Positions 1 to 64,000 of a DNA stretch of 64,000 nucleotides are shown here, in pieces. The translations under genes were made by a program, and so were the position numbers. Origin of the DNA: Atriophallophorus winterbourni. Lineage: Eukaryota > Platyhelminthes > Trematoda > Plagiorchiida > Microphallidae. The notes under the pieces were generated by a model. The model searched no databases, had not been told where the DNA came from, and worked only from the letters and a program-made list of their open reading frames with translations. The DNA lies in contig JACCGJ010000269.1 in the NCBI GenBank assembly GCA_013407085.1, forward strand, positions 248,001-312,000, in the 5' to 3' direction. The first letter of the stretch is position 1. Each line of letters begins with the position of its first letter.

Positions 1-43
1 GGTGGATTTGGCGGCCAGTGGGTCTGACGCATCAGATTATAAG
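1..43 (+). CDS. Partial MAM-like exon (repeat unit 0)
   Basis: The window opens inside an exon ending VDLAASGSDASDYK, followed by donor GTGCGT. The ending matches the (V/I)DL...(G/S)DYK endings of the four downstream units, and it closes in phase 0 as they do. Only 14 residues are visible, so the call rests on similarity to the later units. Confidence 0.55.
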
Positions 44-3000
44 GTGCGTAGCGCTATATCCCCGTCTAGGTTTAGTCTCTTATTTGTTCAATGTTTACTC
101 CCCTCAAACTATTAATCATACGAATCTCTTGCATTTACCAACATGTGATCACCGTGTATGTTGTTCACACTTTCGGACCATCACAAACCAAACACTTCAC
201 GTACACAGCTGACTTGGATATAGATATATCATCCTCTAACAAATTCTTTTTTCCTATGGACTGTACTGTATGTTGTGTCCACCGTTTGTTGTGCGTGTGC
301 AACTTGCTTGGTGAGGTCGATCAATCCGTTTTCGTACGTAATAATATTGTTTTATCTATGCTACAACACGGAAGCATCTACCCGGCTAAACGTTTGATTT
401 GCTTTGAGGTTACACCATCACTAATTATACAAATATAGCTTGCATGACTGGGTTGATCGACTTCGGTTTCTTCACCATACCCGGCTGTATGAGTGGATAG
501 CAATTATTGCGGTCCGAGACCCGTTCCACCTTTTTATTACTTCACCTTTGTACTAACGTGATCGTCAGCCGGGTCATGTAAAAATAACAGTGGTTTTCCC
601 TTTTTGCTACCACATTTAAAACTAAATTCTCTATGCTGTTTTAGATCCAATTATTCATAAACCAAACGCGTCACTCATAATGCCGTTTTCAATAATCTAA
701 TCAACGTTCCGTGAATGCTCACAGAACACAATCCTACTGATCGGAAGCGCTTACCTCCCCCAGTGATTATAGACAAAGTTATTCTGTTAACCATGATTGA
801 AGAAGCAAACTTTGGATGTTCGATCCAGACAGTAGATCCAAGGCGACCGAACGACTTAATGGTATTGACCAGTTGCTGGAATGTCCACACCCTCGCACCT
901 GCACACATTTCTATTTCCATTTCTATTTCCCCCTCGTATCTGTCTAGGCCTGGGCAACCTGACAGTAATATCGCCCACGTGCAGTCTCTGACTGTGCGGC
1001 ACTTTGCCTGGATCAGGCTTGTGCTTTCATACATACATACCTGCACACTGCTTCCGATTTCAGGCTATTTGCCGTCACCATGCGCATACAATTTAGTTAG
1101 TTTCAATGAGCTTTAAATCGGTGGGAGAGTCGAAGGCCAAGTTTTGGTATGGTATGAAAGCACAAGCCTGATCCAGGCAAAGTGCCGCACTGTCAGAGAC
1201 CGCACGTGGCTTATCAGGTTACCCATGTATGGTATGGCATGAAAGCACAAGCCTGATCCAGGAAAAGTGCCGCACAGTCAGAGACTGCACGTGGGTAAAA
1301 TACTGTCAGGTTGCCCAGGCCTAGACAGATATGGGAAATAGGCAATAAAGATGATAGTGAGACTCCAGCGTGTTTCAGCATGCAGCTCACTACCCGTGGC
1401 CAATCAATTTAGCACGGTTTTAACCGCACAGCGCATAAGTACTGTACGATTGCACATCCGTGCCAAGTTTTACTTCGAAGCCGCTGCTGAACAGATAACA
1501 AGAGAGTAGATATAAAGATATCAAGAGAGTAGAGTTAAGTAAACCGAGTTCAGTTAAGTTAATAGAAAGAATTTGTTTTCGATGTTCTCATATCCGTTGC
1601 ACTTACACTTGCATTGCTAGTTTCGCTAGTTTCTCGGTACTATCTTTGCGTAATGCATGGGATTAATACCCAGTTATTGATGGGTTAAAGGGATGAGATG
1701 TGCACGGATGTGAAATCGTGTAGCACTTCTGTGCTTTGCTGCTAATACCGTACTAAATTGATATGCCACCGGTAGTGATCTGCATGTGAAAACACGCTGG
1801 AGCCTCACTAGGATTTCTTTCTCATATCTGTCTAGACTTGTGCAACCTGACAGTATCTTAGCACACGTGCGGTCTCTGACTGTGCGGCACTTTGCCTGGC
1901 TTGTGCTTTCATACGTACATGCATAAGGATGAGAGAGTGAGGTTACTTGTGTTAGCCCATTCCATAGGATTTCAATGATGAACTGCGAAACCTTGAAGAC
2001 CACCTGACGAATATTTACACACATCTGTTCACACCAAAACGTGTATTGTCTGTTGGTTGATGCCCGGCTATTTCTCTTCTCCCTTCTTTCTCATCTAAAC
2101 ATTATCTTTCAATTATTCCTGTGTCAACAAATTTCGGTTTTCGTCGTCATTAGCTCCTGTACTTCGGCTTCTCGTGAACCCAGTGGCAGGGAGATCTCTG
2201 TAGTTTGGTAGGTTGATTCACATTTTCTCAGTCTTACTTATTTCCAGTAAAAATATTCTTCTTTGGACTTCGAACACCACATTATCTTCCATGTGGAAAA
2301 CTGCTATGGTACACTTGGATGACATTGTTACCGGAGATTACAAAGTAAGCGATTAGGCCCAACCACGGTTCACTGCTGGGTAGTGATCTGTGTGTTCTCA
2401 GCGTCTCCTGTTTACGTTTTAATCGATCTTCTATTTTTCTCCATTACGTAAGACTTGTATTCGACTTACTTTTATTCGCTGCTTGCACAGTTTAATTCAT
2501 AAATCTTTTAAGCCTATCACATGTAATGATTGAGACACACAAAACCGTCACACAAGCCTCTAAACCGAACCACCAGGACCCATGCTTCGGCACTGATCTC
2601 ATGACGCGTGACAGTGAAAACCGCAAGGAATCTGTCATGCTGATGTCGCTCTACTCTTTCACAACACTTGCCTGAATGCATGTTTGATTCGAGGTGGAGG
2701 CACCTCATCCGAGTGTGTCGGTGCTTACTCTTCTACAGACTCAGTAGCTTTTTAGATCCACCCTTCCTCGTTTTTTTACGATTTTTAACATGTCATGGTT
2801 ATATGACAGTTAAGCACTCAGTACATGATGCTACCGGTGTAATACTGTTCATGATAATGATGCAGCTGCACTGTTATTTCTTTGGTTGACCGGAACCCCT
2901 CCTAATGTGGCGTTGCTTTCCCGATGCTCTCCACTCATTCACACGTCACTTTGATTTCTAGCCGTTCTTTTTTCATTTCCTGATTGGGTTCTCTTCAACG

Positions 3001-6000
3001 CTTTTCTGCTTCACAATAATTTGATGTTGTTTTTTGGAAATCCGCTGAGTTGTTGGTTTTTGATTGCTGGCATCGTTTCGTTCTCCTTCGCTACTCCAGT
3101 CTTTTCGTAGTACTTGTGAACTTGTGTTGTTTTGTTAAAGTTCATGCGTGGCAGCCTCTGAGGACGATCTGAACGATGAATACGCTGTTTTGTGGTAGGT
3201 TTCTCGTTCATCCGCGCCATTTACCGAATCGATTTCAGTAAAAACAAGCGATTGTGGAAAGGTGCTTCTACCGAGCAGATGACGCCAGATTCGTGGTCAG
3301 TGGTTTCCATAGATTTAGAAGATAGCCCTGGAGATTACAAGGTGGGTCTTCACATCGCTCAAGGCGAAACCCGTATCGATCATCTTTTTCGTTTGCTTTC
3401 GACGCTGAGATTCGCTGCGTGATGAACTACTTTCTTCTCCAAGTTGCAATTAATCGACTACATTTTTTACTCAAGTCGCTTAATTGTCCATTAAGACCCG
3501 GGTGCGACAATCGTATTCTCGGGATGTTGCGCGTAAAAATACACATTGAAAATTGAATCTGGTAGAATAAATTTACCGCTCGTAATCGGTTGTTGTATGA
3601 CTTCGTCCAACAAGATGATAACTAAGCTGGTTGACCAAAGTAATGTGTTGCTCACATCTCCCGCACTTACACACCACTACCGGCTTCTGGCTGTTTGCCG
3701 TCATCAGGTTGACAAAGAATCACTTTGTGATTCTTTGTTTGAACATCGTGGTTCGTTGTACGAACCCTATGTAATAGTGGCATTCAAGTATAAGCTAGTT
3801 GATAGTTATCCACACGCCTTTGCAAAATCCTTACTTTTGCCGAATTCATGTATGTCACTATAGTTCTCATTAGCAACCGATGCGCGCTTTTCCGCACATT
3901 GGTATTCGTTACCGCATGTGCTTTAACTCTCGTACCATTTCGTGATATTCGGCTGCAAATGTTGCTTATTCTAAACCCAATCGAATACAGCCTAGTGCTG
4001 GTCATCTCACCCAAGTTTGTTGTTATTAGCCTCCTCCTACCAACCGTAGATGTATCCAGCAAGCACTCAATGCTCTTATACCCCGCAGCATTTCACGTGA
4101 TTAAACAGTCCGATTCGAGAGGCACCATCTCTCCTGTGATTTGCCGATTGACAGCATCTTCACGCAGTCTGCGTGTTCTACGCTCAGCAACGGAGAGTAG
4201 TGTCTGATCTCAACCAGTTTGATGTGGACGCTTTAAATAGTGGCTCCAAAGTGAGCTGTCAAGAGCAATTTCTTTCAAAATAGTAGTTCCGATGTGAAGG
4301 CCCATCCAATATAATCGCGTTTAATTCGTTCAACTTCCAATGATTGCCAAATCGTTCTTTCTGTTTGGTTGCAATTTGCATTCGCTAGATATACAGTCGC
4401 CTTAAATCAGACACATGTGGCCTACTGAGCGATTTTCGCTCTCTCTCCCTCTCTCCTTCCTCTTTCATGTCATGTATGTCAGTCGTACATCTACTACTGC
4501 TTTCAGTGATGGCAATGACTGTCGTGATTTAACAACTCTCAATAAGTCTAGCCAAAACGGAATAATCAATATTTCACCTATTTTGATGTGACCCGCTTTT
4601 CATCAGCTTCATGTTACTTCTACATGTCAACTAGGTATCTGAACAAAATCGTATTCCTTGTGCAATGACCATTCGTATTTTCGTCTCATGATCAGTCACG
4701 GATGAAGCATGGCGCTACTAGTTTCAAGAGCTGAGGGAGTGTCAACAGCTATACGTCTACTTTTTATTCGTTAGTTATTTAGTCATCCGTCTTAACCGCA
4801 TTGACCGGCAAACCAGGCGTTGTGAATGGTCGATTTTCTCTAACCTCTATTCTCAGACACCTTTTTGCACATTTGTGCTAGGCAGGGTACATGTTACCAT
4901 CCATTGAATAAAATGCTTGTATTTTCCTGAAATTTTCCGGTACGTGTTCACACCGTCGGAGTATCTAGTTCAGTCATTTACCAATAGTACACCACTTAGA
5001 CCTGAACCATTCACTTGTCACATCGCAAACTTACACGTTACTACTGTACATCAGCCGGATCCGCATACATTGTTATAACTGCCCTTCAGGGCATTCTGTT
5101 GTTATGTTCGTTTGCGAAACGCTCGTTCGTTCTTGGTGTTCATTGAGAATTAAGCTCCACATCTCCACTAAATAGACTGCCTATAACTTCTGTTTTCGCC
5201 CACTTTGGCTGCCTTGTTTTCTTAGATAAGTATTCTTGTGTGATAACTACGACACGTAGCAGCTACCGTCTTCGTATTCTTTGTGTGATTGTGTTTGTTT
5301 CTTATCTACCTCTTCTGCGGTTTGTTATTCCACAACCAAGCCTTCGTCATTTACACCCGCCTTGTATCGCTCGTGTTCTACCAGCGTTCAAGGGCTACTG
5401 GATAGTGGCGAATTTGCCGTCACGTGGTAGGTCTCTTTCCCAATTGCTCACTTCGTTCTAAAGCAAAAACAAGCGTCTGTGGACCGCGGCTGAAGATCAG
5501 TTCAGCAACCTTGCATGGAACTCCGTTTCGATCGAGCTTCCTGTGCAATCAGGCGGCGGTGATTTCAAGGTGTGGTTTCCGAAGGCTTCTGTTGCAGTAT
5601 GGTGTTTGCATCGACATATCCTTTTGTATTAATAAAGCTGTGCAAACATTAAGCTTGGTTCGATTTCGTTCAGTTAGTGCCAATCAAAAACCAGCATTGC
5701 CGGCGATCTAGCTCGTGAAATGTGCTGAGCTTGGAACACATCCTTCTGTTTCTAAATTTACTCTGTTACTTGATGTATCGACGGGCCTGTTGTTGATCAT
5801 TCTCCGTATTTTCTATCTATCTGTCTGCCTGTATGGATCTTACGGATCTGTTTGTGGTGACTGATTCTCCCGCTTTTCTACCGGTCCGTTTTCGTTACCT
5901 CCATCGTTGTACACCGCAACGATCACACGGGCATACTTTTTATTATTCCCTCTCTGCAGCTCCTGCGTATCCGTCCAACGTACCTCTGACGGCGATACGG

Positions 6001-9000
6001 CAGTCACGTGGTATGACGTGCGCGATTATTTCATAGTTTTATTTCAGCGAGAACAAGGCCTTATTCAAATCCACTGTTTTCAATGCTAACTGGCAGGTCG
6101 CGTGGGTGGATTTACCATTTGTTCACCAGTCAGACTATAAGGTATTGATAGAAGGCAATCGAGTTTGATTTTCGGTCTAAAAAGAATTTGTTTTTTAATC
6201 GTGGCATTCACTTTGTGCGCTTTGTGATTTGAATCGCTTGCCCACATTGCAGAGCTGGTAACTTTCATGTTTGATCCAAACTAATTTGGTGAACAATCAG
6301 CTGTGCTAGAACTTCTGCTGCAGTTCAGATCTATCGTTTCCAACGGACCAACGAAATGTGGCATCATTTTAGGTCGCCTGCCTATTGTGCTCCGATCTAC
6401 CGCGTTAACCTTAATCGCATCAAGTTTTGAGAAGTAATTTGAAAGCAGATCATATGTGTGTATGCATGTGTGAAATCACAAGTCAAATGCAGGAACAGTG
6501 CCGCATACGTGAGTTAAGAAAGTGTTAGGATGACTAGGTATGAAGGCACAAGCCTGATCTAGGCAAGTACCGCACAGTCAGAGACTGCACGTGGGCGATA
6601 TTACTGACAGGTTTCCCAGGACTAGGCAGATATAAGAAATAGAGAATAAAGAGAATAGAATAGAGAATACAACTTAAATAAGATCTTCGATGTTTAGATG
6701 GGGCATCAATTGATGAAGATGCAAAACCATCCATGATTGGGATCCACGTAATCGGATATCGTTGCTTACTGTAAGAGATAGCACTCGGAATCTGTCGAAT
6801 GGCATTTTGATTGTGCGTTGGCGTGTTAAATTGAAAGGGCAACATTGATGTAAATGGTATTGCTCCGTATATTCCGAAAACATATCCGAATGCATGTTTT
6901 AACTGCGGTGGTGATACCTCCGCTTTCTTGTAATCTTTCTAAGCTCGGCACAGTCGGTTTTCCAGTCTGTGGTCTCCGCAATCCCATATCGCGGTGTCTA
7001 GTTACGCCTAAGAATATGTCTCGAAATCGTGTTCATTGCCATCTTGCAGTAAACAGTTTCTTCCAGTGTTCGCATGTTATAAATGACGTCAAACATTCGG
7101 TACTTGTTCCCGGGATAATGCTGTCTCTGATAATGGTGTTGATGCTCCCGGCATAATGCTGTCGCCAATGATGGTGATGATGACAAGGTGGAAGATGTGT
7201 TTTGACTGCAATGCCATTCACAGCGGTGGCAACAAATGTTCCCTTGTACCGGAGACAACACCTTTACTTTTTCTATTGTTTTCTCATTTCAAAATCCCAA
7301 ATCTCATTTAGACAATCGTTTGTTTGCACCATTAAAAATCAACCACTTTCTAACCTTCTGTTTTGCTTTCTGAACTTGTTACGCGTCTCGTAACATACCT
7401 TATCTGAATTAAGTGTGACATCTTCTCTTACGAAATATGCCAGTCCAAGATTCTCTTATCGTGGTTATTTTTGCCGATATTTTAACCTTGGTGGTTTTCC
7501 CATTACATGTGTACCGTTTTTAACAACACAACTTTCGGGTTGATTACAGTTACAATCATCTTGGGAAATCAGAACCCGGCCAGTCTATATGCCTACCATT
7601 TGTTTGCTCGGTTTCCTCTTTCCACATTAAAATGTTCATTCGCAACGCAATGTTTCAACACTAAATTCATGCTACCCTTTAAATCTGTTGTTTCACCCTA
7701 GGGTTTTAAATTATTACGTCAAACGGCAACGTCTTTTAACTCACATTATACCAGCATTGACATGTTGTTATAGAAGAGTACATTCTCTCATTGTGAACTA
7801 GTTTGCCAAATTTTCACCCTAGTAGTTTTGGCAACGGTTTACCATTTAATTAAGGGCTCATTTCGATCGATGGTATATTGCCAAATATTCGCCTACGCCA
7901 TTGTGAACACATTTAATCTACGTTAATTAAAACTCACTTGTTTTTCCTCATACTCTTTTCACCGTGATCATTGTAATCCCCCCAATCTGTTCTACCATTC
8001 GCTGTAGCTGTTTTTCGGTTGTGCATTCACAATTTTGCTTCGGTGTTATCTAACAACTCTACATCAGTATCCCAAAATAGATTTTCAGTACGGTACGCAA
8101 AACGCGACAGAAATGAAGACATATTCCCATAAGAGAGATCCCAACACTACAAATAGGATATTGGAATGCGATTTTGTCTGCTTAGTATTCGTAGTACATT
8201 TAGATTCATTTTCTCATCATTAACTAGACTAACTTCGCTAAATTAACCTGCTCAACTCGTTTAACCGTCCCTTACCCCGTAAGCATATTCATCGTTGGCC
8301 TTTTCTTTCTTTTTGCGTTTAGTTAATACTAGAAGGAACAATCCCAGCTGGGTATCCGGATGCGCGAATTTGCGTTGATAACATCACGTCCTATACGGAA
8401 CCATGTAGTGGTGAGTTCACCCAGAGTTTATTCACAATGCATCGTCCGTTGTTCACTCTCATCATTCTGGTCTATTGTCTTGTGACCACGTTCATGTAAT
8501 ATTTTCCCAACTCATCTACAATCTACACTCAAATCCTCTTTTTCCATACTCGATTTGCTACTCTGGCGATATAAATCCACATCGTATACCTTCAATTGCA
8601 GCGTTGGAAAAAGCTTCCAAGGTAGTGACCACTCAATGGACATGGGCCCGCTATTTCGGTATCACCTTCGTCACCGCTCTTGTTCTTGGTTTGGCCATCC
8701 CAATCTTGTTCATTATCATCCTGATTTGGGCTTGTCGCAGGCGTCACAACTCGCTGAGATCACCTTACACGGACAATAAACTCTTCTCGACAAACTTGTG
8801 GTATTACATCGGTGGAAAGGAGATTTCTGACGATCCGACCGGATTTCGTGGCAGTGCCAGTTTGGTACGTTCGAACAAATATCACGCTGCTTCCTCGGGC
8901 ACGGCTAGTTCGTCCTTGTTACACAACGGACAGCATCCGGGTGCAGATGTGATGGACCTTCCCGATGTAGTGATTCCAGGAGGTCGGGTAGTCTCCTTTA

Positions 9001-12000
9001 ACTATGCGACCAACACAATGGGCCCCGCGGGCACGTTACGTCATCCGTCACATCAACATCAGGCTGGCAATCCATCTCCGATGCAACCTTCAATTAACTT
9101 TGGCGCACCAACGATGGGGATGATAGTCCAGAATTCGCCAACGGGCATGACAGTTCACCCGATGGGTACAAACCACCCAATGCAAGAAACGTTGCAGCAA
9201 TACCAACAAAACCAACCTCAATCAATCAACGGTGAGTTTTATGCGAAATACCTTCCAGTCGAAAGAATCACTTTACATATGGTGGCAGTTTGTATATTAC
9301 CTGGAGTTTATTAGGTTTACACGTGTGTCACTCGAACAAGGATGTTGTTCTACTCATTTAACTATTTGTCTACTGACGGTAACTCTAGTTACCACCTCAA
9401 ACAAGTAGTCGGTACCTTCAGTCACCATCGGAGTGCACTTGTCAGGTGGCTGCTGGCATTTGATCCATAAAAATTAATCATGTGTTTCATTTATGCCATA
9501 ATTAAGTAGAATAACACAAAAATATCATAAAATACGTATATCCAATTACCGTTGACAAAGGGCTAAATCAAAAGTTCTTGAAATGTTGCTTAACTGGAAA
9601 TTCAGACTGATATTCCCTAGTTTCACTCTCACTCTTTGTGTGGTATCTGTCTCTGGACTTGATCAAAGTGCCAATAAACGGACGCCTATGTATTACATGG
9701 ATACTTGTAATTGAGTCACAAAAGTTAGTCAGTGTGTACGCATGTATGCATGTACATGCATGTCTTGATGCGGAAAAAGTTTTGCAAATTGAGAAACTGC
9801 ACGTGAGCTGAGCTAAGCTCAAGTTGCACAGGTCTAGACTGATATAAGAAAAGAAAAACGACCGTGAAACTCCGGCGTGTTTTCACATGAAGCTTACTGC
9901 CAGTGGCAAATTAATATAGCATGGTGTCACCTTTGGAGTACATGGATACTGCATCATCATCATCATCACAGACAGCATTACACCGGTAGCGTGTACCGAA
10001 TACTTAACTGCCACACAACCATGAAAAAGTAAAATCCTAAAGATGGGGAAAGGTGAGACTTAAATAGCTACGGATTCTAGGCCTCGGCAACCTGACAGTA
10101 TGTTAGCCGACGTCCAGTATGACTATGCGGCACTTTACCTGGATCGGGATTGTGCTTTCATACCATACATCCGTGTAGGTCCTTGCCCTTATCCGATCTT
10201 ACTAGAGATGCGATTTGAAACGACAGTTTTGCCCATTGCTATTGCTGTATTTCGAACCAAAGATGATCGTTGTCTATACAGCACAAGTCTATGAGAAAAT
10301 CAGATGATGTTCAATTTCGCGGCTTATCACGCATGTGTATTGATCGCTTTTACCCGACGGAGGTCCCACAATGTCTAACCATAGCGGCGTAAAAACAACG
10401 TGTGTTCATCGCGGACGCATTAATACCTATTCACGATGTGTTCGATAGTTTCACTGTGAAATTCGCCAATTTCGTCTGCCATTGTATCTCGTATCTCACC
10501 ATTATCTCTCCCAGGTGTTCGGTATTTTATTAAACTTCAACTCTACGAAATTCGTGCCGCAGGTTAAGTTCCTTGAGCGCCGAGTTTCCGACCTCTCGAA
10601 GGAAGATTCTCTTCAACCTTTAAGTTAGGCAGGAGGGGAGGCTCCCAGCGAGAGGTCATTTCTTACTGCGATAGTGTTTCCGGGTTTCTTTTTGGCTCCG
10701 TGTGCTAATGCGAATAAACACGTTTCAGTTGTAGACTGTCATGTTCGGGATATCCTGTAGTCCTTTCGAGTAAAGCATAAATAATTGCTGTTGAGCATTT
10801 TCTTCCTTTCGTTCCGGCGTAATTACTACGTCAATTTGTGACTTTCAAGTTCTGATACGCGTTCTCGAAATAACACTGTTTTCATGGCTGTGTACTGTGA
10901 ATCCGAAATTTTCACTCAACGTTAAATTGTCACACACCCGAAGATCACTCAAGTTGTCATGTTAACGATTCTACCACTTTTTGTTAACCCAAATCTTATG
11001 CTCAATCAAATTCCGACCGAATTCGCGAGAATCATCACATCGTTGCTCACTTTTTTCTGTTTCTGACTGCGATTCACCCTCTTCCACAATAGCTGCCAAC
11101 CAAATGCCAGTTCTGATGACACAGTCGGTGGCTCCAAGCGCGATGATGTATTCCGATCCGGGGGTAAGTCATTTCACCTAACTGAACTTCGCTTCACACA
11201 TGATCTCATCCATGCAAAACTCAGCTGCTCATCTCCGCACGCAGCGTTTTCGCCAAACAGTCTTTACAGTCGCATTGTCAGAAGGCTTTTTTCGAAAACT
11301 TCTGACGACCCCTTTGCTTCTGACGGTATTTATGCTTACATTCAGTCTATCGTCGTCGAACAGCAGGCCCGTGCTCTTGTATGTAAGCATGCATGTATCT
11401 TGTACGCCGTCAAGCGGAGTGACGAGGAAAGCTTGTTATGAAGCGCCGCAGTGAAAACCACAAGGAATCTTTCGTGCTGATCTCGCGTAACTTGATTGAA
11501 TGCACCTTCCATTCGGGATGTATGCACCTCATCCCAGTTTGTTAATGCTGTCCACGGCTTCGTAGCTTGTTATGCCCTAGCTTTTGTTATTTTATTTTGC
11601 CAGGGTTATATGCCACTTGCTGCTGGTGTAATACTGCCCCAGGTGAAGATGATTAAAGGTTAATCGAAAGAAAACCCTTCGTTCCACATTTTCCCAAATA
11701 TTCCAAACACCGGTCACACCTTCGTACGCTGCTTGAACTCACACAGACCGAATCGTGTATGTTTATATGTCGCCATTCGTACTCAATTGGTAGCAAGTGG
11801 CTTGAACCAAACAATCTATTTTACTTGGATGCGCTATCGTGAAACCTTCGCTCACCGTTCCGTATTGTGCATGATCCGTCACGCGATTCTGGTCACGTTT
11901 TATCATATTTACTTTAGTTTTGTATTGATTTTATTCAGTATNNNNNNNNNNNNNNNNNNNNNNNNNNNNNNNNNNNNNNNNNNNNNNNNNNNNNNNNNNN

Positions 12001-15000
12001 NNNNNNNNNNNNNNNNNNNNNNNNNNNNNNNNNNNNNNNNNNNNNNNNNNNNNNNNNNNNNNNNNNNNNNNNNNNNNNNNNNNNNNNNNNNNNNNNNNNN
12101 NNNNNNNNNNNNNNNNNNNNNNNNNNNNNNNNNNNNNNNNNNNNNNNNNNNNNNNNNNNNNNNNNNNNNNNNNNNNNNNNNNNNNNNNNNNNNNNNNNNN
12201 NNNNNNNNNNNNNNNNNNNNNNNNNNNNNNNNNNNNNNNNNNNNNNNNNNNNNNNNNNNNNNNNNNNNNNNNNNNNNNNNNNNNNNNNNNNNNNNNNNNN
12301 NNNNNNNNNNNNNNNNNNNNNNNNNNNNNNNNNNNNNNNNNNNNNNNNNNNNNNNNNNNNNNNNNNNNNNNNNNNNNNNNNNNNNNNNNNNNNNNNNNNN
12401 NNNNNNNNNNNNNNNNNNNNNNNNNNNNNNNNNNNNNNNNNNNNNNNNNNNNNNNNNNNNNNNNNNNNNNNNNNNNNNNNNNNNNNNNNNNNNNNNNNNN
12501 NNNNNNNNNNNNNNNNNNNNNNNNNNNNNNNNNNNNNNNNNNNNNNNNNNNNNNNNNNNNNNNNNNNNNNNNNNNNNNNNNNNNNNNNNNNNNNNNNNNN
12601 NNNNNNNNNNNNNNNNNNNNNNNNNNNNNNNNNNNNNNNNNNNNNNNNNNNNNNNNNNNNNNNNNNNNNNNNNNNNNNNNNNNNNNNNNNNNNNNNNNNN
12701 NNNNNNNNNNNNNNNNNNNNNNNNNNNNNNNNNNNNNNNNNNNNNNNNNNNNNNNNNNNNNNNNNNNNNNNNNNNNNNNNNNNNNNNNNNNNNNNNNNNN
12801 NNNNNNNNNNNNNNNNNNNNNNNNNNNNNNNNNNNNNNNNNNNNNNNNNNNNNNNNNNNNNNNNNNNNNNNNNNNNNNNNNNNNNNNNNNNNNNNNNNNN
12901 NNNNNNNNNNNNNNNNNNNNNNNNNNNNNNNNNNNNNNNNNTTAACCCAAATCTTATGCTCAATCAAATTCCGACCGAATTCGCGAGAATCATCACATCG
13001 TTGCTCACTTTTTTCTGTTTCTGACTGCGATTCACCCTCTTCCACAATAGCTGCCAACCAAATGCCAGTTCTGATGACACAGTCGGTGGCTCCAAGCGCG
13101 ATGATGTATTCCGATCCGGGGGTAAGTCATTTCACCTAACTAAACTTCGCTTCACACATGATCTCATCCAAGCAAAACTCAGCTGCTCATCTCCACACGC
13201 AGCGTTTTCGCCGAACAGTCTTTACAGTCTCATTGTCAGTATGCTTTTTTTCGAAAACTTCTGACGACCCCTTTGCTTCTGACGGTATCTATGCTTACAT
13301 TCAGTCCATCGTCGTCTAACAGCAGGCCTGTGCTCTTTATGTATGTATGTATGTACCTTGTATGCCGTCAGGCGGAGTGACTAGGAAAGCGTTTTATGAA
13401 GCGCCGCAGTGAAAACCACAAGGAATCTTTCGTACTGATCTAGCTATACGCGTTCACGTATCCTATTCGGGATATATGTACCTCATCCCAGTTTGTTTAT
13501 GCTGCTTCGTTGCTTGTTATGCTCTGGCTTTTGTCATTTGATTTTGTCATGGTTATATGCCATTTGCTGCTGGTGTAATACTGCCTCAGGTGAAGGTGAT
13601 TAAATGTTACTCGAAAGAAAACCTTTCGTTCCGCATTTCCTCAAATATTCAAAAGACCGGTCACACCTTCGTACATGGCTTGAACTCACGCAAACCGAAC
13701 AGTGTATGCATATATTTCGCCAACCGTACTCAATCGGTAGCAAGTGGCTTCAACCAAACAATCTATTTTACTTGGATGCGCTATCGTGAAACCTTCGCTC
13801 ACTGTTCCATATTGTGCATGATCCGTCACGCGATTCTAGTCACGTTTTATCATAATTACTTCAGTTTTGTATTGATTTCATTCAGTATGATTCCTCTTAC
13901 CAATATCACCGCGTCAAATACTGCTGCCCCTGGTGTCAATATTTGACCCGATACATTGTTATCGAGGCTATTTAAGCGAAATGCAAGTGCTTCCGATGAT
14001 TCACTGCGTTTTAGGCGAACGGATTGCTTCCGATTGACTGTGTTTATTTAATTACATCACCTCGACGATGGATTTCTTCTTATTTCACGATTTCTATTTG
14101 TTTCATTTATAGGCGTCGATCGCTGCACAGTACAACACCTACGCACCATCCATGGCACAAATGACTCAGGCGCAAATGCAGCAAACACCCGCTGCGTTTG
14201 TACATCCGACGCCACAGCCCATGATGCAGCAACAACAACAACAACAACAAGTCCCAGTTCAACAGCACCAACAGCCATTCAACCAACCTCAAGCTGCTCA
14301 AATGGTTATGCAGCCTGCTCAATCGCCACCTCCACAGCAGCAGCAGCAGCAGCAGCAAGCAGTCCCACCTCAGTCACATCCTCATCAATATTTGCCACAA
14401 CAGCCAATTATCTTTTCGCAACCGTCTAATCAACCGATGCAACAACGCCTTTCGGTTATCCAGCCAATGATCCAGCAGGCACCTATACAGCAGCAGCAAC
14501 CGCAACAGGTTTCTACGCCCATGTCGAATTCGTTCCCACAACAACAACAACGTCCTCAACCGATCGCAGTTTCAGCGCCAGTTCAACCAAACTGTGGAAC
14601 AGTAAGTCCACAACCAATTTCCCACGATGGCTACGCCAGTGGTGCCCAATTAGCCCGCGTATTGCCTTCTCAACGAAGTCCGGTTCAAGCGGATTCACTT
14701 ACTGAAGCGGATCAACAAGCCGCCATGGCAGCCCTGTTTGCGGCTACCGAGGATAGCGAGCCGATCTTCGAGGCACATCGCCAGGTGACGAACGAGAACG
14801 CCACTGACCGCGGTGGTTGCGGGATTTACATGGAAGCCTCACGGCCACGTCCTCGGGACGATCATCCTCCCCCGGGTTACGATGAAGCCATCGGACTGTT
14901 TGGTGTGCGTGCAACACCACAACCGGGGGAAAATGCGGCTCTCGGCACCATGGCTAAACCTGCTCTACTGGCCCCGATTACAACCACGCCACCACCGGCC

Positions 15001-15129
15001 TTGCCCCCAAGACGAATCGTCAATGAAATGGGTTTGGACGCGATTGATGAACCACAGTCGAACAACAACAACAACAACAATTGCTTGTCGTTGGCCGAGC
15101 GTTACGGTCTTCCGGTGGCGGAGATTTGA
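1..15129 (+). CDS. 3' portion of a multi-exon gene: MAM-like repeat, single-pass membrane protein with Gln-rich tail
   Basis: Spliced gene whose 5' end lies outside the window. Exons I can support: 1-43, 2154-2207, 2248-2344, 3141-3194, 3239-3341, 5341-5426, 5464-5569, 5960-6010, 6048-6141, 8323-8410, 8602-9231, 11093-11163 (or its copy 13051-13121) and 14113-15129 with stop TGA. Phases agree from 5960 to the stop. Upstream, several exon pairs need a missing exon between them, so the model there is incomplete. The predicted product has extracellular repeats, a transmembrane helix at about 8660-8735, an RRR stop-transfer signal and roughly 550 cytoplasmic residues rich in Q and P. The LW...W...V.L...Y plus I.VDNI...C pattern is typical of the C-terminal half of MAM domains, which are adhesion modules; the assignment is by eye. 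I do not recognise a named orthologue. The gene is probably a surface adhesion or receptor-like scaffold. Confidence 0.6.
895..1050 (-). repeat. Dispersed short repeat R1, minus copy
   Basis: Read on the minus strand it contains GAAAGCACAAGCCTGATCCA, then the CAAAGTGCCGCACAGTCAG block and the GCCCAGGCCTAGACAGATA block. The same blocks recur across the window (see 1145, 1696, 6470, 9735, 10080, 47660, 47915). R1 has no open frame. It could be a SINE or a foldback/MITE; I see no clear tRNA A/B boxes. Confidence 0.8.
1145..1470 (+). repeat. Dispersed short repeat R1, plus copies (head duplicated)
   Basis: A truncated head copy (about 1145-1225) is followed at once by a longer copy (about 1226-1470). 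The longer copy includes the distal block GTGAGACTCCAGCGTGTTTC and the AATTTAGCACGGTTTTAACC end. It faces away from the 895-1050 minus copy, so the two form inverted arms about 95 bp apart. Confidence 0.8.
1696..1925 (-). repeat. Dispersed short repeat R1, near full-length minus copy
   Basis: About 230 bp containing all R1 blocks in order on the minus strand: the GAAAGCACAAGCC head, GTGCCGCACAGTCAGAGACC, the CTAGACAGATATGAG block, GAGGCTCCAGCGTGTTTTCA, and a tail ending near TTCACATCCGTGCACATC. It defines the approximate full length of the family. Confidence 0.8.
2154..2344 (+). CDS. MAM-like exon pair, unit 1 (with 40-bp intron)
   Basis: Exon 2154-2207 follows a CATTAG acceptor, begins with the residues SC and ends in TG. 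Intron 2208-2247 (GTAGGT...TTTCCAG) is 40 bp. Exon 2248-2344 starts with T, completing a TGT cysteine codon across the junction, then reads KNILLW and ends HLDDIVTGDYK before donor GTAAGC. The layout is the same as in units 2-4. In MAM domains the LW...W...V.L...Y stretch precedes the conserved IalDDI segment. The exon preceding this pair must supply two bases and was not found. Confidence 0.5.
2517..2875 (+). repeat. Dispersed repeat R2
   Basis: Shares with 11385-11650 and 13335-13600 the block GTGAAAACC(G/A)CAAGGAATCT, then a GGCACCTCATCC-type block, then CATGGTTATATG, then GGTGTAATACTG. It contains no gene. Further copies are at 15785-15960 (+) and about 9930-10045 (-). Confidence 0.7.
3141..3341 (+). 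CDS. MAM-like exon pair, unit 2 (with 44-bp intron)
   Basis: Exon 3141-3194 follows AAAG and encodes SCVAASEDDLNDEYAVL plus a split cysteine. Intron 3195-3238 (GTAGGT...TTTCAG) is 44 bp. Exon 3239-3341 encodes 34 codons starting KNKRLWKGAS and ending SIDLEDSPGDYK, with donor GTGGGT. An in-frame TAA just upstream of 3139 forces the acceptor at 3140. This is the clearest of the units. It shares SC, AV.C, KNKRLW and DYK/DFK with unit 3. Confidence 0.6.
3630..3720 (+). repeat. Dispersed repeat R4
   Basis: The stretch from GTGTTGCTCACATCTCCCGC to GCCGTCATCAGGTTGAC is matched in inverse orientation at 53690-53790. The translation (LLTSP....HYR.LAVCRHQV) is conserved between the two copies, but neither extends into a long open frame, so I treat it as a repeat. 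Confidence 0.65.
5341..5569 (+). CDS. MAM-like exon pair, unit 3 (with 37-bp intron)
   Basis: Exon about 5341-5426 contains YRSCSTSVQGLLDSGEFAVT and ends with the first two bases of a cysteine codon. Its acceptor (CAACCAAG) is the first AG after a pyrimidine tract and is the least certain boundary. It would start in phase 0, unlike the other units. Intron 5427-5463 is 37 bp. Exon 5464-5569 encodes 35 codons starting KNKRLWTAAEDQF and ending GGGDFK. Similarity to units 2 and 4 supports coding status. Confidence 0.55.
5960..6141 (+). CDS. MAM-like exon pair, unit 4 (with 37-bp intron)
   Basis: Exon 5960-6010 follows CTCTCTGCAG and reads SCVSVQRTSDGDTAVT plus a split cysteine. Intron 6011-6047 (GTATGA...TTTCAG) is 37 bp. 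Exon 6048-6141 encodes ENKALFK...WQVAWVDLPF and ends QSDYK in phase 0. Exon 8323 then continues in phase 0, so this unit and that exon together would form a complete MAM C-terminal half immediately outside the membrane. Confidence 0.55.
6470..6640 (+). repeat. Dispersed short repeat R1, plus copy
   Basis: Contains ATGAAGGCACAAGCCTGATC, the GTACCGCACAGTCAGAGACT block and GGACTAGGCAGATATAAGAA, diverged from the other copies. It lies in the intron after MAM-like unit 4. Confidence 0.75.
8323..8410 (+). CDS. Exon for MAM-like C-terminal motif (LILEG...ICVDNI...C)
   Basis: An 88-nt exon after a long pyrimidine tract and TTTAG. It begins LILEGTIPAGYP, continues DARICVDNIT and closes with EPCS, ending in phase 1 before GTGAGT. 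MAM domains end with a (V/I).FEG...G(D)IA(L/V)DDI....C pattern, which this fits well. It joins unit 4 in phase 0 and the transmembrane exon in phase 1. It is the last extracellular module. Confidence 0.65.
8602..9231 (+). CDS. Transmembrane and proximal cytoplasmic exon
   Basis: A 630-nt exon in phase 1/1. It starts LEKASKVVTTQWTWARYFG, followed by a strongly hydrophobic stretch (about 23 residues, including IPILFIIILIW) and the basic CRRRH stop-transfer sequence. The rest is a low-complexity cytoplasmic tail rich in Gly, Met, His, Pro and Gln, containing NLWYYIGGKEIS and ending near QQYQQNQPQSIN. Donor GTGAGT follows at 9232. A lone in-frame open region continues to 9314 but has no reason to be used. 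Confidence 0.7.
9735..9925 (+). repeat. Dispersed short repeat R1, diverged plus copy
   Basis: Keeps GAGAAACTGCACGTGAGCTG, AGGTCTAGACTGATATAAGA, GAAACTCCGGCGTGTTTTCA and the TGGCAAATTAATATAGCATG end in order. The head is eroded. Confidence 0.65.
10080..10175 (-). repeat. Dispersed short repeat R1, partial minus copy
   Basis: GCAACCTGACAGTATGTTAG followed by CTATGCGGCACTTTACCTGG and GGGATTGTGCTTTCATACCA, the reverse complement of the R1 head. Confidence 0.7.
11093..11163 (+). CDS. 71-nt cytoplasmic exon, left copy
   Basis: Acceptor CCACAATAG and donor GTAAGT flank a 71-nt exon. It takes one base from 8602-9231 to give AANQMPVLMTQSVAPSAMMY plus SDPG, and ends in phase 0, ready for 14113. An identical exon lies at 13051-13121. 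Because 71 is not a multiple of three, using both copies would shift the frame and give a stop in the second copy, so only one can be used per transcript. Confidence 0.65.
11385..11650 (+). repeat. Dispersed repeat R2, copy inside the left contig end
   Basis: Contains CAGTGAAAACCACAAGGAAT, ATGCACCTCATCCCAG, AGGGTTATATGCCA and CTGGTGTAATACTGCC in the R2 order. It is present again at 13335-13600 because that segment is duplicated across the gap. Confidence 0.7.
11942..12941. other. Assembly gap of exactly 1,000 N
   Basis: A run of N of round length, so a scaffolding placeholder. Apparent open frames crossing it are artefacts. It lies in the intron region around the 71-nt exon, and the bases on either side repeat one another. 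Confidence 0.99.
12942..13889. repeat. Right contig start, repeating 10984-11941
   Basis: Begins at the first base after the N run with the same TTAACCCAAATCTTATGCTC that starts the left copy. Homology stops where the left copy runs into the gap. Two contig ends that overlap but were left unmerged because of heterozygosity would look like this. Confidence 0.9.
13051..13121 (+). CDS. 71-nt cytoplasmic exon, right copy (identical to 11093-11163)
   Basis: Identical in all 71 exon bases, and in the splice sites, to the left copy. It sits in the segment that repeats the left contig end after the N gap. It is either the same exon assembled twice from two haplotypes, or a real duplicate used as an alternative to the first copy. 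The first explanation is more likely because the two repeated segments abut the gap exactly. Confidence 0.6.
14113..15129 (+). CDS. Terminal exon: Gln/Pro-rich cytoplasmic tail with PPxY and SH3-ligand motifs
   Basis: Acceptor TTTATAG, then 338 codons to TGA at 15127-15129. It contains two polyglutamine runs near 14226-14250 and 14335-14357, encoded by mixed CAA/CAG codons, and many further Q/P clusters to about 14580. Then come a more ordinary acidic segment (TEADQQAAMAALFAATEDSE), the motif HPPPGYDEA at 14863-14889, a proline stretch PPPALPPRR near 14988-15014, and an NNNNNN run before the C-terminus. PPxY binds WW domains such as those of NEDD4-type ligases, and PxLPxR-like motifs bind SH3 domains. 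A trafficking or scaffolding tail is therefore inferred. Confidence 0.7.
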   Translation, partial: ASIAAQYNTYAPSMAQMTQAQMQQTPAAFVHPTPQPMMQQQQQQQQVPVQQHQQPFNQPQAAQMVMQPAQSPPPQQQQQQQQAVPPQSHPHQYLPQQPIIFSQPSNQPMQQRLSVIQPMIQQAPIQQQQPQQVSTPMSNSFPQQQQRPQPIAVSAPVQPNCGTVSPQPISHDGYASGAQLARVLPSQRSPVQADSLTEADQQAAMAALFAATEDSEPIFEAHRQVTNENATDRGGCGIYMEASRPRPRDDHPPPGYDEAIGLFGVRATPQPGENAALGTMAKPALLAPITTTPPPALPPRRIVNEMGLDAIDEPQSNNNNNNNCLSLAERYGLPVAEI

Positions 15130-17296
15130 TTCGTCGGTCTCGGTTGCTTGCGTAGTGTTGTTTGGTTTCTCGCTTTGAATGGTCTTGTTGTTGTTGTTCT
15201 TGCTACATCTATCTCCGTTGTCGTTTTGCGAAGCAACTCCCGACGATCGTTTATCTACTTGCAATACTTGAGCAGACAATGACATTTGGTTATGTCCTAC
15301 TCAAGCATACTTAAACTTTAGTCAACCGCTTGCTTTTCGCTTACTTGTTACTTGTTATTTTATATGCTTCCTGTTTTTAGTACGTTCAATTTTTTTCATA
15401 TCCACAATCACTGTTGTTTTGCTCAGCCATCTAGCCGTATTTCCAATTTATTCTACACCGCTTCGCTTCTGAATTTGATTTTTGCCCTTGACTTTTATAA
15501 TCTCGGTCTGCTTTATCGTTATATTTACCATTGTTATTACTCGCTGCTTTATTGTTTTAATCAATACTTTATTCAATATAGTATAAATGTAGTGCTTATT
15601 TCTTGTGGTTCTTGTGCTTGCTGAAACGGTGCGTTGAAATTATTATTGCCCGTCTTTGTGGGAAATACTTTTTTTTAAATTCACACAATGGACTTGTACA
15701 CTTTCGTCTGTTTATCAGTTCGCTGAGTCCCATTGTACGAGTGCGTATTTCTGTCTGGCAAGGATGCTCTACTCGTTCACATTAAATCCAGGTGTAAGCC
15801 TCTCTCCCATGCTTAATCGTTTACGGGTTCAATATCTTTTTAAGCCTGACCTCCACCATCTGTTTAGGATTTTGTCATGTCATGGTTTTATTGCAGTTAA
15901 ACACTAGGTACTTGCTACCGATGGAATACTGTCCTCTATGTTGATGATGATGATGATATCTCTGGCTGCTTTAGCACGAAGCGATACAGCTTATGTGAGT
16001 TCACCTACTTAAAAGTTTCCTCAGGAATGAAAGCTTATCGTGTTCTGAAAGCTTTTCTCCAGAGTGTTACTGCCTCAAGTTTATCTTGGGTTTGACCACT
16101 ATGACATTGTAACGATCGTTGTAATCCAAACGGAATAGCTGCTCACCTTTTTCTCTCCTTTCGATGAATTCGTGTAATATCCTGAGTCGATCAACAGAGA
16201 TCAGTAGACTGACGTTTAGTTACGACCGATTACTGTGAGTTTTCGTGATCATTACTCTCATGTCGGACTATCTATTTGCAAGAAACTGCGTGGGAAATTA
16301 ACTCATTTAGTCGAAGTGTGCCTTCGGGGTCTACGTGGACTGATTCGAACCTACTAGAGGTTGTCGGGTGTTAATCGATACTGACTAGAGGCTTCATGGT
16401 ACTAACGTTTTAAGTTAAATTCACCAGTCTAGATTTTCTGGGTAAATGCTGAACACAATTGAATCTGGTTTCGCGCTCAACCGAATAGCGCCTCTCGGCA
16501 ATTGGCACTAAACACCTGACTTTCTTGCAACTTTAATGTCACATTAAAGGACATTAACATTAGCACCACCTGTGAACGGTGAACAAGCGATTCACACTCG
16601 ATAAAACTTCGGATGGTAACCGTCAGTGGTAGCGTCCTTTTAAGGAAAACATTGTAGTTATTTGGCACGAAGCTTCTTCCTTCCAAATAAACTGCTTGCG
16701 TTTATTTTTTACCCCCTCGCTCTCGACTTCATTTTCAGAAATCCTCTTAAGTGGCCCTCCTTTTCCCGGTCGGTTTGAACATTCCTTTTTGATTAATCTT
16801 CACGTGTTTAGGGTCATACACCGATGCAGTACTGCCGTATGGTAAAACGGCAGTTCACAGCGCCGGGTACTTGAGGTAGAAAAGTGAATTTTTGTGAGCC
16901 TTTCTCAGTCTGTATCAATCTAGATATATACCGGTCAGATGCTTTCATCATGGACATAACTTCATTTGATTAGCAATTCCGGTTCGCAGCTAAAGGCTTC
17001 CAATTCAGCGTACACATCTAATGGTTCGTTCATACTGCTTATATGCACGGTAGGAGTCTTCGCGTTATATTGTAATGGTCGATGTGATTACATCAGACCT
17101 ATCGCGTTCTCCATTCTAACGTCTATAACGTTTTCTGATCAGTTTTCGGCATACTCGATCCATCTTTGATCACATCACCCCCCCACTTGCGTCCCGATTC
17201 ATCCCTGAGGTTAACCTTTCCAACACTAACACGTTCACCCACGAATCCCACAACACAAAAACGCCAATTGGTCAAACACACACACACGTCTAATGT
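15130..17296. other. 3' flank of the MAM-like gene; no further gene seen
   Basis: Presumed 3'UTR and intergenic DNA. It contains an R2 fragment (15785-15960) and a possible polyadenylation signal AATAAA near 16686. Open frames are short and show no recognisable domain. Confidence 0.5.
15785..15960 (+). repeat. Dispersed repeat R2, 3' part, with GAT microsatellite
   Basis: Matches the distal half of R2 (TTTTGTCATGTCATGGTTTT, GCAGTTAAACACTA, GGAATACTGTCC) and ends in a short GAT run. It sits about 650 bp downstream of the MAM-like gene stop codon. Confidence 0.65.
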
Positions 17297-17342
17297 AGAT
17301 AGATAGATAGATAGATAGATAGATTGATTGATTGATTGATTG

Positions 17343-17430
<88 letters not shown>

Positions 17431-17514
17431 CAGATAGATAGATAATAGATAGATAGATAGATAGATAAATAGATAGATGATAAATAGATGATCGATATGA
17501 TAGATAGACGATAA

Positions 17515-17546
<32 letters not shown>

Positions 17547-17848
17547 TTAGATAGATAGATAGATAGATAGGATAGATAGATAGATATAGATAGATAGGTA
17601 GATAGATAGATAGATAGTAAGATAGATAGATGGGATAGATAGATAGATGGATGGATAGATAGATAAATAGATAGCTAGATAGATAGATAGATAGAAAGAT
17701 AGATAGATAGAGTGATAGATTGATTGATTTATAGATAGATAGATAAAGCTAGATGGATAGATAGATAGTTAGATAGATAGATAGATAGTTAGTTAGATAG
17801 ATAGATTGGTTGATAGATAGATTGATTGATTGATAAATAGATATATGC
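17297..17848. repeat. (GATA)n microsatellite with GATT/GATG/GATAA interruptions
   Basis: About 550 bp of tetranucleotide repeat, mostly (GATA)n with blocks of GATT at both ends and irregular slippage in the middle. A short (CA) tract precedes it at about 17276-17286. Confidence 0.97.
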
Positions 17849-18565
17849 AAATCACTCAGCCACAACACTGATCCTCAACATTTCTGTCCCGGTTGTCACT
17901 TCGATCAGATTTGTCAGTCGATTTCGTACCAACCCGTTCAATTGAAGCCCTAACCGCGCGGTTTTTATTTGACCGACCTTGCATATTGTTCGACAGCAGC
18001 TGACGTTGTCCACCTACTCAAGCTTTCGAAGATATCGTCGCTCAAACCTTCCGAGACCTGAATTTTTACGGGTTTGCGATTGTCGTCGTCGTCGTTCGTT
18101 TCAGCGCCTCATGCTCTTGTGTTATGCTGGAAGATGCTGTTCAGCATATTTCCCGGAAGCTCATGATTAGCACTCACCGCTAACGCACTCCGCACCTCCA
18201 CAATATTTTTGGTTTTGAACGCAAAAGTTAATTGTTGTCCGCACTTATGGGTTTAAACCCCATCTCAAGAGGTCGCCATCTATCTTAGTGAGAATCTTCG
18301 AAATTCCGGGCATGTTTATGGACTACTCAAAAGCATTTACCATCATTTCTATTAAGGTGGTTTAAATTTGTGTAACTTACCACAGCCTGAGATATAAACT
18401 TAAAACCAATTTTCAGTAAATGGGACTTTGAGTAGTTCCCTTTATATAGGATTTTTAACGGATTCGTTGTGTGTGATTTATTTCTCTCGATTTTAAACTG
18501 TTTTCATTAAAGGTTCACCACTTCCTTTGCAATTGCTGCCACTCAGTTCTGGTTTTTTTTAGAAT
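17849..18565. other. Upstream region of the Rpp14-like gene; no gene seen
   Basis: Between the GATA array and the Rpp14-like ATG. Contains a short open frame at 17979-18170 without recognisable features. A 5'UTR exon may lie here, given the acceptor-like pyrimidine tract ending at 18562. Confidence 0.4.
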
Positions 18566-19072
18566 ATGGAATTCGACGTATCCATCAATTTTGGAAATCC
18601 TGCTTCGAAAAACGGTAATAATCACAAGGTCACTCGTGGTGACGTATCAAATCGAGTTTACCTTTACGCTCAGTTGTCACTGCAGCACAAAAATAAACGT
18701 GTGTTCCTCCAAAATCCAACATCCATACAGCTTTGCTTCGCAGTTCGTCGAGCTATCGATGCGATTGTGATGGACACTTTTGGCGAACTTTCCGGTCAAC
18801 CGCTGCTTTGTTACGATTTACTTTCTTGTCGAAAAGAGGTCCACTCTGACAGCAGTTATTCATGGTCGCTGATTCTCTCTACCCCCGAAATTTATTCTCC
18901 TCAGCTTATAACTGCTCTCGGCTTGATGAATGCTTCGTTTGGTGGTGGAGAATTTCTCAGCCTAGTTGTGGCGGACATGAGCAATTTGCACAAGCACGAA
19001 TTCAATCTGGCTGTGGATGTTCTTGGTGTGTACAGGACGTTGTTTGATATACCGATAAATTGTAAAAACTGA
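18566..19072 (+). CDS. Rpp14/Pop5-family ribonuclease P/MRP subunit (predicted)
   Basis: Intact 168-codon single-exon frame. The ATG at 18566 is the first in frame, with TAG two codons upstream; the TTTTTTTTAG before it could end a 5'UTR intron. The fold pattern matches Rpp14/Pop5: an opening strand RVYLYAQLSL (residues 30-39), then a helix around 54-70 leading to DTFGELSG (70-77), then YDLLSCRKE (83-91), a strand WSLILSTPE (100-108), a helix QLITALGLM (113-121) and a final strand FLSLVVADMS (130-139). Human RPP14 has a comparable AVKDLFGE segment followed by D.LTY. Such proteins help assemble the RNA-protein enzyme that trims tRNA 5' leaders. The first 28 residues and the last 20 look lineage-specific. 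A Pop5 rather than Rpp14 identity is possible. Confidence 0.6.
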   Translation: MEFDVSINFGNPASKNGNNHKVTRGDVSNRVYLYAQLSLQHKNKRVFLQNPTSIQLCFAVRRAIDAIVMDTFGELSGQPLLCYDLLSCRKEVHSDSSYSWSLILSTPEIYSPQLITALGLMNASFGGGEFLSLVVADMSNLHKHEFNLAVDVLGVYRTLFDIPINCKN

Positions 19073-19869
19073 TTTGGTCGTTCTCTTGTTTTGTTCTGTG
19101 ACATAGAGAGACGCCTAGTTATGCATAACCACATTTAAGGATTTAGCTACGGTAAATTGTAAAGCACTTATGATGTTATTTCTGGGGTGCTGCTACTATC
19201 TCTGCGGTACAAGCCGGTGAATTTTGCAACGGAATATACTGCGGCACCGATAAACGGACACGGACTGGGGGTCTGGTGAATTACCGAAATGCTTGTCTTT
19301 ACACAAGTAGTGTGCATGAAATCACAAAGCTAAAGTCAGGTCAAGTTTCAGAAAATCAGAAAATGTTCTATGTTACAATTAAGACTATAAATTATTGCAA
19401 TTTATCTCTTGATCAGTACAGAAATTTTATTTATCGTTCTCCTTGTTATCGTCACTAAGGCCTGTTGTTTAATGGAAATTTCATCCAAGACAATCAGTTT
19501 CTAGTTCTCCCTGAGGTGTTCGCTACGATCCACTGATTCTTCCAATGTCAAGCTGATAAGTCGATTTCACTCATTCCTCACATCTATTCAGCTTTCAAAA
19601 TTTACGAATGTATTCGTCCGTTTCAGCATAGCTTCGGGCTTCTAATCTTGAGCAAAGCAAATCAAGTTCAATTATTTTGTCCCAGATTATTGTCTCACAG
19701 CACCACTTCCATCCAGTGTTTGCTGTTCTTTCGTCAAGTGGGCATCCTAAAGCCATCTGTGGACACATGGCATTTCTATCCATTTGTTTGTTCCTGTTTA
19801 TCCTTAATTTAATCTGTACTTCGATTGTGGTCCCTTTTGATAGCACGTTGACTTCACTTAATCTAATTT
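19073..19869. other. 3' flank of the Rpp14-like gene; nothing else recognised
   Basis: AT-rich sequence with only short open frames. Presumably contains the 3'UTR of the Rpp14-like gene; I could not place a polyadenylation site with confidence. Confidence 0.4.
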
Positions 19870-19871
19870 AC

Positions 19872-20381
19872 TCATGATGGAACATAGGGTTGCAACGACA
19901 TCACACCAGCGGGTTGTGTATTATTCTCGGCTAAATGTTCAGCGCAATTAGTGCCTTGAGTGCCTTGAGTGTTAATACTTATCCGCTGCACAACCTCAAT
20001 CAAGACTGTGGAGCGGTCCACCTTTTGGGATCCATTCTCTCCATCCTTTGTTATTTCAACCGCCTCAGCGTGAAGTCGTTCCACATAATTTCACACCTTC
20101 AGACTTATCGCCTCCGCGTTATCCAGATCCAAAATATGACATTTGTCTCGAATGTGTTCAGCTAGGGATGAATCCCGGATCGTTGATTGCTGTTTTCCGG
20201 AATCACAAAGATGCTTCCCCATTCGGTTTCTTTGTTCGTTTATCCTGGTACTGAGATCCGTAGATTCTGTCTGGGATGCAAACTTACAGGCAACCCGTGC
20301 GCTGATTTTGTAGACAGTTCCCGTTTGCGCTGACAAACTTTGTCTGTCGAAGAATGTGTGCTTGAAATGACCCATTAGCAA
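19872..20381 (-). mobile_element. Penelope-like element fragment: GIY-YIG endonuclease end
   Basis: On the minus strand, 20381-20091 gives VYKISARVACKF, then LSTRINEQRNRMGK, SSLAEHIRDKCHI and LDLDNAE. A second frame (20084-19872) continues with ERLHAEAVEITKDG. This order (Y.I...C, .TR..EH, ALAEH....H..D..NA., ER...E...I) is the C-terminal GIY-YIG nuclease of Penelope-like retroelements. The YIGQT core is degraded to FASQTE and the frame is broken, so it is a dead fragment. I could not find its reverse transcriptase domain upstream on the minus strand. Confidence 0.6.
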
Positions 20382-23300
20382 AATACTGCTCTAACCAGTT
20401 CGTTACAAGTTTTGCTTTCACACTAGATCGGAACAGTAAACACCAATTCTTTTTTCGCCATTGTAAATAAAGAATTGCTAATGATCTGCCGCCAAACTGA
20501 TCTGTATTAATACACCCGTTGAAGAGCCAGTGTATTGCATTTAAATCTCCAAGTAATCAAACTTGAGTGGTTTTTGTCCAATTTGGCGTTCTTGCTGCAC
20601 AAACATGTCATACACAATTCAATAGGATTGGAACTTTATCAGCGACAAAGGTTTTTCTCCACCTTGAATAATTTGTCACCGTTCTCGTAATTTTCAAGCC
20701 GTTCCCGATTTTCTCAACTACCCAGCAAAAAGCTTAGTTCTTAATCGTATGACAGGAATTTTCAGAAAGTGATCCGACGAACTGCCAACATTGCTATGGA
20801 GGGAGTTTATAAGATGATGTTCTTTGAACGAATGAAGACTTCCAGCGAGATGTTTAAAGTTTGTTGTATCTTTATCTTGTTGACTACTCATCAGTATCAC
20901 GTCCTTAAAATATTCACAAATTTGATCACGGCGGTCGATAATAGAAGCACGGACATGAGTTTCACTATTGTTGGAGCTCATCAGTAGTACATATCCTCTG
21001 CCTCGGGTGGGAGTTTAATCCCATCCATCACCATTTCATTCCCACGCCCGGTGACCTGGGATAACGTCCACCGTTCGACCGATCGTAATTATGCGTTACT
21101 GAATCTTTCTCGAGACTGACACATTGTGCGGCACTTTGCCTGAATCAGGCCTCTGTGATTTCATGCATTTTACTTTTTCGTAAATTTGTGAAGAAATTAA
21201 TTTAGTTGCTGAAAATTCGTCTACACGAATAAAGTCATTTTATTCTTTTACGATAAAATATGTGTGATATATGTGAGATTTAGTATTGGTTACGTATAAG
21301 AGCCATATGGTATTTTGTGTGTAATCGATTGTACATGATGTGTTTATTAGTTAATCCGAAATATTTAATCTTTAATTGGTGTGTGGATGAAAAGCCTACG
21401 GATGTTGGGTTTAAGGTGATGCGCATCACCTAGCACGCGTAATGTCATTGGACAGTTTTGTTGCCATGTTTTCATTGGGTGTAGGCTTTCAATCAACCAT
21501 TTGTGCCACTGCATTTTTCGCTTCTAACATCCAAACCACACTTGGTCGTAGATGTGCATTTGGAGAGTATGTAATAACATTGAAACACCATATAACAAAA
21601 TCAAGAAACACTCCTAATCGCAGTCGTTTCGAGATGCCAAAAACTTTAGACCTTTATTCGCTTAGAAATTTTTCACTTGATAATGTTTCCGGAACAGCAT
21701 GTTTTTGCTTCACACTGCATAATTGAGAAGCTATTTGCTATATACGAATGTATCTTGTTTATCTGTTATGTGTCATTTCCTTCCATTACATTACAACCCA
21801 TTCCAACCCATTCGCTTCCCAATAACTAGTTTCGTTCCATGAGTTTTAATCGAACAAAATTGAAGCGTGTCCACCCTGTCAGGATGGAAGCTAATCAGTT
21901 CCATTGTAATTCGTCCATAATTAATTAACACGATTTCGGTCTGGAAAATAGTTCGTTTAAGACGCGCACAGCAGAGGGTAAATCAAGTGTTAGCATGGCA
22001 TGTTTATAATGAGGCATGGGGCGGATGAAATACGGCTGATGTAATGCTTTTTCGAGGGACAGAACATTCGGCCACAATTTAATCATCAGGATATATATAT
22101 ATATATATATATGCAGACGATGTTGTAGATGTGTGAAATGCACCAGCGAATAATGTTATTCATGAGTTATTAAATGATATGTAACAACACACGAGCAAGC
22201 AGCCCTAAGACAGCAATCACATGCCCTCGAATATTGAATTATTAGGAACATTGAGTGGTGACATTTCGAGCGAAAACCTCTTCAGAAAAAGGAGTGATTG
22301 CGCGATGTTAAACCCAAATATGGCCAGGGCTTGCATCGAAATGCTTGTCAAAACATCGACTACCAAATCAGATTGAAGTGAATACCAGCACAGACAGGTT
22401 GAGAACGTCTTTGTGCTAACGAGATTTGTCTATTAAAGACACTCGTGTTTTGTTCTTTGTCTTGTGCGTAATAAACAGTTTGAATTAAATAATTCGAAGT
22501 TAAACCTGCTTGTTTATCTACTTTGATCTGGTACTCCTGTTTTGTTGGGAATTCCTTAGAATAATTTATTGATCATCTTTTCAAGTCTCTCCGTCTAATG
22601 ACAGCATAAAGCTGGGAAACTTTGAAGCTTTTATGTGTAAAGGAAGTGATAAACCCAACAGGCTCACGCAAGAGTTTGATCGCGTCACGTTTCACGCCCT
22701 GGACTATCGAAGAGTTAACTTCGGTGCCCTGTTTAACAATAGTAATAGGCCAAGATCACTTCAATGTGCCCAGTGTGGTGATGGGTTGAATGGAAATATT
22801 TGGCAAGAAATCGCCTGACAAATTATATTAAACGGGCGACCGGAGCAGACACCCAGGGAATATTTTTGTGGGAGCGAATGAGCATTTTTGTTGAAGAACA
22901 GAGGTTCAAACCCTACCTACATGTGTTTGGGCACGTGATTGAACAGGTTGTTCATACCAACATTATTCAACAGTGGCAGACAAGCGGAACTTGTTTACCA
23001 TTCTTTCACAGTTGCAAGCGCATGCGGATCCTGATCCTATTGTCAATACCTGATGAGTGCAAACAGCACGAAATCGGTCATGGTGTGTGTGTGTGTGCGT
23101 GTGATGGAAATGCATGCATATGAGCATTTTTAAATGCATGAATGGTTTTTTGTAATGTGTGTAATCAACTGGTTCGTCAATCAGCGTTAAAATGTGTTGT
23201 GGGTATTGGAGTTGGTTAACGATTTACTCTTTGCTCTCGGGGTGTGATTACCAACGAAGTAAACTGACTGAAAACGGGAGTAGTCTTGATTAACGTTCGA

Positions 23301-23635
23301 TTGGGTGTACCACGAGATCTGGGTCACTTGCTTGAGAAACGTTAGGCCCTGACCCACACCCATTTCTGCATTTAGAATACGACACCGTAGTATAGAATAC
23401 CTCAGGCGATCATAATTGTAATGTAACAGAAATACGAATTTTCGTCATGCCGAATTAATTACATGGAAAATCGAAAAATCTCTTTAGATGGAAGACCGGA
23501 GTCAGGCAAGGATTTATCTTGCGATGAACCATCTATATCTTCTTCACTTACTGAATCACGAGCAAAATTATAGATTTTAGCAAGACTGGCATCTATTAAA
23601 TGCTCAATAAACAGCTGAGAGACTTAGAATTCGAG
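20382..23635. other. Non-coding stretch; a small R1 fragment and an (AT)n tract
   Basis: Only short unrecognised open frames. An R1 remnant (GTGCGGCACTTTGCCTGAAT) is at about 21115-21165 on the minus strand. An (AT)n tract lies at 22091-22112 and a (GT)n tract near 23080-23100. Confidence 0.5.
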
Positions 23636-23689
23636 GGCCACGTCTGTCTTTCATCTCACATACAGTCGTATGCACATCCCAATTCTAAC

Positions 23690-23925
23690 GGACTTGTACA
23701 GGAAGCAGGATGGCTCCCAGTTCGCATACGAAGATAGCCATTCACTGGCTTCCGCACGGTAAACGAAAAGGGGGACGGCACAAGGAAACTTGGCGCAGAA
23801 CGTCAGAACGCGAACTACATGCACAAGGATTCGCGGTGCAGACGGCAACGGAAGCAGCGGCAGACCGGAAACACTGGCGTGGGGTTGTCTTCGCCTCATG
23901 TGCCACCCGGCACGGAGAGGACTGA
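23690..23925 (+). mobile_element. LINE ORF2 C-terminal fragment
   Basis: Open frame reading HWLPHGKRKGGRHKETWRRT, then about 18 residues later QTATEAAADRKHWRGVV, ending in CATRHGED and a stop. Many LINE ORF2 proteins end in a P.GKRKRGRPK.TWRR...A.DR..WR..V.ALC pattern. No 5' part of the element was identified upstream. Confidence 0.7.
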
Positions 23926-23994
23926 GTGAAGCATAAAAACCACATCAAGTAAGCAGAGATGATGAAGTTGAACATCGCGACAGAGGAAACATAG

Positions 23995-24510
23995 CAATTA
24001 CACAGTGAATACCTGATGAAAACCCACGGGTTTTTCTACCTAGGAGACGTGGTCAACTTATTTGAAGGGAGGAACAAACCGTATCAGCGAAATTATGCTT
24101 GCGTTTGACGATTTGCAACCAACTCCAATGGTCATCTAAGGTCTAAGTGAGATCCTCGTTTTTAAAATCAATGGTAAAGCAGTCATCATTTATGTGTCCG
24201 AAGCATGGAAATTAACACCAGCTATATAATTAACATATTAGAGGTGTTTGTGATTTTGCCATATTCGCGACCTCAAATGGCCAGAAAATTTCAAATACGG
24301 AACTGGGAAGAGGAACCAACAAAATCCTTGTGGCTATGACATTCATAAAGTATGATCCATAGGCCACACACTTTTCAAGTCATTCGAAAATTTTACAAGA
24401 CAAGAACTGAAACGGGACGCAATAGTTAAAGAATGGTAAAGAGAACTATCAAGAATCAAGAATCAAACTAAACTGTTTTGGAGATGATCTATCGAGAGTA
24501 AAACAATGAA
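23995..24510 (+). mobile_element. Decayed RTE-like LINE ORF2 3' fragment
   Basis: Broken frames carry FFYLGDVVN (about 24032-24058), then a stretch like NVKAV..Y.SEAWK.T, an ILEVF segment, TGK.NQ and IGHT..K...ITRQ. This is the usual order downstream of the polymerase core in RTE-type LINEs (YLGS..D, KSVLLYGSETW, LQ.F.N, WIGHTLRK). Many stops and frameshifts are present. It directly follows the separate LINE tail at 23690-23925. Confidence 0.6.
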
Positions 24511-24932
24511 TAAGACAGAAACTTCTGATTTGGTTTCTTGCATCCCTACAGCTTAATAAGGATTACATTAGATTTAATCAAAGTAATTAATCTTGAATTT
24601 TATTTCTGAACCTCCTTTGCAACAGACGCGCTATATTCAAATCGCATTTCTATATGCTGCACTGATTTATTTTGATTCATCTCAAGCATTACAAACATCA
24701 AATTATTTTTTACTCGTACCCATGTTATTCGGAGAATTTTCAGTCATTTTAATATAAGGCGGATAACTTATAAATGTGAAATCAAAATGTTATGTTATTT
24801 TAGAATCAAGCGAATCGGGATCATTCAATTGGTCAGAATTTTGAAATGAAAATGAAATGATTGGTTCAGGGTTGACAAGTTTTTTTACATATATACTTTT
24901 TCACGGGACGGTTTTTCAAGTATCATTTCGCA

Positions 24933-25184
24933 ATGCGCTTTGTAGTTTCTTGTTTCTTGTTCTACGTTTTCATAATTTATGCATTCGCAAAGAGGCTTAA
25001 TTATGAAAACACCTACGGGGACCGGGCTTCTCCAGTGATTTACAAAATGATCAAACGAAATTCCGGTCAGTTATTATTTTTTTTGTTTGAAATCCACATA
25101 ATGCCTCATTTATTATATGTGTCACGTTGGCATTTTTTGTTCAACAACATTATGATTATAGACAGTGCCATCATGAAGTACTAA
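24933..25184 (+). CDS. Possible first exon of a small secreted protein (speculative)
   Basis: ATG at 24933 starts MRFVVSCFLFYVFIIYAFA, a plausible signal peptide. This is followed by KR and LNYENTYGDRASPVIYKMI, then KR again and NSG, at which point a GT (GGTCAGT, 25066) could be a donor. Without splicing the frame runs to 83 residues. TATATA lies about 45 bp upstream. Dibasic KR pairs after a signal peptide would fit a processed peptide precursor, but no family is recognised and no downstream exon was found. It may be chance in AT-rich DNA. Confidence 0.2.
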   Translation: MRFVVSCFLFYVFIIYAFAKRLNYENTYGDRASPVIYKMIKRNSGQLLFFLFEIHIMPHLLYVSRWHFLFNNIMIIDSAIMKY

Positions 25185-28100
25185 AATGCTTACAATTGAT
25201 AGTTTGGATAATAATTATTTATATTATTGACTTGTAACTTCAGGATTTGCTTTTCGGTTAGCTACACTCTTTGATTTTTGTATTGTTCCAAGGAGTACGA
25301 AATTTTATGTGAATTTGAGGACAGTGAAAACTTAAGTTATAGATAAAGGAGGTTCATCACAAGAACCAGACAAGAAGTGATTTTTCGCATTATTTATGCC
25401 TACTTTCATTGCTACATAATTAAACGGGAGTAAGACTGAAATTCAGTTTTCATTATATATATGATATCCAAAAATATATACACCTTATAAATATTTGTAA
25501 ACATGGCGTTTGTTGTCGGTTTGATAATTTGTGAATCGGTCATATAATCTTGTTGAATATTCAAGGTAATTCAAGATAATTCGAGGTTTTAATGGTCTGA
25601 AATGCAAATACTTTACAGAAACCATAGATTAAAAATATCGGGAATGCATAAAAAGAACAAAGATGATTTGTCAGTATGGAAAGTCAGCTTATGCACTGAG
25701 GTGCGAGGTTGGATTTGGTCAATATACACTTGTCGACTTCAGCTTTGAACAGATGAAGTGTTTTATTTTCGACAAGACGAGGCATCGTCAAATTACAATT
25801 GCGATGTTGAGTGTCTCCTTGATGAGCTCCTGCAATATATATATATATATATCTTTAATATCAGTATGAGTAAAACACTTCCGTCTGTACCATTAAATTT
25901 TTATTTTGGATTTCATTTAACTGCAAAACTTTGAGAAACAATTCCTGTTTCATCACCCATTGAGAGCGTCGCAAATACCCGTAAACTTTTCTTGAACTTG
26001 TCTGGATTGTTCAAATGTCTCTAGTGTGCAAAATGGGGAGATTTCTGCTAAAACACAGACCATCCCAGGTCAAATTGTTTTCTTCGAAGTCGTAATTATT
26101 GGCACCGGATGCTGATTTATTAGAAACATTAAAGTCATTCATTGTTCTGCATCTGTTCCAAAAGTTTTGGGCCCTCTACTTGTTGTCGACATGTCTTAAG
26201 AATTCGACACGAGAAAACACACATGAGTGCGCTTAATTTAAAGTTCTACGCTGAAAGCGAAAATGCATTGAAATTAGTCTGAAGCGTAAGACTCAGATAA
26301 AATAAAACGATTTTTGTAACTTCCAAATTTGTTGTCAATTTACAGGTTGAAATATAGATGTGTTAATTATAGTTTAAACTTTGAATCCAATGTTGGATAC
26401 GATAAACCTATTCAATCTAATGTGCTCACACAAAATTAGATGCGTTTCCACTGTTTCAAGGCTTGCGGACTTAAAGTACTGGCACTATCGCATGAGTACA
26501 AATAAAAAAATTAGTCGTTGGACATAGAATATAAGCCAGGTGAACTTCAAGAATTGAGCAGTCACATGATATTGGAAATTCATTGATGAGTTTTTTACGG
26601 ATGACTATTGGCGCTAATATTTGCAGATAGATACAGTATCATTGCCGGTTCAGATTCATTGGGAAATCAAGATAAAAAATCCCATGCTTGCGAACAAAAC
26701 ACGTGAATAAAGCGAGGAAATTCCTTTTTTGAGAATTCTCAACAAGCTCTACAATATAAGATCCATTTATATTTTCTTACGCTTGTGATGAAATGATTGG
26801 CGGGAAAACCCAACAATAATTCATGATTAGTCATCTTCGGATGCTATGCAAGTAAAGAGATTATCCCATTACGTTGTCTGTCCGCCTAGCAAGATATTGT
26901 ATCCTGGTAATTCGCACCGACCTGATCACTATAGTAGAGAATTGTGCGATTTGGTCCGTAAAGCTAATTTCAGATAGTTCAACTTTGGCGTAATTTTTGA
27001 GTTTGTGAAAGTGGCTCTACCGGATACAAAGATAGATTATCTTGCTTGCTCATAAAATCGTGGTAAGCTGTAGCGGAAACTGGTCACTGGCTTTTATTTG
27101 ACCCACTCCGTTCATGTTCCATTTGCTTAATATCGCCTCTTTGCAGTTCAATTCAAAGTATTTATTGAATGTCGCCGGGACTGCGCTTCCAAATGCAATC
27201 ACAGTCTCTTCGCCTACTTTTCACAAGGGGTAAGTTGTGTGTTCAAATACACTCGTATCATTTTTACATAATAAGGAGGAGACTTGCAATATTCACAGCA
27301 ATCGCACATGAATAGCAGATTTCCAGACAACTGGATTGGGGGCGAATGATAAACAAGTAAACCAGAGCCTCTCTAAGTACAATCTTACTGCATTCTTCTC
27401 CTTTCAGGGCAGGCATCCCGAAACTGGTAGTGGAATATTCGTCCGTGAGTGAGCAACCAAATGCAGTGGTCATTTATCTATCTATTGAGCACATCCTCCG
27501 GAATCAATCTGTGCTCGAGTAAAAATACCGTGCTTCGTTATCCGAACATAATCAGAACAGTGGAATCCGCAAAAGATTGTTTACAGATTTACCACTAATA
27601 CAAGACTAAGCTTATTGTATTCAGCTGATGAAAGCGAACGGCACGGAAACCACAGCAGATTGTGCATGAGGGGAATTTATATAACCCAACAAATAAGTGT
27701 AAATCCTCGTGATCTTAGTGTCCAAAGTCAAATTTATGGATGAAATTTCGCTAAAAATTTAGCAAGTAAGTCTTCTCCAATTTGCTCGAAGTTTTATATT
27801 AATCTTGTAATTGAGCGAATTTTCAGGGACTTGTTCAATCCATTAAACTTTTAGTACCAAAATACCAATGGAGCAGTCCTTGTAGGTTATTATAGTCAAT
27901 AGTATGCGTGTGTTGGTCTTTTCAGTTGGAAAATAACAGCAGAGGAATTCGACTTATTGAAACAGAGATATTTTTGCATTAAAAATGTTGGATTTGTGCA
28001 ATTCGTTTGGTAATGCCAGTGCCTAGCTCCATGTTATGCGGTCTAAGTTTTGAGTGGCATTATGCCAAAAAGTTATAGCGAATTTGCTCTTGCTTCTGTG

Positions 28101-28639
28101 ATCAACTCACTTCTCGTGAAACAAAGATGACCTGTTCGTAAATTAATTCTATAAAACTAGAGAAGAGTAATGGTGGAATGAATTTCGAATATTCTGCTGT
28201 CGTTTCGAAATGGAAAATTTTACTTTCATTCATCTTTATATTTGTTAAGTGCGATCGCTCCCTACCAGAAGTCAGCGTTTTGTTGTGCTCACAGAAACCA
28301 ATGCTCATTCGAAAAACATATCACTGTTTGTAGACAATTCAAATCACTTCATAGGTTAGCCAGGATTTCTCCACCGGACTGTTCTCCAGTTTTATTGAAT
28401 AATGAATTTTCAGTTCCGAATTACCGATGCGAATGAGCTGAATTGAAGAATTTATTTCACAGAGTTAATGTCGTCTAGCAAGTCTAACATTTGCTTCCAA
28501 AAATGTTTACTTAAGAAGACATGCCTGGAATGAAAATTCATCCAAGTAAAAGTCAAACTTATTCTAGAATCACCTTGATAAGTTGGGAATGGTAATAACG
28601 GAGAGTGAGTGGAGTTTTGAATTAGGTGGATACAGATGA
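25185..28639. other. AT-rich non-coding stretch
   Basis: Short open frames only (for example 25663-25869, 28242-28436), none with recognisable motifs. An (AT)n tract lies at about 25835-25851. Confidence 0.5.
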
Positions 28640-28650
28640 ATTGTCCACAA

Positions 28651-28683
28651 TTCTTCTTCTTCTTCTTCTTCTTCTTCTTCTTG
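28651..28683. repeat. (TTC)n microsatellite
   Basis: About ten TTC/CTT units in AT-rich non-coding DNA. They produce artefactual poly-Phe and poly-Lys frames. Confidence 0.95.
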
Positions 28684-28689
28684 GCTGTT

Positions 28690-31600
28690 GAGTTCAGCAC
28701 CTTTCCACCAGGTAAGCGTATATATATGTATATGTACACGAAGGGAGGAAAACGGACGGTAACGAATTTTCGGTTTCGGTTGACCTCATGGTCTGTCATC
28801 CGAGTAATAACAAATCATGTTACGAATAATTTAAATCAGCATTCGATATTAAACAGTTTAGGAACTAGAAGCAAATGACTCTACAATCCCATTTAATATA
28901 CCATTAAATTCTAATTTAATTCCAATTTACTTTAAGGCATTTTCAAGATAAGCGAGTTCCGTGTAACTTACGGCGTAGAAACTATGAAACAATTAATTAA
29001 ATAAATGCAAAATGTCATCTGATCGCTATGGATATCTTAAGGAAACAGGTTGCAATATGAGATTCTTCGATATATCTTCTGTTAAATTTTGTTTACAATT
29101 CCGTTGACTGAGCAAAAATACGAGCTGAGTAGATGTTTGAAGGCATTTGCGAAGGAAATACGGTACTTCGAATGTCCGTGAAACTAATCGTTTGAAGCAA
29201 CACGTGATTTTAATAAGATTCTCAAAGTGGTCGAACATTGTTTTCTGTATGTGAATAGCAGGTAACCATAATTTTTCATGTACGAGATACTAAGACCAAG
29301 CTTAGTGTCATGGCTCTTGTGAAAGGTTATACAATTCGCTGGCCATTTTGTTTGCTCTGAGATAAATATTTCCGAGTAAAATACTATTCATTTTTCATTA
29401 TAGTGCCCAAAACTGTGCTGTGTAGTACGAAACGAAGTAAAAGTACGTATCTTCATCAATAGGTTCGACTAAAAACGCCAAAATCTGTTCCAAATTATCT
29501 CAAAGCTAGAAAGCTTAGCGTATTCTCGTGCTCAGAAAACGATGTTCCTCTTGAAGGGTGAACGGGTGCTTTCAAATGAAGTGAAAGCATCGCCATTATA
29601 TTAACGTTTGCACTTTGCAAACCTTCCATCTTTCGTCGTGCTTCAATAGATTACTCTAAAGTATTTATACAAATATAAATTTTAACAACATCAGCTACAG
29701 GAACCAGTTTCTGGCCGTAACTGGTGAAGGAACTAATGCGTTGATAGTAACTTGTTAAATTATGTTGGGTATTCATCGGAAATCAATAATCATGAACAGA
29801 AAATTTCGAAGTATTCTGTTATATTGGGAAGTTGTGAAATATGAACATTGCGAAAATCGATTCTATCCCTCGTGGGAACATCTGCATCAAACGCGGATCA
29901 TTCGTCAGACCAAGTTAAGAGGTATTGAATCTCCTCGGGAACGGAGGTTAGCATTCGACGCAATGGATTGTATACCATGTAACCGTCAGAATGATTTGTA
30001 TGTTATGTGTTCAATGAATCAATGAATCAATGTTGTAGGCTTACAAAATCAATACTTTACAACACTACAGGATTAAGGTATGAAAATGTGAAAGATGTAG
30101 TAGTATAAAACGATTAGAGTATATCAAATGTAAGGCTCACGAATTATTTTCTTTTACATATAGAAATCCAAGTTTGCTTTAAACATCATCAGGCAAGGAG
30201 AGTCAACCAGATGCTAAATTAGAGAATTCCAAAGGAAAACATTGGCTCCGACAAGTAATACGGGATCTTGGGACGTAATGAGATAAGGTATGGCCACGTG
30301 TCACTTTCTCGTCAGAGACTTAAAACAAGCGTTTCAGTTGATGTCCTTTCGCAGACACCATTCTATGTCACAATAATATCGCGTCATATCATCCATTGAA
30401 TAGATTGAAATAGGTCCATTGTCACAAACGTTAGGTGTACGGAACATTGCGAATAACCATCATTATTTTTTGCTCTGTGATAGATTTTATCAAAAAGAGC
30501 AATATCTTTTCACAGCCAAGGAGCCCAGACCAATACCGCATACTTCATCATAAAGTGGAGGCAGACGTTCATTATTCTTGATAAAGTTACAAGCGAGAAT
30601 CTTTAAAATAATGGCTTAGAACTTTTGCTAATTGGGTCATACAATCATACATTGTTTCAACGTGCGATGAAATAATTGATATTATTTCCCGCGAAGCTGG
30701 TGATGAATCCTCATCTGCAACTTGCTCTTTAGTTTAGTCGTTAGATAAAGCGATATTTCGGGTGGTAAATGAGGATTAATCCTCAACTTTGCAACAAATG
30801 GGGTTTAGCAAGATGATAAAACACTGATCCAATACCTGGTGAGTGGCAACAAACACAAAACTTGGCCATGTGCTTCTGTCATGTTTTCCGAACGTCATAT
30901 GCAACTCATTAATAGAATCTTTCTTCAAACAAATAATAATCATAATCATAAAAATTTCATAGAATGAATGCATCAAGTGCTTGCTGGAATGCACAACGGC
31001 GATTACGAAACAAGCTCAACAACTTGGAGTGAGTGAAGTATTGCAATATATTAACAAAAAGAGAAAAAAATATTCCATAATTTTTATGCTTGTTAAATTT
31101 TTAAATGTTTTGAAAAAAATGTTGCTAATCTGCTGACTTTTGAAATTTATTACATATTGCCCGAACCATTTAATTATATTTATTTTCCGTAAGTAACGCT
31201 TCGGTTGTAAAACATGATTATCGTTGGGCTATGAATATTTCCCGCAAGCACTACAAAATCTTGTCATCACCCGAGCTGTCAATACTCACGTCACTGAATA
31301 CTACAAGGCATTCACTTGCTGTCAGGATTATAGAATGCCGCTGCGGAACACCATGTGGCCATTCCGGTGTTATAAAACGATCGACTTTAATTGATAAATC
31401 CTTTCACACGTACTGACACAGTACACAAACCTGGAAAAAATTTGACATCAATATATATATATTCGGTCGAAATCTCCTCTTTCCGCGTCACAATTGTAAT
31501 TCCTTTTGATCTTCCTTTGAAGCACATGGACGCAAACATGAAAGTACGATTTGTTTAACATTCATACGTAAAGCCTGTGATCTTGTACAGCTATTTGCTT

Positions 31601-32900
31601 TTTTACCATAAATATTGAATCCTGAATCTAACTTACGATGCAGACTCAGTGAAAACGCAATAATAATCCTGAGCTTCCTGAGATTCATCCCTTAGCCTTC
31701 CGTTATGATGATAGCTTTCACTTATGATGACTTGGATACAAAATACTCAAGAGTAACTACTTGAATAGAGAATTCAATAGTTTATAAAGTTTGGTTGGGA
31801 ATTTCTTGTACGATATTGAAAATTTGGGTTAAAAATAATACAATAAATAACAGCCAAAAGGCGTTTCAGTTATTTCAAGAGATTTGTTCGCCTATTTGTT
31901 GTGCTCACTGTTAAAAATATTTTTATTCAGATCAACGTATTCCGGGCCACAAGAAAACATTTGGACCAAAACAAGCTATCCGACACCCTGATGGTTCCAG
32001 AAACCTCAGCGAGACGACGCTTTCTGTGAGAACTCGAAACACGCATACGGTTATCGATTGCAAAAAAAAACTTCAAAAAATTTGGAAAATGCATTTTTCT
32101 CAGATGCATGGTAGTTTAAATTAGTAATTACAGAAAACACATTACTTTTAATTTTTAATTACATTTCTTTACAAATATAATCACCCATTTTAGTAGTCAT
32201 AATTTTTTTCAAAAACATTTCAATTGCGAAGAAAAGTATAAAACTGATTGCAAACATGATGGAGTTGGACAATGAGATACATGACAACATCGATTCAAAT
32301 ATCTATGTTAATGAAAGCGAATATGACTAAAATTTCAATATGTAGGAAAATATCTATAAATATATAGGAAAATATAAAAAATAAAAATAAAAATAAAAAT
32401 ATAAAATATAATAAATATAAATAAATATATAGGAAAATTTATTAATGCTAACTACAATATTATATATAAGAATAAAATAGAAGTCTCAAAATAACTCACC
32501 AAAAGCCAATATGTGTTATGTTGAAGAAAATAATGTGACAAAAAAGTTCATTAATGTTTCTTCACTATATTGAAGACTTTTGACACGAATATAATCTACA
32601 TCCAGAGTTGATTGACTCCGCTGTATCAGTATCAGTATCACAGGGCGATAGTCGACCAAGTCGAAACGAGTGCCCAGATTCTTTCGGATTTGTGCCTAAA
32701 AACACCCGTTACTACCAGGATTGATTCCTAAGGAGTGCATTCGTATTTACATGTGAATGGAAGATGGGAGAGGTGTCATCACCGAAAGATGAGAGAGTTA
32801 ATGCATGTTGCATATCCAATCGAATAAAAAGACGATGGATAGCAGTTAATACCGACAAAAACAAAAAGTGGAAAAGAAACGCTTTCATGTGTTTCAAAAT
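28690..32900. other. AT-rich non-coding stretch with simple repeats
   Basis: No supported gene. Low-complexity A/T-rich runs lie at about 31040-31180 and 32330-32480. Open frames such as 29762-30025 and 30776-30994 lack recognisable domains. Confidence 0.5.
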
Positions 32901-32929
32901 GATTTTCTCAATATTTTTTGTTGTTTTTG

Positions 32930-35550
32930 ACAAGAAATAAGGATGGATTTAGTTTTAACAGTAATGCTCCGGATAGAGAACCTGTCATCGTTTCCCAGCC
33001 CATGTTTGAACGCATTTACTGAAGCTGCCGAAACATTTTCTGCTGGAAGTGAGTTCCACGCGTTCACTACATGGATGCCAAAGAAGTGCGTTCTGGATTC
33101 CAGCCTGGTGTGCTGTTTAATCAGCGTAAGACTGTGCCTCGTGTAACAACCAAAGGAGAGAACCGAATGAAGTCATCGAATTCGAGACAGATTAATCCGT
33201 TTACAACTTTGAAGGTCTTTATATGATCTTCCCTAAGCTGGCTCCTCATAAGCGAGAAAATCCCTAATGCTAATAGACGATTTTCATAGTTGGTGTATGC
33301 TAACCCCCGATCATGCGAGTGGCCAGTTTCTGTATCTTTTCTAGCGGCACTATATGCTTCTGGTAATACGGCCTCCAAACCTGGATAAAGTATTCCTAAT
33401 ATTGCCATGTAGGGGGCAACAGCACATCAGCTTTTCTGTAAGCAATGGCAGAACGTAGTGGAAAGAGTTTCCTCTTGGCCCTTTGAGCCGCAGCACCAGA
33501 TTGGTCGACCCATCTAAAGTTTGCGGAGACTATGATTCCTAATTCCATAGTTGATTTTTTTCCCTCGGGAACTCCGTGCGGACTGAGAGCGTAGAGACAA
33601 TCATGTTGCATGCCAGTGTAGAGAGCAGCTGACTCTTCTCTAGGTCAAGGGGAATGTCCCACTTAACCGTCCGAGTCGCCACAGCTTCTACGTCATTTAT
33701 CAGATCGGAGTTATTCGACTTACAGACAATTTTAACTTCGTCATCAGCGAACATATAACATGGTGAGCGCAGTTTGTTAGGTAGATCATCAACAGCAACG
33801 GCCCCAAGACTGATCCCCTGGGAACGGTCACTAAGGAATGTGAGAATCCAGCTCCGTAGGTCTCCTGATACTCCTATGGCTGAGAGTTTGAGAAGCAAGA
33901 GCCTGTGGTTGAGTGGATCAAAAGACAAACTAAATTCGAGATAGAAGACTTCTACCACTATACCATCATCTATCCTCTTAATGACCTCGTTTAGAAAGCA
34001 CAACAATGTTTGTCAGTCATGACCTACATTTTAGGAATCCGTGTTGTGCAGCATTCAGTAGAGAGTGATTGGTTAGGTATCCACAAAGTTTTTCGTGGAT
34101 CAACATTTACAGAACTTTACATAGTACACTAATGAGGCTAACCTGGTGGTTATTTTTTACCGCTGAAGAAGCTCCTCTCATATGGATGGGCACTACAACG
34201 GATGTTCTCCAGTTCAAAGGAAGGGTGCCCTGTCTAAATGAAGTTCTTAAAATTTCTGTGATCGGTGCAGCTAATCTAGGAACTAGCAGTCTGATCATTC
34301 GAGGATGGATCTTATCGGGTCCTGCTTACTTGTTGTATGATAAGCTGGCCAATATAGTCTCGACATTCTGTACCTCCAATGTAAGGTCAGTGCAGACGGG
34401 GCGTTCAATGAGTGCACACTGAAGTGATGGCTAGTTATCTTCTCGAGGTTACACGCTTTTAAAATGCAAGGAAAACAAGTGAGCCTTTTCTATACTTGCA
34501 ATGACGGTAAAGCCATCATCTCCTCTCAAGGTACCTGCTCCCCTTTGTGTTGAGCATTCAGATTGAACGTAGCTGTAGTACCATGTCGGTTGAGTATTGG
34601 ACTCTTGGGCGAGTCTCAATTCAACACGTATCTTCGAAACTGCATTATTTTGCGCATCCTTGTAAAGTTCTCAACTCTCACATGAGGGAATAAGCTTGTA
34701 ACGCCTGCGTCTTGCGTCGCAGTGACGTACGCTACGGTAGACTGAGGCTGGCCACCATTGAGGCTTACCCATCTTGAGAACGGTAAAAAAAAGTCGAATC
34801 AATCCTGAAGTTAAAGGATGTTTTTCTTGATCTGCCCCCACATCTCATCTACATGGTCAATGTTTTGCCACGGGAGTAGCGCTGCTGCCTGCAGTAGGGC
34901 AGCAGGGTCGATCATATCAAAGCATGGAGACAGTCTAAGTGGGGGTTTACCAAAAAAAGAGTAACTCGCAGGCTACGACTACATGGTCGCTCTTCCCTAG
35001 TGGTGGTAAGAAAACCAAATTTTCTATACCGCATTCAGCAGTTCAAATAACTAGGTTAAGAGTAGACGGAGACTGACCATCTTGGAATCTAGTTGGTTCG
35101 TTTACGTGTTGGTGAAATGCATGGGAGTGTAACCAGTGTGAAAGTCGTTCGCGTTCCCTGGAGCATGCGAGGTTTAGTACTCCCGGTTCATTTCGGGATG
35201 ATTAAAATCACTGATGATTACAACACGTGGTGCTATGGCTAAAAGAGACTAAAGCCTAATTTGAAAAAGACCATCTTATTCCAAACTAGTGTTCAAATTA
35301 GGGTAGACGCAGATTACAACTATACACGTGCATCCATGATTGAGCAAAGAAGATATTATCTGCACGTTCGTTGTAGAAGGGGAACTATTTTTCCCAAAAG
35401 GAATAACATTTTTGATAAGAAGCTGCGCCCCTCCTGCTATCTTATCAAGAGGTCGATCGCTTATTACGGTGATAAACCTGTCATCTATTGCAGCTGGTAC
35501 ATGGTCACCATGAAACATCAATGATTCCGTGACACATACAATGTTGTAAT
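32930..35550 (-). mobile_element. Decayed CR1-like LINE (endonuclease to ORF2 C-terminus)
   Basis: Minus-strand pieces in order. Endonuclease remnants include GGAQLLIKNVIPF (about 35400) and VVIISDFNHPEMN (about 35185-35230). Then come reverse-transcriptase segments: AGPDKIHPRMIRLL, PLNWRTSVVVPIH (about 34200), YLEFSLSFDPLNH (about 33930), WILTFLSDRSQG and YMFADDEVKIV (about 33750). The C-terminal part is FRWVDQSGAAAQRAKRKLF, then RSQLREDHIKTFKVVNGL. The FADD core is intact. The first catalytic aspartate block reads YLEFSLSFD instead of the usual YLDFSKAFD, and the GVPQGSVLGP block is deleted. Multiple frameshifts make it inactive. Confidence 0.85.
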
Positions 35551-35559
35551 GGGTGTTGT

Positions 35560-36220
35560 CAACTCTACAGAGACGTTCAGCTCATTTATTTCTAATGCTA
35601 CTAGCGTTTGTATAGAACAGAAGAGCACTATCGCATACGACCAGATTCCTGGTGTTAGGGCTACCTAAGTGCGATGTGTCCTCGAGGTTTCTGAATACTT
35701 TATTTCATCACGAGACAGAGCATTCGTTTTGAAACTGATGACAACTCCAGCCATCCAGTTTCATCTTCGTGATCCGAGTCACGCAGCTCAACCACGATTC
35801 ATCATTTAAATCACGTAGCGCGACGGTGGAAGCGTCATCGTCACACTACTGTCATTTACTGAGTTCCTCTTTGGGATCGAATACGGTGAGCTACGATTTA
35901 CACCCAACTTCGACTTTCTAGCTTTAATTGGGTTAGAAGTTTCCTTGTGATGAGGATTAGAACGAATACAAATTCAGGCAGTGAATAGAAACGTGGCATG
36001 CAAATTACCTTTAATTTCATCGAACTTAAATCAACATTTGTAGGCTAAAATTTCAGATGATGATGATTAGGAACGCGTGATATGCATCCTAGTTAATTAT
36101 TAGACAAGAACTGCATTGGCTTTATCACTTTTTTACATATAAGCGCCAAAATGTTTTGAGCGTCCTTCATTTGTATCCCTATCAATATATGTAGATATGG
36201 TACAACATGTTTTATCAGAA
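35560..36220. other. Flank of the 32.9-35.6 kb LINE; no gene seen
   Basis: May include the eroded 5' part of the minus-strand LINE. No long or conserved frame. Confidence 0.35.
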
Positions 36221-36229
36221 TGTAGAATA

Positions 36230-36440
36230 GAACTCATGGAGAGCCAGGCTGCTTGTATTCTGGTAATATCCATGTACAAAATAATTCCAATTCAGAACTC
36301 CACGTGTCATCCGGGCCGGGCTTAAATTTGGAGCGATTATCCATCAGTATAAGATAGAAAAATTAGGTTCACAAACAACCGAGGCAACAACATTTAAACA
36401 ATAAAGGCGCATGGTAAAATGTGTGTATTATTCAAATGAA
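36230..36440 (+). repeat. Dispersed repeat R5, copy 1
   Basis: Shares CCAATTCAG..CTCCACG, TAGCCATCAGT-like, GGTTCACAAACAACCGA(G/T)GCAAC and AATAAAGG..TGTGTATT blocks in order with 40240-40450. No open frame. The LTR element lies between the two copies. Confidence 0.6.
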
Positions 36441-37641
36441 ATCATCGACACAAACAAAAGTCATAACTCCCACTTCAGACAATCGAAAGTCAGAGTAGAT
36501 GCTCGATAATACTCATATTAGTGAGAAAGTGTCGCTGGCCAGTAAACAGTTCTCGAAGAAAGTGTGTGTAACTGAATTTCAGAGGGTTTCAAACACGATA
36601 TCAATAGGGTTTAGTTACAGAGCAAGAGAGTGCTTGTCAAAGTTTTTGTATGTTGATGCTTGTGACATGAACGAATCTGAGAATTTGACAATTGTTGAAT
36701 GTCGGCATGTGCATCGGTCCGCGAGAAAAGTCACCTAGTGAATTTTTGTGAAATGCCTTTTCGACTGTCAAATGTTTCGCGATTGGATGCAGCAGGGACG
36801 GTAGCTCATGATTTGCTTTGAGGCAAATTGTATATTATATCTTGCTCGAAACATGAACGATTTTCCGTGTATCGACACAGTTCTGTTTCGGCGTCTTCTC
36901 ACTTTGCGTTCAGTATTGATGCGCAAGTTGTGGAACGAGTAAATGAAGCGAGGATGTATTCTATTCTCGCCAGACGTTCGCTCAAGTTCTGCAATGCGTC
37001 ATTGTGAGAATCTGTCAAAATAATTATTAACTTTATTTGTCAAGTATTCTTTTACAAGAATGTTAAATTCAGAGCATCATAAGATTTGTTGGGTGTCATG
37101 GATTAGATGAATTTGTATACTTCTTCGATTATCAGTGTTGGCAGACAAGCATTCCAAACATTTTAACGGCTAACGCTGATCAAGCATGGTCCCAATGATT
37201 ACAAAAGGACAGGACCTTGTTAAACGCGTATACCATCGCGCTAAAAACTGGTGACCGAGCTATACAAGAGGCCATACGAGGAGAGGATTGCAACTCTAAA
37301 CCTTTTTCGTCAGTAAGAAGCACGTGGTAGCAGATCTTATCGATACAAGTTAATTATTCCACACTGTAGATCAAATTGTCGAAGGTACTTCTTTGCTGAT
37401 ACAATTTGTTTAAAATGGAACTCTCTACTCCCACATATCATTTGTGCATCAAGCCTGAACATGTTCAAAGCTGAAATTGACAAGTATATGCTGTCCAAAT
37501 CCAACCCCGCACCTGAATAAATTATCTGATTTTCCGTATTCATGAAAGATTTGTGTTGTATTATGCATTCCATATTCTTTCAATCTATGGTTACTGTAAA
37601 GTATTTACTTTTTGGACCAATAAAACTTAAAATCACCTGGA
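36440..37641. other. Non-coding stretch upstream of the LTR element
   Basis: Short frames only (36499-36738 and 37337-37573 on opposite strands). No recognisable motif. Confidence 0.45.
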
Positions 37642-37646
37642 ATTTC

Positions 37647-37822
37647 TGTGATGATTGTTTGAATAACAATCAATAATAATCAATAATTCTGTAATTCAAA
37701 TTCTTATTGTTAAAGTTACATTGATTAATACATACTGTGTGATTTGAGTGAGTGTGGTTATTCTCACTTCTATTCCTGGGTTGGTTATTTCAATTCAATT
37801 CAACACAATTCAATTCATTACA
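37647..37822 (+). repeat. 5' LTR
   Basis: Starts TGTGATGATTG and ends TTCATTACA. Matches the 3' LTR except for six substitutions and the extra ACACAATTCAATTCA near the end. Preceded by ATTTC. Confidence 0.92.
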
Positions 37823-37828
37823 ATTAAC

Positions 37829-38440
37829 GTCGCGATCAGCTGTGTCGTTTTCTCACAATTTTGGATCTCTCAATATTCATGAAACCCCCATAAAAATAGA
37901 GGATTACCTGGAACGTTTTGAACTTTGGTGTCTCACCAAGGGTGAAATGCCTGATTCAATTATTACTGCGCACTTTCTTACTTCAGCAGGAGAATTTTGA
38001 AAATTTAGCATTCCCTATCCCACCTGCCAAGAAGACTTTCGATTAATTGAAATCAATTATATTAGCTCATGTCACTCCGAAAAATTTCGACATTGCTGAA
38101 CGTTCACGCTTCAATACAATGCAAAACAAGAAAACCAATCTATTCGTCAATTTAATCTGCAATTGCAAACACAAGCTTCACGTTGTGCTTTTGAAAATAA
38201 ATTATATGATCATTTGAGAGATATTTTAATTTCCGGTATCAATGAACCCGATATATATCGTCAGTTATTGATGTTGAATAATCCAACCTATGAAAATGTC
38301 AAGAGATGATGCGAACATTATGAAGATATTTCAAAAGAAATTAATCGTCAAATTAATGCTAACACTCAATCTGTTTTGATCGGAACCTCCAAATCTAAAG
38401 TTCATTCGAGCAATCGACCAGTGCGGCAAAGCGAAGCTGA
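37829..38440 (+). pseudogene. gag-like region of the LTR element (broken)
   Basis: Begins with PIKIEDYLERFELWCLTKGE (about 37890-37950), resembling the start of gypsy-type Gag (.F..WL.RFE.W). Further gag-like pieces follow in other frames: FPIPPAKKTFD, AERSRFNTMQN, RQFNLQLQTQASRCAFENKL, LRDILISGINEPDIYRQLL. At least two in-frame stops and one frameshift separate them, so no intact Gag can be made. The region is clearly more damaged than the downstream frame. Confidence 0.7.
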
Positions 38441-39955
38441 GGCGAAACCACACAGACTAAGCAAATTCGGCAAAAGCAAGTTCAATTTTCACAATCAAAG
38501 TTTGGAAAATGTGCATCTTGTGGCAAGTTATATTCTCGATTTACTTGTCAATTTCGTAATGCTAAATGTTTTAAATGTGGTAAACTTGGACATATTCAGT
38601 CAGTTTGTCGAAGTTCTAAGACATGTTATGTGCATAGTAATGATACAAAAGTCGTCAATGTTGAAAATCAAATCAGCTCACTATCATTATCAGTGTCGCC
38701 ATACACAGTGTCTCATATCCGCAAACGTATATTCAGTAGTTATTATTCCAAAGAATTTATACTTGATAAAGCAGGTGTGGAATCATTGATTTCATTGAAT
38801 GACTTGAAACATTTTGCCCCCTATGCTCAAATTCATCGATCTGACATTTCGATTCACGGCGTTACAGGACATTCTGTACCTGTTGTCGGAGTTTGCTCTA
38901 TTCCAGTCAGATATGGTACTGCCAAACCAGTTGAGTGTTCATTCATTGTCACGAAATCTGGTCCACCTATCCTTGGATTGAAATCGCTAAAGTTACTCAA
39001 TATTGACTTTTCCTTTTTGTCTACAAGTTCATTATCAAAATTTGACTCTCATGCAATAAAGGATTTAACTACTCAGTGTGCATCGCATTCCGGTGGCATG
39101 AACATAAAACCTGTTCATTCAGGAATAACTGGTGATCCTATATTTTTGGAACGTCGCCTGATTGAATATGGTCTAAGAGAACCTGTCGGAAAAGCCAAGG
39201 CTCTAATGCAGACAAACGATGATGATACCTTAACTATGCCGTTTAGCGAAAAACGAAACGTTGACTTTCATACATCCTATCATAGTATGGAGAACGCTCC
39301 CGTTACTCTGGATATTCAAACTGCATCTGGAAAGACAGTTCAACCGATTTCTAACAGTGCAATTGATCGTGCTAAAGCTCTTTTGTTTGTCGATGAAGAT
39401 TTGACTTCCCTATCAATCGACTCAAGCGCTACTCCTTTTTACACGTCCACATCCGCCCGTATCATTGATTCAAACTAAAAATCCAGTTTTCATTACCAAG
39501 AAAGTGGCTTTAAAGTTAGCAAACTTCATCATTCATCAGCTACGATTTCAAATAAATCACCGAACTCATCTCATCAAGCGCATTCAGCACTGCCTTCTAG
39601 CTCATCTAAACGATCGTCAGATAATGTACGTTTCAAAACCGCTAGAGGAAAATCCTTACTGGTACCTTTGACTACTGGCATTGAAAAAGCGAGACAATTG
39701 CTGGCAACTGTGGATGACGTTTCGGGTTTGCTGGAACCTCCGCGTGTTCAATCAATTCAACCTGCAGACACTGGTCATGCTTCTGATGAACAAGCAACAG
39801 ACTTGTCACACACTTTGTCTTCCGAGAATATTGAATCAAGTGAACCTGTCAGAGGATCGGAAAGACTGAGAAACAAACCTATTCAAGATTACAAAATTCC
39901 GAGGACGATTAGGAGATGCAGTGGATGTGATGATCGTTTGAATAACAATCAATAA
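38441..39955 (+). pseudogene. Zinc knuckle, retropepsin-like and BRC-repeat frame of the LTR element
   Basis: One reading frame, open from 38441 to a single stop TAA (39476-39478) and then open again to 39953. In order: a zinc knuckle CFKCGKLGHIQSVC (about 38568-38610) preceded by CASCGKLYSRFTC; a protease-like segment (about 38755-39000) with FILDKAGVESL where retropepsins have D(T/S)G, then ISIHGVTGHSVPVV and GPPILGLKSLKLL; a half BRC-like motif VGKAKALMQTNDDDTLT (about 39185-39235); a BRC-like repeat IQTASGKTVQPISNSAIDRA plus KALLFVDEDL (39314-39405); and a second FKTARGKSLLVPLTTGIEKA plus RQLLATVDD (39632-39715). It ends RGSERLRNKPIQDYK, typical of a Pol C-terminus, and runs into the 3' LTR. 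The protease active site is lost. BRC repeats bind RAD51 through FxxA and a following helix. Confidence 0.7.
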
Positions 39956-40086
39956 TAATCAATAATTTTGTAATTCAAATTCTTGTTGTTAAAGTTACAT
40001 TAATTAATACATACTGTGTGATTTGAGTAAGTGTGGTTATTCTCACTTCTAATCCTGGGTTGGTTATTTCAATTCAATTCATTACA
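39926..40086 (+). repeat. 3' LTR
   Basis: Starts TGTGATGATCG and ends TTCATTACA, followed by ATTTC. A weak purine-rich tract (GATTAGGAGATGCAGTGGA) precedes it. Confidence 0.92.
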
Positions 40087-40239
40087 ATTTCCTTGATCCA
40101 CCTCAAAGGATATGATTGAAATTTCCATGGAGTATTGTATGAAATTAGTGTCCTAAAGAAAATGTGGTCGTAAATGCAAAATGAATTCTGAGAAAAATTG
40201 AAATGTGAGCGAATAACAAAAAATCGGATGAGCGAACTT

Positions 40240-40450
40240 TGAATTGATTTAATCGATTTGTAGTTTCGGGCTCCAATTCAGTGCTCCACGAGAATAAATG
40301 CTGAAAAACCTCGGGGACGACCTGAAATATAGGACAATTAGCCATCAGTTTTATATAGAAAATTCAAGTTCACAAACAACCGATGCAACCAAGTTAGAAG
40401 GAGCGGGGCGCGCGCAATAAAGGTGTGTATTTTCGACATATACCAAGTAT
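40240..40450 (+). repeat. Dispersed repeat R5, copy 2
   Basis: Contains TTCACAAACAACCGATGCAA and CAATAAAGGTGTGTATTTTC, with CTCCAATTCAGTGCTCCACG upstream, matching 36230-36440. Confidence 0.6.
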
Positions 40451-40459
40451 AATTCCAAT

Positions 40460-40965
40460 ATACAATGTGTTACATGCTTCTCGCAAGATCAGATTAATTT
40501 AATCACGACTGTGCATCTGGAGAACAAGGCTTAGTTATCGGGAAAAGCAGCAAATTATCGGGTTGTTAATCGGTTTAGACAATAAAATATTATCTCAATT
40601 CTTTTTAAGAATCCTTGAAAATATTGAACAGTTAGCGTTGTTACAACTAATTTTGACCACACAATTACATCAAGTAATTGGCAATCTTATACAATTGAGG
40701 AATATCAGTAGTTTTAGGCGTCAACATCCAGAAACAAACGTTTGATATCGATTTTGTATGAAAATAATAATACATTTCAATATGTCACCATATTTCTGAA
40801 TAAGGTCCCATAGAATTGTAAAAATTCAATTTTTCAGTGGAGCTTGTTCTCACGCAAAAATTTTTAGCCAGCGAAACTAATGTGAATTCGAAATAGTAAA
40901 TAAATATTTTAATAACATGACAATTATATTTTTATAACATGAGCGATTAGTTGTATTTTGCTGCC
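40460..40965. other. AT-rich non-coding stretch
   Basis: Nothing recognisable; one short frame at 40563-40745. Confidence 0.45.
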
Positions 40966-40984
40966 GAATGGAAAATACATCGTT

Positions 40985-41100
40985 GAATTTTTGTATACGC
41001 GGCAAATATTTTGCAACCCACGATTGTCTATATTCAGTTCTGTTCAGTTCAGTTCAGTTTGCACAGCACTATGTGTGGCTGAGTCGCCAGTCAAGTGTCC
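40985..41100 (-). repeat. Dispersed repeat R3, minus copy (GTTCA/TGAAC tail)
   Basis: Contains the reverse complement of the GTGCAAACTGAACTGAACTG tail seen at 43785 and 46120. The open frame 40968-41330 crosses it and shows no conserved domain. Confidence 0.5.
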
Positions 41101-41399
41101 GGATTACTTTCGGTGGTATGCCACAGAATAGCGTTCACTATTACAAACGATATCTTAACGAATTTCTTCTGGTATGTGAGCAATCTGGAAAAAATAGAAA
41201 GGCTGCCCTCATCAATAGGTGTGTAGATGCATTAGTGCGTTCCAAAGACAACATGAAAATCATGCTTACCATTCAATCATGGATTAAAATCGAGAAATAT
41301 AAAAGGCCACATAGTAGAGACCCTTGTTGATACCGCTTGCAGAAGTGGAACAAAAATAACGTTTTTGTAAATACGATTCCGGTTATTTACTACCATTTC

Positions 41400-41770
41400 A
41401 CGGAAGAAGTACTTACGAACATTAGACATTACATGTCACTTGGCCTTTTTTTTAATGAGTTGCTTCGAGTACCCAAAATTTGTGCGAGAACATAAATTTC
41501 TCCAGGATGAACATTACTGAAACCTGTCATGATTTTGAAGGTTTCAATCAGGTCCCTATGTAGCGGATTACTTTTCGGTGAAGGAGATCTAGACTCAGCA
41601 ATCGTTCATTGTACAGCATACATGATTGCCGTTCATTCATACGAGTAGCTAGGCGTTGAACATCTCCGAGGTTGGTAATAACTTTTTTCAATTACGTTTA
41701 CCATGCTTGAAGTCAATAATCCAGATGTGGTCGCACGACTGCTCACGACTGCAGGGACACTTAAGTGATT
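41400..41770 (-). mobile_element. CR1-like LINE C-terminal fragment
   Basis: On the minus strand, broken frames carry NHVCCTMND, then a GDLIETFKI-like stretch, VSVMFILEKFMF and FWVLEATH. These correspond to the C-terminal tail found intact in frame at 43100-43320. Heavily frameshifted. Confidence 0.55.
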
Positions 41771-42079
41771 CTGCCAAGTCATCGAACAAAAGGAAAAGTA
41801 GCCGTCCATGTAGTGATCCCATTGGGATTTTAATAACAACTCCTACTTTCGAAGAAGACATACAGCCTACCCTGAGTCAAAAGTATCTTTGGAAGCTTCA
41901 GAATCTTATTATCCTGTGTCTCACTAGATCATCGATTCATTAATAACCAAGTATGTTTGCAAGCAAGTTGTGGATTACCGAATCAAAGGTGTGAAATATT
42001 CCAAGTGAAAAACTTCAACTTGTTGGCATTTATCAGCCTTATGGTGACACACAAGAAAACACAAGAGGTTTGTTACCCA

Positions 42080-43530
42080 TGTTTTCTTTCATGGATGTGC
42101 GCAACTATAGGTCAGTAAGCCTGATTAGCATTCTTTGCAAGTTCTTGAAATAAAATCATTAGAGTGGAAAAAAAGCTATAATCGTGCCAATACACAAGGG
42201 TGGTTGCAGCTCAACTGTTGGTAACTATAGACCTGTCAGCCTGACTAGCATCATCTCGAAAGTAATGAAAAAACTGCTGCGTGACAAAATCTGTCAGCAT
42301 CTTTGTCGGCATTCTCTACTGAGTGTAACTCAGCATGGATTTTTTCAGGGTAGATCCTGCCTGACAAACCTTCTTAGTTTTCTCAATACTGCCACTAAAA
42401 AATGGATGAAGGGAAGCCTGTCAAAGCCCTCTACCTAGACTTCAGCAAGGCTTTTGATTTCGAAACCACCGCCTTCTAGAGATTAAGCTAGCAGCAAAAG
42501 GCATTCGGGGTAGTCTACTTGCTTGGATAAAGGCCTTCCTAAAAGGTAGGATATTCCGAGTTAGGGTAGGATCTACGCTGTCGAATGAAACCGACGCGAT
42601 CAGTGGTGTACCCCAAGGTTCAGTACTTGGTCCTCTTCTATTCCTGATTTTCATCGATGACGTGTCCTCTGCATTGAAGTGCCCATGCTTCATTTTTGCG
42701 GATGATGTGAAATTCATCGGATCAACGGTGAAGATACCTTAATGCACGACCTTGAACATGTCATAAACTGGTGACACCAGTGGGACCTTACACTTAACCT
42801 CAATAAGAGCTAACTCTTGTCAGCACTGGTTGATGAGATTTCAGTTCAGGTGTCGGGCAATTCTTTCACTGTAAGCGCCACACAGCGTGTTAAGGATTTA
42901 GGAGTACTAGTTAGGACGGACTTCAAATGGGAGGACCAATGCGCCACTGCAGCTCAACGTGCTCGCAAATTTCTCTTTCGGCTGAGATCCGTGTTATCCA
43001 GCAGAAGACCCGATGTATTCCTGCCCCTTTACAAGGCATTAGTTCGGCCGCATTTAGAATATTGTGTCCAGGCGTGGTTCCCTTACTACAAGAAGGAAAT
43101 CGTTCAACTAGAAAGCGTACAGCGTCTCGCAACTCGCATGATTGAGAGTCAGCGAGAGAAACCTTACGCTGCACGCCCGAAGTCCCTATATCTTTTCTCA
43201 CTTACGCGCCGTCGTTTGAGAGGTGACTTAATTGAAACCTTTAAGATCTTGAAGGGGTTAAGTGGCGTTATCATGACCGACTTCTTTGCCTTAAGTCCTG
43301 GGCCATTCACACAAACTTGCTAAGGAGCGATGTAGACTAGACTCCAGGAAAAACTTTTTCAGCCTCATCGTGGTAAATTTCTGGAACCGGCTTCCAGAGT
43401 CGCAAGTTTCAAGCAGGGTTTGGACCGCATCTGGGGTAATCTTTTGCCTGAATTCTCCCCCTAATTTTTATGCAAGATTAGGTTGTTCACCATTTTTATC
43501 GTTGTTTGGTAAGTAAGTAAATGCTAAAGT
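42080..43530 (+). mobile_element. CR1-like LINE, reverse transcriptase to 3' end
   Basis: The best-preserved LINE polymerase here. It contains VGNYRPVSLTSIISKVMKKL (about 42218-42277), QHGFFQGRSCLTNLL (about 42331-42375), LYLDFSKAFDF (about 42429-42461), ISGVPQGSVLGPLLFLIFID (about 42601-42660) and CFIFADDVKFIG (about 42685-42722). The downstream frame 42817-43323 contains VKDLGVLVRTDFKWEDQC, LYKALVRPHLEYCVQAWFP, QLESVQRLATRMIE and RRLRGDLIETFKILKGL. Catalytic Asp and FADD motifs are present, but several frameshifts and stops break ORF2. It ends near a short (TAAG)n tract at about 43509-43520. Confidence 0.88.
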
Positions 43531-43554
43531 TCTGTTTGTTTAATACACAACTCT

Positions 43555-43810
43555 TCTCTAGCTGACCTCTCACCGTACTGGTGAGGAGAAATGTATTATT
43601 ATCTTTCCAGCATCATTCCTAAATACAACCCGGATAATCCCTTGGCATCGCGATCGTCGAGGATATCCAAACCACAATATGAATAAACTCTTTAGCAGTG
43701 GTGGTTGCTTCTCTGCAGCTTTCCACCGAAAGAAATTCTGGATGCTCGATTGGCTCGTTCGCCACTTACTGTCCTGTGCAACTGAACTGAACTGAACTGA
43801 ACTGAAGATA
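43555..43810 (+). repeat. Dispersed repeat R3, plus copy
   Basis: Starts TGACCTCTCACCGTACTGGT and ends TGTGCAACTGAACTGAACTG. The homologous copy 45946-46160 shares TGACCTCTAACCGTGCTGGT and CTGTGCAACTTGAA. About 250 bp, non-coding; possibly a SINE. Confidence 0.65.
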
Positions 43811-43814
43811 TGTA

Positions 43815-44370
43815 AACAATTGGTAGCCAGTTCCTTATTATTCAATTCCCAGCACGGATTCTGGAAAGGAAGATCCCGACTAACCAAACTTTCTAAGCTT
43901 TCTTGACGAAGTGACAATACGGCTCGATGAAGGTAAAGTAGTCGAAGTATGCTATCTTGATTTTCAAAAGGCATTCGACTCAGTGTACGATAGGCACCTT
44001 CTGCACAAACTAAGGATGTGTGGCGACACAGGTGAACTACATTGATGGTTAGACAGCTTCCTAATTAATTGCATTATCTATGCTGGAATTGCAGAACTGT
44101 GCTCGGAGGAATCACTGTTACTCAGTGGAGTGCCTCAAGGCTCGGTGGTTGGTCCATTACTCTTTCTTATTTTTGTAATCGACCTAGCAGCCTGCTTGAG
44201 ATCACGTTGCTTCCTGTTCGCTGATGATGTTTAGATCTTAGGAACCGACAGTAGGGGCACGCTTATCTCTGATTTAGAAAATGTAATCGTGTGAACAAAA
44301 ACATGGGACTTGCTACTAAACTTGCGGAAGAGCTGCGTTCTGACGATTGATTTAGCGACAACCCAACTAG
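43815..44370 (+). mobile_element. CR1-like LINE reverse transcriptase fragment, badly decayed
   Basis: Pieces in several frames resemble SQHGFWKGRS, a LDFQKAFDSVY-like block (about 43960-43985), SGVPQGSVVGPLLFL (about 44125-44165) and FLFADDV (about 44215-44232, followed by a stop). Same family as 42080-43530 but with many stops. Confidence 0.7.
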
Positions 44371-44383
44371 AAATCAATCGATA

Positions 44384-45290
44384 AATAAATAAATTTTATT
44401 CTTGAAAACCCAAGGCATGTTGATCATGATCAATAATTTCCAAAAGGTTTGTAAAATCAGATTGTATATGAACATTTGCAACAATAATTTTCAAGGTCAT
44501 TTCTTCCACGGAATTTACCGTCTAATAAATATAAAGGTAACATTATTTAAAAGTTGCTTTCAGATAGTCCGTACGTGATCTGATATAGTACAAAAACAGA
44601 GGTATTGCGAAGAAAGTTTAATGAATGATCCCGGAAGCACTGATGTTTAACGGACAAGGTCCATCGAGGATAAGTGAAGAATCTCTGTTGTTGATGTTTC
44701 AAACTTTTCCATATTGATTGTTCGAAATAAATTGATCTTCCCTGAGTATGAACCGTTTTCCTGTCCGCTAGGCGAAGGTAATTTATTTTACTGTGTTGAG
44801 GTCTGTGGGCCAGTTTCATTTGGGTGCGGATTCAGAATTGCGCTGTGAACAAAATACTCGAAAGCAAGAGAATGTTGTTTCGAACGTTATGAAAATTTAT
44901 TTAGTATCAATACCCAAGAATGCCATTATTATATAAATCATCAGGTAGAACATCTGAGTTAAGAAGTTTGCAAATTTTATATATGGTAAGAAATAAATCC
45001 AGATGTGATTTGAATTCATTTAAAGAGGAACGGAGTCTCATATATTTTTGAAGGAGATTCCACATTTTAGTATATTTATTTAGGAAGAAATTGTTCCTTA
45101 CTTTAGTACGAAACCTTCATAATTTAATAGTTTTTCACTATTTCTCAAGCTATACTTAAAATCATGTCGTATATGAAGATTGGAACTTATTTCTATATTA
45201 TCCGTTGACAGTATTTTAAAGAATAAAATGAGATTATGCTTAGGAACTATCAGAATAGCTGCTGCTCGGAAAGTGAAGGAACAGGAGATT
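44384..45290 (-). mobile_element. LINE ORF2 C-terminal fragment with (ATTT)n tail
   Basis: Minus-strand frame 45307-45098 reads NLILFFKILSTDNIEIS and RHDFKYSLRNSEKLL. Later broken frames read like LNEFKSHLDLF. This fits the last part of a CR1-type ORF2 (DL.FFFK.L, then R..L, F...L). A short A/T tetranucleotide run at about 44384-44396 could be its 3' tail. Assignment is tentative. Confidence 0.4.
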
Positions 45291-45760
45291 ATATGTGGGC
45301 TACTCAATGTGTCGAAGCTGCAAACAAGGCTCGCAGAGAATTGTTCAGACTGCGCTCAGCGTTGTCATAGCGAAAACCTTCAATCTTTATTCCATTATAC
45401 AAAGTAGTTGTGGAATACTGCGTTCAATCCTGGGCACCGTACTTAAAAAAGATATAGCATGTCTCGAAAGGGTCCAGCGCCTTGCGCCTAGAATGGTTGA
45501 GGTTCAGACAGGAAAAACCTAGGAGGCTAGACTCGAGGACCTCGATCTGTTCTTACCACAACAACAACAACAACAATTAAATGAAACTTCTTGAGAGTAG
45601 GCCAAGGTTGCTGGCACTTGAGCACTTTTTCAGCAACAGTGTGGTCAATTTCTCGAACAATCTCCCAGATTTTATAGATCACCTGCCAAATGTGTTAAGC
45701 TTTGAAAGGTTAGTGGACTCTAAATGGCATACTATATTTCCGAACATTGTCTAATGAAAA
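45285..45760 (+). mobile_element. CR1-like LINE 3' fragment with CAA microsatellite insertion
   Basis: Broken frames give RRELFRLRSALS, then VEYCVQSWAPYLKKDIACLE and RVQRLAPRMVEVQTGK, matching the C-terminus at 43000-43150. After a (CAA)n tract (about 45558-45577) the tail continues LALEHFFSNSVVNFSNNLP and FERLVDSKW, the usual CR1 end. Confidence 0.75.
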
Positions 45761-45939
45761 ACTTAAAAACCACAGTAAAACATATTCTTGATTTTTTTAT
45801 ATCTCATATCTGTCTAGGACTGGGCAACATCACAGCATCTTAGCCCACATGAAGTTTATGACTTGCGTCACTTTGCCTCCACTAGGCTAGTGATTTCCTA
45901 AATCATACATTGCTTACGCATATTATTGCATTGTTTCCT

Positions 45940-46160
45940 GAATAGATGACCTCTAACCGTGCTGGTGAAGAGAACTCCTACCTTACTTTCCAGATATCCG
46001 GAAACAAGAACGTGAAACGTACGAACTGTATACTCAATATCGAAGTGCCGGGTGCTCAGCCGCATACAGGCGAAGGAAATCTAGTCGCCCGATTCGCTTT
46101 TAGTCACATTCATCTCTGTGCAACTTGAAATTGAACTTAAACTTGAACTTGGAAGACATA
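45940..46160 (+). repeat. Dispersed repeat R3, second plus copy
   Basis: Homologous to 43555-43810 at both ends. The 60-codon frame inside it has no counterpart in the other copy. A minus-strand R1 fragment lies just upstream at about 45805-45905. Confidence 0.6.
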
Positions 46161-46169
46161 TATAGGGGA

Positions 46170-47580
46170 GTTCAGCAACGGCTATATTCTCATATCAGAT
46201 CGTATCATATCTACGCTCTTCCCTAAATTATCATATTTCTCGCCCAGATTGCAGCTTAATATAGAAAACCCTTAGTGTTTCAATTTTAGATTTTGTATTT
46301 AAGGTTTTTATCTGATCAAAAAAGCTTTTATATGAAATGTGACCTTGACAAGCAAAGTTGCTGCACATTTGAAGTTATTTTCACTTGCATGTTATTTATA
46401 TTATATCTACGAGATCGGCGGTTAATATACAGCTACTAAACCTTTATTTTTATATATTCTCAAGATACTACTATTGTACTACCTAATATTTTCGAATACA
46501 TCAAATTTGTCGAGTTATGATTTGTATATAATCGTTTAATACGTATATTCCTATTATATTAATATGTACGTTTATATGAAATGAATGGTTTCACTGAAAT
46601 GCGGTATTGGTTGATCATAATATACATTTTTTTCTTTGATGGTCACATATCAGTTTACTTTGGCATCGATATTTTCTGTTCCTTTGATGAAATCAACAAC
46701 CGTCTCAGTTCTGAGGCCCTGTGACATCAGCAATGGAACATCACCGCATGTCGCTTCTGTGTTGAGCTTTATTCTGACCAAAAATTTTCAAAAAATTGAA
46801 CGTATTCTATTATTGTATGCAGAGCACTCGACAATAGCTTTCCCCCCAAAATTAGCCTACCTGATTTGGTTAGTAATCAGATTTTCAACTTTCGTGGTTA
46901 TGTGACTTATTTTTTAAACCCGATTCATTAAAAAATGACGACCGAAAAGCAATTCGGTTCTATATTTTGTTACGGAGTATTGTTATTAATATTTAGATCT
47001 TGAGCAACAGGGATGAGTGCATTTAAGCTTCTTTACAACATAATTACTGCACGATTTCACATATTTGCTTTTATAATTAGTGTAGCGACCAAATCGCCCT
47101 GTTATAAATCTCATGAGTTTCGATCTAATTCGCTTTTGTTTTTTTGTTTTCTTTAGCGTTTGCATAGTTCATATCTATATTTACTATCTGGCTCTATAAC
47201 TTATTGTTTCCAGTACTCTGTCGCTCTCTAAATGTAGTCGATTGTTAAATCATATTATCACTGTTTTAGATTGTTTTTTTCTGAATAAAAAGCCTTTGAC
47301 TCTAGTTTTCTACAAGTAATTACGATAAACGGAAGAACAAAAATGATTTGGATCATTCTGCCGTAAAATTGTTGAGAAACATTTAGCGACCTCAATATTT
47401 TCAATGCAAATTATAATTCCATTAAATTACGTTACTGTGTAGTATTCCAGTAATGCTCAGGTCGCATCATAGTGAATTGATTTTCCAGGTATTTAGCTGC
47501 ATGGAGAAACGCGTTGGAGTTTTAATGTCATTGGATGTTATACCTTTTTGGTCCTGAGAAAACTGATACTATGTTACCCC
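46170..47580. other. AT-rich non-coding stretch
   Basis: No recognisable gene or element; short frames only. Confidence 0.45.
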
Positions 47581-47584
47581 AAAT

Positions 47585-47885
47585 CGCAGTCTCTGACTGA
47601 GCGGCACTTTGCCTGGATTTAAGCCTATGTTTTTATATACACAGATACTATTTTCACTGATATGCAATCGTGCGACACTTCTGTGCTGTGCAGCTAACAC
47701 CGTGCTAGATTGATTTGCCACCCGTAGTGAGCTGCATGCTAAAACAAGCTAGAGTCTCACTGTCATTTCTATTTCCCTTTTCCATAATTGTTTAGGCCTG
47801 GGAAACCTGACAATATCTTAGCCCACGTGCAGTCTATGACTGTGCGGCACTTTGCCTGGTTCAGGCTTGTGATGTCATACATACA
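47585..47885 (-). repeat. R1 copies, minus strand (partial plus near full-length)
   Basis: A partial head copy at 47585-47640 and a fuller copy at 47660-47885, with CCCACGTGCAGTCTATGACT, GTGCGGCACTTTGCCTGGTT and CACCGTGCTAGATTGATTTG. It forms one arm of an inverted pair with 47915-48080. Confidence 0.8.
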
Positions 47886-47914
47886 TACATACAGATACTA
47901 TTGTTAATTCTGAT

Positions 47915-48080
47915 GCGGGTATGGTATGGTATGAAAGTACAAACCTGATCCAGGCAAAGTGCCGCACAGTCACAGACTGCACGTGGGCTAAGATACTGTC
48001 AGGTTGCTCAGGCCTAAACAGATATGAGGAAGAAAAAAGAACAGGAAATGGTAGTGAGACTCCAGCTGATGCGGGGCAAG
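47915..48080 (+). repeat. R1 copy, plus strand
   Basis: GGTATGGTATGGTATGAAAG, AAGTGCCGCACAGTCACAGA, GGGCTAAGATACTGTCAGGT and TGGTAGTGAGACTCCAGC in order. The inverse of 47660-47885 across about 30 bp of spacer. Confidence 0.8.
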
Positions 48081-48717
48081 ATGAGGACCTTCATCTCAAT
48101 ACTCCATGCTGTTCACTAAGCTTTAGGTTGTTTATACAAAAATGTATTACAATGCAGTGAAAATTGACCTGTTCATCGCACGCGATCCATCCTTAACACT
48201 TTTATCGAACAACTCTGATCCCGTTGTTCATTGGCAAGCATTTATATCAGCAGCACAATGCAAGCGACCCACCACAGACACCATATGGTGCTATTCATCT
48301 CATCGAAAAGAGTAAGAGATGTAAAGATTCCTGAATTACCACATAGCTTCACCCAAGCGGAGTCAAAAATTAGTAGGAAACCAGAATAATGCCTTACACT
48401 GTTATAGCGTCCTTTCTGGGTTCTATCCGTGTGCTAAATACTGTATCAAACTAATTATTTCACGAGTGTAAACGGATCATGGAATAATTAAGAAAACTCT
48501 CGAGATAATGGTATTCAGTGGTGTCACCAGCATCCGCAATGACTGCATATATTTACATTCTTCGAGCTCATATCCGGCAAGTATTCATCTTCAACCACAC
48601 TTTTAATGTAACAACTGTATGTATTTCAGCGTAATATTTTTTCTCTTAACGTTTTTACCTCAAAATTTTCAGCCTCGTTAGCTATTTTCGTAATTGCCCT
48701 CTTTGCTAACCGAAAGG

Positions 48718-51707
48718 ATGATACGCTCGTTTTTCCTACCAGTAAATACATTTAATGGTGTCCTGATAACTTCTCTCTCGTTCGTCTGCTTCAAGAGATT
48801 GGACCATGCTTTAAAAGGCTGCACTCCACCAGAACCGATTTCGAATAAAGGCCCAGATGCTGTTTGGAAATGGCGAAACATGGTTGTTTCATGGATTCAT
48901 GCACTTTTAATCGGCTCATGGGATATTTTATGGTAAGCACATTTGTGGTTAAAGCTATTTTTGCTCGTAGCTTTTATTATTACCCAAGTCTCATGCAAGA
49001 TCTTGTTGACCACGTGGTGCCATTCACCTATTATATGGTCTGCATTTCTACCGGTAAGATACTCCATTCTTATGCGATATATTTCAGGTTATTTTTTGTT
49101 CGATTTACGGGATATGGTTGAGCAACGAAAAATTATGAAGTTATGGGAACTTACGCTACATCATTTTGCGGTAAGTAAAGTTTTTAGGGTTATTCTTAGT
49201 CACTCTGTTATCATATTGGTCTTTATCGGTTTGCATCTTTTTGTATAGGAATTTGCCGTGACAATCATTGTAGAGAAGTCCTGCAACATGCGTCCAATTT
49301 TTTCTAATTTCTATAATCAGCGTGGCCGTCGCAACTGCTTTTATTTAGAACAGAATGGGCCAAGATTATTGTTATGAATGAAGGGATAGCATCGAAATAA
49401 AACAATATCATTCATTGCTCATGATCATTTTTTGATCATATGATTGCTAATGAACGATACAATATCGAATCACTGATTCTGAGGATTCTGCGCTAATCAA
49501 AATATGCTGGATTTCAGGAGTTCATTCCAGTACACCTCATTGTGTTTCCATCCGTTCAACACGTAATAAACACCTCACACATGAAACAATTGCGGGTGAT
49601 TGTTGATGTTTAGATTACCTCGCTGATAACACCGGCATTGCTTGAACAATTAGGTTAGCCTTTAACTGAATCCTACATTATAAGAGACAGAAAACTCTGA
49701 GTGGAATGCGACTAAACCATTGGAACTCATTCTTCGCAGCTCCAGCTTATCTCGCACACGGACTTTTCGAATTCCGCCAACAATGACCGCCATCTTATCC
49801 TTGTGCTTTCTAGATGTAATCAAAAACGAGTTTCACATATCCTAAATTACCTTGTTTTACTCTGTAAGAGCATTTTTCCGTCGTTGTGGTCCGGTCGCAA
49901 TTAATTTTTTTGCGCCTTGCCTCGCAAATTATACTAGAAAAGAGGTTGTTATTGAACAATCCAAATCTAACTTATTTCCTTCATGTGGTATGTATTTCGT
50001 ACCCTTTTGCTGTCTTTACTTAAGATGTACCCATTTTAGGCATTGCTATGTAGATGAAAATTGTGGGGTGTTTGAATGCAAGTTCTCTTATTTTGTTGTA
50101 AGTTATTGATGATCAGGACACACTTCCACGATCTGTCAAATTAATCATCAGCAAGCAATAAGAAAAATGAATACAAAAAATTATTTATTTGTAATTTCCT
50201 GTAGTTTCTTGTCTTTTTGATAACGCATCAAATGAAATGCTGTTCAAAACAAATATACGGGGTTCTAAATATTTTGTGGTACTAACTGAAGGAAGAGACC
50301 TGGAGGGTTAAAATATAGTCAAGAGCCTCTACGTCGCTACTTTTGTTAACGATTCGAGGTGTTCAACTGCTTCACTGTAACACATGGGCTGCTGTATTAT
50401 GCTACATTTATCATACTAGTCCATCTTTACATTTTTCACTGAAACAAAGTGTTTCGGAGTACGATGGCGCGGTAGCTTTATTTTTATGGGGTAAAATTTC
50501 ATGCCTTTCATATCATTCACGAATTCGTCATTTTCTGGTCCAATCTCTTACATGCCATCCCACTCCAGCACATTCCTGAAGGTTTTTGTTAGCTGCCATT
50601 TTTATACGGACATTTATTGAACCCGATGACGTTTTTGCTTTTGGTAGAAGCAATTTCTTCCATTCAGATAGTTTCGTTCCCCACAGTGGATGATCTAGAT
50701 TTCACTACCCTTCTCACCATCCATTGATTGTGAATTTTTTCAGCCTGATTAATACTCGCTCCGTGCAGTCTTTATGCGACACTTCGCCTAATTAAGGCTT
50801 GTGATTTCATACTCGACAGATAGGTTCGACTTACCTGAAGTTCTATTAATGTGCTTACATGAATTACCAAAAGCAACGGTTACGGTGAAATATTATATAC
50901 AAGCAAACGAAACAGGTTAAACTCTTGCTTTCCTCAGTCACCACTATCATCCTACCATCTTCGTCTACCACTCATTGTCTTCCGTGTTTTTGAATCTTGA
51001 ACAATCTATAAAATGACAATGTTTATAAGTTTAATGTATCTATCACTGCAAGCTAGTAAAGCAACGCTTCCGTGCGTCATATCTAATTTCCCCTCCATCC
51101 GTTGTTTTTCCAACCTATATTTTCACTGAATCGCCGTTTTTCTCTGCCTCAACCTCCCAAGTATTGCACTATTTTCTGCGTTTTAATTATCCAGGTTCTC
51201 AGTGCTTTTATCTACAACATCATCACCGTGAAATACATCGCATACACCGTGGTCGCTCTGCTGGCCGAGGTCAATAGTTTCTTTTTGCACACCAGAAAGC
51301 TAATGCAAATGCACAAAGTCCCGTTCACCAACTCGGCGTACCGATTAAACGCCGTCATCAACTTGGTCACTTTCGCGTGTTGTCGGGGCTATTGTTTGTT
51401 TCGGATTTCCTACGGAATGTACGTTGAACCGCACAAAATCTCTGCATTCTACATGCTCCTCCTCTCAGTCAGCATGTTGATTATGAACGTGTTGAATCCG
51501 ATTTTATTCTGGATTCTGTTGCGAAATGATTTTCTGCTCGATCGCAATAGGAACGCATTCCAATCGACTAAGAAAAGCCTAGAGTCGGAACTCTCGGCGC
51601 CTATTCTACTCTCGTCTACCGAATTCGCCGATCCGGTGCACCTGAGTTCACTGCCCGCAAGCCGAAATCGAAATCAAATTGTGATAACCGAACTCGATTT
51701 AACTTGA
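48718..51707 (+). CDS. TLC-domain membrane protein, TLCD1/TLCD2 (FLD-1) type
   Basis: Four exons with matching phases: 48718-48932, 48971-49053, 49088-49170 and 51195-51707. They encode 297 residues, about the size of vertebrate TLCD1/TLCD2 (around 250-265) plus a longer tail. Introns are 38, 34 and 2,024 bp. Conserved landmarks: WKWRNMVVSWIHALLIGSWD (residues 50-69, His61), GYFLFDLRDM (100-109), WELTLHHFAV (119-128, His-His) and VVALLAEVNSFFLHTRKLMQ around 145-165. Further hydrophobic helices follow to NPILFWILLRNDFL. The last 45 residues are hydrophilic and lineage-specific. TLCD1/2 and nematode FLD-1 limit incorporation of long polyunsaturated fatty acids into membrane phospholipids and so affect membrane fluidity; that role is inferred from family. 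The ATG is chosen because an in-frame TAA lies 8 codons upstream; a 5'UTR exon is likely. Confidence 0.85.
49171..51194. other. Third intron of the TLCD-like gene
   Basis: GTAAGT...TATCCAG boundaries. Contains no recognisable gene. A small R1 remnant (minus) lies at about 50765-50815, and an inverted TGATCAT pair near 49420-49440. Confidence 0.7.
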
Positions 51708-52800
51708 ACCGAACATGATATTTTACAACAAAACCTCACCGCATTTGTACAGACTAAGAATGTGTTCGTTTGCTTTTGAATGGAACCACATAAGACGTAT
51801 TCATATCATTTTAAACACTCATTTGCCTTTCAACCGTGCCAACAATTCGTGCTATCTTCGTTGTTTTCCGTTTTTGTTTTGCTTTCCACTTGTTTTTCTT
51901 CGTTGTAAATGGAACTGAAAACGCGCCATTCACGTGTTTAGTTCATCATTTTTCTGCTTTGTTAGAAACACTCATCCTTAGTGAATCCATCTATTCTTTC
52001 GGATACACGCGTGCTGTTTATGTGTCGTATTGAACCAGTTGGATTCAATGTTCAATTTTTTTGTTTCAAGGAATAGATTTTGATTTCTTGTAGATTTGAA
52101 CTACATGAGAATACGGTCAGTGTCACACACGACTTGAACAATTGGTCTACCCTTATTATAGTTTACCTTGCAAAGATGTTATTTTTGAGCAAGATTCACT
52201 GTTTTTCATCGGCAAACATATCGTGCTCTATCCAGGGTGAGTATTGATCATCTGACATTAAAACGACACCACACCTGTTTTTCCTTATGCTTTACTGTTG
52301 CCCTTGGTGGGTTATTCTTTTTTGTGTCTGCTCTACTAGCTCCCTTGCCAATCATGTGTGACGCAAGAATGAAATCACACGTCTAGAATCATGAAAACCT
52401 GCACTCAAACTTTACGTAGGATGCGATTTTGTCAAGTTCTGCAGGAGCATACCGCGACAATTTTACTTTGGAATCATCGCTTCCGCCCTGGTACGCCAAC
52501 TGCTTTTGGCAGATCGATAATTAAATAGTCGTGAGATTAAAATCAAAAAGATACACAATAGTGGAGGTTCATATGGAAATCATTTCAACCTGCACGTACC
52601 TCTCTTCCGGATGGCTTCCCCAAAGGTCAATCCGAAGGTGAAGTGAAGTCGCGGGTTGCTCGTACACGTAGCGCGTTTCCGCAGTCAATGCACTGAGACG
52701 CAGGTCTGGGTTTTGTATTGAAACTAACGTTCGTGTTTTCCAAGCCGCATTCCTTTCTTAAACCACTTTATTGATGCGAGGCATGGCCCTCAAGGTCACA
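51708..52800. other. 3' flank of the TLCD-like gene
   Basis: T-rich sequence probably including the 3'UTR. No other feature recognised. Confidence 0.4.
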
Positions 52801-53190
52801 GCATATACGATCTTTGGTGACGTATGACAACTGATGCCTCAGGACAAACTTGAGCTTCTGGTCTACTTGCCAGGTACCTAACGCTGCCTTTCAGACACAC
52901 TGCAGCGGAATACCTCGGCTCCGCGTTTACATTCAGTGGCGAAGACTGCCGTGGTTTGGCCACGTCATCCATAAGGCAGACGAAAAACGCTTGTCCTCAA
53001 CCCTACAACCACCTGTAATAAAAGAAGGCGGTCAACCAGGGTATTAAATATGAAGGATCAAGTAAAATCACTGGTACTGCGTATCAGCTACGGCTTTTTA
53101 AATTGCGAACATGAATGGAGAACTATATGCAATGATCTTTCCTGCAATCGGCGCGCGTGAGCTGGTATGATTAGAATCATCAACCGAGCC
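52800..53190 (+). mobile_element. LINE ORF2 C-terminal fragment
   Basis: Reads LRVYIQWRRLPWFGHVIHKA (about 52917-52977), then DEKRLSSTL and EGGQPG. After a stop come SLVLRISYG..NCEHEWRTICND. LINE ORF2 tails often carry .RLRWLGHV.RM..DR followed by G.RP.G.P and W....DR..WR. Upstream polymerase motifs were not found. Confidence 0.65.
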
Positions 53191-53689
53191 AGCTAATCCA
53201 TCTTTTCTGTCAGTCACATAAGTCACAGTGAAGTAAAGCCATTCAACTCCTAACTAATCGCGAGTGTTTTTTTCTAATTTCATATTACCTAGCATTTGAA
53301 GCTTTTATTTTCAATTTAATTCTCTGTATACTTCGCATTTAACAATTTGTTGAGGTTCGTGGTAATTTTCTGCTTCAGCATCAAATCCTTTGATAATCTG
53401 AAATATCACACAGCATGTTCTTGCTCGATTTTTCACTGTGAGTGCTGCTAGAAATCAATCATTTAGAGTTTCAGTCGTCTACACTTCGTTAGTCCTCATA
53501 CAATCACACATTTACTCTCTACATATTTGATTTACGATAGATTTACTCTACGCTATTCACTGGTAGGGGTTTTCGCTCGGCGTTTTGACTCAATCGACCA
53601 CTAACTTCTACCGTCGCCATGGCGACAGTGTCAAGCGGTGGAGCGTTAATCGTTTTGCTGCCACCATTGTTGAAATCGCGTGAATAAAG

Positions 53690-53790
53690 GTCACCTGATC
53701 TTACTGTCTCCACCTGATGACGGCAAACAGCCAGAAACCGGTAATGGAGTGTAATTTCTGGGGATGTGAGCAACACAATACAAAGGTCAC
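53690..53790 (-). repeat. Dispersed repeat R4, minus copy
   Basis: Inverse match to 3630-3720, translating as VLLTSPEITLHYRFLAVCRH. Part of an open frame (53887-53543) that has no other recognisable feature. Confidence 0.6.
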
Positions 53791-53889
53791 TCACGTTTAG
53801 AAAATATTCTGGTGTTTGCCCAAATTTGGGGTTGGTATATACTATGTAAGTTAACGTGTGAGCCAGAATAACCCGGGTTGTGTTCATTA

Positions 53890-54780
53890 GGTTTTAAAGT
53901 GAAGTTTTGTGACCAAACTAGCCTCAATACTGCGCATTGGCTAGTACTGTAGTGTAATGTCTGTTGTATTACTGCTATTTAACACTGCGGCGCTCGTATT
54001 GGTCTTTTTGTTTGAGAAATCAGAAGTACAGAGTAATACCGAGTGAGGGGATTACATGTTTAAAATTGACCGGTTTTGTTATAAGTACGGGGATGTGAGT
54101 AAGTACGAAACATAGTTTTACTGTATACGATTTTGTATTTTCATTTCAAAACGAGATGACATGTGGCGTAAAATGTTTAGATATACACATAAACCCTACG
54201 ACTAGCTTTCATCCATATGATGTAAAGATGTCTATTGGACCTCAACTTCTGCGAGTAGAACTTGACCTGTGGTGATCTTCGTCAAAATTGTACCCCTCTA
54301 AAGTGTTTGGAGGTCGTGGGTACGCCATCTTTCTTGGTCAGACTGCGTGGATAGCGAGCTCAGATCGCGTGTGGATTTTGAAAAGTTGTTCCGTCAAAGC
54401 CAACTATTCTTGCTTACCGAACAAGCCAGACTGTTTTTTCCTCATGGTGCATAATGTAATCTTTAAATTTTTATATTTCGTTAAACAACAAACAATAACT
54501 GCAAACTGGTGACGCTTTGATATAATCTCCAAACGGATCCGTTGATCTGCTTTAAACGTATCATTCCAGCCAATGTTAATGTGTACAGTATCTATCTGCC
54601 TCGTGAGAATCGTTTATTCTACCGAAATCGATAACAAATTAATGGCATTCTTTCTTGGCGGCTTGACAAATAGTTTTCACGTGTCACTTTCTTTCGTCGC
54701 CCGATCACTATGTTTGCTTGCAAAGAAAACTTGCCGCCAAAATCACGTTCTGGCATTGGTTCAAGGTTTTTAATGGTCTA
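53890..54780. other. Non-coding stretch
   Basis: No recognised element; short frames at 54288-54512 and 54573-54773 lack motifs. Confidence 0.4.
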
Positions 54781-54799
54781 AAACGCAACAAGCTTAACA

Positions 54800-57700
54800 A
54801 TAAACTTGGGATGGTAAAAATTGCAATGTTAGTGTATAAAACAAGATAAGGGATTAGATTAAGCAGTATATAAGTGCTCGGGAAACGAATAATTGAATAA
54901 AAATTCTTCCTATTTCGTTTTAAAGTCATGCAAGCTAGTGGAGTGAGCCACGGTCGAAATTAAACTGTTCCTAGTAAAACCGACACAGACAGAATGAAAA
55001 TACCTTCTACAGTTCAGATGGGAATGGAGTTCAACCAGCACATATTCATGGGTTCAATAATTTATCGTATTCATTCGAGTGAATAAATCCTGTAAGGGAT
55101 GGTCTGGGCAAAGGAATATTTTGTAAAGTAAGATGAGGTCTCTTCTGATTCGTCGATAGGGAAAGTCGAACAAATTATGTTGTGCTATCCTTTCTTTTTA
55201 AGGTTTGCTTCGGATGCTGAGAACTAGTTTTGTTAAGCGGTGATTGTTTCGCTGCCTAATTTAAAATCCTTCTTGAGCCACGGAGTCCATGATTGGTTTC
55301 AAATATGTATTAATGATCATTGGGAATATCGTGTGCATGTGAAAATTTTCAAAATACCCGTTTGAGTAGATTTAGGAAACCCGTTGCTTTTTTAAAGGCA
55401 GTGTTAGTTTGAAGTGGAGCATATCCAGACAACCAAATCATTTTCTTCACTGCAATTTCCAAGGACATGTGAACCTATGTGGTATGTGAACTCTACTCGA
55501 TTCCCTACATTCATGAACCTGCATTTGTTGAAGTTAAACGGCAGTTTTCAACGACCAGCTGTGAACCGTAACAAGATCTTTTTTGTAATATAGATGTCGT
55601 CGGCAACTAACGAAATGTTACATCGAACAATTTTCGCTACTTCATTGACATAAACCAGAAAGAGGATTTGACCAAGGACCGAACCTTGGGGAACTCCGCT
55701 GGGTGCTGCGATTGGTTTTGATAGTGCACCATCAACACATACCTTGGTTAGGCGATTTGCTAGGTAGTCCTTTAGCCAAATCAACTACTTTCCGCTCATT
55801 CCAAGCCTTTTAAGCTTCTGCAGTAGTATGCTATGGTTAACACCATCAAATGCGTTGGATATATCTAGGTAGCAGGCGTGTATTGCGTGCCTATTATCTA
55901 CCGATTGTGCCCAATCATCCATCGTTATCAGTAAATTAGATAAACAGGAATAATTCCATCTAAATCCATGCTGTTTTTTTTTAAAGCAACTGATTATTTT
56001 CGAAATGTTCTATTCGATCGTCAGGAATGAGGCGCTCAATTAATTTGGAAATCACAGGTTACAAAGTAACGGGTCAGTAATCAGAAACATTGGAGCTATT
56101 TACACCTCTTTAATAGGAGAAATTATTCCGTGTTTCCAATCTGTAGAAATCACTCCATTTGCCAGTGTTTGTTTGAACAGGGATGTGAGTGGTTTGTATC
56201 ACAAATTCGCACATTGTATCAATATTAGCGGGGTTATTTCGTCGGTCCCAGGAGACTTTCCAGATTTAGATTAAACAATGCTTGAAGGATGTGTTTCGAC
56301 GTGACATTTGTTTCACTCAAGACAACCGTGGTTGAAATGTTTTGATTTAGGATGTAAATTGCATGTGCTCCCGGGCTTAATACAGATGAATAAAACGTTG
56401 CTAAATATTCACCGGTTTCTGATGCCGTTGTTGTTGATCCAGCTGACGTGTTCACGGACGAAACTCCATGTTTCACCTTAGCTTGATTGCTAACCATAAG
56501 ACTAAGTATTTTGAGGTTGAGCTCCATTAACTCACTGAATGCGCGTTCTGAGTGAATGGTCTTGCTCTGCAGATTCGGTAAGTTGAAGTCACCCATAATT
56601 AAAAAAACACAAGTGTATCTGGAAGTAACCGTGAGAATTCTGTCGAATAGGGCTAGATTGCAAGTTTCCTGTGCAGACGGTGGGTGATATACTACACCCA
56701 AAGCCTTGTCTTCGTGGTTAGCTAATCAGACTAAGCACCAGTGTGTATCCAGTACCACGATGTCTGGATCCGTAATCTCACGGCACAGGTTTTGACTATA
56801 ATACAAAGCTCCTCATCCTCCTCTTGTTTCACCGTCATGGCGAATAAGTGACTTGTCAGGTAATTCTAGTTCACTATTTGTTTGGTGAGGCTAAAGCCAC
56901 GGTTCCGTTACGGCGATGATGTCTGGTGAACAATTAAGAAAAACTACACGTAGTTTACCGATTTTGTTTCCCAGACATTAATCGTTTGTGTAGAGGCATT
57001 TTATAGTATTTTTTTCTCAAAAAGGATATAATGTAGGAAAAGAGGCTATCGGAATGCAGAATATCTGTTAGGCCGACTCCTCTACAGTCGGCATTTCAAG
57101 GTTTTTTGCTGGCAAGGATCCTGATCTACAGTGCCAGCTGCATTTGTTTCTGGCATGTCAATTACTGATTAACTTGGCGGTGTTTCTATTGAACGTTGTG
57201 TTGCATCTATCTGCCCGACATGAATTTTCGATGCACTTAGTCTAATTTCTCGTGGCATTAGTCTGCGGCCATTTTCCCAACATGTTTGACCGTGTTCAAC
57301 ATACATGTACGTAAGAATGTTATTTTAAGAGGCTTAGGACCGATGACCTTAAATTCGTATATTTGGGGATGCCGAACGTGTCCATCACATATACAACATG
57401 CAAGCCAAGTATATCACTGCGGAATCTCCATTGTAGCTGATCGTGTTTGCGCTTCACTGCTTTATCAGCTTCCGGGACTCCAAAAGGATTAAATTCGTTC
57501 ATCCCTATGCTTCCTTTGGGCTTGTTGCGGGGCGTTTATGGCCCTTCCCCAGTAGGGGACATCAGCGAATGTCCTTGCTGTTGTCTCCAAACACTCCCTA
57601 AGCAGGAAAAATGTGAAAAGTAAAATGTTCTTTAGCTCCCTTTCAAAGCTGAACGTGATTTTAAGCAGTCTTGGCTGGTCCAGATTTGATGAAGTAAGTT

Positions 57701-58560
57701 TACAAATCAGTCGTATCAATGAGAGTGGTTCAACTGGTCCAAGTCTATGTTGCTGCACAACCTTTTCCATTCTTTATCAGGCTTTAGCCAGTCACCTAGT
57801 AAGGTGGCACTCGTTTCCTTTACGTTGGTGCAAATCACACTTAGTCCATGGAGCTAATGTACACTGTGTGTCTGTCGCTTTTGCTGGTTGCGGGATGTTT
57901 CAACTGCCTTAGATCGAATACCTATCGTGTCGACTTTAGGAATAATTAGCACCGTGACTTTTGGTTTTAAACCCGAGGGTTTTCGCCTAACCTTCAGATG
58001 AGCAGGTGGCTTTGCTACTGTAACATCTTGCGGACCATGGAATTTCTGTTGCAGACAGTCTTGTAACAGTCGCATTTGTAAAGGTGGCTTCTTGATGAAA
58101 AGAACGCTTTTCAAGACGCTTCGGCACAATTGCAACAGCTGAACCTTCTTGTTGAATGATCAGCTTTTATCAGATTGATATTACCGATTTATCGATGAAA
58201 CGGGCAAACTGTGAATTTTGAGCGGTGACCAGATTCTCTACCAATGCCATCAACGTTTGTATGCCGAGATCTAAACTCAGCATTCAATCACACAGGTTTC
58301 TTTGCTGGACACTTGTTCGAGCTGCTAAAACTGCGTTTCTCTTAGTTCAACCATTTTTACACACGTAGCAGACACCAGGCATGTTTTTATCATTCGGGAT
58401 CGATATCGCATCCCGGGTCAATGATTTATCACATTTTGTGTGACACATGTTGGAATACTTGCTACACGTGACAGATTTGACTTTACCACTGACGACTTTC
58501 TTGCAGGCGACGCATGTTTCGCGAACATCAGATCGTTTCATGTTTACGGGGTAAACCAAA
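54800..58560 (-). mobile_element. CR1-like LINE with PHD-like zinc finger in ORF1
   Basis: The most extensive LINE copy, on the minus strand. ORF1 starts near 58559 with a C4HC3 zinc-finger pattern (CVACKK, VTCSKYSNMCHTKC, CYVC; about 58350-58540). ORF1 C-terminal pieces follow at 57770-57320 (NLDQPRLLKITFSFERELKN, APQQAQRKHRDERI, QLQWRFRSDI). ORF2 has an endonuclease segment with YHPPSAQET and VFLIMGDFNLPNLQSK (about 56580-56700), RT blocks SGVPQGSVLGQILFLVYVNE (about 55655-55710) and NISLVADDIYI (about 55600; VADD in place of F/YADD). A frame-broken C-terminus extends to about 54800. Stops and shifts throughout make it inactive. Confidence 0.85.
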
Positions 58561-58599
58561 AGTACAAATCAAAGCACAAAAATCGATACGGCTGTGCGG

Positions 58600-59980
58600 A
58601 GTTGACAGAAAGTGACGATATGTAGAAATATTTCGTCAACCGAATTAGTCCGCCTTTGAGAATATTGGTGTGAAATTGATTTCACGTTGAGTATTTCTCC
58701 CAGTAGTTCCCGACAGTGGTAAAACGCGATGGGTTGACCTAACAGCAGAAACACAAAAGGGATTCAAATAAACGAACGAACTGCAAAAAATCCACGGGTG
58801 ACGCATAGAAAGAACGACATGTTGTAGATTGATAATTCTTGTATGATAGATATTTAAATATCAAACTGATCGGTTAAAAATTCTGAAAGTTATATCCAAA
58901 AATATCGGAGCTCAAAATAATTCTAACCGCACGTCACGATTTCTGTATGCAGATGATGAGTCTGTACATACCATGAAATATGAATACATCGCTTTCCAGC
59001 AAATCATAGGTTTAAGCATTTGACAATAAATTTAGCAATCCAATGAGCGTTAACGAAAAATATGCTTTATTCAATAAAATTTCATTAGAAATTAATTTTT
59101 TTATGAATTAGAATAGATCTCCTTAATGAGCTCTTTGCGAACACTGAACTGTAACATGTGAGTCAGTGCAAGGTGAATTTTCATGTGTTACCTCGATAAT
59201 ATTTTAACGGAGAATGATGAAAAATGCAGTTGATACATTCGATAGATTGTGCAGCGTTGGATAGTAGTGTCATTCACGCATGAAACCTGAACTGATTGTA
59301 GAATTGTCAAACACTGACTAGTGACCAAGTCCCATCATCGTATTTCGATATCATATAGAGCTGGTGAAAATATGTTAAGACATTGTTGTCAGTTGTTGTA
59401 GATAAATTAGCTTTAGGTGAATGATAATGCAGCAAGATAAAAACAAAATGCCATCTCTAGTTGCACATCGCAGAAAGATAATTTATCGCATTCCTCAATA
59501 ATGTTTTTTCAAGAACAAAGTTTCAATGCACGCGCCAGGGAAGTAGTAGGACACCAGATAGCACGCACATCAAGTTATCAACTAATTCAGGAATGGATCT
59601 GTGTCAATTAGTATTAATGGCTTACTATCTTTTAAAAACAAGTACCTAATTTTGATAAAAATGTTCTGTGGGACTTAAATCGATTGTGTTTGAACGCACT
59701 GTTATTTAACTAATTCCGACCTTGTGATACACATAATCATGGATAAACACGTAGATTTTCGAATTACGTAGGATGCCGCCTCGCAATACTGACGCCCATC
59801 CACGCTCTCTTGAAATGATTGTCCTTTAACGAAATTAGTTTGGCAAACGTGAAAATATTAACATGTTGCAAAACATATCAACGAAATCATACGATAATTT
59901 ACAAGTTAGTGGTATGTAATGAAACAGCAAAGGCGAGTATATATTGGGATTCGTTACGAGTTATTGATTAGGAGTTCGAG
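58600..59980. other. AT-rich non-coding stretch
   Basis: No recognisable gene or element. Confidence 0.45.
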
Positions 59981-59984
59981 AAAT

Positions 59985-60335
59985 TACCATACTGTCAGCG
60001 CATAAAGAGCATACATGCCAAGAATGGACATTACAAAATTAGATCGACACAATGTTACACAACGACGGATACGGAGTGACCTGCTGTTGGTATTCAAAAT
60101 TCTGCATGCTGAAAATCATCCCATAAAATACTTACTAAAACCAAATGGACTTACTCGAACACGAAAACATTCAAAGGCTTTGAGCATTGCACGTTCTCGA
60201 CTTGATATTCGTCGCATTTTTATCGGTAAGAATTAGTTTCACTTGGAACATTTCCCGGAAGAAATCACACGCTTGGAAACTGTTGAGGTTTTCTCTTCTA
60301 AACGAACCATGCGGTATGTGACTGTACCTATTGGT
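59985..60335 (+). mobile_element. LINE ORF2 C-terminal fragment
   Basis: Frame 60015-60236 reads RRIRSDLLLVFKILHAEN and later SIARSRLDIRRIFIGKN. After a stop come HLEHFPEEI and VEVFSS. This fits the end of CR1-type ORF2 (RR.RGDL...FKIL; RSRLDIRR.FF; W..LP..V). Short and truncated at its 5' side. Confidence 0.65.
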
Positions 60336-60339
60336 TTTA

Positions 60340-61290
60340 CGAAGATTGTATATTTTTAATCGATATATCGCGGCATCCTACGGTTATTGTTAAGCTTACT
60401 GCTTTTTCGACAATGAAACTTTCTGAATTCTGAGTACAAACAAGTATGGCAAATTCGAGAACTCCACGGTGAGTGGTCATGAAATGTATGGATACGTGAG
60501 AGCAAGTACAATCATTTCGATTTTTCGACGTTATCGATTGAGAGAGCTACATGAATTTTTACTTTCCGATGAAACCTGAACAATTGCAAAGACAATCTAG
60601 ATTGAGATGATAAATTATTTGTTGACGTGGTTTGTCAAAAGAAAGTCGCATGATTAATTTCTCACACACGTGATGAAACGATTCCCTTTTGTGAAAAACA
60701 GATAGTTGATTGTGGGTTGGTACCGATCATAGTGAATTAATAAAACACAATTAATGACATTCAGTCATTGAATCTAGTTTCAACCACTAACATTTTTATT
60801 GCACATCTAGTGTAGCGCATGAACCTAATGATTGAAAAAATGGCCAAGGATATGCGATCGGCCTTCTTCAATCGACTCAGTCACGGGTTTACATTTTAGT
60901 TTCCCGATGATACAATTTATATTTCTTATTTACGTGAGGTCGGAAGTAATAAACGATCTATGCGATTCCTGTGAAACATGAATCTAGTACACCTACATTG
61001 TAGACCATCAGTGCTGCATTCGAATCCGATTCGCTGTTACATTGAACTCGTGAAGACGCATGCTCTACCGATCCGTTCGTTGAGTTTAACGCCCAGCGAG
61101 AGTTTATCCGTAACACTAGAACCGACGAGGAGTTTTTGAATAAATGCAGCAGTGCAAAACGGTGCTCATGTCAGACAATTTATTTTTGTGTGGAAAGGAT
61201 TTGAGCTCAGGTCAAGATGACAGTTAGGCAAAAACTTTAAATGCTGAAGCAAAGTAATCCCCTTTGCAAAGAAATTTGAATACTATCTGT
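60340..61290. other. Non-coding stretch
   Basis: Nothing recognised. Confidence 0.4.
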
Positions 61291-61296
61291 TATGGC

Positions 61297-61403
61297 AGGT
61301 AACGTTTCACTTCTGACATAAAAGTTTCGCCAGACCAAGGGTCAAGATCTATCATTTTTGTCCTGACGAAAATTCTGTTTCAGAAGTGAAACGTTACCCA
61401 AAA
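61297..61403. repeat. Inverted repeat (hairpin-forming)
   Basis: The left arm begins GGTAACGTTTCACTTCTGA and the right arm ends TCAGAAGTGAAACGTTACC, a 19-bp perfect inverse match. The complementarity extends imperfectly inward (TTTCGCCAGACC against GTCCTGACGAAA) over about 45 bp per arm, with a short loop. No coding potential. Could be a MITE remnant. Confidence 0.75.
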
Positions 61404-61409
61404 CCTGAT

Positions 61410-63150
61410 ACAACCGATTGCACTCAAATTTGTGAACATACGATCGGTACCAAACATATTCCAATCGAAAGTAGTCCTTAATTACTTGCTACGTTCTTTA
61501 CAGTGAATATTCACTAGTGTATCGACAGAAACCACTGAATAAGAAAAAAAGTAAGTAAGTAACACCCAATTATATGCATCGCGTTTCTTATGATTTTAAA
61601 ATTACAATCGCCATCCAATAATTATTATGAATTTTTCTTTCCTGTAGATAAAATCATTTTCGGGAATAAGACAATTTTCACACTGAAACATTTATTTAAA
61701 AACAACAAAATTTTTCTTCTAGGGGCATGTTTTAGTTGATCGTCTATCCGTTGAAGAGTGTTTTCTTCTAAGAGCGATTTCTATTTGATCATTTTGTTAT
61801 TCTGTTCGGCAAAGGTGAAATGGTTTATGTGGACGACTGCAAAATTGATTAAAACGTTTGCACGTAACTCAACGCACGAGTGTTGAAGTGCAGCACTATT
61901 TTTGATTACAAAATACCGTAACCGTAGAAAATGCATTCGCACAATATGCAACCTGTTTTGTATCCGTTACAATGAGAGTTTGAAATTGTATCTATGATGT
62001 GATAACATTGACAAAAATGAACCCCCGATTTGGCGGCTAGTTTAATCGCGCATTTGATCGTCCTTGTTCACAGTGGCATCTTGAGCGACCTTTACCAGCA
62101 TGCATTTTAATATGGTGTATAAACCTGAGCTTACACCGAGACCATCTATCCAATAAACCATTATTTCGCTTAGTTTACGCGTGAAAAGCGATTTCAGTCC
62201 AAGATTACATAATCGTAAGTTCAAATGAATATTTTGGATATCAGCTGACAGAAATTACTTCACACGAATTTCTTTTTAATTTCGTTTACACTCGTCTCAC
62301 TTAATCATCGTACAACAACATGGTCGACATCGCCTAAAGGAGGGCAACAACCACAAAATAGGAGAATATGCCACGGATAATCTGCGAACCATAACCAGAG
62401 AAGTTTTCACAATAGATGAATTTAATGATAGAAGGTACATTAACGTAGTATGTTATGTTTGAAGTTTAGGTTTACAGTACATAACACTTTCAAACCCAGA
62501 TCAACAGTGCGTATGTGGTTTACATTTATGCCGGATTACCGTTTTGTCAACGATTTGGTTCATACCATGATTTAAAGGTATATTTTTGTGTTAAACTCGC
62601 GTCCATGTTTCAATGAAATTGTTTTCGCACGTCAGATAAACTTAAGAAAACGTTTATACTTCCTGTTGAACTGCTCTCATTTCTAGACACTAAAATTAAA
62701 CAACGTTGACAAGGAGAGCTAAATCTTTCAATTTAAATTGGCGAGGCTGGAAATAATTGATTCCATCATTATTCATAAGCACACATGTTTTCACGTAGCC
62801 TTGCAGTGAATTATGACAAACTGAATTCTGGCCAAGTGTATAATTCCAATATTTTCGTGTGTAATAAACCTTATCATAAGTATCGGGATTCCATTTTATT
62901 CAGACTTCTTGCTGCAACACTGTGATTGGTCATTCGTCGTCACAAATTGTTTCGCAGTCCTTTGTAAAACCAAGTGTGCTGGTGCGATTTCGTTGAAATA
63001 AACCCAAGGCTGTTTATTGGTGTAGGTGCATAGTGTGTGGAGAATGGTTTACCCTCATTTCGTGTGAGACCAAAATAGAAACTCGTGTTTGCGCGTGTGG
63101 TTCGATTATAATGTTTTGGTGGTCTGATATGGTTTACGTAGACCATGGAT
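61410..63150. other. Non-coding stretch
   Basis: No recognised gene. Includes a short (TAAG)n run at about 61550-61562, similar to the tail of the CR1-like LINE at 43509. Confidence 0.4.
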
Positions 63151-63174
63151 ACTACATTCCTAAGTGATTTATTT

Positions 63175-63290
63175 GTCAATGGGTCGATAAAATTCAGCCT
63201 ATCATTGGTATGTGTTTGCTAACGTATACAATGGGTCAAATGATAACATTCAGCCTATTACATTGGCATGTGTTTGCTAACGTATACTAA
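63175..63290. repeat. Two-copy tandem repeat (about 52-bp unit)
   Basis: The block CAATGGGTC..AT.A.ATTCAGCCTAT..CATTGG, followed by ATGTGTTTGCTAACGTATAC, occurs twice in succession with a few differences. Confidence 0.85.
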
Positions 63291-63299
63291 TATTTATAT

Positions 63300-64000
63300 T
63301 AATATAAGGTAGAGGCAAATGTTTTAAGGTTAAACTCGATAAACCACATAAAACCTCTTGAAAAGAATTAGACACAAATGTTGATGTAGAATGAATTCAA
63401 TTACAGAATTTGCTCAATCATTAGCAATCAGCACAAACTCAAATATAGGGTTTTAAGGTTGTCATAGTGAGCGAATTCGGAATAAGCTCTCGATTACAAA
63501 AATCCTCTAATGGCACGCGTCTCATATAGCCTCTGACAGCCACATCCAGTTCCTTGCTGCAAGCGTGGTCCTGTGTGACCCGGTGGAGCCGCCAGACTGA
63601 CTGGAGCCTTAAAACCAGCTTAATTCAGGTAGGTGGAGCTCGTAGTCCATGAAGCCAGTCATCTGGAAAGAAAAACCCTCATTTCGAACGAGCAACGGCA
63701 CTGTGGGATTCATTGAAAAGACTTCGGGAGTTAACCCCGAGGAAAATCCCTCGTTAGGTAATCCTAAGTTGTATTTAACTTTGTCCTGCCAACTCCTACG
63801 ACGAAATCGCTATCTAAATGTATCAACTTAGGTGTCCTCTGCTTCCAGCTCTGTCGTGGATAGGAAGCACTCACTGCACGGTCACCTCTTGGTCTCCATA
63901 TTGAAGTGGCCTGGCGTAATTATCAGCTCACCAAATGAGTGGACACCATTCCGCGTCACTAGATACTGACACAGACAGCAGCAGATACCTGGTTAAAAGC
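63300..64000. other. Non-coding end of the window
   Basis: The last 500 bp are more GC-rich than the preceding DNA and contain a 60-codon frame (63649-63831). They could be the start of another repeat, but nothing is recognisable. Confidence 0.35.

Follow-up and report, generated by a model that had tools for sequence, protein, structure and literature searches.

Positions 37642-40091 of the window, by which we mean the whole 64,000-nucleotide stretch of DNA analysed here, are occupied by an element with long terminal repeats (LTRs) and a target site duplication (TSD). Its features are as follows.

37642..37646, no strand: left TSD, ATTTC
37647..37822, + strand: 5' LTR (TGTGATG..ATTACA), 176 bp, 87-89% identical to the family-B LTRs of C11536
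37823..38440, + strand: gag remnant with a broken frame in this copy; in 8 of 28 copies the frame is fully open
38564..38611, + strand: CCHC zinc knuckle (nucleocapsid), PF00098 18.9 bits against a cut-off of 20.8, homologous to P0001-P0003
38741..39010, + strand: retropepsin-like protease, approximate limits, from alignment to P0001-P0003 and to autonomous families
39041..39189, + strand: spacer and RT leader (start of the reverse transcriptase), after which pol homology ends
39190..39833, + strand: host BRCA2 cassette, probably captured, equivalent to L061 1220-1875 (exon on C1431), 86.3% over 656 columns
39190..39240, + strand: last part of the first host BRC repeat, with helix and acidic tail
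39308..39403, + strand: BRC-A, a whole repeat with I for F at the FxxA position, PF00634 16.2 bits
39476..39478, + strand: stop codon, found in the window copy only (1 of 28)
39626..39727, + strand: BRC-B, a whole repeat with FxxA, GK and helix, PF00634 13.0 bits
39834..39958, + strand: C-terminal tail of family-B pol, extending into the 3' LTR
39926..40086, + strand: 3' LTR, 161 bp
40087..40091, no strand: right TSD, ATTTC

Direct LTRs of the TG..CA type, 95.1% identical across 164 bp, together with the 5-bp ATTTC on both sides, make this an LTR retrotransposon, as originally predicted. About 15 extra bases in the 5' LTR (37791-37805, repeated CAATTCAATTCA units) are absent from the 3' LTR. 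A protein search with the nucleocapsid-protease-BRC part (NC-PR-BRC; 8000 candidates scored) returned three relatives, P0001 to P0003, which match the NC-protease part of the sister copy L002 at 40 to 51%. P0001 is a protein of the fluke Echinostoma caproni, and P0003, aligning at 40%, carries a reverse transcriptase domain (PF00078), which places the element within Ty3/gypsy. Homology to these proteins confirms the predicted zinc knuckle, although its score lies below the Pfam cut-off. The retropepsin-like domain is likewise supported by alignment to them and to the autonomous families of the genome, but the window copy reads D-K-A at the protease motif, against D-T-G in L002. In all three relatives the match ends at the RT leader, and the cassette is absent from them. 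Pfam domains for RT, RNase H and integrase were not found in the four element pieces scanned, so that the element does not qualify as autonomous.

The coding sequence had been described as one continuous frame. The segment 38441-39478 and its continuation to 39955 do encode the CCHC knuckle followed by two BRC-like stretches, and a single gag-protease-BRC frame of 741 to 754 aa is open in 8 of the 28 long copies compared (L005, L008, L014, L016, L022, L024, L025 and L026), but the window copy is interrupted by its private stop at 39476-39478. It also lacks bases in gag and near 38497 that are present in 24 to 27 of the 28 copies. The window element belongs to a non-autonomous Ty3/gypsy family, of which it is a broken copy.

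The BRC block of BRCA2 is a known binder of the DNA-repair protein RAD51. Contact of BRC repeats with RAD51 via Phe-x-x-Ala is described in PMC8219027. The residues named in the original prediction are present, BRC-B having FxxA, GK and helix, and BRC-A having I in place of F. The profile check that it had proposed gave a divided answer. In the window copy both repeats fall short of the curated PF00634 cut-off of 20.3 bits (16.2 bits, E 0.007, and 13.0 bits, E 0.073), and this copy alone would thus not prove their BRC nature, but 8 of the 10 sister pieces scanned exceed the cut-off (L002, 27.9 bits, E 1.5e-6), the two below it being L043 (19.3 bits) and L053 (15.7 bits). Searched with the same profile, the window's own genome (537 Mb in 15,840 contigs) gave 102 matches at E ≤10, 16 of them above cut-off (125 of 125 candidates scored), and 14 control genomes gave a match in one, below cut-off. 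At the FxxA position, BRC-A has I in 33 and F in 13 of 46 copies; BRC-B has F in 37 of 42 copies and A in all 42. The best PDB match of the host exon described below, and of the L032 and L002 pieces, is human BRC4 (1n0w), over TASGK and the helix, with E values of 0.76 to 1.3 that are not significant alone; with the L032 piece, BRC4 is equalled in score by three unrelated PDB chains.

Two further stretches had been read as BRC. The 'half copy' proves composite: its left part (..REPVGKA) is the RT start common to gypsy relatives, and its right part (KALM..NDDD) corresponds to the end of the first BRC repeat of the host. We therefore rejected it as a third whole BRC repeat, BRCA2 being confined to its right part. 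At 39834-39958, where the frame ends, the sequence encodes a gypsy pol C-terminus and not BRC.

Window scores below the Pfam cut-off, an RT leader in the left part of the half repeat and unrelated PDB chains scoring like BRC4 are what a chance resemblance, or an ordinary linker of a gypsy pol, might produce. We rejected this reading, which has a negligible probability, on the DNA identity of the cassette to a host exon; the spliced junction described below also speaks against it. Two of the 102 PF00634 matches fall in a 538-aa open frame on C1431, the flanks of which are unlike the element. The PF00634 score of this exon is 48.5 bits (E 5.6e-13). The BRCA2-helical domain (PF09169, 39.5 bits, E 6e-10) is matched by a same-strand frame 2.4 kb downstream; two other nearby frames, also scanned, gave no BRCA2 match. 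Given the BRC match, the flanks and the helical domain downstream, we assign the C1431 locus to the host BRCA2 gene on its sequence features, over the part seen, which reaches the end of C1431, 3.7 kb past the BRC exon. The window-type copies align to L061 1220-1875 in this exon as one block of 656 columns, with nucleotide identities of 86.3% for the window copy and 88.4% for L002. The comparison with the species' own BRCA2 thus bears out the view that a captured BRC module probably stands where the polymerase region should be, and the cassette, the RT leader excepted, is not a pol linker.

Neither the host exon nor a cassette-plus-tail piece gave matches in the protein database, the length limits of which would hide full BRCA2 proteins. 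Nor was the cassette found in a second species in that database, full-length BRCA2 being outside its length limits. The host contig contains other mobile sequences: a different gypsy-like element (L059, about 2400-6800; protease D-T-G, RT and integrase in several broken frames) lies about 13 kb upstream of the BRC exon, and LINE-like reverse transcriptase frames (L060, about 2340-3440) are also found upstream of it.

A search with the part of the exon lying 3' of the window cassette gave six matches, all six candidates having been scored; one is the host itself, and five are element copies. In these five long copies the end of the exon is joined to the first 34 to 38 bases of the next exon, and the intron is absent. 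In the host, this intron of 913 bp has splice sites GTAAGT at L061 2249 and AG at 3160-3161. Since the exon-exon junction is crossed without the 913-bp intron, the source was most probably a spliced BRCA2 mRNA. The same junction led us to reject the reverse direction, in which the host BRCA2 would have gained its repeats from the element: the element copies have a spliced junction where the host has an intron, and the first BRC repeat is complete in the host and truncated in the element. We found no support for that direction and consider it hardly credible. Within the host intron (L061 2249-3161) there is an imperfect direct repeat of about 107 bp (71%), and two stretches elsewhere, in L065, resemble a repeat within this intron.

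The limits of the BRCA2 segment are shared between copies. The 3' exit from BRCA2 is identical base by base in four of the five long copies, and in L066 it is placed by the limit of the alignment. The 5' joint of the window copy recurs at an identical position in 9 of the 10 older copies displayed, L030 differing nearby. At these capture joints, host and family A have 7 to 8 bp of microhomology in common, AAAAAGC at the 5' side and AGATCAGA at the 3' side, as would be expected from template switching on packaged BRCA2 mRNA. In a tree of 43 cassette rows with the host row as root, where support is good for 15 of 40 inner branches and many forks are weak, L030, L047 and other copies with F in BRC-A are nearest to the host, and the window type lies further out. 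With a single host BRCA2 as sole outgroup, the tree by itself is compatible with two captures; the breakpoints common to the copies favour one.

The family is large. Searching the genome with the whole element gave at least 62 matches (40 of 2445 candidates scored). The BRC part is present in all 28 long copies compared, the window's own included, a set chosen by length or whole-element match and not at random; the prospect of sister copies without the motif was thus not borne out in this selection. A script detected TSDs in 16 of the 28 (L011 and L028 being ambiguous), and their LTR pairs, some of them partial, are 86 to 100% identical. Identities reaching 100%, as in L021 over 221 bp, point to recent insertion of some copies. 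At 1e-20, 55 of 56 non-host loci had a cassette match, corresponding to 46 distinct rows and 9 duplicates, with none in L046. A 25-mer from BRC-A, with up to 3 mismatches, hits 491 genome sites, one of which is the host gene, against 0 for the reversed control; these are mostly uninspected sites, of which the first 100 places were listed, the host gene among them. The cassettes of L040 and L053 are split by extra sequence of about 80 bp and about 640 bp, respectively. On C13876, C2374, C10308 and C704, and in L027, at least two element matches occur per contig, some on opposite strands, which suggests a nested or tandem arrangement.

The question then arises as to which elements supplied the backbone and the machinery. 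Full-length relatives with RT, whose existence the original prediction had proposed to check, are present in the genome: a search with P0003 gave at least 58 matches (57 of 11,566 candidates scored), and among the best 20 of the 58 the frame is open over at least 900 aa in 19 and free of stops within the matched stretch in 14. We compared short pieces of six autonomous loci, and the ends of three. In nucleotide sequence, the NC-protease region of the old copies (L031, L032, L047, L051 and L053) is 84 to 90% identical to that of family A (C681, C11606 and C562), and the same region of L002 and of the window copy is 97 to 98% and 94 to 95% identical, respectively, to that of family B (C11536 and C2066). 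At the protein level, L002 is 50% identical to C681 of family A, and the old copies 40 to 46% identical to L002. C15607 represents a third, more distant type. The ends of the elements give the same division: L002 is 96 to 98% identical to C11536 in LTR, leader and pol tail (98% over 214 bp for LTR plus leader), the window copy 87 to 89% identical to it in these parts, and L024 96 to 97% identical to C2066, the LTR only being compared, and the ends of the long copies L030 and L047 are 80 to 88% identical to family A. The cassette is therefore present in two gypsy backbones, A and B. Because the spliced long form examined sits in A, the order A then B is likely. At the presumed transfer joint, the BRCA2-derived sequence and the pol tail of B (TCTTCCGAGAATATTG and TCTTCAGAGAATACTG) match at 14 of 16 positions.

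L043 represents a third form, in which gag is fused to the cassette, NC and protease are gone and the frame is open over 396 aa. L016, L018 and L021-L028 carry a second, C2066-like LTR type on otherwise window-type elements; LTRs too thus seem to have been exchanged between families. Mobilisation in trans, as originally proposed, is indirectly supported: the genome contains autonomous elements that may act as helpers, their frames open and their LTRs nearly identical.

We propose the following history. A family-A Ty3/gypsy element would have transduced part of the spliced BRCA2 mRNA of its host, template switching in the course of reverse transcription being the most likely mechanism, and about 1.07 kb of BRCA2 cDNA would have taken the place of RT, RNase H and most of the integrase. 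This cDNA would begin inside the first BRC repeat, include two complete repeats and extend about 37 nt into the next exon, and the resulting gag-protease-BRC element would be non-autonomous. In a second recombination, with crossovers in the RT leader and the pol tail, the first 640 bp or so of the cassette would have passed to a family-B backbone. The family-B form may then have spread with the help, in trans, of autonomous gag-pol elements, as the near identity of the LTRs suggests. We put the probability of this reading, as judged from sequence comparison, at about 0.93 for the capture, the mRNA origin, the presence in two element families and the spread, a figure that does not extend to a function of the BRC part.

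Whether that part does anything for the element is a separate matter. From variants seen in at least 2 of the 28 window-family copies, omega is 0.33 [0.18-0.57] for NC-protease, 0.82 [0.58-1.26] for the cassette and 0.83 [0.44-1.92] for the two BRC motifs, with the codon frame taken from 38501; the intervals are rough, as the copies are related. Singleton and multi-copy variants did not differ in any region across 46 cassettes. Because the BRC amino acids drift almost neutrally, we think it probable that the BRC part is mainly a carried passenger without a role, and that the open frame of young copies reflects recent spread from intact sources. The F to I change in BRC-A agrees with this, as do the 15 stops counted over the 8071 codons that make up RT leader, cassette and tail. 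So do L004 and L007, which have in common a stop before BRC-B although the sequences flanking them upstream are unrelated, so that a form without BRC-B could apparently move.

Two observations go against a passenger, both on small numbers: the cassette is open in two structural forms, and cassette frameshifts are not shared between copies. Among the 46 cassettes, the indels common to several are a 12-bp loss in 44 (in three alignment placements) and a 3-bp loss in 8, both in frame, and no frameshift common to two or more copies was found; the singleton indels comprise 28 frameshifts and 2 in-frame events, the latter both in L043. Calculated by hand, the p value for frame-keeping is 0.012 if two events and all singletons are counted, and about 0.14 if the count is one event and 18 singletons. 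Alignment effects may account for at least 10 of the singleton frameshifts, namely 8 in L029 and 2 compensating ones in L003, and the 12-bp difference could stem from an insertion in the host. Frame-keeping is therefore a hint only.

The same absence of shared frameshifts would be expected of a selected effector, a Gag-PR-BRC protein that binds RAD51 or delivers it to particles or cDNA, and eases integration or blocks recombination of the cDNA. The retention of F and A in BRC-B, and L043, which keeps its cassette in an open frame though NC-PR is gone, also fit such a role. In human cells, loss of BRCA2 is reported to increase LINE-1 integration (PMC10584689), which makes an advantage for the element thinkable, no more; these data are not directly transferable to an LTR element. 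A Rad51-family exon is present in the genome (31.7 bits), but the profile is not specific, as it also matched 11 of 14 control genomes. Against an effector stand the omega of cassette and motifs, above that of NC-PR, the I for F in most BRC-A repeats, the stop of L004 and L007 and the thinness of the frame argument, and we regard it as rather unlikely. Slightly more doubtful is the wider scenario, in which the Gag-protease-BRC polyprotein would capture or recruit RAD51 in particles, the cDNA would escape recombination or reach integration sites, the module would have been passed between families because it helps, and the hundreds of BRC sites would bear on the host RAD51 pool. The mainly passive cassette remains our preferred reading.

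BRCA2 is a central guardian of genome stability. As the captured piece is its RAD51-binding block, it becomes directly testable whether mobile elements appropriate ligands of repair proteins. A BRC-bearing mobile element was not found among the matches listed from the open-licence literature (titles and starts of abstracts, subscription journals being outside its scope). Host-gene transduction by LTR elements is already known, and the fluke element is a variant of it: a donor gene, spliced cDNA and defined breakpoints are all present. Its repeats differ from human BRC4 (1n0w) by one extra residue in the turn and, in the window-type BRC-A, by I for F.

In acute transforming retroviruses (v-onc), spliced host cDNA likewise replaces genes of the element, and a helper is required; these viruses carry growth-control genes, whereas the fluke case is a retrotransposon family without one. 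TR-GAG and other gag-only non-autonomous LTR elements have retained gag, lost pol and depend on a helper in trans. Unlike TR-GAG, the fluke element retains a protease and a host cassette in one frame. In plants, 672 genes captured by LTR retrotransposons are listed for rice and 1,343 for sorghum (PMC3726574); these are likewise host genes, and the main text of that source contains no mention of 'BRCA'. The nearest precedent in the sources consulted is the maize LTR retroelement Bs1, which has taken up three host-gene segments (PMC13317346). Bs1 carries pieces of a plant ATPase, a xylan hydrolase and a glucanase, whereas the fluke element carries a piece of a DNA-repair gene, in an animal, at high copy number and in two gypsy families. 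With donor, spliced intermediate, microhomology joints, second family and spread all in one genome, it offers an unusually complete animal record of host-gene transduction by an LTR element.
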